This document shows, one piece after another, positions 1 through 35,768 of a stretch of 35,768 bases of DNA (position 1 is its first letter; each line of letters begins with the position of its first letter). The position numbers were made by a program, and so were the translations under genes. The stretch comes from Pseudonocardia sp. (GTDB lineage: Bacteria; Actinomycetota; Actinomycetes; Mycobacteriales; Pseudonocardiaceae), in contig JAJAZD010000355.1 in NCBI GenBank assembly GCA_026785945.1, positions 1-35,768 on the forward strand, in the 5' to 3' direction. The notes under the pieces were generated by a model. The model was not told where the DNA came from and searched no databases. It saw only the letters and a list, made by a program, of their open reading frames with translations.

Positions 1-93
1 GGGCGCGGGGGCATTCCGCGGGGGGGCCCGCGGGGGGCGGGCCCGGGGGGCCCCTCTCCCCCCACCGGGGGGGTCGGGGGGGCGGGGGGGCCA
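1..93. other. Low-complexity poly-G/C stretch at window edge
   Basis: This stretch is almost entirely runs of G and C, with several homopolymers of six or seven bases and very few A or T. It has no codon structure and no ribosome binding site. It looks like poor-quality sequence at a contig edge rather than real DNA, though this cannot be proven from the sequence alone. It makes the true start of the next gene uncertain. Confidence 0.5.
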
Positions 94-1326
94 ATGCCGC
101 CCCCCCGGGCCACCGTTCCGACGATCACTCGCGCCACCGGGCTCGACCGGGACTCGTTCGCCGCCCGGCACTGGGGCCGCGAGCCGCTGCTCGCACGCGG
201 TGCCGACCCCGACGCGTTCCGCGACCTGCTCGACCTCGACGGCGTCGACGAACTGCTCTCCCGGCGCGGGCTGCGCACCCCGTTCCTGCGCCTGGCCCGC
301 AACGGCGCCGTGCTCGACTCGGGCTCGTTCACCGGCCCCGGTGGTGCGGGTGCCGAGGTCGCCGACCAGGTACGTGACGACAAGGTCGCCGCGCTGTTCG
401 CCGAGGGCACCACCGTGGTGCTGCAGGCGCTGCACCGCAGCTGGCCTCCGGTGATCGACTTCGCGGCCCGGCTCGGCGCGGAGCTGGGCCACCCGGTGCA
501 GGCCAACGCCTACGTCACGCCGCCGTCGTCACGCGGATTCTCCGCCCACTACGACGTCCACGACGTGTTCGTGCTGCAGCTCGCCGGGCGCAAGCACTGG
601 ACCGTGCACGCCCCCGTGCACGCCGATCCGCTGCGCACCCAGCCGTGGAACGACCACGCGGGCGCCGTCGCCGCCCGGGCCCGCGACGACGCGCCCGTGA
701 TCGACACCGTGCTGGCGCCCGGCGACGTGATATACCTCCCGCGGGGCTGGCTGCACGCCGCCACCGCGCTGGGCGGGACGTCGGCGCACCTGACGGTCGG
801 CGTGCACGTCGTCACCCGGTTCGCGCTGGTCGAGGCCCTCACCACACTGGTGGCCGACGATCCCGACCTGCGCGCGTCACTGCCGCTCGGTGTCGACGTG
901 GCCGATCCCGACGAGCTGGCCCCGCACCTCGACGCCGTGCGCGCGGCCCTGCACGCCGCACTGGACCGGGTCGGCCCCGATGCCGTGGCCCGACGGGTGC
1001 GCGGGCGGGTCTGGAACGGCGGGCGGCCCGAGCCGGTGTCGCCCGTGGCGGGTGCGGCGTTCGCGGAGAACCTCACGGCGGGCGACCTGGTGCGCCGCCG
1101 GACCGGGTTGCACCACCGGCTGGTCGAGCGGGGCGGGAGGGTCGTGCTCGAGCTGCCCGACCGGGAGGTGTCGCTGCCGGCGACCACCACCCGGGCTGTG
1201 CGTGCGCTGCTCGACGGCGGCACGTACGCCGTCGGTGACCTCCCGGGCATGGACGGCGCCGATCAGACCGTGCTGGTCCGCCGCCTGCTGCGGGAGGGCG
1301 TGCTGGTGCCGGCCGGACGGCCGTGA
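94..1326 (+). CDS. Cupin (JmjC-like) 2-oxoglutarate/Fe(II) oxygenase
   Basis: The 410-residue protein has the cupin_4/JmjC fold signature of ribosomal-oxygenase-like proteins. The iron ligands are visible: HYD at residues 152-154 (H152, D154) and a distal histidine H221 in the GDVIYLPRGWLH segment. A lysine and tryptophan (GRKHW, about 166-170) follow the first ligand pair, as in the YcfD/RoxA group that hydroxylates ribosomal proteins or related substrates. The substrate here is unknown. The C-terminal third would be the winged-helix-like dimerisation region of that family. The ATG at 94 lies at the edge of the poly-G stretch, so the N-terminus is uncertain. The gene overlaps the next one by four bases (GTGA), so the two are probably co-translated. 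Confidence 0.8.
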   Translation: MPPPRATVPTITRATGLDRDSFAARHWGREPLLARGADPDAFRDLLDLDGVDELLSRRGLRTPFLRLARNGAVLDSGSFTGPGGAGAEVADQVRDDKVAALFAEGTTVVLQALHRSWPPVIDFAARLGAELGHPVQANAYVTPPSSRGFSAHYDVHDVFVLQLAGRKHWTVHAPVHADPLRTQPWNDHAGAVAARARDDAPVIDTVLAPGDVIYLPRGWLHAATALGGTSAHLTVGVHVVTRFALVEALTTLVADDPDLRASLPLGVDVADPDELAPHLDAVRAALHAALDRVGPDAVARRVRGRVWNGGRPEPVSPVAGAAFAENLTAGDLVRRRTGLHHRLVERGGRVVLELPDREVSLPATTTRAVRALLDGGTYAVGDLPGMDGADQTVLVRRLLREGVLVPAGRP

Positions 1327-2198
1327 GCGGACCCGGCTGGCCCCGGTGCTCCTTCGTCGCCGAAGCGGCGGGCGACGCGCGGGAGGGCACCGCGCCGCCC
1401 GCGGACCGCTGGTTCCTCGTCGAGCACCCCGGCCCGTGGGGCCGGGTGGCCCTGGCCCAGTCGGGCGTCGATCCGAGGGCGGTGACCGCGATCGGGGCGT
1501 GGGCCGCCGCGCAACGCGGCCGCGTACTGCTGGTGCGCCGCCCCGGCCGCCGGGTTCGCGACGGGGCACCGCGGCGCTGGTTCCGCATCGACTCCCGCCC
1601 GGGTCACGAGGAGATCCGCACCGGGACGTTCGCTGACGAGGCCGAGCTCGTCGGGGCCGTCGACGCCGCCGGTGAGCTCTCCACCGGCCCGCTGCACCTG
1701 GTCTGCGCGCACGGGCGCCACGACACGTGCTGCGCGGTGCGCGGGCGCCCGCTCGCCGCGGCACTCCCCCCGGACTCGACGTGGCAGTCCAGCCACCTCG
1801 GCGGTTGCCGGTTCGCCCCGGCCGTGGTGTTGCTCCCCCACGGCTACGTCCTCGGCGGCATGTCGGCCGCGGACGCCCCGGGTGTCGTTCGGGCCTTCCG
1901 CGACGGGCGGCTCGACCCCCGCTGGGTGCGGGGCCGCTCGTCGCTGTCCCCGGCCGTGCAGGTGGCACAGCACCACGCGCGGGCCGCGACGGGCGCGCTG
2001 GGGGTGGACGCGCTGCGACCCGTCGGGACGAAGGCCGCCGGGGACGGCGGCTGGCACGTCGAGCTGGCCGACCCGGACTGCACCGTCGTGCTCCGCGAGC
2101 GCGTCGTCGACACCGGCAGGCCGCTGACCTGCGCCGCGACCGCACCGGGCCACATGCGAACCTTCGACCTCCTCGACATCACGACAGCGACCCCCTGA
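1323..2198 (+). CDS. Sucrase/ferredoxin-like protein
   Basis: The 291-residue protein matches the sucrase/ferredoxin-like family, a thioredoxin-fold [2Fe-2S] type protein. The diagnostic motifs are CAHGRHDTCCAVRG in mid-protein and the downstream SSHLGGCRFAP, which supply cysteine and histidine cluster-ligand candidates. It is predicted cytosolic. The physiological role of the family is poorly defined; an electron carrier is a reasonable guess. The GTG start at 1323 overlaps the TGA of the cupin gene, so the two form a small operon. A redox protein beside an iron-dependent oxygenase is suggestive, but that is inference only. Confidence 0.75.
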   Translation: MSGPGWPRCSFVAEAAGDAREGTAPPADRWFLVEHPGPWGRVALAQSGVDPRAVTAIGAWAAAQRGRVLLVRRPGRRVRDGAPRRWFRIDSRPGHEEIRTGTFADEAELVGAVDAAGELSTGPLHLVCAHGRHDTCCAVRGRPLAAALPPDSTWQSSHLGGCRFAPAVVLLPHGYVLGGMSAADAPGVVRAFRDGRLDPRWVRGRSSLSPAVQVAQHHARAATGALGVDALRPVGTKAAGDGGWHVELADPDCTVVLRERVVDTGRPLTCAATAPGHMRTFDLLDITTATP

Positions 2199-2253
2199 CC
2201 ACCCGCACCCCGGGGTCCGGTCGCGACCGTGATCGACTTCTCGGGCGCGCGGC

Positions 2254-3366
2254 TCACCCCGCGGCGCGCACCTCGGCCAGCGCCGCCTGGTCGAGCAGGC
2301 CGAGCGACACGGCGTGCTCGGCGATCTCCATGCTGTCGTCCACGGCGAGCATGGGCACCCCGCCTGCCGTGATCTCCGCCGCGAGAGCGTCCAGCTCGGC
2401 GACCCGGCCGGGCAGGGACAGCCGGGTACGTCGGATGTAGACGGCCAGGATCCGGTCGGGGTGCTCGCGGGCGAGCGTCGCGTAGATCTCCGGGTCCACC
2501 TGCCCGCTGTCGCCGACGAGCACCAGCCCCAGCTTCGGATGTTCGGCCAGCAGCCGCCGGACCACCCCGAGCTTGTGCTCCTGAGCGCCGATCCGGAACA
2601 GCCCGCCCTTCGACGGCCCCCAGTCGGTGAGCAGCAACGGTCCGAGCGGGAAGCGGCGCAGCGCGATGAACTCCAGGAGCATCCCGTGCAGGTTCCACGG
2701 GCTCGTCGACAGGTAGAAGACCGGACGCTGCGGTCCCGGCCCGCCCACCAGCGCCCGGTACAGCGACGCCGCCCCCGGGAGCGGCGTGCGTTCGTGCACC
2801 TCGGTGAGCAGGGTGGCGCGCAGGAACTCCAGGCCGCGGCTGACGCCCGTCTCGAGGATGGTGTCGTCGACGTCACTGACCAGCCCGACCCGGGCGTCCG
2901 GGTCGACCACCAGCACCGAGGCCGACGCCGACGTGCCGTCGCGCAGGGTGAGCTCGACCTCGTGCCAGCCGGGGTCGAGGCCGGGCTCGTCGACGACGGT
3001 GTCGAGGTAGCCGTCGCTGTCGGTCCGCACCTTGACGGTGCCGCTCGGGGCGCCCACCAGCACCGACGCCTTGGGCACCTCGACGGTGAGGAACCGGGCG
3101 AGGCTCGACCGCAACACCGCCCGCCGGGAACGGACCGTCGGGAACGGTGCCGACGGCACCCCCACGGCCGGCGCCTCGGCCTCCGGTCGGCCCAGCACGA
3201 CGCGGGCACCGATCCGGATCTGCCGCGTGGTGCCGTGGCCGATGAACGGCACGACCATCGGACGGTGGTGCCCACGCACGCGCAGCACCGCCATCACCGC
3301 AGCCTGCACAGCGGTCTCGACGACCATCGCGCCCCGGACGATCGCAGTGCTCCACCACGGTGCCAT
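2254..3366 (-). CDS. App1-type phosphatase (DUF2183 family)
   Basis: The 370-residue protein resembles the catalytic domain of App1 phosphatidate phosphatases, a branch of the HAD superfamily. The nucleophile motif DVDDT is at residues 165-169, YLSTSPW (motif II region) at 218-224, HK near 264, and GDSGQVDPEIY at 285-295 (acidic motif). The first 150 residues form a beta-rich N-terminal part usual in bacterial members. The open frame continues upstream to 3612, but that part is basic and low-complexity. The ATG at 3366 gives a natural N-terminus. It probably dephosphorylates phosphatidate or a related lipid; the substrate is not shown by sequence. It converges with the sucrase/ferredoxin-like gene, leaving 55 bases between the stops. 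Confidence 0.8.
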   Translation of the reverse strand: MAPWWSTAIVRGAMVVETAVQAAVMAVLRVRGHHRPMVVPFIGHGTTRQIRIGARVVLGRPEAEAPAVGVPSAPFPTVRSRRAVLRSSLARFLTVEVPKASVLVGAPSGTVKVRTDSDGYLDTVVDEPGLDPGWHEVELTLRDGTSASASVLVVDPDARVGLVSDVDDTILETGVSRGLEFLRATLLTEVHERTPLPGAASLYRALVGGPGPQRPVFYLSTSPWNLHGMLLEFIALRRFPLGPLLLTDWGPSKGGLFRIGAQEHKLGVVRRLLAEHPKLGLVLVGDSGQVDPEIYATLAREHPDRILAVYIRRTRLSLPGRVAELDALAAEITAGGVPMLAVDDSMEIAEHAVSLGLLDQAALAEVRAAG

Positions 3367-3454
3367 GCGGCAGGAGTACCGCACCCAACGGACCGACCGC
3401 CACCCGGGGATCACCGGCCGCCAGCACCCGCACCCGCGCCCGCTCCCGCACGAG

Positions 3455-3491
3455 CGGCACTCTCGTCCAACCCGGCTGGACGAGAGTGCCG
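3455..3491. repeat. Perfect 15-bp inverted repeat with 7-nt loop
   Basis: The left arm CGGCACTCTCGTCCA (3455-3469) and its exact reverse complement (3477-3491) flank a 7-base loop. It lies in the 160-base gap between the divergent App1-type gene and the HAD remnant, 35 bases before the GTG at 3527. No U-tract follows, so it is not a textbook terminator. It may be a mobile or REP-like palindrome or an operator. Confidence 0.85.
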
Positions 3492-3526
3492 TTCGTCGGC
3501 GCGGGGTCGCCCGTAGCATCGACTCG

Positions 3527-4007
3527 GTGACCCCATTCCCCGGGCGGACGGTCCTGCTCGACCTCGACGGCACCCTCGCCGACTCCGCCGCGCTGATCAC
3601 CGAGCATCTCACCGGCGCGATCGCATCGGTCGGGGCCGCCGGTGCCGGACCCTGTCGCGCTGCGCGCCCTGGTCGGGCCGCCGTTCGAGATCGCCCTGCC
3701 GGGGCTCGGGCTCACCGATGGACAGACGAGCGTGGCCATCGCGGCCTACCGCGGGTCCTACGACCGGGTCGCCGCCACCCGCACGCCGCTGTTCCCCGGC
3801 GTGCCCGAGTTCCTGGGGAAGCTCGGAGCCGCCGGGCTGCGGCCGGCGGTGGCCACGTCGCAGCCCGAGTACCTCGCCAGGTGGATCGTCGAGGGTGTCG
3901 GGATCGACGAGCACTTCACGCTCGTCGGGCGGGGCCGCCGGGCCGAGATGACCCGGGCGGCGAGGCGGCCGTCACGCGGTTCGGGTCGACTTCGGAAGGG
4001 ACGGCGC
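3527..4007 (+). pseudogene. HAD-family phosphatase remnant (frameshifted, truncated)
   Basis: Translation from GTG 3527 gives a HAD motif I, LLDLDGTLADS, typical of phosphoglycolate-phosphatase-like enzymes. Near 3640 the homologous frame shifts: the cap domain (VPDPVALRALVGPPFEIALP) and motif II region (PAVATSQP) continue in another frame. The protein-like signal stops after HFTLVG at about 3930. The motif III lysine and the C-terminal acidic motif are missing. The second frame then reads without a stop into the GTPase gene downstream. One frameshift plus a missing 3' part argue for a dead gene. A sequencing error could explain the shift but not the lost C-terminus. Confidence 0.75.
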
Positions 4008-6296
4008 GTGTCCACTGACGTCTCGGCGCGCATCCAGCAGATTCTCGACAAGCGCCGGCAGGGTCTTCCCCCGCTGCGGTCGGAGATCGCCGTGTGGCGG
4101 GAGGTCGACGAGCAGCTGGGCGAGCTCGACGCCGCCGTCATGGCCCTGCGCGACCACGCCGGCACCCCCGACGAGCTCCGCGAGCGCCTGACCCAGTTCC
4201 GTGTCGAGGACGCGCGGGACGGCATCGCCGAGGCGCTCCGGCTGCTGCGCGTGCTGGAGTCCCGGTTCTCCCGTGACACGGTGAACATCGGTGTGAGCGG
4301 TCAGGCGCGGGTCGGCAAGAGCACCCTGTTGCAGTCGGTCTCGGGGCTGTCCGACGACCAGATCCCCACGGGGCAGGGCCTGGCGGTCACGGCGGTGCGC
4401 AGCCGCATCCAGCACAGCGCCACCGTCGATCGGGCGACGCTGCGCATGCACACGTTCGGGACCTTCGTCGCCGACGTCGTCGCGCCCTACCACGCCGAGC
4501 TCGGGCTGACGGGCCTGCCGGCCGCACCTGCGGAGTTCCGGACCTGGAGCTACCCGACACCCGGCGCCGACGAGCGCGGTGACGACACCGCCGGCCGTCC
4601 CAGCTACGCCACGATGCTCAACCGGCTCCGGGACATGCAGGCGTCGATCTCGACGTTCGTCGACGACCTCACCGGCGGCGAGCGCGTCGTCGGGCTCGAC
4701 GAGCTGCGCCGGTTCGTCGCCTATCCGACGAACGACGAGCTGCGCGCCGCCGCCGCGGCCGGCGGCACCGTGCATCGCCGCTACCTCGCGGTACGCGACG
4801 CCCGGATCGAGTGCCGCTTCCCCGAGCTGCATGTCGAGAACCTCGCGATCGTCGACCTGCCCGGGCTCGGCGAGGTGGCGGTGCGGGCCGAGGCCCACCA
4901 CGTCGACGGCCTCCAGGACGAGGTCGACGTCGTGCTGCTGGTCAAGCGCGCCGTCGAGGGCATGGCGTACTGGGGCGGTGCGGACGCGCGGGCGCTGGAC
5001 CTGCTGGACATCGCCCGCGGCTTCGCGGCGAAGCGCGACTTCGTCTTCCTGCTGATCAACCGCGGCGGCACCGCCGCGGCGCTGCAGGACGCACTGCGCG
5101 ACGACATCCGGCGCCAGGTCAACATCGGCCGGGCCGACCAGTTCTTCCGGGTCGTCGAGGCCGACGCGGCCGATCCGGCGGACGTCCACAAGCAGGTGCT
5201 GGTCCCGGTGCTCGACCATCTCGCCGACCGGATGTCGACGATGGACGCCGACGTCGTCGCCGGTACGCGGGCGCAGCTGTGCGCGGCGGCCGACCGGGTC
5301 GCCGCGCTGGCCGCGGACCTCGACCCGGCACTGGCGTCGGTCTCCCCCGCCAGCGGGAGCGTCGCCGAGGACCTCGACCGGCGCACGTCCCGGCTCCGCC
5401 AGGACCTCACGGGCGACCTGGTCGCGCTCGTCGGGGAGCTGCACGAACAGACCCGCAACGCCGCCGAGGACCCCGAGTACGTCGCCGCCGTGGAGGAGGC
5501 CTTCGCCACCACGCGCGCCTGGATCACCGCCGGGCTCGGGGTCGACGAGCGGAGCTGGAAGGACGAGGGGCTGCGCACGATGCGGGTCGACCGCGGCAGC
5601 GGCCGGTACGCCGGCGAGGAGCTCAACCGCGTCCGGGTGGAGATCAGTACGTCGTTCGAGGGTCTCGACGTGTTCTTCGACGCCCGCGTCGCGCAGCTCT
5701 GGAACCGCGTGGCCGCGTCGCTCTCACCCCACCTCGGCGAGCTGCTCGCCGGCCTCGACGGCGAGCACGCCCTGCGCCGCCTCGCCGAACTGCTCGACGG
5801 CGCGTCGGAGCCGTGCCCACGCCTGAGCCGTGCGGTGCAGGCGCTGCTGGCGGTCCGTCTCGACTACCGCTCGCAGCTGCACCCGCGGGTGCGTGCCGAG
5901 CTCGACGGCCTCTCCCTGCAGGTCACCGACCCCCACACCGGCGACCCCCGCACGCAGATCGTCGTCGAGGCCACCGAGGCCGGGGTCGAGGAGCTGTACC
6001 AGTTCGTCGTCCGCAAGGCCGAGCGCGCCGCGCACCTCACGAAGAAGGCCCTGCTCCGCGAGGGCGTCACCCCGGCACTGGTCCTGCACGCCGCCGCGGA
6101 GCAGTTCGAGGACGTGCTGATCAGGTCCGGGGACTCCGAGCGGGAGTTCAAACGGCTGGCGCGGTCCTACCGCGACGAGGTGTGGCCGGGCGTCTACGGC
6201 GAGATCGACGCGGCCAACGCGCGGATCGCCCGGGTCCGGCGCGCCCGCGAGACGCTGCTGGCGAGCCTGGCCGCGATGCCCGGGGGGAACACATGA
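4008..6296 (+). CDS. Dynamin-like GTPase, first gene of a double-GTPase operon
   Basis: The 762-residue protein has a P-loop GQARVGKS at residues 98-105 and a G3 motif DLPG at 283-286. The canonical G4 NKxD is replaced by LLINRGG. A long, largely helical C-terminal half follows, the layout of dynamin-like or YfjP-like large GTPases. The GTG start at 4008 has GGAAGG nine bases upstream. The open frame extends further upstream, but only into the HAD remnant. The stop overlaps the next GTPase start (ATGA), and two more genes follow with coupled starts. Such paired GTPases are described in the literature as predicted conflict or membrane-associated systems, possibly the double-GTPase class. That assignment is inference; no function is proven by sequence. 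Confidence 0.75.
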   Translation: MSTDVSARIQQILDKRRQGLPPLRSEIAVWREVDEQLGELDAAVMALRDHAGTPDELRERLTQFRVEDARDGIAEALRLLRVLESRFSRDTVNIGVSGQARVGKSTLLQSVSGLSDDQIPTGQGLAVTAVRSRIQHSATVDRATLRMHTFGTFVADVVAPYHAELGLTGLPAAPAEFRTWSYPTPGADERGDDTAGRPSYATMLNRLRDMQASISTFVDDLTGGERVVGLDELRRFVAYPTNDELRAAAAAGGTVHRRYLAVRDARIECRFPELHVENLAIVDLPGLGEVAVRAEAHHVDGLQDEVDVVLLVKRAVEGMAYWGGADARALDLLDIARGFAAKRDFVFLLINRGGTAAALQDALRDDIRRQVNIGRADQFFRVVEADAADPADVHKQVLVPVLDHLADRMSTMDADVVAGTRAQLCAAADRVAALAADLDPALASVSPASGSVAEDLDRRTSRLRQDLTGDLVALVGELHEQTRNAAEDPEYVAAVEEAFATTRAWITAGLGVDERSWKDEGLRTMRVDRGSGRYAGEELNRVRVEISTSFEGLDVFFDARVAQLWNRVAASLSPHLGELLAGLDGEHALRRLAELLDGASEPCPRLSRAVQALLAVRLDYRSQLHPRVRAELDGLSLQVTDPHTGDPRTQIVVEATEAGVEELYQFVVRKAERAAHLTKKALLREGVTPALVLHAAAEQFEDVLIRSGDSEREFKRLARSYRDEVWPGVYGEIDAANARIARVRRARETLLASLAAMPGGNT

Positions 6297-7426
6297 CCGA
6301 CACCAGCAGGCTCGTCTACCGCATCGGGATGGTCGGGCCGTCCCGCGTCGGCAAGACGTCGCTGATCACGGCGCTGCTCCGCGGCGGGCAGCACCTGCTG
6401 GAGGGCACCCCGGTCGCGATGAAGGCGATCGGCTCGTCGACCCAGAAGCGGCTCGGGCAGCACCGCCGTGATCTGGAGGGCTCGCTGCTGGCCGGGAAGT
6501 TCCGGCCCGGCGCGTTGGGCGGAACCCAGGAGAAGTTCCTGTTCCACCTGCTCCTGGACCCCGGGGTGCCCGACGCCGGCATCGAGCTCCAACTGCTCGA
6601 CTACCCGGGTGGCTGGTTCGACCCCGTCACCCGCCCCCCGGGCGCGGACTGGGAGGAGTGCGAGCACTTCCTCGAACAGAGCAGCGTGCTGATCGTCCCG
6701 ATCGACGCCGCCGTGCTCATGGAGGCCACCAGCGCCACCCACCTGCGGGTGATGCCGTCGATCCTCGCGACGACGCAGGTCGGCGACGTGGTGCGGTCGT
6801 GGCTGACCGAGCGCAAGCGGCGCCCCGACGAGCCGGGCCTGCTCATGCTGTGCCCGGTCAAGTGCGAGTCCTACTTCGACGACAACGGCGGCGACCGGGA
6901 CGACTCCGAGGAGCTGCTCACCTGGGTCCGGCGGCTCTACCACGACGTCATCGACGCGGTGCCCGGCGAGGCGCCCCACGTGCGCACGCTGTACTGCCCC
7001 GTCGACACCATCGGCTGCGTCGAGATCACCGGCGCGGAGTGGACGCCCGAACCCGGGGACCCCGCCACCCTGGCCTTCTCCGCCGAGTACGGAGTCCGGC
7101 CCCCGGGCCGCCAGGCGATCAAGGGCGCGGACGACGTGCTGATGGCGCTGTGCCGCCACCTCGTCGGTGCCCGGCAGCGGGTGGAGGAGGCCGTCGCCAC
7201 GGAGAAGGGCCGGACGGCCACGACCGCGGAGCGCTACGCCGAGCGCCACGAGGGCTTCTTCCTCGACATCTGGTACGTGCTCAACGGCGAGCGCCGGTAC
7301 CGGCGCGAGGCGGCCGAGGATGTCCGGGGCGCGGCTGTCGAGGCGGACAAGCGGGTCACGGCGTTGACGGAGATCATCGAGGACCTCGCGTCGCGCCGCC
7401 CGGGTGGCCGCGTCCGGCAATGGTGA
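6293..7426 (+). CDS. Second GTPase (TRAFAC-like) of the operon
   Basis: The 377-residue protein carries a P-loop GPSRVGKT at residues 15-22 and a G3-like motif DYPG at 103-106. A segment LIVPIDAAVLMEA follows where a switch/G4 region would be, and LLMLCPVKCES may hold the base-specificity lysine. It is shorter and clearly distinct from the dynamin-like GTPase encoded just upstream, whose stop it overlaps (ATGA at 6293-6296). No membrane segment is visible. The C-terminus is helical and charged. The tight coupling implies the two GTPases act as a pair, but the partner and substrate are unknown. It may belong to the double-GTPase (DO-GTPase) families; this is from memory, not a search. Confidence 0.7.
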   Translation: MTDTSRLVYRIGMVGPSRVGKTSLITALLRGGQHLLEGTPVAMKAIGSSTQKRLGQHRRDLEGSLLAGKFRPGALGGTQEKFLFHLLLDPGVPDAGIELQLLDYPGGWFDPVTRPPGADWEECEHFLEQSSVLIVPIDAAVLMEATSATHLRVMPSILATTQVGDVVRSWLTERKRRPDEPGLLMLCPVKCESYFDDNGGDRDDSEELLTWVRRLYHDVIDAVPGEAPHVRTLYCPVDTIGCVEITGAEWTPEPGDPATLAFSAEYGVRPPGRQAIKGADDVLMALCRHLVGARQRVEEAVATEKGRTATTAERYAERHEGFFLDIWYVLNGERRYRREAAEDVRGAAVEADKRVTALTEIIEDLASRRPGGRVRQW

Positions 7427-7430
7427 CCCG

Positions 7431-8240
7431 GTGATCTCCGCCGCCGTGCAGACCCGGGGCCGCACGCGCGGCGCCGACTACGCGTTCCTCGGCGAGGCGC
7501 CGGAGAACCCCTGGTGGCGGACCTACGGCGGGTACACCACCTTCGAGCATCCGACGATCCTGCTGCACTCCGACGGCGAGTGCTGGGAGGCGTTCCTCAG
7601 CGGGATCCCGTCCCGACGCCGCGACGCGGTCGGGACGACGATCCGGTTCACGCTGGTTCTTTCCGGGAGCGCCGCGGAGGCCGGGCCCGTCCTGGCGCTG
7701 ATCGGGGCGTGGCTGGGTGACATCGTCGGGACCGGGCACGTCGTGGCGGACGCGCTGGACGCCGTGTTCGGCGAACCGGACGTCGAGCGGCTGCTCGCGA
7801 ACCCGGACGACAGCGACGTCGAGGGCCGGGTCCTCGATCTCCTGACCGCCCTGCCGCCCGGCCCCACCGTCGCGGCCGCGGCGTCGCCCCCGGACTGGCT
7901 GTGGACCCTCGAGGTCCCCGAGGCGCGCGACGCGTTCCTGCTCCAGGCCGGGGAGCTCCTCGACGGCCACGCGGGCCGCGCGCTCCTGCTGAACCTGGTG
8001 GGCTCACCCACCGACGTCGAACCGCTGCTGCGGGACCCGCGCACGCTCGCAGTCCTCGGCACGGACCTCGACCCCGCGCTCGTGGCGCTGCCCCGCGGGA
8101 CGCCCCCGGGAAAAGCGCCCGCGCCGTCCCGTGGGACGGCGCGCCGGCTCCGGACCGAGCTCCGCGCCGCGATGGTGCTGGTCGCGATACTCGTCGTGAC
8201 GCTGGTGGCGACCCTGGGCGGCCTGATCTGGAACCGGTGA
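7431..8240 (+). CDS. Unrecognised tail-anchored membrane protein of GTPase operon
   Basis: I do not recognise this 269-residue protein. The N-terminal 110 residues look globular and rich in aromatic residues ([28 protein letters not shown]). A central helical region and a proline/arginine-rich linker follow. The last 23 residues contain one strong hydrophobic segment ([21 protein letters not shown]) close to the C-terminus, so it is probably tail-anchored with its bulk in the cytoplasm. GTG 7431 starts four bases after the GTPase stop; GTG 7404 in the same frame is an alternative. It could anchor the two GTPases at the membrane, an inference from gene order. Confidence 0.6.
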
Positions 8241-8668
8241 CCCCGGCCGAGGACCAGCGTTGGGAGGTGTCCCTCGACGTCGCGACCACCGACGGGCACC
8301 GGTTGGACCTGACACTGCACGGCACGTGGGCCGCAGGCGGCGGCCCGAACGTCCTGCGCTCCGACGTGGACGGCGCCGTCGCGATCCGCGGCGGGGACGA
8401 GCCGGCCCGCCCGGTGACCGGCCGGATCGAGGTGGAGCTGCGGCCCGCGCTGCTGCGGGGCACCGCCGGGGTGCGGCGCGTCCGGCTCGACCTGGAGTTC
8501 GCCCGGCACCGCCTCACCGTCGTCGACGCGGTGGGCTGGACCCACAGCATCCTGCGCATCACCCTCCCCGGCCGGCTGGAGGACAGGCGCAGAGCGCGCC
8601 GGGTGGAGGTGAGCATCAACCCCCTCCAGCTCCTGGCCCAGGTGTTCCGCCTCAACCTCCCGCGGTGA
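8237..8668 (+). CDS. Small unrecognised beta-rich protein, last gene of GTPase operon
   Basis: The 143-residue protein is of unknown family. Alternating hydrophobic and charged residues suggest beta strands ([35 protein letters not shown]). An arginine-rich segment follows, then a final amphipathic stretch. It has no signal peptide or membrane segment. Its GTG start overlaps the stop of the tail-anchored protein gene (GTGA), completing a four-gene coupled cluster. Sixty-two bases separate it from glpK, so glpK probably has its own promoter. Confidence 0.55.
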
Positions 8669-8730
8669 GCCCCCGTCTTTCTTCCTCGCCGTGGGGGGGT
8701 GGAGACCTCCACGTACGCGAGACTGCACCC

Positions 8731-10248
8731 ATGGCCGAGTTCGTCGGTGCCGTCGACCAGGGCACCACCAGCACCCGCTTCATGATCTTCGACCACTCCG
8801 GCGGCGTCGTGGGCCGCCACCAGCTCGAGCACGAGCAGATCCTGCCCCGGGCGGGCTGGGTGGAGCACAACCCCGTCGAGATCTGGGAGCGGGCGTCCGC
8901 GGTGATGCAGTCGGCGCTGAACTCCTCCGGGCTCGCCGCGTCGGACCTCGTCGCGCTGGGCATCACCAACCAGCGCGAGACGGCCGTGGTGTGGGACAGG
9001 AGGTCCGGCCGGCCGCTGTACAACGCGATCGTCTGGCAGGACATGCGCACCGACCGCATCGCCTCGGCCCTGGACCGCGACGGACGCGGTGACATCATCC
9101 GGCGCAAGGCCGGCCTGCCCCCGGCCACGTACTTCTCCGGCGGGAAGATCCAATGGATCCTGGAGAACGTCGACGGGGCGCGGGAGGCCGCCGAGCGCGG
9201 CGACGCGATCTTCGGCACGACCGACACCTGGCTGCTGTGGAACCTCACGGGGGGAACCTCCGGCGGGGTGCACGTCACCGACCCCACCAACGCCAGCCGC
9301 ACGATGCTCATGGACCTGGAGACCCTCGAATGGGACGACGAGCTGCTCGGCTTCTTCGGCATCCCCCGGCAGATGCTGCCGGAGATCGCACCCAGCTCGT
9401 ACCCGCAGGGCTACGGCCGGACGCTGGCGACGGGACCGCTGGCCGGGGAGGTGCCGATCACCGGGAACCTCGGCGACCAGCAGGCGGCCACCGTCGGCCA
9501 GGTCTGCTTCGCCCCGGGGGAGGCGAAGAACACCTACGGCACGGGCAACTTCATGCTGCTCAACACCGGGACCGAACTCGTGCGGTCGACCGCTGGGCTG
9601 CTCACGACCGTCGCCTACCAGTTCGCCGACGAGCCGGTGGTCTACGCGCTGGAGGGCTCGATCGCCGTCACCGGGTCGGCCATCCAGTGGCTGCGTGACC
9701 AGCTGGGCATCATCTCCGGGGCCTCCCAGAGCGAGTCGCTGGCCCGGCAGGTGGAGGACAACGGCGGCGTGTACTTCGTACCGGCGTTCTCGGGTCTGTT
9801 CGCCCCCTACTGGCGGTCCGACGCCCGCGGCGCGATCGTCGGCCTCTCCCGCTTCAACACCAACGCCCATCTGGCCCGGGCCACCCTCGAGGCGATCTGC
9901 TACCAGAGCCGGGACGTCGCCGAGGCCATGGAGTCCGACTCCGGTATGCATCTGGAGGTGCTCAAGGTCGACGGTGGCGTCACGGCCAACGAGCTGTGCA
10001 TGCAGATCCAGGCCGACGTCCTGGGCGTCCCGGTCATCCGGCCCGTCGTCGCGGAGACGACGGCGCTGGGCGCGGCCTACGCGGCCGGGCTGGCCGTCGG
10101 GTTCTGGAAGAACACCGACGAGCTGCGGACGAACTGGAACGAGTCGAGGCGCTGGCTGCCGGAGTGGTCGCCCGAACAGCGTGACACCGGTTACGCCCGG
10201 TGGAAGAAGGCGGTGACCCGGACGTTGGACTGGGTGGACGTGGACTAG
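8731..10248 (+). CDS. glpK: Glycerol kinase
   Basis: The 505-residue protein is a full-length FGGY-family glycerol kinase, which phosphorylates glycerol to sn-glycerol 3-phosphate with ATP. The phosphate-binding motif DQGTTSTR is at residues 9-16. [16 protein letters not shown], the YGTGNF segment and the C-terminal DGGVTANE motif all match the family. The length equals the usual 500 or so residues. It is followed 56 bases later by glpD, giving the classic glycerol catabolic pair. No glycerol facilitator gene (glpF) is next to it here. Cytosolic. Confidence 0.96.
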
Positions 10249-10304
10249 ATCCCGCCGCATTCGATCCCCGCTGCGGCTTCTGTAGACACACGAGAGGACA
10301 CATC

Positions 10305-12014
10305 ATGCGATCGGTCGCGCTCTCCCCCGCGGCCCGCGAGGGTGCACTGCAGGCCATGGGTTCGACCGAGCTCGACGTGCTGGTCGTCGGGGGCGGTGTC
10401 GTCGGGGCCGGCTGTGCGCTCGACGCCGCCACCCGTGGCCTCACGGTCGGGCTCGTCGAGGCGCGCGACTTCGCCTCGGGCACGTCGAGCCGGTCCAGCA
10501 AGCTCATCCACGGCGGCCTGCGCTACCTGGAGATGCTCGACTTCCGGCTGGTCGCCGAGGCGCTGCATGAACGCGGGCTGCTCCTGGGCACCCTCGCCCC
10601 GCACCTGGTCCGGCCGGTGCCGTTCATCTACCCGCTCCGGCACCACGTGTGGGAGCGGGTCTACGCGGGCGCGGGTGTGGCGCTCTACGACACTCTCGGG
10701 CTGCTGTCGGGTCGGGCGCGCGCCCTGCCGGCCCACCGCCACCTCACCCGGCGCGGCGCGCGCAAGATCGTGCCGTCGCTGCGCAAGGACGCGCTGGTCG
10801 GGGCGCTGATGTACTACGACGCCCAGGTCGACGACGCCCGTCACACCATGTTCATCGCCCGCACCGCCGCCGCCTACGGGGCGCACGTCGCGTCCCGGGC
10901 CCGCGTCACCGGGCTGCTGCGCGAGGGCAGCCGCGTGACCGGCGCGCACGTGCTCGACCTGGAGTCCGGCGCCACCGTCGACGTCCGCGCCCAGCAGGTG
11001 ATCAACGCCACCGGGGTGTGGACCGACGAGACGCAGAGCCTGGTCGGCGAGCGCGGCCAGTTCAAGGTCCGGGCGAGCAAGGGCATCCACCTCGTGGTGC
11101 CGCGCGACCGCATCCAGGGCGACTCCGGGCTGATCCTGCGCACCGAGAAGTCCGTTCTGTTCGTCATCCCGTGGGGCCGGCACTGGATCATCGGGACGAC
11201 CGACACCGAATGGGCGCTCGACAAGGCCCACCCCGCCGCGAGCGCCGCCGACATCGACTACCTGCTCGACCACGTCAACGAGGTCCTGGAGCAGCCGCTC
11301 ACCCACGCCGACGTCGAGGGGGTGTACGCGGGGCTGCGGCCGCTGCTGTCGGGCGAGTCCGACTCGACCTCGAAGCTCTCCCGCGAGCACGCAGTGGCGC
11401 ACACCGTGCCCGGCCTCGTGGTCGTGGCGGGCGGGAAGTACACGACGTACCGGGTGATGGCCAAGGACGCCGTCGACGCGGCCGTGCACGCCCTGGACCA
11501 GAAGGTGCCGCCGTCGGTCACGGAGAACGTGCCGCTGCTGGGGGCCGAGGGGTACGAGGCGATGAAGAACGCCCGCTACCAGCTGGCACACCAGTACGGG
11601 CTGCACGTCGCCCGGATCGAGCACCTGCTCGGCCGCTACGGGTCGCTCGTCCACGAGGTGCTCGACCTGGTTCTCGCCGACCCGACGCTCGGCGACCCGC
11701 TCGCCGGGGCCCCCGACCACCTGCGCGCCGAGGTCGTCTACGCCGCCTCGTACGAGGGCGCACGACACCTCGACGACGTGCTCGCCCGCCGCACCCGCAT
11801 CTCGATCGAGACCTTCGACCGGGGCGTCGGCGCGGTGGAGGAGGTCGCCCGGCTGGTCGCGCCGGTGCTGGGCTGGAGCGACGAGCAGGTGGCCCGGGAG
11901 ATCGAGCACTACCGCAAGCGCGTCGACGCCGAGCGGGAGAGCCAGAAGATGCCCGACGACGAGACGGCCGACTCCGCCCGCATGGGCGCCCCCGAAGTGG
12001 TCCCCCTGACCTGA
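10305..12014 (+). CDS. glpD: Glycerol-3-phosphate dehydrogenase (FAD, respiratory)
   Basis: The 569-residue enzyme oxidises glycerol 3-phosphate to dihydroxyacetone phosphate and passes electrons to the quinone pool at the membrane. An N-terminal FAD-binding VVGGGVVGAG motif begins near residue 27. The family signature SSRSSKLIHGGLRYLE follows, then the conserved GTTDTEW and GGKYTTYR segments. The C-terminal domain is full length. ATG 10305 has GAGAGGA about eight bases upstream. It lies directly downstream of glpK, consistent with a glpKD operon. The final 25 residues are acidic and low-complexity, a minor oddity. Confidence 0.95.
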   Translation: MRSVALSPAAREGALQAMGSTELDVLVVGGGVVGAGCALDAATRGLTVGLVEARDFASGTSSRSSKLIHGGLRYLEMLDFRLVAEALHERGLLLGTLAPHLVRPVPFIYPLRHHVWERVYAGAGVALYDTLGLLSGRARALPAHRHLTRRGARKIVPSLRKDALVGALMYYDAQVDDARHTMFIARTAAAYGAHVASRARVTGLLREGSRVTGAHVLDLESGATVDVRAQQVINATGVWTDETQSLVGERGQFKVRASKGIHLVVPRDRIQGDSGLILRTEKSVLFVIPWGRHWIIGTTDTEWALDKAHPAASAADIDYLLDHVNEVLEQPLTHADVEGVYAGLRPLLSGESDSTSKLSREHAVAHTVPGLVVVAGGKYTTYRVMAKDAVDAAVHALDQKVPPSVTENVPLLGAEGYEAMKNARYQLAHQYGLHVARIEHLLGRYGSLVHEVLDLVLADPTLGDPLAGAPDHLRAEVVYAASYEGARHLDDVLARRTRISIETFDRGVGAVEEVARLVAPVLGWSDEQVAREIEHYRKRVDAERESQKMPDDETADSARMGAPEVVPLT

Positions 12015-12016
12015 CC

Positions 12017-12073
12017 CCCCGCGAGTCGGGGCCTCCGTGCGCGCGAGTCGGGGCGTACATGCGCGCGAGTCGG
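12017..12073. repeat. Three copies of CGCGAGTCGGGG after glpD
   Basis: The 12-mer CGCGAGTCGGGG occurs at 12020-12031, 12042-12053 and 12062-12073. The first copy extends to CCCCGCGAGTCGGGG (12017-12031), a 5-bp stem with a 5-base loop. The same 15-mer, in reverse complement, lies at 16295-16309. The repeats follow the glpD stop directly, so they could act as a terminator-like or REP-type element. Confidence 0.85.
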
Positions 12074-12101
12074 GGCCAGCGCGCGGACTAGCGTCGGCCT
12101 C

Positions 12102-13064
12102 ATGGGCCAACTGGTCGGGATCGCGGACGTCGACGCGGCGGCGGAGCGGATCGCGGGCCGTGTGCTGCGCACGCCGACCGTGCCGAGCCCGGGGCTCGGG
12201 GCGTACCTGGGTGCCCCGGTCACGCTCAAGCTCGAACTGCTGCAGCGCACCGGGTCGTTCAAGCCTCGCGGCGCCACCTCCAAGCTCCTCGGGTTGTCCG
12301 ACGCGGAACGTGCGGTGGGGGTCGTCGCGGTCAGTGGAGGCAACCACGGGCTGGCGTTGGCCGACGTCGCGGCGACGCTGGGGATCGCGGCCACCGTCGT
12401 CATGCCGGAGTCGGCGCCGGCGCGCTCGGTCGCGATGGCGCGGAGGTCCGGCGCGACGGTGCGGCTCACTCCCGACATGGCGGGTGCGTTCACGCTGCTC
12501 GACGAGCTGGTCGTCGGCGGGCTGACGCTCGTGCATCCCTTCGACGACCCGGTGGTGCTGGCCGCACAGGGCACGGTCGGCGCCGAGTTCGCGGCCGACG
12601 CCCCGGACGTGACGGACGTGCTGGTCAGCATCGGCGGTGGTGCGCTGATCTCCGGGGTGGCGGCCGCGTTCCGGGCGATGCGGCCAGGTGTCCGGATCTG
12701 GGGTGTGGAGACCGTGGGCGCCGAGGCCATGTCCCGCGCGCTGGCCGCGGGCGGGCCCACGCCGGTGGAGCTCTCGTCGCTCGTGTCCACGCTCAGCGCG
12801 CCGATGGTCTCGCAGCTGACCTACGACCACGTCGCGGCGCTGGTGGAGGACGTGCTCGTCGTCCCCGACGCCGACGCGGTGCGCGGTGTCCTCACCCTCG
12901 CCGAGGAGGCGAAGGTGTGGGCCGAGCCCGCCGCAGGCTGCCTGGTGCCGGCCGCACGCCAGGTGCTGGACCGCGTCGGGCCGGGGGCGCGGCTGGGGCT
13001 CGTCGTGTGCGGCGGGAACGTGACGCCCGCCGACGTCGCGACGTGGACCTCGCGCCTCGCCTGA
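12102..13064 (+). CDS. PLP-dependent serine/threonine dehydratase-like enzyme
   Basis: The 320-residue protein is a fold-type II pyridoxal-phosphate enzyme. The Schiff-base lysine is K54 in GSFKPRGA, the substrate/cofactor loop is SGGNHG at 78-83, and a glycine-rich phosphate loop IGGGALISG follows near residue 180. Near the C-terminus, VVCGGNVTP is typical of threonine dehydratase, serine dehydratase and serine racemase groups. There is no C-terminal ACT regulatory domain, so it is more like a catabolic dehydratase or racemase than biosynthetic IlvA. It is separated from glpD by the repeat cluster and is probably expressed alone. The substrate (Ser, Thr or a beta-hydroxy amino acid) cannot be told from sequence. 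Confidence 0.85.
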   Translation: MGQLVGIADVDAAAERIAGRVLRTPTVPSPGLGAYLGAPVTLKLELLQRTGSFKPRGATSKLLGLSDAERAVGVVAVSGGNHGLALADVAATLGIAATVVMPESAPARSVAMARRSGATVRLTPDMAGAFTLLDELVVGGLTLVHPFDDPVVLAAQGTVGAEFAADAPDVTDVLVSIGGGALISGVAAAFRAMRPGVRIWGVETVGAEAMSRALAAGGPTPVELSSLVSTLSAPMVSQLTYDHVAALVEDVLVVPDADAVRGVLTLAEEAKVWAEPAAGCLVPAARQVLDRVGPGARLGLVVCGGNVTPADVATWTSRLA

Positions 13065-13124
13065 CCTTGGCTCGCCGCCGAGCACGTCGTCGATACCCCG
13101 TCATGCCCCCGATCGCAGGGCCGT

Positions 13125-13144
13125 GCCCCCCGTCGAGCGGGGGC
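13125..13144. terminator. Candidate bidirectional terminator hairpins
   Basis: GCCCCC (13125-13130) pairs with GGGGGC (13139-13144) across an 8-base loop. A second hairpin follows at 13168-13183 (GCCGGC twice around AACG). They lie between the convergent dehydratase and VOC genes, so they may terminate both. There is no U-tract, as is common in high-GC actinobacteria. Confidence 0.5.
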
Positions 13145-13197
13145 GTGACGCCGGACGGGGAGCGCGAGCCGGCAACGGCCGGCGTCGGCGCGGGCCG

Positions 13198-13605
13198 CTA
13201 CTGCTGGGGCATCGCGCTGACGTCCATCCACAGGACCTCCCACTGGTGTCCGTCGAGGTCCTGGAAGCTGGACCCGTACATGAAGCCGTGGTCCTGGGGC
13301 TCGTTCGACGGGCTGCCACCGGCGGCGAGGGCGGTGGCGACCAGCTGGTCCACCTCCTCGCGGCTCTCGGCCGAGAGGGCCATGATCGCCTCGGTCTGGG
13401 CGGTCGCGTCCGAGATCGGCTTCTTGGTGAAGTCGGAGAACCGCTTCTCGACGAGCAGCATCACCGTCGTCTCCTCGTTGACGATCATGGCGGTGGCCGA
13501 GTCGTCGGTGAACGTGGGGTCGAAGGTGAAGCCCAGCTTCGTGAAGAACGCGACGGAGGCGTCGAGGTTCTTGACCGGGAGGTTGAGGAACAGCTTGCGG
13601 GACAT
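13198..13605 (-). CDS. VOC-family (glyoxalase-fold) protein
   Basis: The 135-residue protein has the two-module beta-alpha-beta-beta-beta layout of the vicinal-oxygen-chelate superfamily. The first module begins KLFLNLPVKNLDASVAFFTK. The second ends GSSFQDLDGHQWEVLWMD, with the conserved D-x-D-G-H and E. It resembles the bleomycin-resistance/extradiol group whose actinobacterial members mostly lack known substrates. The ATG at 13605 is preceded by GAAGGAG at good spacing. It is monocistronic, converges with the dehydratase and lies downstream of gnd on the same strand with 148 bases between. Confidence 0.85.
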   Translation of the reverse strand: MSRKLFLNLPVKNLDASVAFFTKLGFTFDPTFTDDSATAMIVNEETTVMLLVEKRFSDFTKKPISDATAQTEAIMALSAESREEVDQLVATALAAGGSPSNEPQDHGFMYGSSFQDLDGHQWEVLWMDVSAMPQQ

Positions 13606-13753
13606 GGCGTCTCCTTCAGGGTGCGGATACGCAGGATTGACCGAGCCCTCGTCCAGGAATCATCGGTGCGGTCGGCGAATTCTGGGACGTCGAGCGCACG
13701 TGCGCGCTCCGCCGAGGCCCCTGTTCTGGACGGCCTGGCGTATGAGGGCGGGC

Positions 13754-15199
13754 TCAGATGTCGGTGCGCACCTCGGTGCCGTCCTGGCCCCACCGCGTGT
13801 GGAAGGAGCCCGCGGTGTCGATCCGCTTGTAGGTATGGGCGCCGAAGTAGTCGCGCAGGCCCTGGATCAGGTTCGCCGGGCCGCGCTCGCGTCGGTAACC
13901 GTCGTAGTACGCCAGCGACGAGGCGAACGCCGGGATCGGCACGCCCTGCGCGGTGGCGGTCGCGACCACGCGTCGCCACGCGTCCTGCGCGTTCGCCACC
14001 GCTTCGGTGAAGTACGGCACCATCAGGAGGTTGTCCAGGTCGGGATGCTCGACGTAGGCGTCTCGGATGCGGTTGAGGAACTGCGCGCGGATGATGCAGC
14101 CGCCGCGCCAGATCGTCGCCATCGCGCCGAGATCGAGGTCCCAGCCCTCCGCGATCGACGCCGCACGCATCTGCGCGAAACCCTGCGCGTAGGCCACCAC
14201 CTTGCTGGCGTAGAGGGCCTGGCGGATGTCGTCGACGAACGAGGCGTCGGCCTGACCCGCGGGAGTCGGGCCGGCCAGTGCGGTGGACGCGGCCGAGCGC
14301 TCGTCGCGCAGCGACGACAGCCCGCGGGCGAACACCGCCTCGGTGATGCCGGTCAGCGGCACGCCCAGGTTCAGCGCGTCGATCGCCGTCCAGGTGCCGG
14401 TGCCCTTCTGCCCGGCCTGGTCGAGGATGACGTCGACGAGCGGGCCGCCGGACCGCTCGTCGGTCTTGGCCAGCACCTTCGCGGTGATCTCGATGAGGAA
14501 CGACTCCAGGTCGCCGGAGTTCCACTCCTCGAAGATCGTCGCGATCGCCGGGGCGCTCAGGCCGGCGACGTGGGTGAGCAGGTCGTACGCCTCGGCGATG
14601 AGCTGGATGTCTGCGTACTCGATGCCGTTGTGCACCATCTTGACGTAATGGCCGGCCCCGTCGGGTCCGACGTGGACGCAGCACGGCGTGCCGTCGACGA
14701 CCGCCGCGATCGACGTCAGGATCTCCTCGACCTCGGCGTAGGCGTGCGTGTCACCACCGGGCATGATGCTCGGCCCGAGCAGCGCACCCTCCTCGCCGCC
14801 CGACACACCGATGCCCATGAACCGCAGGCCGTGCGTGGCGCACTCCTCGGTGCGGCGCTTGGTGTCGCGGAAGTGCGAGTTGCCGGCGTCGATGATGATG
14901 TCGCCGTCGTCGAGCAACGGGGTGAGCTCGGAGATCACCCCGTCGACGGGCGGCCCGGCCTTGACCATCACGATGATCCGCCGGGGCGTCTCCAGCGCAG
15001 CGACGAAGTCCTCCAGCGACTCGGCCGCCGTGAACGCGCCCTCGTCGCCGTGGGCCTCGATGAACTCCTTGGTGCGCGCGGCGGTGCGGTTGTGCACGGC
15101 GATCGGGACACCACGGCGGGCGATGTTGCGGGCGAGGTTCGCCCCCATCACCGCCAGCCCGGTCACGCCGATGCGGCTTGCTCCGGTGGACTGGGTCAT
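13754..15199 (-). CDS. gnd: 6-phosphogluconate dehydrogenase, decarboxylating
   Basis: The 481-residue enzyme converts 6-phosphogluconate to ribulose 5-phosphate and CO2 with reduction of NADP, in the pentose phosphate pathway. The N-terminal Rossmann motif GVTGLAVMGANLARN is followed by VHNRTAART, where the arginine favours NADP. The signature GVSGGEEGALLGPSIMPGG and KMVHNGIEY carry catalytic residues. The all-helical C-terminal domain includes IIRAQFLNRI. Its length is that of the long, dimeric form. The ATG has GAGGAG upstream. It is divergent from the EamA gene, with about 180 bases between them. Confidence 0.95.
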   Translation of the reverse strand: MTQSTGASRIGVTGLAVMGANLARNIARRGVPIAVHNRTAARTKEFIEAHGDEGAFTAAESLEDFVAALETPRRIIVMVKAGPPVDGVISELTPLLDDGDIIIDAGNSHFRDTKRRTEECATHGLRFMGIGVSGGEEGALLGPSIMPGGDTHAYAEVEEILTSIAAVVDGTPCCVHVGPDGAGHYVKMVHNGIEYADIQLIAEAYDLLTHVAGLSAPAIATIFEEWNSGDLESFLIEITAKVLAKTDERSGGPLVDVILDQAGQKGTGTWTAIDALNLGVPLTGITEAVFARGLSSLRDERSAASTALAGPTPAGQADASFVDDIRQALYASKVVAYAQGFAQMRAASIAEGWDLDLGAMATIWRGGCIIRAQFLNRIRDAYVEHPDLDNLLMVPYFTEAVANAQDAWRRVVATATAQGVPIPAFASSLAYYDGYRRERGPANLIQGLRDYFGAHTYKRIDTAGSFHTRWGQDGTEVRTDI

Positions 15200-15380
15200 C
15201 GTGCTCCTCGAACGCGCGGGGACGGGCCTGGCCCGGGCGACGTTACGACCTCACCGGAACCTCCGCCGAGGCGCGTGCGCCGAGCGGCAGCCGGTGGCGG
15301 ATCTGGACGCGCCCGCGGGTGTTCCGGAATCCGGCACGGACATCCTTGGTGGCGCCCGGCGCGCCGTACCGTTCGCACGC

Positions 15381-16173
15381 ATGACCGGTGGCCGGTGGAT
15401 GCCGCTCGCCACCGTGCTGCTGGGGAGCCAGGTCGCCGGACTCGTCGTATCCCTGCTGCTCACCCTCGGTGGCGACGTCGGGATGGGCGCGGGCGGGCTC
15501 GCGTTCGCGCTGGGCGCCGGCGCGACCAATGCCGCAGCCCTCGCATGCTTCTACCGGGCGGGCCGGACAGGCGACCTCAGCGTGGTGTCCCCGATCGCCG
15601 CAGGTGGGGCGATCGTGCCGGTGGTCGTCGGGGTGCTGGGCGGTGACCGGCCGAGCGCGCTGCAGGTCGTCGGCATCCCGCTCGTGCTCGCCGGCATCGT
15701 GCTGGCAGCGGCGCGGCCGCGCAACCCGATAGCAGGCAACCCGATAGCAGGCAGCCCGGCCACCGGGCCCCGCGGCACCGGGTGGGCGCTGTTCGCCGGG
15801 CTCCTGTTCGGTGTCTTCCTGACGACCTACGCCCAGGCGGCCGCCGACTCGTCGGCCGGGGCGCTGCTGTGGTCACGCGTCGGGCTCGTGGTGACGACCG
15901 GGATCGGCGTCCTCGCGTTCCGCGAGACCCTCACGGCCCGCCCGCGACGCGGTTCTCGTCCTCGTGCCGGGGCTGCTGCTGGCGCTGGGGACGTTCGTCT
16001 TCGGCGAGGCGAGCCGGCTGGGGCTGCTCAGCGTGGTGTCGGTCATCGCGACGCTGAACCCCGTGGTGACGGTCCTGCTGGCGTACCTGTTGCTCCGCGA
16101 ACGGCTGGCGGGGGCGCAACGGATCGGTGCGGCCGCGGCGCTCGGCGGCGTCGCGCTGCTCGCAGCCGGCTGA
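15381..16173 (+). pseudogene. EamA/DMT-family transporter with a frameshift
   Basis: The gene begins at ATG 15381 and encodes hydrophobic helices typical of an EamA drug/metabolite transporter (first half up to LAFRETLTARPR, near 15945). From there the homologous sequence continues in another frame (VPGLLLALGTFVFGEASRLG and the last helices, to LLAAG at 16170). Reading the two frames together gives about 263 residues with eight to ten membrane segments, close to the short end of the family. A single extra base around 15940-15955, in GC-rich sequence, would account for it. It may be a recent pseudogene or a sequencing error. The substrate is unknown. Confidence 0.75.
15723..15752. repeat. Tandem 15-bp repeat (two copies) inside EamA gene
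   Basis: AACCCGATAGCAGGC occurs twice back to back at 15723-15737 and 15738-15752. It is in frame and encodes NPIAG twice in the loop between predicted membrane helices. It looks like a recent slippage duplication in a loop that tolerates length change. Confidence 0.85.
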
Positions 16174-16272
16174 GAGCCGAGCTGCGGACCGAGCGGATGC
16201 GACGATGCGAGATGCCGTTGCCTGTCACCGGCTACGCCCGCGTACGGCTCACCGACCGGCGTGACGCTCTCA

Positions 16273-16309
16273 CCCCGACTCGCGCGCACGGAAACCCCGA
16301 CTCGCGGGG
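16273..16309. repeat. Two inverted-orientation copies of the glpD-side repeat
   Basis: CCCCGACTCGCG lies at 16273-16284 and 16295-16306, the reverse complement of the 12-mer found three times at 12020-12073. The second copy extends to the same 15-base hairpin, CCCCGACTCGCGGGG (16295-16309). It sits between the convergent EamA and SCO1664-family genes, ending just before the latter's stop, which suits a bidirectional terminator or REP-like element. Confidence 0.85.
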
Positions 16310-16310
16310 T

Positions 16311-17105
16311 TCAGAAGGCCGGCCAGGGAATCGCCGGGCCGTAGCCGGAGGGCTCGGGGAAGCACCGTTGGGCGAGCAGGGTGTCGACGCGCGACGACAA
16401 GGTGCGCACCTCCCGTCGGGTGATGTGCTCGCCCAGCACGTCGTCCAGACCGCCGTCGAGTTCGACGCGCAGCTTCTCCAGGACCTCGACGACGTCCGCC
16501 GGCAGCGGCTGCCCGACCCATCCCCACAGCACCGTGCGGAGCTTGTCCTCCACGTGCAGGGTCAGGCCGTGGTCGACGCCGTAGATGTTGCCGTCGGTGC
16601 CGGCGAGCACGTGCCCACCCTTCCGGTCGGCGTTGTTGACGATCAGGTCGAACGCCGCCATCCGGCGCAGCGCGGGGGTGTCGGCGTGGGCGAGGACCGC
16701 GGGCTTGCCGCGGTCACCGCGGGCGCGCAGCACCGTGAGCCAGCCCGACGGGACGTTCTTCGGGGACCGGACGTCCACGAACGCGCGCTCGTCGTCGGTG
16801 TCGACCCAGGCCTGCACCATGCCCGGGCCGAACGGGCCGTCACGCAGGAGGGTCGGCGGCACCACGTGGAACCCGGCGGCCTCCGACACGAGGAACGAGG
16901 CGACCTCACGGCCCGCAAGGGTGCCGTCGGGGAAGTCCCAGAGCGGCCGCTCGCCCCGCACCGGCTTGTAGACGCACTGCATCTCGAGACCGTCGGCGCC
17001 GACAGTGCCGAAGAGCGTGGCGTTGGAGGCGTCGACCAGCCGGCCGGTGATGTCGATGCGGCCGCGCCGCAGCAGTCCCGGCACGGCCGGGTCACGAGGA
17101 TCCAC
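16311..17105 (-). CDS. SCO1664-family protein (kinase-like fold)
   Basis: The 264-residue protein matches the actinobacterial SCO1664 family, which is distantly related to PI3/4-kinase-like phosphotransferases. Visible motifs are QCVYKPVRGERPLWDF, with a lysine where ATP would be bound; FDLIVNNADRKGGH, a catalytic-loop-like D/N/D segment; and IYGVDHGLTLH, a DxG-like metal motif. The biochemical role is unknown. It starts four bases after the DUF3090 stop and belongs to the same minus-strand operon as the phosphatase upstream. In mycobacteria the equivalent trio lies close to mshC and uppP; here uppP is near but mshC is not in view. Confidence 0.85.
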   Translation of the reverse strand: MDPRDPAVPGLLRRGRIDITGRLVDASNATLFGTVGADGLEMQCVYKPVRGERPLWDFPDGTLAGREVASFLVSEAAGFHVVPPTLLRDGPFGPGMVQAWVDTDDERAFVDVRSPKNVPSGWLTVLRARGDRGKPAVLAHADTPALRRMAAFDLIVNNADRKGGHVLAGTDGNIYGVDHGLTLHVEDKLRTVLWGWVGQPLPADVVEVLEKLRVELDGGLDDVLGEHITRREVRTLSSRVDTLLAQRCFPEPSGYGPAIPWPAF

Positions 17106-17109
17106 GCGC

Positions 17110-17676
17110 TCAGTCCGCGACCGGGGACCTCTGGTGGTACCCGTTGAGCCGCACGCAGACGTGCCCCTCGGGTGCGAGCGGTTCGGCGCACAGGGGGCAG
17201 GGCGGGCGACCCGCGGAGACGACCTTCTCCGCCCGGTCCGCGAACGCTCGGGCCTGCACCGGGGAGAGGAACACGCGCAACGCGTCGGGACCCTCGTCGG
17301 TGTCGTCGAGCACGACGGACTCGTCGATCTCCTCCTCGCTGACCGCGAGCAGTTCGATCACCACCGAGCTGGAGTCGGAGTCCCAGCCCAGGCCCATCGT
17401 GCCGACGCGGAACTCCTCGTCGAGCGGGACGGCGAGCGGGCCGAGATCGCTGCCCGTCCCCTCGTCCGGCACGTCGGAGCCGAAACGGCGGGCGACCTCC
17501 TGCAGGAGCGCGCTGATGCGCTCGGCGAGCACCGAGACCTGCTGCTTCTCCAACTGCACGCTGATGGTGCGGGCCTCTTCGATCGCCTGAAGGTAGAACG
17601 TGCGATCGCCGGGCTCGCCGACGGTCCCGGCGACGAAGCGCTCGGGCTGGCGGAAGACATGGATGACGCGTGACAT
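17110..17676 (-). CDS. DUF3090 family protein
   Basis: The 188-residue protein begins MSRVIHVFRQPERFVAGTVG, the hallmark N-terminus of DUF3090. It ends with a small zinc-ribbon-like segment, CPLCAEPLAPEGHVC, which supplies CxxC plus a further cysteine. The ATG at 17676 was chosen over an upstream in-frame start at 17715 because it gives the family N-terminus. The function is unknown. It is co-directional with the histidine phosphatase upstream and the SCO1664-family gene downstream, an arrangement seen widely in actinobacteria. No membrane segment is visible, so it is probably cytosolic. Confidence 0.88.
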   Translation of the reverse strand: MSRVIHVFRQPERFVAGTVGEPGDRTFYLQAIEEARTISVQLEKQQVSVLAERISALLQEVARRFGSDVPDEGTGSDLGPLAVPLDEEFRVGTMGLGWDSDSSSVVIELLAVSEEEIDESVVLDDTDEGPDALRVFLSPVQARAFADRAEKVVSAGRPPCPLCAEPLAPEGHVCVRLNGYHQRSPVAD

Positions 17677-17727
17677 GGCACTTTCGAGAGTAGGCCACCA
17701 GCGCGCCCGCGGCACGCCTGCGGGGCG

Positions 17728-18432
17728 TCAGATGCCCGTGGCGCCGCCCACCACGGCGTCGGAGCTGCGGGCGGCGGGCTTGCGCCTGCGCTTCGGTGTG
17801 GGCGGGACCAGCCCCGCGACGTCGCCGCCGAGGTCGTTGACGCGTGCCACGAACGGCCGCGTCTCGGTGTAGTGCACGACACTGATCGAGCAGGTGTCGA
17901 CCATGATCCGCTGGAAGTTGTCGAGGTGCGTGGCCAGCGCGTCGGCCAGCACGGCCTTGATGACGTCACCGTGGCTGCAGGCGATCCACACGGCCTGTGG
18001 CCCGTGCGCGGCGGCGATCCGGACGTCGTGGCGGCGGACGGCGGCGACAGCGCGTGCCTGCATCCCCGCCAGTCCCTCCCCGCCCGGGAACACCGCGGCG
18101 GACGGGTGCGCCTGCACGACCTTCCACAGCGGCTCCTTGGACAGCGTCTTGAGCGAGCCGCCCGTCCACGAGCCGTAGTCGACCTCGGCCAGCTCCGGTT
18201 CGGTGGTCGGCGTCAGGGCCCGATCAGCCGCGAGCGGCGCGACGGTCTGCTCGCAGCGCGTCATCGGTGAGCAGACGATCTCCGCGATCGGCACGCCCGC
18301 CAGCCGCTCGACCACCTTCTGCGACTGGGCCCGGCCGGTGTCGTCCAGCTCGACGCCGGGGGTGCGGCCCGCGAGCACCCCGGCGACGTTGGCCGACGAG
18401 CGCCCGTGGCGCAGGAGAATCAAGGTGGTCAC
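17728..18432 (-). CDS. Histidine phosphatase (MSMEG_4193-type phosphomutase family)
   Basis: The 234-residue protein starts MTTLILLRHGRSSANVAGVLAGR, with the RHG catalytic histidine motif of the phosphoglycerate-mutase-like superfamily. The second catalytic histidine is in VWIACSHGDVIKAV. PMTRCEQTV supplies the conserved arginine, and ELAEVDYGSWTGG the acidic residue region. The C-terminal 30 residues are basic and disordered. It is more likely a phosphatase than a mutase; the substrate is unknown. It is the first gene of the phosphatase-DUF3090-SCO1664 operon. It corresponds in position to Rv2135c beside uppP in Mycobacterium tuberculosis, from memory of that gene order. Confidence 0.88.
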   Translation of the reverse strand: MTTLILLRHGRSSANVAGVLAGRTPGVELDDTGRAQSQKVVERLAGVPIAEIVCSPMTRCEQTVAPLAADRALTPTTEPELAEVDYGSWTGGSLKTLSKEPLWKVVQAHPSAAVFPGGEGLAGMQARAVAAVRRHDVRIAAAHGPQAVWIACSHGDVIKAVLADALATHLDNFQRIMVDTCSISVVHYTETRPFVARVNDLGGDVAGLVPPTPKRRRKPAARSSDAVVGGATGI

Positions 18433-18500
18433 GATCCGAGCCTATGCGGTGATCGGCCCGCGCCCGCGGTGGCGGGAGCCGGACGGCGAGACCGGCGAGC

Positions 18501-19045
18501 ACGATCTCCAACCACATGGGCCACTTCGCGCTCACCGCACGCCTGCTGCCGCTCCTGCTCGCGACGCCCGGCTCCCGCATCGCCACCATGTCGGGCATGG
18601 GCCACCGCGCTGCCAGCGGGGAGGCCGATCCCCGGCTGCGGCGCCCGTACCTGCGCTGGCAGTCCTATTTCCACAGCAAGCTCGCGAACCTGCTGTTCAC
18701 AGCGGAGCTGCAGTGCCGGCTCGCGACGGCCGGCGTGTCGACGGTCGCGGTGGCCGCGCATCCCGGCGGCTCCCACACCGACCTCGGCACCGAGGGCAGC
18801 GCCGTGCTCAACCGGGCCATGCGGAGCCTGGTGCCGCTGGTCGCCCAGATCGCCGAGCTGGGCGCCCGCCCGATGCTGCGCGCGCTGACCGACCCGGCCG
18901 TGCGCGGTGGCGAGTTCTACGGCCCGAGGTTCGTCGTGCGCGGGACGACGGCCGTGCGGGAGACCCCGAGTCGTGCGGCCCGGCGACCCGGAGGCCGCCC
19001 GCCGCCTGTGGGACCACCTCGGTCGAGCTGAGGGGCCTGGAGCCC
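18501..19045 (+). pseudogene. Short-chain dehydrogenase remnant lacking its NAD-binding half
   Basis: The recognisable part begins at NHMGHFALTARLLPLLL, which is normally about residue 100 of an SDR, and includes the catalytic YFHSK (Y-x3-K) and VAAHPGGSHTDL. The entire N-terminal Rossmann part with TGxxxGxG is missing. Immediately upstream is only the 80-base gap to the divergent phosphatase gene. Near 18975 the frame also shifts: DPEAARRLWDHL, the usual SDR C-terminus, continues in another frame. It is a decayed gene, and I give the span of homology rather than a CDS. Confidence 0.75.
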
Positions 19046-19077
19046 GCCCTCGCCTCCTGACGCGGCGGCGGGACCGT

Positions 19078-19899
19078 TCAGGTGGCGGACAGCCAGCCGG
19101 CGCTCAGGGCCACCAGCAGCACGGCCCCCAGTGCCACGCGGTACCAGACGAAGACGTACACGCTGTGGTGCTCGACGTAGCGCAGCAGCCACGCGATCGT
19201 CGCGTACCCGACCACGAACGCGATGAGCGTCGCGACGACGAGCTGCACCGGGCTCGGACCGTCGCCGGCGAACGCGTCGGGGATCTGGAAGATGCCCGAC
19301 GCCACGACGGCGGGGATCGCCAGCAGGAAGGAGTACCGCACGGCCGCGGTGCGGGTGAACCCGAGGAGGAGCCCGGCGGTGATCGTGCCGCCCGACCGCG
19401 AGACGCCGGGGACGAGCGCGAGGGCCTGCGCCAGGCCGAGCACGATCCCGTCGGAGACCTTCATCTGCCGCAGGTCCAGGCGCTGCCGGCCGAGGCGCTC
19501 GGCCAGGCCCAGCAACAGCCCGAACACGATCAGCGTCGTGGCGATCAGCCAGAGGTTGCGGGCCACGGTCTGGATCTGGTTCTCGAAGATCAGCCCGAGC
19601 AGGGCGATCGGGATCGTCCCGGCGATCACCAGCCAGGCCAGCCGGTAGTCGGGGGTGGTACGCACCTGCGCGTCGGTGAAGCCCCGGAACCACGTCGCGA
19701 GCAGGTGGCCGATGTCACGGGCGAAGTAGATGAGCACCGCGGCCTCGGTGCCGAGCTGGGTGACCGCGGTGAAGGCGGCGCCGGCGTCGCGTCCGAAGAA
19801 GACCTCCGAGACGATCCGCAGGTGGGCGGAGGAGGAGATGGGGAGGAACTCCGTGAGCCCCTGCACCAGTCCGAGTACGAGTACTTCCAGCCACGTCAC
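19078..19899 (-). CDS. uppP: Undecaprenyl-diphosphatase
   Basis: The 273-residue integral membrane protein of the BacA/UppP family dephosphorylates undecaprenyl diphosphate, recycling the lipid carrier for peptidoglycan and other wall polymers. It contains [15 protein letters not shown] near the N-terminus and PGVSRSGGT in the middle, the two catalytic signatures. About seven or eight hydrophobic segments are visible. GTG 19899 gives the family-typical beginning ([14 protein letters not shown]); GTG 19926 in frame would add nine residues. It is near the phosphatase/DUF3090/SCO1664 genes on the same strand and divergent from the DUF5703 gene. Confidence 0.94.
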
Positions 19900-20059
19900 G
19901 GCGGGTGACCGTACCGGGGCGATCACCGTCGGGGCCCGGACGGGTACGTGGACGCTCGCCGCACGACGGTGGCACGGGTCGCGCGCCCGTGCCTAAGGTG
20001 GGCGATTCCACCCACCGTTCACCGGTGCGTGGCCTGCGCGAGCCCGAGGAGGTGAGCCG

Positions 20060-20299
20060 ATGGACCGTCACGGTGGCATCGGAGCCGGTGAAGGAGACAC
20101 GGTCGACGGGGAATGGGAGTACCGCCCGGTGCAGCTCTCCGCGGAGGTGTCCCGGATGACCGCGGCGGTACGGCTCGCGATCCAGGCCGAGTTCGGCGGC
20201 TGGGAACTCTCCCGAGTGCGCCTCTACCCGGGTGGGGTGCGCAAGGTGTGGCTACGACGCAAGCGCAGCGGCCGGATGCTGCCGGAGCTGTCGGTCTGA
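20060..20299 (+). CDS. DUF5703 family protein
   Basis: This small 79-residue protein contains EWEYRPVQLSAEVSR and a basic C-terminal half (GWELSRVRLYPGG, then KVWLRRKRSG). The pattern matches DUF5703, an actinobacterial family whose gene is beside uppP in mycobacteria. Its function is unknown. The ATG at 20060 has GAGGTGAG about six bases upstream. The divergent position relative to uppP places a shared promoter region at 19900-20059. Confidence 0.8.
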   Translation: MDRHGGIGAGEGDTVDGEWEYRPVQLSAEVSRMTAAVRLAIQAEFGGWELSRVRLYPGGVRKVWLRRKRSGRMLPELSV

Positions 20300-20389
20300 C
20301 CCACCGAGGTGCCTCCTCCGGTGCCGCATCATGACGAGGTGCGGTGGATCAACCCGGTCCGCTGAGCCGCCCGTCGCCCGCGACCCGCG

Positions 20390-21370
20390 CTACGGCGTCA
20401 GGACGACCTTTCCCGTGCTCGCGCGTGACGCCAGGCGGCGCAACGCCTCGGGCGCCTGGTCGAGCGGAAGGTCCGCACCCACGAGCGGGTCGATCTTGCG
20501 CTGTGCCCACAGCTCGTCGAGCCTGCCCTGCCACGCCGGGATCATCTCCGGCCGCATCTGCCGGTAGTAGCCCCAGTGCACGCCCACGACCGCGTAGTTC
20601 TTGACCAGGAGGTGGTTGGTGGGGGCATCGGCGAACCGGCCCCCGGCGAACCCGATCACCAGGATCCTGCCCTCGAACGCGACGGCCTTGCGCGAGGCGT
20701 CGAAGATGTCGCCGCCCACCGGGTCGAAGACGACGTCGGCGCCGCGCCTGCCGGTGAGCTCCTTGACCCGCGCGACGACGTCCTCGGCCGAGTAGTCGAT
20801 CACCTCGTCGGCCCCGAGCCCGCGGACGACCTCGCACTTCTCCGCGCCGCCCGCCGTCCCGATCACGCGCGCGCCCATGGCCCGGCCCAGCTGCACCGCC
20901 GCGCTCCCGACCCCGCCCGCGGCGGCGTGCACGAGCAACGTCTCACCTGCCTGCAACCGTCCGCGGTGTTCCAATGCGCAGATCCCGGTCTGGTAGGTGA
21001 TGAACATGCCGGCGGCCTGGCCCGCGCTCATCCCCTCGGGCCACGGCAACGTCGACGCCGCGTCGAGCACGGCGAGTTCCGCGTAACCGCCCCGACCCAT
21101 CGGCGGCGTGCCGATCACCCGGTCGCCCACCCGTGCCGCCGCACCGTCGCCGGCCGCCACGACCTCGCCGGCGATCTCCAGCCCCGGCGTGAACGGCAGC
21201 GCCGGCTTCTCCTGGTAGGTGCCGCGGCAGAGGAGGATGTCGGGGAAGTTGCACGCCACGGCGTGTACCCGCACCAGGACCTGCCCGGGACCCGGCTCGG
21301 GATCGGGCAGCTCGCCGAACTCGAGGACGTCCGCGGGCTCGCCGAGCTCCCGCACCTGCCAGCCGCGCAT
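20390..21370 (-). CDS. Zinc-independent quinone oxidoreductase (MDR family)
   Basis: The 326-residue medium-chain dehydrogenase/reductase lacks the usual zinc ligands and has the NADPH-binding motif HAAAGGVGSAAVQLG in the middle. It also carries GADEVIDYSAEDV and VVFDPVGGDIF, typical of NADPH:quinone reductase/crotonase-like MDRs. The N-terminal half has the GroES-like fold (CNFPDILLCRGTYQEKP). It likely reduces quinones or enones with NADPH. Its start overlaps the SDR stop by one base (TGATG), so the two are translationally coupled and may act on the same compound. Confidence 0.88.
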   Translation of the reverse strand: MRGWQVRELGEPADVLEFGELPDPEPGPGQVLVRVHAVACNFPDILLCRGTYQEKPALPFTPGLEIAGEVVAAGDGAAARVGDRVIGTPPMGRGGYAELAVLDAASTLPWPEGMSAGQAAGMFITYQTGICALEHRGRLQAGETLLVHAAAGGVGSAAVQLGRAMGARVIGTAGGAEKCEVVRGLGADEVIDYSAEDVVARVKELTGRRGADVVFDPVGGDIFDASRKAVAFEGRILVIGFAGGRFADAPTNHLLVKNYAVVGVHWGYYRQMRPEMIPAWQGRLDELWAQRKIDPLVGADLPLDQAPEALRRLASRASTGKVVLTP

Positions 21371-22140
21371 CAGTGCTCCTCCCAGGTCACGGCAGGCGGG
21401 GCCGTGGCACCGCTGGCACCCGGCACGCCGCGGAACCCGTAGGGCGCCGCGTCGCGGCCGGGCTGGACGAACCAGCACTCCCCCGGCTCGCCGCGGTCCA
21501 GGATCACCTCGATGGCGTCGGCGACGTCGTCCGCGGTGAGCAGCGGGAAGTCGCCGAACTGCTCCTTGGCGTGCGCGATCAACGGGGTGTCGGCGAACCC
21601 GGGGCACACGGCGTTGACGCGGATGCCGTCCGCCATCAGCGTCGGGGCGGCCGAGCGGACGTACCCGACGACGGCGTGCTTGGTCAGCGCGTAGAGCGCG
21701 TCACCGGGCATCGCGACGAGACCGGCCAGCGACGCCGTCACCACGATGTGGCCCCCGCCGGCGCGGCGCAGCGCGGGCACGGCCGCCGCGAGCCCGAACA
21801 CGACGTGGTCGACGTTGACGCCCATGACCGCGCGGTACCCGGCCACGTCGAGGTTCTCGACGCCCGACTGCCCCGAGGCGATCCCCGCGTTGAGCAGCAC
21901 GACGTCGAGCCGGCCGAACTCCGTCTCGGTGGCCGTGACCGCCGCCGTCATGGTGTCGGGGTCCGAGGCGTCCCCCGGCAGCGCGAGCCCCCCGACCTCC
22001 CGGGCGAGCGCGCGTGCGCCGGCCTCGTCCCGGTCGGCGACGGCGACCGAGGCACCCGCGGCCGCGAGCCGCCGCACGGCAGCGGCCCCGATCCCGGACG
22101 CACCCCCGGTGACGAGGGCGGCCTTCCCTGACAGGTCCAC
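21370..22140 (-). CDS. Short-chain dehydrogenase/reductase
   Basis: The 256-residue classical SDR has the cofactor motif TGGASGIG near residue 10, NAG at the end of the fourth strand (LLNAGIASG), the catalytic serine in VVTASLAG, and YALTK (Y-x3-K). Aspartate in VADRDEAG after strand two suggests NAD preference. The GTG at 22140 follows GAGAAGGAG at good spacing and gives the usual N-terminus (VDLSGKAALVTGG). It is coupled to the quinone oxidoreductase downstream. An M20 peptidase lies 32 bases upstream on the same strand, so all three may be one operon. Confidence 0.9.
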   Translation of the reverse strand: MDLSGKAALVTGGASGIGAAAVRRLAAAGASVAVADRDEAGARALAREVGGLALPGDASDPDTMTAAVTATETEFGRLDVVLLNAGIASGQSGVENLDVAGYRAVMGVNVDHVVFGLAAAVPALRRAGGGHIVVTASLAGLVAMPGDALYALTKHAVVGYVRSAAPTLMADGIRVNAVCPGFADTPLIAHAKEQFGDFPLLTADDVADAIEVILDRGEPGECWFVQPGRDAAPYGFRGVPGASGATAPPAVTWEEH

Positions 22141-22172
22141 GCGGTCCAGCTCCTTCTCGTCGCGGTACGGGG

Positions 22173-23498
22173 TCAGGCGGAGCGCAGGAACGTGTCGAGC
22201 ACGCGGGCGCCGAACGTCAACGAGTCGACGGGCACGCGCTCGTCGATGCCGTGGAACAGCGACGCGAAGTCCAGGTCCGGCGGCAACCGCAACGGCGCGA
22301 AGCCGTAGCACCTCATGCCCAGCTCGGCGAAGGACTTGGCGTCGGTGCCGCCCGAGAGCATGTAGGGCACCGTGACGGCGGTCGGGTCCGCGCTGCGGAG
22401 TGCGGCGGCCATCGCATCGGTGAGCGGCCCCCCGAACGGCGTCTCGACGGGCGGCAGGTGCGTCACCCACTCGCGCGTGACGTCCGGACCGAGCAGCTCG
22501 TCGACCTCCCGCAGGAACGCGTCCTGGCGCCCGGGCAGGATCCGGCAGTCCACCACGGCCTCGGCCGTCGACGGGATGACGTTGGCCTTGTAGCCGGCGC
22601 TGAGCATGGTCGGGTTCGCGGTGTCGCGCACGGTGGCGCCGACGATCCGCGACAGCGGCCCGAGCTTGGCCAGCGCGCCCTCCAGGTCGTCCTCGGGGAA
22701 CTCCAGGCCCGTGAGCTGCGACATCTGCTCCAGGAACAGGCGCACGGTATCGGTGATCGTCAGGGGGAACGTGTGGTTGCCCAGCCGGGCGACGGCCTCG
22801 GCCACCTTGGTCACGGCGTTGTCCTCGTGCAGGAACGACCCGTGGCCGGGGCGGCCGCGGGCCCGCAGCCGCATCCACGCGATGCCCTTCTCCGCGGTCT
22901 CGATCAGGTACACGCGCCGGTCCTCGGCGAAGGTCAGCGAGAACCCGCCGACCTCCCCGACCGCCTCCGTGCACCCCTCGAACAGGTCGGGCCGGTTCTG
23001 CACGAGCCACCCCGCGCCGTACCTGCCGCCCGCCTCCTCGTCGGCGAGGAACGCGAACACGATGTCCCGCGGCGGCACCACCCCGTCGCGGGCGAATCGG
23101 CGGGCGACCGCCAGCGTCATCGCGACCATGTCCTTCATGTCCACCGCGCCGCGGCCCCACACGTATCCGTCCTGCACCGCTCCGGAGAACGGATGGACCG
23201 ACCACTCGCTCGGATCGGCCGGTACGACGTCGAGATGGCCGTGGACGAGCAGCGCCCCCCGCGACGGGTCGGCACCCTTGAGCCGGCAGATCACGTTGTC
23301 GCGCCGGGGCGCCCCCGACTCGACCACCTCGACCTCGTACCCGACCTCGGTCAGCTTGGCCGCGACGTACTCCGCGGCCTCCCGCTCGCCGGTGACGGTC
23401 TCGGGGTCGCCGGTGTTGGTGGTGTCGATGCGGATGAGCTCGGAGCACAGCTCGACGACCTCGTCCTCGGCGGTGAGGCTCTCAGCGGGGCGGGGCAC
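22173..23498 (-). CDS. M20-family metallopeptidase/deacylase
   Basis: The 441-residue di-zinc hydrolase of the M20/M25/M40 group has the first metal histidine and aspartate in VHGHLDVVPAD, a bridging aspartate in WGRGAVDMKD, and the catalytic/metal glutamate pair in FLADEEAGG. A lid domain (GRPGHGSFLHEDNAV) and a C-terminal HGIDERV histidine follow. It removes an amino acid or acyl group from a small amide substrate; the substrate is unknown. GTG 23498, with AGGAAG eight bases upstream, is preferred over the longer open frame that would overlap the tRNA promoter region. Confidence 0.9.
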   Translation of the reverse strand: MPRPAESLTAEDEVVELCSELIRIDTTNTGDPETVTGEREAAEYVAAKLTEVGYEVEVVESGAPRRDNVICRLKGADPSRGALLVHGHLDVVPADPSEWSVHPFSGAVQDGYVWGRGAVDMKDMVAMTLAVARRFARDGVVPPRDIVFAFLADEEAGGRYGAGWLVQNRPDLFEGCTEAVGEVGGFSLTFAEDRRVYLIETAEKGIAWMRLRARGRPGHGSFLHEDNAVTKVAEAVARLGNHTFPLTITDTVRLFLEQMSQLTGLEFPEDDLEGALAKLGPLSRIVGATVRDTANPTMLSAGYKANVIPSTAEAVVDCRILPGRQDAFLREVDELLGPDVTREWVTHLPPVETPFGGPLTDAMAAALRSADPTAVTVPYMLSGGTDAKSFAELGMRCYGFAPLRLPPDLDFASLFHGIDERVPVDSLTFGARVLDTFLRSA

Positions 23499-23551
23499 GC
23501 CGATCTTCCTACCACCGCGGGTCCCGTGACGGGGGCCGGCAGCGGATCGGC

Positions 23552-23557
23552 TATTCT
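23552..23557 (+). promoter_or_regulatory. Possible tRNA-Leu -10 element
   Basis: TATTCT lies 31 bases before the tRNA 5' end, with TGACGG at 23527-23532 as a loose -35 at 19-base spacing. It is a weak match seen by eye only. Confidence 0.3.
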
Positions 23558-23588
23558 CAACACCGTCACGCCGCGTACAGCGCGGCAC

Positions 23589-23673
23589 GTCCGAGTGGCG
23601 GAATGGCAGACGCGCTAGCTTGAGGTGCTAGTACCCTTTAACGGGTGTGGGGGTTCAAGTCCCCCCTCGGACA
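23589..23673 (+). tRNA. leuT: tRNA-Leu (anticodon GAG)
   Basis: The acceptor stem GTCCGAG pairs with CTCGGAC at 23666-23672, with discriminator A at 23673. The anticodon stem CTAGC/GCTAG encloses the loop TTGAGGT, giving anticodon GAG, which reads CUC and CUU leucine codons. The long variable arm (ACCCTTTAACGGGT) and the T arm with GGTTCAAGT are typical of a class II tRNA. CCA is not encoded. The 3' end is the integration site of the downstream island, which restores the last bases of the gene. The gene symbol is a generic label. Confidence 0.97.
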
Positions 23674-23674
23674 C
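23658..23674. repeat. attL: att core at the tRNA 3' end
   Basis: The 17 bases AGTCCCCCCTCGGACAC recur exactly at 35014-35030 in the same orientation, and the match breaks on both sides. They cover the 3' T stem and acceptor strand of tRNA-Leu, the classical target of tyrosine integrases. The left arm here (GGGTTCAAG) comes from the tRNA gene; the right arm (CTCGGACAC) would come from the element. Confidence 0.93.
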
Positions 23675-23680
23675 ACTTTC

Positions 23681-23696
23681 GTGGCATCCCTGCCAC
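23681..23696. promoter_or_regulatory. Hairpin 6 bases after attL
   Basis: GTGGCA-TCCC-TGCCAC forms a perfect 6-bp stem with a 4-base loop. A matching 16-base hairpin lies at exactly the same distance after the distal att copy (35037-35052). It could be an integrase arm site, a tRNA terminator or a leader structure of the AbrB-like gene. Confidence 0.7.
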
Positions 23697-23796
23697 ATCT
23701 GACGTGCCGGTGCTTGAAGGCACTCCAACACCTCGACCAGGCAGGGTGCTGGCTCCTGCGGTTGGTCCTCTCCTCACCCCGCTGTTCGTCCCGGCG

Positions 23797-24222
23797 GTGG
23801 TCCCGGGCTCGCTGCAACGTCGCCCCGTCGCAGCACGCACGGTCCTGCCGTTAGCGGCTGTGCCTGCCCCGCGGCCGATCGACGCCGCCGTCTACGGGAT
23901 GGCGGCGATCGACGACCGCGGCCGGATCGCCGACCTGCCCATCGTGCGTGCTCTCCGCTGGGATCCCGGTACGTGCGTCGGCGTGGAGGTGGACGGCGGC
24001 GTCGCGATGCTGACAGCCCGACCGGACGGCGTCGCCCGAGTCGCCCACGCCGGCAGGGTCCGCCTGCCGGCATCCGTCCGGCACCAGCTGCGCCTGGCCC
24101 CCGGGGACCGCGTCCTGCTCGTCGCACGACCGGCCGCGGCCCAGCTCGTCGTCTACCCACCAGCCGCGCTGGCCGCGATCCTCTCCAGCACCGGGCTCAC
24201 GGCGTCCGGAGGTCCGGCATGA
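23797..24222 (+). CDS. AbrB-like double-domain protein coupled to integrase (copy A)
   Basis: The 141-residue protein has two tandem swapped-hairpin-like units. The first is MAAIDDRGRIADLPIVRALRW. The second, VAHAGRVRLPASVRHQLRLAPGDRVLLVA, is a clear SpoVT/AbrB pattern ending in LVVYPPAAL. It is probably a DNA-binding regulator of the integrase or a recombination accessory factor. GTG 23797 is chosen by alignment with the two other copies (29231-29635 and 35141-35437); GTG 23746 is an alternative. Its TGA overlaps the integrase ATG (ATGA), so the two are made together. No classical excisionase is present, so this protein is a candidate for that role. Confidence 0.7.
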   Translation: MVPGSLQRRPVAARTVLPLAAVPAPRPIDAAVYGMAAIDDRGRIADLPIVRALRWDPGTCVGVEVDGGVAMLTARPDGVARVAHAGRVRLPASVRHQLRLAPGDRVLLVARPAAAQLVVYPPAALAAILSSTGLTASGGPA

Positions 24223-25250
24223 CCACCGTCCAACCCACCTCGTCCCCGAGCACGGCCGACGTCGACGCCGCCCGCCTGCTGCTGACGCGGATGGGCCTAT
24301 CGCCCCAGGACCTCCTCGACACCGCACCCGCCCGGCCGCCCGTGCCGACCTTCGCCGAGTACGTGCCCGTCGTGGCCGCCGCCGTCGGCCCCGGCACCCG
24401 CCGCGTGTACGGGTCCTACTGGAACCGCATCCTCGACCACTGGGCCGACCGCAGGCTCGATGACCCGACGCCCTCGGAGATCAAGAAGCTCGTCGAGCAC
24501 GTCAAGTACAACGTCGTCGCCCGCCGCAACGCCCGCGGCGGCCGCAGCGCGGGCGAGCACCTCATCTCCGCGCTGCGCTGCCTCTACCGGCACGCCGAGC
24601 ACGACGGCCTGATCAACCCGTCCGACAACCCGGCACTCAAGGTCGCCAAGCCCCGGCGCCTGCCCTCGACGCGGCGGGCGGTCGCCGATAAACGGCTTGC
24701 CGAGATCAACCAGATCGCCGCGACGACCGGGAACGACCCCGGCCTCGACACCCTGCTCCTGAAGCTGCACGTCGAGACCGCCTGCCGGCGTGGTGGGGCT
24801 CTCGCCCTCCGCCCGCAGGACCTCGACCCCACGCAGTGCCTGATCTTCCTGCGGGAGAAGGGGCAGACCGTGCGCTGGCAACCGGTCTCACCGACCCTGA
24901 TGGCCCATCTGCAGCACCACGCCGACGAACGGGGCGCTCCCCGCATCGGGCAGCTCCTGCGCTACGCCGACGGGCGGCCGATCACGACCCGCCGCTACGA
25001 CCATCTCTGGAAGCGCCTCGGCGCCCATCTACCGTGGGTCGCGACCCAGCAGATCAGCACCCACTGGCTGCGGCACACCACGCTGACCTGGGTGGAGCGC
25101 AACTTCGGCTACGCCGTCGCCCGCGCCTATGCCGGACACACCGACAGCGGCGGCGACGTCGGACCGACCGCGCCCTATGTCCGCGCCGGTGCCAACGAGA
25201 TCGCCGCCGCGCTCGCGACCCTGACCGCCGAGGCACATCCGTTGACGTGA
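24219..25250 (+). CDS. Tyrosine-type site-specific integrase (copy A)
   Basis: The 343-residue tyrosine recombinase has a SAM-like N-terminal core-binding part (RRVYGSYWNRILDHW) and all catalytic residues: R190 (ACRRGG), K214 (REKGQT), H282 and R285 (HWLRH), H307 (AGHTD) and Y320 (APYVRAG). It lies 545 bases from attL with its gene reading away from the tRNA, and is therefore the most likely enzyme for integration at tRNA-Leu. It is coupled by ATGA to the AbrB-like gene. Two relatives occur nearby, an intact one at 28200-29234 and a broken one at 35434 onward; the latter shares GTRRVYGSYWNRILD exactly. Confidence 0.93.
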   Translation: MTTVQPTSSPSTADVDAARLLLTRMGLSPQDLLDTAPARPPVPTFAEYVPVVAAAVGPGTRRVYGSYWNRILDHWADRRLDDPTPSEIKKLVEHVKYNVVARRNARGGRSAGEHLISALRCLYRHAEHDGLINPSDNPALKVAKPRRLPSTRRAVADKRLAEINQIAATTGNDPGLDTLLLKLHVETACRRGGALALRPQDLDPTQCLIFLREKGQTVRWQPVSPTLMAHLQHHADERGAPRIGQLLRYADGRPITTRRYDHLWKRLGAHLPWVATQQISTHWLRHTTLTWVERNFGYAVARAYAGHTDSGGDVGPTAPYVRAGANEIAAALATLTAEAHPLT

Positions 25251-25457
25251 TGCAGAACGGCCTGGGACGGGGCACAGGCGGCGAACCCCACGCCGACTCA
25301 CCGTCCACTCCGAATTCAAGATCACTTACGAAGCAAGACTCGCTGGTGCGCGCAACTCCCGACGGCCGCCGACGGTAGTGTGTCAGCCCACCGTGGGGCC
25401 CATCCAGATGCTGAGTGAGGCCTGTACCCGTCGACGATTCGAGGCACTGCACATTTC
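25251..25457. other. Intergenic region before the Gabija-like pair
   Basis: These 207 bases are lower in GC than the flanking genes. The one structure I see is an 11-base interrupted palindrome CCCAC-C-GTGGG at 25387-25397, about 60 bases before the nuclease gene; it may be an operator. No clear Shine-Dalgarno precedes ATG 25458. Confidence 0.4.
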
Positions 25458-27059
25458 ATGATCAACCGAGTGATCATCCACGGCTACCGGATCTTCCGAG
25501 CGTTCGAGTTCTGCCCCAACCCGGGCACCAACATCGTCGTCGGCGACAACGACTCCGGGAAGTCGACACTGCTGGAGGCGATCGCGCTGGCTCTCAGCGG
25601 GCGCGTCAATGGTCGGTGGGCGCAGGACGCGTTGGATCCGTACTGGTTCAACGCGCACCACGTCGGCGAGTTCTTCGCCGCGCTCAAGGCCGGTTCCGCG
25701 CCCTCGCCACCGGAGGTCATGATCGAGGTCTACTTCTCGCCCGACGCCGTCGGCCTCCACGACCTGCGCGGTATACACAACTCACGTCGCGACGACGTGC
25801 CGGGCATCAGCATGCGGATCACCCCGGCCAAGGAGTACCAGCAGGAGATCACCGAATACTTCGCGAACCCGGACTGCCCGGACATCCTGCCCACCGAATG
25901 GTTCGAGGTGGACTGGCGCGCCTTCTCCGACGAACGCCTGACCCGCAGACCCAAAGGCCTGGGCATCGCCCACATCGACTCGCGCACCATCCGGTCCTCC
26001 GCCGGCGTGGACTACCACACCCGCGAGATCCTCAGCAGCTTTATCGAACCCGGTGAGCGCGCCGCCATCGCCGTCGCTCACCGTGCGGCACGGCACGCGA
26101 TCAGCACTGACACGTTGGCGCCGGTCAACGAGCGGATCGCCGAGCACGGCAAGGCCCTGCACGACCAGCCGATCGGGCTGCACATGGACCAGTCGGCCGG
26201 TGCGTCCTGGGAGACCTCGGTCGTCCCGCAGGTCGCGGATGTCCCGTTCGCCATGGCCGGGCAAGGGCAACAAGCCGCGATCAAGGTGGTCCTTGCCATG
26301 GACCGCGCCTCGACGACGACGTCGTTCGCACTGATCGAGGAACCCGAGAACCACCTTTCCCACACGAGTCTCACGAAGTTGGTGGCGCGGATCGAGACCC
26401 TCGCCGGGGACCGGCAGGTCTTCCTGACCACCCACAGCTCGTTCGTCCTGAACCGACTCGGCCTCGACAAGCTCGTCCTGATCAGCGGTGGACGCTGCGC
26501 CTCATTCAACGATCTCCCTGCCGACACGGTGTCCTACTTTAAACGCCTGTCCGGCTACGACTCCATGAGGCTCGTCCTGGCCCGCAAGGCCGTACTCGTC
26601 GAGGGCCCATCGGACGAAATGATCTTCGAGCGTGCCTTCCGCGACCGCCACAACGGCCGCCGTCCCATGGAACTCGGCGTGGACGTCATTTCCATGGCCG
26701 GAGTGTCCCTCAAACGTGGGCTGCAGTTGTGCGCAGCGCTCGGCCGCCAGGCCGCGGCCATCCGCGACAACGATGGCCAGGACCCCGCGCACTGGACGAC
26801 GCCGCTGCAGCCGTGGCTCCAAGACGGCGTCAGGCAGGTCTTCATCGGCGATAATGCCGCCGGGAAGACGCTTGAGCCGCAGTTCGTCGCTGTGAATGAC
26901 GAGACCGCCCTGCGCTCACTCCTCAACATCCCCGATGACGAAGGCACCACCGAGTGGATGGGCAAACACAAGACCGAGTGGGCCCTGACGTTCAACGAGT
27001 CCAGCTTCGAGGCCACCTACCCTCCCTACCTCATCGACGCCGTCACCTTCGTCTCATGA
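25458..27059 (+). CDS. gajA: GajA-like OLD-family ATPase/TOPRIM nuclease
   Basis: The 533-residue protein has an ABC/RecF-type ATPase split around a helical insert, followed by a TOPRIM nuclease domain. Motifs: Walker A GDNDSGKS (29-36), signature-like MAGQGQQ (266-272), Walker B ALIEEPENHL (291-300), switch TTHSS (324-328), TOPRIM VEGPSDE (E382, D386) and the D437/D439 pair in RDNDGQ. This is the OLD-family architecture. The next gene, overlapped by ATGA, is a UvrD-like helicase, and that pairing defines Gabija, in which GajA cuts DNA and nucleotide depletion relieves its inhibition. The protein is slightly shorter than the roughly 578 residues I recall for the type GajA. Cytosolic. The gene name is by analogy. 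Confidence 0.85.
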   Translation: MINRVIIHGYRIFRAFEFCPNPGTNIVVGDNDSGKSTLLEAIALALSGRVNGRWAQDALDPYWFNAHHVGEFFAALKAGSAPSPPEVMIEVYFSPDAVGLHDLRGIHNSRRDDVPGISMRITPAKEYQQEITEYFANPDCPDILPTEWFEVDWRAFSDERLTRRPKGLGIAHIDSRTIRSSAGVDYHTREILSSFIEPGERAAIAVAHRAARHAISTDTLAPVNERIAEHGKALHDQPIGLHMDQSAGASWETSVVPQVADVPFAMAGQGQQAAIKVVLAMDRASTTTSFALIEEPENHLSHTSLTKLVARIETLAGDRQVFLTTHSSFVLNRLGLDKLVLISGGRCASFNDLPADTVSYFKRLSGYDSMRLVLARKAVLVEGPSDEMIFERAFRDRHNGRRPMELGVDVISMAGVSLKRGLQLCAALGRQAAAIRDNDGQDPAHWTTPLQPWLQDGVRQVFIGDNAAGKTLEPQFVAVNDETALRSLLNIPDDEGTTEWMGKHKTEWALTFNESSFEATYPPYLIDAVTFVS

Positions 27060-28126
27060 ACCGAGCCGTCCTCGCCGTGGCCGGATCCCGCAAGACCCAG
27101 TCGATCGTGGATGCCTGCAGCGACACGTCCGACAACCCGCGCCGGTTGGTCCTCACCTACACCATCGCCGCCCAGCGCAATGTCGAGGCGCGCCTCGCCA
27201 GAGCATGCTCCGCGCAGCTTCCCGACGTCAGCGGCTGGTACTCCTTTCTGCTGCACCACTGGATCCGGCCCTACCTGCCCCTACTCTTCCCTGGCCGGCG
27301 CCTGACTGGCCTCAACTTCACCAAGCAGACCGGCGTCGACTACGCCACCGGCCCGGCCCGCTACCTCGACGGAGATTCCCGCGCCTACAAGCGCTACCTT
27401 TCCAAATTGGCCTTTGACGTCGCCGCGGCCAGCAACGGCGCTGTCATCGATCGTCTAGAGCACATCTACGACGAGATCCATATCGATGAGGCCCAAGACC
27501 TCACCGGTTACGACCTCGAAGTGCTCGAGAAACTCTTCGCCTCACGCATCGACATCCGCCTCGTCGGCGACGTCCGTCAATCCACTTTCAATACCAATCC
27601 TCAAGACCTCAAGAACAGAAAGTACCGAGATCTAAAGATGCTCGACTGGTTCGCTAGCCACCAGACAACGGGGGTACTAGATGTCGAGCAATCCAACCGA
27701 ACCTGGCGCAGCAACCAGCTTGTCGCCACCTTCTCCGACACCATTTTCCCGAAAGACTGCGACTTCCCTCCTACCGAATCGCTGCAGACAAGAACCACGA
27801 CGCACGATGGCGTCTTTATCGTGCCCACGAAGCACATCGACGCGTACATCGAAGCGTTCGCACCCCTATGCCTCCGCCATTCCTCCGCGACCCGGACGCC
27901 GGATACCACGCAGTCGCTCAACTTCGGTGTTGCCAAAGGGCTCACCTGTGACCGGGTACTAATCTTTCCGACCGGTTCGATTGCCGACTTCCTCAACAAG
28001 GGCAAGATGCTGACCGGAAAGTCAGCCTGCGGCCTCTACGTCGCTGTGACTCGAGCTATCCACAGCGTCGCATTCGTCATCGACGGATATCGCGGCGGCA
28101 CCCTTGCAACATGGAGCCCAGCATGA
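27056..28126 (+). CDS. gajB: GajB-like short UvrD-family helicase
   Basis: The 356-residue superfamily 1 helicase-like protein carries Walker B IHIDEAQD (141-148), motif III GDVRQ (171-175), a motif IV-like EQSNRTWRSN, motif V KGLTCDRVLIF and motif VI LYVAVTRA. The Walker A is unusual: AVAGSRKTQ (7-15) keeps K13 and T14, but an arginine replaces the second glycine of GKT. The protein is shorter than the roughly 494 residues I recall for the type GajB, so accessory (1B/2B) domains must be reduced. The ATG overlaps the nuclease stop. The 3' half is visibly richer in A and T than the island average, a sign of separate origin. It converges with the integrase gene downstream. Confidence 0.82.
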   Translation: MNRAVLAVAGSRKTQSIVDACSDTSDNPRRLVLTYTIAAQRNVEARLARACSAQLPDVSGWYSFLLHHWIRPYLPLLFPGRRLTGLNFTKQTGVDYATGPARYLDGDSRAYKRYLSKLAFDVAAASNGAVIDRLEHIYDEIHIDEAQDLTGYDLEVLEKLFASRIDIRLVGDVRQSTFNTNPQDLKNRKYRDLKMLDWFASHQTTGVLDVEQSNRTWRSNQLVATFSDTIFPKDCDFPPTESLQTRTTTHDGVFIVPTKHIDAYIEAFAPLCLRHSSATRTPDTTQSLNFGVAKGLTCDRVLIFPTGSIADFLNKGKMLTGKSACGLYVAVTRAIHSVAFVIDGYRGGTLATWSPA

Positions 28127-28199
28127 TCGACAGAGGTCACCGGTATCCGGAGCTGATCCCGAAAGTGATGCGACCGGACGTGACGTGATCCTCGCGAGC

Positions 28200-29234
28200 T
28201 CATCGGCTCCGCCTTGGTACCGAACCGGCAGCAAGCGGGTGCGGTTCCTCGACCAGACCGGACAGCGCCGACGCCACCTCGTGCACGTCGGCTCGGACGT
28301 ACGTCGACGTGCTGCCCGCGTCGCTGCGCCCGTTGTGGCCCGCGTAGGCCCGGGCGACGGCGTAGCCGAAGTTGCGCTCCACCCAGGTCAGGGTCGTGTG
28401 TCGCAGCCAATGGGTGCTCACCTGCTGAGCGGCCACCCAGGGGAGCCGAACGCCGATCCGCTTCCACAGGTGGTCGTATCGGCGGGTGGTGATCGGGCGG
28501 CCGCCGCGGTATAGTAGCATGCCCTCCACGTCCTCCTTCGAGCGCTCTCGGTGGTGATCGGCGAGCCTGCTCATCAAGGTCGGCGAAACGGGCTGCCACC
28601 GGACGGTCTCGCCCTTCTCCCGAAGGCGGATGAGGCACTGGTCCGGGTCGAGATCGACCGGCCGCAGGGCGAGCGCGCCGCCTCGGCGGCACGCCGTCTC
28701 GACGTGTAGCCGGAGGATGAGCAGGTTGAGGTCGGGGTCGTTGCCCGAGCGACCGGCCACGTCGAGGATCTCCGCGAGACCCGCATCGGGGATGGCTCGG
28801 CGCGTGCTGGCCAACCGGCGCGGCTTGGACACGCGGATGGCCGGGTTGTTCGCCTCCGTGATCAGCCCGTCGGACACCGCGTGCCGGTACAGGCAGCGGA
28901 GCGCCGAGATCAGGTGCTCGGCGGCGCTCCGGCCGCCGCGGGAGTTCCTGCGGACAACAACGTCGGCCTTGACCCGTTCGGCGAGTTGCTTGATCTCCAG
29001 CGGGGTCACCTCGTCGATCCGGCGGTCGCCCCACTCGGCCGCGACGCGGCGCCAGTAAGGCCCGTACGCCGTCCGTGTCGCCGTGGGGACGGCCTCGGCG
29101 ACGTCGTCGAGGTAGCGACGGATCGTTGGGACCTCGGCCGTCGTAACGGAGGACTTCGTGCCCAGCAACTGCTCCGGTGTGATGCCGAGGCGGTCCAGCA
29201 GAAGCCTGGCCGCGGCCAGTTCCGTGGAGGTCAT
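28200..29234 (-). CDS. Tyrosine-type site-specific integrase (copy B)
   Basis: The 344-residue tyrosine recombinase is closely related to copy A along its length. Catalytic motifs are ACRRGG (Arg), REKGET (Lys), HWLRH (His and Arg), AGHNG (His) and a tyrosine in TSTYVRAD. A stretch of about 40 bases around the WVERNFGYAVAR codons appears identical to copy A. It lies in the opposite orientation, so copies A and B form large imperfect inverted repeats around the Gabija-like pair. It is translated from ATG 29234, which overlaps the stop of the AbrB-like gene. No att-like core was found beside it, so its target is unknown. Confidence 0.92.
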   Translation of the reverse strand: MTSTELAAARLLLDRLGITPEQLLGTKSSVTTAEVPTIRRYLDDVAEAVPTATRTAYGPYWRRVAAEWGDRRIDEVTPLEIKQLAERVKADVVVRRNSRGGRSAAEHLISALRCLYRHAVSDGLITEANNPAIRVSKPRRLASTRRAIPDAGLAEILDVAGRSGNDPDLNLLILRLHVETACRRGGALALRPVDLDPDQCLIRLREKGETVRWQPVSPTLMSRLADHHRERSKEDVEGMLLYRGGRPITTRRYDHLWKRIGVRLPWVAAQQVSTHWLRHTTLTWVERNFGYAVARAYAGHNGRSDAGSTSTYVRADVHEVASALSGLVEEPHPLAAGSVPRRSR

Positions 29235-29635
29235 GTGACGCTCGGCTGGCGCTGCCGCAGCATCGCCTCGACCGACGTCGAGGGATAGATCTCCAGGAGC
29301 GCCATGCCACGGTGGGCGAGGACGAGCACGCGGCTCCCGGGTGTCAGACGGCAGCGATGGCGCAGTGGCGCCGGGACCCGCAGGTACCCGCGACGGCCGA
29401 TCCGGTATCCGTCCGACTCCGAGGGCGAGACGGCGATAACCCCGTCGACGAGCCGGCAGGACACGACGGATCCCGTGTTCCATCCGAGTTCGCGCAGCGG
29501 CGCCAGGACGCCGACGCGTCCCCGGTCGTCGACCGTCGTCGTGTGGAAGGCCACCGTGCGCGCCGAGGTGGCGGGCTCCAACTGCGGCACGGGAAGGCCG
29601 CGGACCCGCCGATGTGGCTCGCCCTCGTCGGTCAT
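29231..29635 (-). CDS. AbrB-like double-domain protein (copy B)
   Basis: The 134-residue protein has the same two-unit layout as copy A. The first unit is TTVDDRGRVGVLAPLRELGWNTG. The second is IGRRGYLRVPAPLRHRCRLTPGSRVLVLA, followed by LLEIYPSTS. It overlaps the methyltransferase stop at its start (ATGA, 29632-29635) and the integrase start at its end (ATGA, 29231-29234), so it is sandwiched in a three-gene coupled operon. The open frame extends upstream into the methyltransferase, but ATG 29635 matches the coupling and the length of copy A. It is probably a DNA-binding regulator or recombination accessory protein. Confidence 0.72.
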   Translation of the reverse strand: MTDEGEPHRRVRGLPVPQLEPATSARTVAFHTTTVDDRGRVGVLAPLRELGWNTGSVVSCRLVDGVIAVSPSESDGYRIGRRGYLRVPAPLRHRCRLTPGSRVLVLAHRGMALLEIYPSTSVEAMLRQRQPSVT

Positions 29636-30612
29636 GCCGCTCGGGTCTCCCCTGCGGCATCGGCGGCGTGCCCGGCAGCCTGGGTAGCGACGTTTGAGCC
29701 GGCAGGCAGTACGCAAAAGACCAGCACATCCTCGTGCGCGATCAGGTGCAAGGGCAGGCCGGCGTCGCGCTGCTTGCGGATGAAGTCGCGCTGGAAGAAC
29801 GAGCCGCGGGCGATGAGGCCGTCGCCGGCGACGCGGCCTAGCAGGGCGACGCAGCGCTCGACGGGGACCAGGCCGGCGCGGGTGCCGCAGGCCAGGATCT
29901 GGGAGGGCAGGTCGATCAGCTCGGCGTGCTCGCGCCAGGGCCGGACGGTGATGACGACGTGTGCGCCGGGGCGCAGGACGTCGGCGAGCGCGGCGAGGAT
30001 CCGTTCGAAGCCGGCGAGCAGGCGGTGGTGGCCGATGTTGGCGAGGTTCCCGCGGTCGAGCAGGTTGCCGTAGAGGTGGTGGTACTTCTGCACGCCACCG
30101 CCGGGGATGACCGAGACCTGGCCGTGGGTCGAGGGCCCGTAGGGCGGGGAGGTGACCACGAGCGCCGCCCGGCCGATCGCCTCGGGCGAGAGCAGGGTCG
30201 CCAGCTGGCGGGCGTCGCCGTGCAGGACACGGGCATCGCCGGCGAAGGAAGCGCCGAGGGAGTCTGCGAGATCGAGGTTGGCGCAGGCGACGTCGACCCA
30301 GTGCGGTTCGTACTCGACGCCGATGGCGCGGCGGCCGAGGTGCAGTGCCTCGACCAGCGTGGTGCCGATCCCGCACATCGGGTCCAGGACGAGGTCGCCG
30401 GGGCGCGTGTAGTGGGCGATGGCGTGGGCGGCGACGGCGGGCAGCATCTTCGCCGGGTGCGCCGTCGAGCCGGGGGTGTAGCGGCCGCGGCGCTGGGAGG
30501 CGGGCGGCTGCTGCCCTGTGGGCCACACCGACAGGGGCAGGTCGTCGAGGTTGGGGACGTCGGCCGTAGTGGGCAGCGCGGTGGCGCGCACGGAGTGGGA
30601 GCTGTCGAGCAT
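29632..30612 (-). CDS. DNA methyltransferase (N4-cytosine/N6-adenine type), orphan
   Basis: The 326-residue protein has the SAM-binding motif I DPMCGIGTTLVEA near residue 80 and the catalytic motif IV VTSPPYG near residue 150. TSPPY is typical of amino-methyltransferases and favours N4-cytosine. HPAKMLP just before motif I resembles motif X, so the order is X-I-IV. The target-recognition part would be the segment after motif IV. ATG 30612 has GGAAGG seven bases upstream and is preferred to ATG 30666. No restriction endonuclease gene is beside it. It is the first gene of the coupled operon with the AbrB-like gene and integrase B. It could modify island DNA, the att region or defence-related sites; these are hypotheses. 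Confidence 0.8.
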   Translation of the reverse strand: MLDSSHSVRATALPTTADVPNLDDLPLSVWPTGQQPPASQRRGRYTPGSTAHPAKMLPAVAAHAIAHYTRPGDLVLDPMCGIGTTLVEALHLGRRAIGVEYEPHWVDVACANLDLADSLGASFAGDARVLHGDARQLATLLSPEAIGRAALVVTSPPYGPSTHGQVSVIPGGGVQKYHHLYGNLLDRGNLANIGHHRLLAGFERILAALADVLRPGAHVVITVRPWREHAELIDLPSQILACGTRAGLVPVERCVALLGRVAGDGLIARGSFFQRDFIRKQRDAGLPLHLIAHEDVLVFCVLPAGSNVATQAAGHAADAAGETRAA

Positions 30613-30900
30613 GGGTCTGCCTTCCGGGTCGTCGGGAGTGGTTCGGCGGGCTTGGGCGCAGGTCATCGCCGCGGCGGCCGGGCCGTGGGGTGGGCCGTGG
30701 GGTGGGCGGCGGCGTCGTGTCCGACAACCCGCGAGTTGCGTAACCGCGCGGCGAGCGACGGGACGCTGCTCAGGTCCTGGACCTGGGCCTGCGGTCTCGT
30801 TCGAGTGGCGCTGAGCCGTTGTGAGTGCCCTTCAGGATTCATGAGTCGTTGCTCCAATTGGTGAGTCCAGATCGGCTCTGCTGAAGACGGGAGACGTGGG
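30613..30900. other. Divergent intergenic region with 12-bp tandem repeat
   Basis: These 288 bases separate the minus-strand methyltransferase operon from the plus-strand recombinase trio, so promoters for both are expected here. A tandem repeat GGGCCGTGGGGT occurs twice at 30680-30703. The 8-mer CCCTTCAG at 30828-30835 recurs at 33953-33960 beyond the trio. I see no gene in this stretch. Confidence 0.6.
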
Positions 30901-32289
30901 TTGACGCTCGGCGTCGTACGGGACCTGCGTGCGGCCCGGGCACCGGTCGGGCCGGAGGAGCTCGCGGCGTTCGAGACCGACGTGATGGCCGAGTTCGTGA
31001 TGGCACGCTCGGCGGCCGGGCTGGCCGACAGCACGATCCGCGGCGAGGTCGGCCAGCTCGACCGGGTCCGTGTCTGGTTCGACCGCCCGGTGTGGGAGAT
31101 GGACCCGTCCGACGCCGACACCTACTTCGGCCAGGAGCTGCGCGCGGCATCGAAGGCGACCCGGCTGGCGCGGGCGCAGGCGATCAGGATCTTCTTCGCG
31201 TTCCTGCAGATGCGCCACGCCGCGCAGATCCATGTGATGACCGGTCGGGTTGTCACCTGCCCGGTCGATGAGATGAACCAGCCCCGCGGGGCCAAGGAAG
31301 CGAAGCTGCGGGTGCCGCCGGGCGACCGCGAGGTGGAGGACCTGTTCAGCCGCTGGGCCGTACAGCTCACGACGTGCCGCAAGTTCGCTCCGACCGCCCG
31401 GAACTACACCGCCGCCCGGCTGATGGCCACCGTCGGGTTGCGGGTCAACGAGGCCCGCCGTCTCGACCTCGCCGACCTCAAGTGGGATCTCGGGCGCCTC
31501 GGCAAGATCCATGTCCGGCACGGGAAGGGATCGCGCGGTTCGGGCCCGCGGGAGCGGATGGTCCCGATGATCGGCGGTGCGGACCGGTTGCTGCGCTGGT
31601 ACGTCGAGGACGTGTGGGGCCACCTCGATGATGACCACGCCCGGCCCGGCGCTCCGCTGTTCTGCTCCGAGCGACGCAACCTCGACGGCACGAAGGCCCG
31701 CGTCGGTGACGACGTCCTGCGCGAAGGCCTCGCCCGAGCCGCGGCGACACACCTGCCGGCGTGGGCGTCGCGGCTCACCCCGCACGTGCTGCGCCACTAC
31801 TGCGCCTCGCAGCTCTACCGCACCGGAATGGACCTGATCATGATCCAGGAGCTGCTCGGTCACGCCTGGATCGCGACCACCATGGGATACGTCCACGTGC
31901 ACCGCAGCCACGTCGAGGACGCGTGGATCGCCGGTCAGGCCCGGGGCGGCGGCACGACTGGGAGGGTTGATCTGAGTGCGCTGGAACCTGCGTCTGGCTG
32001 CGGCGAACCGCGGCATCTGGAAGGCCTCCGAGCTGCAGCGCAGCCTCGCCGAGCACGGCCTGGTCATCTCGGCGGGCAAGATGTTGGGGCTGTGGTCGGG
32101 CCGGCCGATCTCCCTCAAGCTCGCCGACCTCGACGTCATCTGCGTCGCGCTCGGCTGCGAGGTCGGCGAACTGCTGATCCCCGAGCCCGACACCGTCACC
32201 CGACCCGCCACCGACACGACGGCCACTGCGGCGTCGGCAACCGCGGGCAACCGCGGCGGGCCGATCGGAGTCGTCCCCCGGCGCCGTGA
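30901..32289 (+). CDS. Tyrosine recombinase, first gene of trio
   Basis: The catalytic residues are complete: R181 (GLRVNEA), K209 (RHGKGS), H295 and R298 (HVLRH), H321 (LLGH) and Y330 (TTMGY). The recombinase homology ends near residue 350. The frame then continues about 105 codons to 32289, fully overlapping the XRE gene in another frame, and that tail is arginine/proline-rich like a shadow translation. The ancestral stop was probably near 31970, where TGA codons lie in the other two frames. Either a small frameshift has removed the stop or the extension is real. The TTG start at 30901 has GGGAG about ten bases upstream. It forms a unit with the two genes that follow. Confidence 0.82.
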   Translation: MTLGVVRDLRAARAPVGPEELAAFETDVMAEFVMARSAAGLADSTIRGEVGQLDRVRVWFDRPVWEMDPSDADTYFGQELRAASKATRLARAQAIRIFFAFLQMRHAAQIHVMTGRVVTCPVDEMNQPRGAKEAKLRVPPGDREVEDLFSRWAVQLTTCRKFAPTARNYTAARLMATVGLRVNEARRLDLADLKWDLGRLGKIHVRHGKGSRGSGPRERMVPMIGGADRLLRWYVEDVWGHLDDDHARPGAPLFCSERRNLDGTKARVGDDVLREGLARAAATHLPAWASRLTPHVLRHYCASQLYRTGMDLIMIQELLGHAWIATTMGYVHVHRSHVEDAWIAGQARGGGTTGRVDLSALEPASGCGEPRHLEGLRAAAQPRRARPGHLGGQDVGAVVGPADLPQARRPRRHLRRARLRGRRTADPRARHRHPTRHRHDGHCGVGNRGQPRRADRSRPPAP

Positions 32290-32314
32290 CGGCCGCACCC
32301 TTCCCCCGGCCTGA
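31976..32314 (+). CDS. XRE-type helix-turn-helix protein of trio
   Basis: The 112-residue protein begins MRWNLRLAAANRGIWKASEL and continues with a Cro/C1-like helix-turn-helix (LVISAGKMLGLWSGRP) and LDVICVALGCEVGELL, the hallmark C-terminal part of XRE domains. The last 40 residues are threonine/alanine/arginine-rich and probably disordered. The GTG at 31976 follows a TGA directly. The same small XRE protein is common between paired recombinases in actinobacteria, by recollection. It likely regulates the trio or helps assemble the recombination complex. It overlaps the long tail of the upstream frame. Confidence 0.82.
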   Translation: MRWNLRLAAANRGIWKASELQRSLAEHGLVISAGKMLGLWSGRPISLKLADLDVICVALGCEVGELLIPEPDTVTRPATDTTATAASATAGNRGGPIGVVPRRRDGRTLPPA

Positions 32315-32317
32315 GCG

Positions 32318-33949
32318 GTGGACCGCCGCGCAGACCGCCCGGTGCGCAGCTGCCCGGACTGCCTCGCGTGGGGCGTGACCGGCTACCGAGGCCGGTGCAT
32401 CCCCTGCCTGCGCTACACCCGCACCTACCCGGTCGGGACCTGCGAAACCTGCGCCCGCGTCGTCCCCCTGCGGGTCGGGCACTGCCGGCTGTGCTGGGAC
32501 CAGGCCCGTCTCGACCGACCCTACGTCGAGCGGCACACCGTCCTGCTCCCCCACGTCCGCGAGGTGCGCGCCCATCAGCTGTCCTTCGCGGGCATGTCGT
32601 TCAAGCCCCGCGGGGACCTGATCGCTCAGCGCCGAGCCCAGCGACAACTCACCGATCCCGCGGGCCACCCGCCGCGCCAGCCCGACGGGCAGATGCTGCT
32701 GTTCGACGGGCTCGCGCGCAGCTACCGCTACGGCCGGATCGATTTGCGTCGTGAACCCCTCGGCGACAACCCCGTCCTGCGCGCCGCTGTCGCCCTCGCC
32801 GCCAGCCAGGCCCAGCTGCACGGCTGGAGCGATACCGTCGTGTCGACCCTCAACCGCAATTTGGTCATGGTGTTGTCCCAGCTCGGGGCGGGCGAGCAGG
32901 TCCGCTACTCCGACTACGTCGACGTGCTGCGCACCCGGTCCGCTTGCCTGCGGCGCACCACCGACATCCTGGCTGGCGTTGGGGTCCTGCTCGACGACCG
33001 GGTGCCCGCGTTCGACGCCTGGGTCGACCGGCAGATCGCCGACCTCGCACCGGGCATCGCCGCCGACGTTCGCGAGTGGGCGCTCACCCTGACCACCGGT
33101 GACGTCCGGACCCGACCGCGCGACGAGCGATCGATCCGCGGCTACCTCGCCGTCGCACGCCCCGCGCTGCTCGCCTGGTCCGAAGAGCACGCGCATCTGC
33201 GCGAGATCACCCACGACGACCTGCTCACCGCGGTCGCCGACCTGCACGGCCACCAGCGGATCACCACCCTGGTCGCGCTGCGCTGCCTGTTCGGCTGGGC
33301 TAAACGCACAGGCAGGATCTTCACCGACCCCGCCGCCCGCCTCCGTGTCGGCACAGCCTCCATCCGGCTGCTGCAGCCACTGGCGGCCGGGCAGATCGGG
33401 CTCAGTCTCGCCGCCGGGGCCACCCCGCAGGCGCGGGTGTTCCTCGTCCTGGCCGCCGTGCACGCCGCCCGTCCCAGCGACGTCCGTGCCATGCAGCTCG
33501 ACGACGTCGACCTGGGCAACCTCCGGCTCACCGTGAACGGCCATGAGCGGCGTCTCGACGACCTCACCCGCACCGTGCTGATCGCCTGGCTCGACCACCG
33601 CCGCCGACGCTGGCCCGTGACGGCGAATCCCCACCTGCTGATCAGCCGCACCACCGCCCTCGCGGTCGGACCGGTCAGCCACCCGTGGGTCGACCGTGAA
33701 CTGCGCGGGCTCCCCGCGACCCTCGACCGGATCCGCCGAGACCGCCACCTTGAGGAAGCCCTCGCCCGCGGTCCCGACCCACTGCATCTGGCCGAGGTGT
33801 TCGGTCTCAGCTCCAAGACCGCGATCCACTACGCCCGCTCCGCCCGCGAGCTGCTCGCCGAGCCGCCCAACCCCGCAGCGCCGGGATCACCGGGAACCCC
33901 AGCCCCAACAACCCCGGGAACGCCGACACGCTCCTCGGGTTCCCCGTGA
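32318..33949 (+). CDS. Zinc-ribbon tyrosine-recombinase-like partner
   Basis: The 543-residue protein starts with two zinc-ribbon-like units: C12/C15 with C27/C30, and C42/C45 with C56/C59. A long helical middle and a C-terminal domain with the layout of a tyrosine recombinase follow. The catalytic set is degenerate: arginine is kept in AARPSDVRAM and in the position of the HxxR arginine (RIRR), and a tyrosine in IHYARS, but the HxxR histidine reads as arginine and the second histidine position as leucine (VFGLSS). It may be a structural or DNA-binding partner of the first recombinase. The end is a proline/glycine/threonine-rich tail. The GTG start is three bases after the XRE stop. Confidence 0.72.
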   Translation: MDRRADRPVRSCPDCLAWGVTGYRGRCIPCLRYTRTYPVGTCETCARVVPLRVGHCRLCWDQARLDRPYVERHTVLLPHVREVRAHQLSFAGMSFKPRGDLIAQRRAQRQLTDPAGHPPRQPDGQMLLFDGLARSYRYGRIDLRREPLGDNPVLRAAVALAASQAQLHGWSDTVVSTLNRNLVMVLSQLGAGEQVRYSDYVDVLRTRSACLRRTTDILAGVGVLLDDRVPAFDAWVDRQIADLAPGIAADVREWALTLTTGDVRTRPRDERSIRGYLAVARPALLAWSEEHAHLREITHDDLLTAVADLHGHQRITTLVALRCLFGWAKRTGRIFTDPAARLRVGTASIRLLQPLAAGQIGLSLAAGATPQARVFLVLAAVHAARPSDVRAMQLDDVDLGNLRLTVNGHERRLDDLTRTVLIAWLDHRRRRWPVTANPHLLISRTTALAVGPVSHPWVDRELRGLPATLDRIRRDRHLEEALARGPDPLHLAEVFGLSSKTAIHYARSARELLAEPPNPAAPGSPGTPAPTTPGTPTRSSGSP

Positions 33950-33958
33950 CGACCCTTC

Positions 33959-33972
33959 AGTTCGCCTGAACT
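33959..33972. repeat. 14-base palindrome at trio/antitoxin border
   Basis: AGTTC-GCCT-GAACT, a 5-bp stem with 4-base spacer, lies between the trio stop (33949) and the DUF433 gene start, overlapping the end of the right CCCTTCAG copy. It may be a recombination site arm, an operator of the toxin-antitoxin-like pair, or chance. Confidence 0.45.
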
Positions 33973-33981
33973 TCCGGAGGA

Positions 33982-34467
33982 ATGCGCGAGTACCGCGCCA
34001 AGCAGGTCACCCTCCAGTACCTCCGACCGGTCATCGCGATCCTCCGCGAAGAGCTCGGCGTCCGCTACCCGCTCGCGACCCTCAAGCCCTACACCTCCGG
34101 ACGCAGCCTCGCGCTCAAGGTCCAGAAACAGGTCGGACTCGACCCGTCACTCAACATCGTCGTTCTCGGCCGCGACGGATCCGTCCAGCTCACCGACACT
34201 GCCGCGGCCTTCCTGGAGAAGGTCGACTTCGACGACGACGGCACCGGCGACGCCCGCCGCCTCTACCCCCTCGGCCGCTCCGTCCCCGTTGTCCTCGACC
34301 CCGACCACGGCTTCGGCGAGCCCACCCTCACCACCGGGGCGCGTACGGAGGCGATCGCCGAACTCGTCGCCGCCGGCGAAACACGCGAACGGGTCGCCAC
34401 CGTCTACGACATCACCGTCGACGACGTCGACTTCGCAGTTCAGTACGAGCACGACCACGCTGCCTGA
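33982..34467 (+). CDS. DUF433-type antitoxin, N-terminally short
   Basis: The 161-residue protein has a C-terminal DUF433 helix-turn-helix (GARTEAIAELVAAGETRERVATVYDITVDDVDFAV), as in VapB45-like antitoxins. The earlier part (VTLQYLRPVIAILREELGVRYPLAT) matches the middle of such proteins, but the usual N-terminal MerR-like DNA-binding domain of about 70-80 residues is absent, and an in-frame TGA lies 15 bases upstream. GGAGGA abuts the ATG with almost no spacing, so translation may be weak. The PIN-like gene starts five bases after its stop. A truncated antitoxin created by the adjacent trio is possible; a naturally short family member is the alternative. Confidence 0.65.
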   Translation: MREYRAKQVTLQYLRPVIAILREELGVRYPLATLKPYTSGRSLALKVQKQVGLDPSLNIVVLGRDGSVQLTDTAAAFLEKVDFDDDGTGDARRLYPLGRSVPVVLDPDHGFGEPTLTTGARTEAIAELVAAGETRERVATVYDITVDDVDFAVQYEHDHAA

Positions 34468-34471
34468 AGCC

Positions 34472-34924
34472 GTGCCCGCAGCCCTACAGACCCACCGCTG
34501 GTTCGTCGACGAGAACAGCCTCGGCGTCGCGAAGGCGCTCGCCCACGTGCGCGGCGACATCACCTGGCCCGGAGCACCCGCCGGCCCGGTTCCCGCGGGC
34601 GCCGCCGACACTGCGTGGTTGCCTGTCATCGGCCAGGCCGGCCTGGTCGTGCTCACCCGTGACAAGCGCATCCGCAGCCGCCCGCTCGAACGCCAAGCCC
34701 TGCTCGACCACAACGTCCGAGCCTGCTTCCTCACCAGCGGCGGCAGCCTCACCCTCTTCGAACAACTCCGACTCTGGCTCCGGTACTGGGACGACATCGA
34801 GGACCTCGTAGCCGACCAACCGGCACCCTGGCTCGCCAGCGTCACCCGCGCGGGCGTCCGGATCTTCGACACCCGACAATCGCCCGGCCAGCGACACGGT
34901 CGACCGTCTACGGAGATCCCGTAG
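34472..34924 (+). CDS. PIN-like toxin (VapC45/DUF5615-type)
   Basis: The 150-residue protein fits the PIN-like fold of VapC45-type putative RNases. FVDENSLGVAKAL supplies the first acidic pair (D, E); WLPVIGQAGLVVLTRDKRI holds the conserved TRD; RACFLTSGG follows. PIN-like nucleases cleave RNA using a cluster of acidic residues and a metal ion. GTG 34472 is chosen because it lies just after the DUF433 stop; CTG 34460 is possible. The pairing of DUF433 and this fold in adjacent genes matches Rv2018/Rv2019 of M. tuberculosis, from memory. It is the last gene before attR. The final 25 residues are basic and variable. Confidence 0.7.
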   Translation: MPAALQTHRWFVDENSLGVAKALAHVRGDITWPGAPAGPVPAGAADTAWLPVIGQAGLVVLTRDKRIRSRPLERQALLDHNVRACFLTSGGSLTLFEQLRLWLRYWDDIEDLVADQPAPWLASVTRAGVRIFDTRQSPGQRHGRPSTEIP

Positions 34925-35006
34925 CCACGACCTGACCCTTCGGATCACGCGCTCGCTATCGTCCAGCACATGAGCCCCCCGGGCGGGGCAGAATTGCCAC
35001 GGAATC

Positions 35007-35030
35007 GTGTCCGAGTCCCCCCTCGGACAC
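35007..35030. repeat. attR: distal att core, perfect inverted repeat
   Basis: Bases 35014-35030 equal the att core at the tRNA 3' end. Here the core is part of a perfect 9-bp inverted repeat: GTGTCCGAG (35007-35015), spacer TCCCCC (35016-35021), CTCGGACAC (35022-35030). This is the expected form of a tyrosine-recombinase core site, with the spacer as the likely overlap region. It also resembles the acceptor stem of tRNA-Leu folded on itself. The 83 bases from 34924 to here hold no gene. Confidence 0.92.
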
Positions 35031-35036
35031 CCCACG

Positions 35037-35052
35037 GTAGCTCCCCTGCTAC
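35037..35052. promoter_or_regulatory. Hairpin 6 bases after distal att core
   Basis: GTAGC-TCCCCT-GCTAC matches the hairpin after attL at 12 of 16 positions and lies at the identical distance from the core. One stem pair differs by a compensating change (G-C to A-T), so the structure itself seems to be conserved. Confidence 0.7.
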
Positions 35053-35064
35053 GAATCACGTACC

Positions 35065-35088
35065 TGTGTTCAAGCGCGCTTGAACACA
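35065..35088. promoter_or_regulatory. Perfect 24-bp palindrome upstream of AbrB-like copy C
   Basis: TGTGTTCAAGCG is followed directly by its reverse complement. It lies 53 bases before the likely ATG of the AbrB-like gene, so it is a candidate dimer-binding operator or integrase arm site. The equivalent position after attL (23706-23736) holds a diverged version. Confidence 0.8.
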
Positions 35089-35140
35089 CCATCAGCGCAA
35101 CCACACTCAGCGCGCGCGCCTCTCGAGAGAGGCCAACGCG

Positions 35141-35437
35141 ATGACGACGCGCCTCGTGCCATCGATCACTCCCGGCCATCAGCTACACGGTCGCGACGCC
35201 TCCCGCCCGGCACTCCCGCAGGCGCGCCCGCTGCGGATCCCGCTGGTGCCGGTGCGCAGTAACCCGGAGTCGGTGTACGGACTGGCGGTCATCGACTGTC
35301 ACGGCCGCACCGCGGACCGCACCGTGCTTCACGCGCTGGGCTGGTGCCCGGGCCGACCGATCGCGCTGAGCATCATCAGCGGCTCGGTGCTGCTCGGCGC
35401 CCACCACACCGCCCTCCTGCCGGGAGCCACGCCATGA
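35141..35437 (+). CDS. AbrB-like protein (copy C, single-domain)
   Basis: The 98-residue protein aligns with the first unit of copy A (VYGLAVIDCHGRTADRTVLHALGW) but stops before the second, canonical AbrB unit. The N-terminal arm (PLRIPLVPVRSNPESVYG) matches copy A. The stop overlaps the next ATG (ATGA at 35434-35437), as in copies A and B, so the coupling survives although the protein is shortened. It is probably a decayed or single-domain variant. It lies just beyond the distal att core and so belongs to a second element that runs out of the window. GAGAGAGG lies about 11 bases before ATG 35141. Confidence 0.65.
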   Translation: MTTRLVPSITPGHQLHGRDASRPALPQARPLRIPLVPVRSNPESVYGLAVIDCHGRTADRTVLHALGWCPGRPIALSIISGSVLLGAHHTALLPGATP

Positions 35438-35768
35438 CCACGGCACAGCCACGCACAGCCACACCCAGCAACGGCAGGCCACACCCGGCAGGCCGAGCTC
35501 GACGCCGCCCGACTGCTGCTCGACCGCATGGGCATCACCCCCGCCGACCTGATCACCACCTCCCGCCCGCGGGCCGCGGTCCCGACCTTCACCCAGTACA
35601 TCCCGAAGGTTCGAGACGCCGTCGGTGACGGCACCCGCCGCGTCTACGGCTCCTACTGGAACCGCATCCTCGACCGCTGGCCCGACCACCGCCTCGACGA
35701 CATCACCCCGACCGACATCAAGCAGCTCGTCGAGCACACCAAGACCCACGTCGTGGCCCGACGCAACA
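35434..35768 (+). pseudogene. Integrase N-terminus (copy C), frameshifted, cut by window end
   Basis: The coupled ATG at 35434 opens a frame that ends at 35626-35628 and is not integrase-like after about 19 codons. The integrase-like protein (AELDAARLLLDRMG, VPTFTQYIPKV, GTRRVYGSYWNRILDRW) is in the other frame from about 35489 to the window end, and that frame has no start codon before the ATG inside DRMG. One base lost or two gained between 35450 and 35490 would restore it. It is close to copy A. It may be a dead integrase, a programmed frameshift or a sequence error. Confidence 0.72.

Follow-up and report, generated by a model that had tools for sequence, protein, structure and literature searches.

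Islands with a dedicated, multi-gene tyrosine-recombinase module and direct-repeat att sites, two traits shared by those considered here, have been described as GInts (PMC5385486). The GInt operon, ginABCD, encodes three integrases and a helix-loop-helix protein; the cargo ranges from 2.5 to at least 70 kb, and the first-described pseudomonad GInts sit in an ABC transporter gene (PMC5385486). Closer in host and target are the actinobacterial integrating elements known as AICEs, such as pSAM2, that mostly target the 3' end of a tRNA gene, have xis before int, occur in tandem arrays and mostly need an RDF for excision (PMC3218068). Simple tyrosine recombinases such as IntBrujita have a core-binding and a catalytic domain and no other, a composition also predicted for the integrase studied here; they serve some mobile elements, for which a less intricate regulation has been suggested (PMC8138268). 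Finally, toxin-antitoxin pairs can be found beside Tn3 resolvase genes, in an arrangement where, as here, an AbrB/MazE gene adjoins a recombinase gene (PMC7157771).

Here we analyze a two-gene unit, formed by a small AbrB-like gene and an integrase gene, in a stretch of 35,768 bases (the window) that is a whole contig of a 380-contig draft genome.

Results

Layout of the window

The window contains the following features.

23589..23674, + strand: tRNA-Leu(GAG) gene (ARAGORN), putative integration target, whose 3' end is the left att core
23658..23674, + strand: left att core AGTCCCCCCTCGGACAC, 17 nt, within the tRNA 3' end
23681..23696: P1 of the left end, 16-bp palindrome, a motif at fixed spacing
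23710..23731: P2 of the left end, 22-bp palindrome, imperfect here
23797..24222, + strand: small protein 1, tandem swapped-hairpin (PF04014 in the C half, E 1.4e-6; family profile, E 2e-43)
24219..25250, + strand: integrase 1, tyrosine recombinase of the att-adjacent type (PF00589, E 6.7e-11)
25458..27059, + strand: GajA-like (Gabija) OLD nuclease, cargo (PADLOC, E 1e-175)
27056..28126, + strand: GajB-like UvrD helicase, cargo (PADLOC, E 4.8e-106, query from 26954)
28200..29234, - strand: integrase 2, tyrosine recombinase of the convergent type
29231..29635, - strand: small protein 2, tandem swapped-hairpin of predicted MraZ-like fold
29632..30666, - strand: N6/N4 DNA methyltransferase, ATGA overlap with small gene 2 (PF01555, E 6.6e-18)
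30901..32289, + strand: further tyrosine recombinase (PF00589, E 1.6e-21)
32318..33949, + strand: diverged integrase-like protein (phrog_1, E 1.4e-9)
33982..34467, + strand: DUF433 protein (PF04255, E 2.8e-6)
34472..34924, + strand: PIN-like protein, candidate toxin paired with the DUF433 protein (PF18478, E 6.5e-13, query from 34289)
34954..35006: right end of the island, with a CGCTATCG...CATG block and P1-like GGCAGAATTGCCAC (34987-35000)
35014..35030, + strand: right att core, junction with the next island
35037..35087: left end of a second, tandem island, with P1 (35037-35052) and P2 (35066-35087, perfect palindrome)
35141..35437, + strand: small protein 3, first hairpin unit only (profile positions 1-90 of 155)
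35434..35768, + strand: integrase 3, frame broken near its start and cut by the contig end

The initial annotation saw three copies of the unit with the same gene order, ATGA overlap and double hairpin. This description fits copies 1 and 2, in which the small gene is followed by the integrase with a 4-bp ATGA overlap and the small protein has two AbrB-type hairpin units. It fails for copy 3: small protein 3 is 98 aa long and matches the family profile only over its first hairpin unit, and the ATGA is present but the frame from that ATG runs into a stop, the integrase-family match lying in a different frame (35489-35767) just before the contig ends at 35768. Because the 17-nt att core is found at both 23658 and 35014, copy 3 belongs to another island, and three equal copies of one module can be discarded in favor of two copies and a degraded one in a second island. 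The second left end (P1, P2, small gene 3 and the broken integrase 3) comes directly after the first island, which is 11.4 kb long between the two cores, so the islands are stacked in tandem.

Several other genes of the island deserve mention. The Gabija-like GajA/GajB genes (25458-28126) sit exactly between both convergent integrases; two more integrase-like genes lie in tandem (30901-33949); and at the right end the DUF433 and PIN-like genes (33982-34924) resemble a toxin-antitoxin pair, in which we take the DUF433 protein to be antitoxin-like from its position.

The two proteins

The start of small protein 1 is uncertain (GTG at 23797 or at 23746). PF04014 detects only the second hairpin unit, passing its cut-off in copy 1 and falling short of it in copy 2, and a search of small proteins 1 and 2 at E<=1 returned this model and weak unrelated ones, with no match to the MraZ family of Pfam. 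The AF2 model of small protein 2 is a tandem swapped-hairpin with the predicted fold of MraZ, at 12-16% identity to MraZ; this best structural relative has been solved with its promoter.

In integrase 1 the six residues that we presume to be catalytic are present, and they are invariant in an alignment of 41 sequences including copies 1 and 2. Two helices (residues 12-24 and 29-33) precede the core-binding domain in the AF2 model of the integrase (pLDDT 82), and no Pfam match to an arm-binding domain was found at E<=1. Judging from the model and from Pfam, the protein is made of core-binding and catalytic domains, without the N-terminal three-stranded arm-binding domain; its first Foldseek match is nevertheless lambda Int.

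Constancy of the pairing

Searching public genomes with integrase 1 yielded 79 loci, in Amycolatopsis, Micromonospora, Saccharopolyspora, Kibdelosporangium, Actinoplanes, Nocardia and others. A small ORF adjoins the integrase in 74 of them, with an overlap of exactly 4 bp (ATGA or GTGA) in 55/74 and some overlap possible in 69/74. The other five comprise two broken small genes (L055, L068), a sequence that starts inside the small gene (L075), a locus with an extra ORF in between (L028) and one without a small gene (L079). The integrase is found in 120 of 297 genomes of the same family and in only 3 of 246 genomes sampled evenly from the class, own genome included in both counts.

For 114 of the 150 integrase places listed, the list of small-gene places has an entry at most 1.3 kb upstream in the same orientation (105 of these at 80 bp or less). 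The sequences of the remaining 36 were fetched, and 33 have a small gene, some as a partial match; the partner is therefore present in 147/150 of the places listed and absent at L234, L237 and L241. In these genomes, then, the tyrosine recombinase almost always comes directly after a small gene of predicted MraZ fold, and mostly overlaps it. The constant coupling seen in the window by the initial annotation is thus borne out (74/79 and, among the places listed, 147/150), and the co-occurrence check that it proposed turns away the contrary possibility that the integrase usually goes without this partner.

Among the 150 small-gene places listed, 36 are without a listed integrase. Reading 18 of these, we found integrase pieces beside 13 and no integrase match in five (L191, L196, L197, L198 and L200), although by eye an ORF at L196 resembles an integrase start; at L191 the att core is still adjacent. 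The small gene kept without integrase at L191, L197, L198 and L200 hints at a function of its own. In one lineage, an ORF of ~300 aa lies between small gene and integrase (L134:4303-5223, L136:14337-15203, L028:5084-5965); its product has only a weak Pfam match and looks hydrophobic by eye.

Co-evolution of the pair

The small protein evolves faster than the integrase. Distance matrices of the two proteins are correlated (Mantel r 0.72, 0/2000 permutations as high) over 108 pairs drawn from the 116 integrases of the tree set (see below). The nearest small protein is also of the R clade for 16/22 R-clade pairs and also non-R for 81/86 non-R pairs, and the nearest integrase and the nearest small protein come from a single pair in 54/108 cases. 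The att arm sites track the small protein in sequence comparison; the spacer beside the arms also follows it (0.45, 0/500), and the arms correlate better with its N-terminal linker (0.48) than with its first hairpin (0.39). Since spacer and linker correlate too, the correlation between arms and small protein may come partly from linkage.

Facing pairs

Several islands contain two facing pairs, an att-adjacent one (L) and a convergent one (R), as do copies 1 and 2 of the window. Convergent pairs are present in 12 of 13 further regions fetched, which were chosen as convergent-looking and thus confirm the architecture rather than estimate its frequency. Among the 150 integrases listed, neighbors within 10 kb are convergent in 12 cases, divergent in one and on the same strand in three, and only 138-325 bp separate the integrases of seven couples. 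One genomic region (G331:C1:6362000-6397000; L136 and L137) has two convergent couples within ~17 kb.

In an integrase tree of 116 rows, built with a quick method, a clade of 23 (SH-aLRT 97; the R clade) contains 11 convergent, 11 unpaired and one unlabeled row, and no att-adjacent ones. A clade of 45 (support 90) contains 32 att-adjacent rows, 12 unpaired and one labeled R (L031), a label that is probably wrong because the upstream region has the left-end motif described below (43 of 52). Label changes on the tree number 24 for L (shuffled mean 35.4) and 12 for R (16.9), with 0/500 shuffles as low, so that the types are clustered but not cleanly separated. Convergent second copies also exist outside the R clade, in L104/L113/L140 (support 87) and in L138, the sister of its own partner (support 100), suggesting a repeated origin. 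The 23 R-clade rows showed no att core in their upstream sequence, which is short in a few.

A search for relatives of the window methyltransferase (E<=1e-10) turned up 10 distinct loci. In each, the gene precedes an R-clade pair on the same strand, overlapping it in the window and lying up to 3.4 kb away at L044. Of the 11 rows in one R subclade (support 87), 10 have the gene; for L042, the exception, ~1.3 kb of upstream sequence contains none. A solitary N6/N4 methyltransferase thus accompanies R-type pairs in the window and at L010, L023, L028, L044, L050, L115, L133, L134 and L137, and may protect or mark the island DNA.

att cores and palindromes at the island ends

The tRNA 3' end is directly repeated at both island ends, and two cores were found around each of six spans. 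In most left ends, the core is followed after 6 nt, with no gaps, by GTGGCATCCCTGCCAC (P1), ATCTGACGTACCG and GTGGTCAAGCGCGCTTGACCAC (P2), so that most L ends have an att core and P1/P2 palindromes at fixed spacing. Scored out of 52 against a consensus built from these same ends, 34 of 49 left ends reach 29-44, two reach 26-27 and 13 stay below 26, as compared to a mean of 19.8 and a best of 27 in 2000 random stretches. P1 varies while keeping its symmetry (GTAGC..GCTAC, GTGGC..GCCAC, by eye), L012/L019 have a different arm sequence (GGTGAGATTTCCCC type), and at L ends ~60-115 bp separate P2 from the estimated start of the small protein downstream.

When the 390 nt upstream of small genes are scanned with the consensus, scores above the null maximum (29) occur in 28/43 L rows, 8/51 unpaired rows and 1/14 R rows (L031), and in 0/22 of the R clade. 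One binding rule therefore does not cover both types, and a single operator for L and R pairs can be rejected. A stricter scan for TCAAGC-type palindromes gives 12/43 L rows and 1/14 usable R rows (again L031, of doubtful label).

On the other side, TTGCATCCCTGCGTCAGGCAGGGGTTCATG scores above the random maximum (17) at 8 of the 12 right ends. At the right end of the window the P1-side string scores 14 of 30, which is chance level, and the next block, CATGTGnnnGACGATAGCG, matches at 16/16 positions (null maximum 12), as it does at three other right ends. By counting, P1 units flank the TCCCCC spacer on both sides at a distance of 15-16 bp, and positions 35007-35030 form a perfect 9-6-9 inverted repeat around TCCCCC. 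P1 units at both ends suggest sites of a recombination complex; a plain promoter operator would have no need to be at both ends.

Islands across genomes

Spans delimited by exact att cores measure 108 kb (G324), 114 kb (G482), 88 kb (G365), 87 kb (G300), 72 kb (G353) and 11.4 kb (the window). They need not each be one island, because G365 holds an internal degenerate core before an integrase pair (L108). When ORFs of the six stretches and their flanks, called with a simple GC-frame method, were clustered, only two families proved common to all six, those of the integrase and of the small protein; the window member of the small family was there copy 3, small genes 1 and 2 being placed in the window island by profile. 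G300 and G353 have ~40 kb in common in opposite order, and the G300 island has the reverse orientation with respect to the tRNA. In G300, G353 (L162-L170) and at L156:9836, what comes after the att core, either that in the tRNA or that belonging to a neighboring island, is a right-type end. Some islands being flipped, a fixed att polarity does not explain them.

The tRNA locus was matched in 40/40 genomes of the same genus (weakly in G560), with the core in 14 of 20 loci read; downstream, sequence varies from genome to genome within 1.5 kb, too much for a clean empty-site comparison. PF01580 (FtsK_SpoIIIE) appears in one of the five large spans (G365, weak), with no match at E<=1e-5 in the other four, and TrwC in one (G324). 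By these two markers most islands are not conjugative, and we discard an AICE or other conjugative element. A phage or plasmid module is set aside too: tblastn of integrase 1 found no match in phage (50,697 records) or plasmid (72,556 records) collections, and one of three candidate stretches in IMG/VR is a relative. The two proteins match phrog_31174 and phrog_38262, both families of unknown function in PHROGs, so some viral or prophage records should hold relatives.

Regarding cargo, the L136 couple has a KAP NTPase that weakly matches QatA/PifA, together with an NB-ARC/TPR protein, the L133 couple a DEDDh exonuclease and a STAND-like NTPase, and L129 a nucleotidyltransferase; several of the 11 cargo and neighbor ORFs searched matched nothing. 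Evidence that the interval between convergent pairs is a defense slot is suggestive only.

Discussion

The best explanation of these sequence comparisons, to which we give about an even chance, is a recombination module of tRNA-Leu(GAG) islands whose MraZ-like partner binds arm sites in trans. The unit would belong to a group of site-specific actinobacterial islands (in Amycolatopsis, Saccharopolyspora, Micromonospora, Actinoplanes, Nocardia and relatives) with the 3' end of this tRNA gene as insertion site, tandem stacking and widely differing cargo. The recombinase would possess core-binding and catalytic domains only, and the MraZ-like partner, by binding the P1/box/P2 sites beside the core, would play in trans the role that the arm-binding domain of lambda-type integrases plays in cis. 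It would be an accessory factor, probably a directionality factor, and, given the distance of P2 from its start, it might in addition control its own expression and thereby the dose of integrase. The sequences strongly support the proposal of the initial annotation that small protein and recombinase are functional partners (147/150 places listed, r 0.72 and the arm sites).

Alternatively, the small protein could simply repress its own operon, binding P2 and keeping integrase low with no part in recombination. The location of P2, the solved complex of MraZ with its promoter and a gene overlap that suits joint control all speak for such a repressor. We nonetheless consider it rather unlikely as the sole function: R-clade pairs have the same operon form and no motif upstream (0/22, versus 28/43 L rows), and P1-like units are also found across the core, at right ends (8/12 above the random maximum). 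The arm-site data favor a role of the small protein at the island ends, to which autoregulation could be added, P2 being located upstream of small gene 1 as well. It is quite unlikely that we are dealing with a usual excisionase, needed for excision, dispensable for integration and with no architectural role there, even if the small gene occupies the very place of xis before int in actinobacterial integrating elements (PMC3218068). The palindromes beside the core look like architectural sites, which argues against it. So does the predicted MraZ/AbrB fold, as we know of no excisionase that has it. Very improbable, in our opinion, is a former antitoxin (MazE-like), or a factor of island immunity or stability, hitch-hiking with the integrase. 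The PF04014 MazE match and the small genes beside decayed or missing integrases would fit, but the pair has no toxin gene, adjacency and co-phylogeny tie the small gene to the integrase, and one chain holds two hairpin units. A MazEF-type toxin-antitoxin system is rejected for the first of these reasons, the downstream neighbor being an integrase in 147/150 places listed.

To return to arm binding in trans, the two convergent pairs would probably be two diverged recombinases for two unlike ends, or one would serve integration and the other excision, and the interval between them could collect cargo such as defense genes. The fuller version, in which a co-translated MraZ-fold protein binds the arms in trans and two diverged convergent pairs act jointly on unlike ends while enclosing a slot where defense genes are swapped in, is tentative and somewhat doubtful. 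About as likely, and likewise somewhat doubtful, is that the second pair is a different, nested element unrelated to the first, since R-type pairs are also seen without a partner (11 R-clade rows) and one R subclade comes with a methyltransferase. Against nesting, convergence recurs (12 convergent versus one divergent and three same-strand among the 150 integrases listed), in three places of the tree (the R clade, L104/L113/L140 and L138) and with very short gaps between integrases in seven couples; and R-clade rows showed no att core upstream, where a few had short sequence.

Were a MraZ-like partner binding the arms in trans, integrases would have a second structural solution to be steered, a separate protein in place of the fused arm-binding domain of the lambda type. 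The pair would then be a marker for mapping a large class of islands in Actinobacteria, undescribed in the literature we searched and able to carry defense genes, and site-specific integration at tRNA-Leu(GAG) could possibly become a tool.

Comparison with known systems

The initial annotation knew of no described system with this pairing. A full-text literature search, assessed on titles and abstract openings, found no description of an integrase paired with a MraZ-like protein either, which falls short of proving absence. The mraZ gene is located in the cell-division cluster; unlike MraZ transcription factors, the small protein has no Pfam MraZ match and its gene adjoins an integrase outside such a cluster. 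Compared to GInts as described (PMC5385486), each operon has here one integrase and one MraZ-like protein, there are often two convergent operons, and the target is tRNA-Leu. AICEs are presented as having an FtsK-like Tra and a Rep gene (PMC3218068), whereas FtsK_SpoIIIE was seen here in one of five spans, weakly, and the partner is no known Xis. In contrast to the elements with simple recombinases in the account consulted (PMC8138268), there are arm-like sites and a dedicated partner. The Tn3 case, as reported, is a two-gene toxin-antitoxin system with a PIN toxin in one instance (PMC7157771), while here the pair includes no toxin. An island with a multi-protein tyrosine-recombinase module is therefore of a known kind; judging from these comparisons, the MraZ-like partner and the convergent double module appear to be new.
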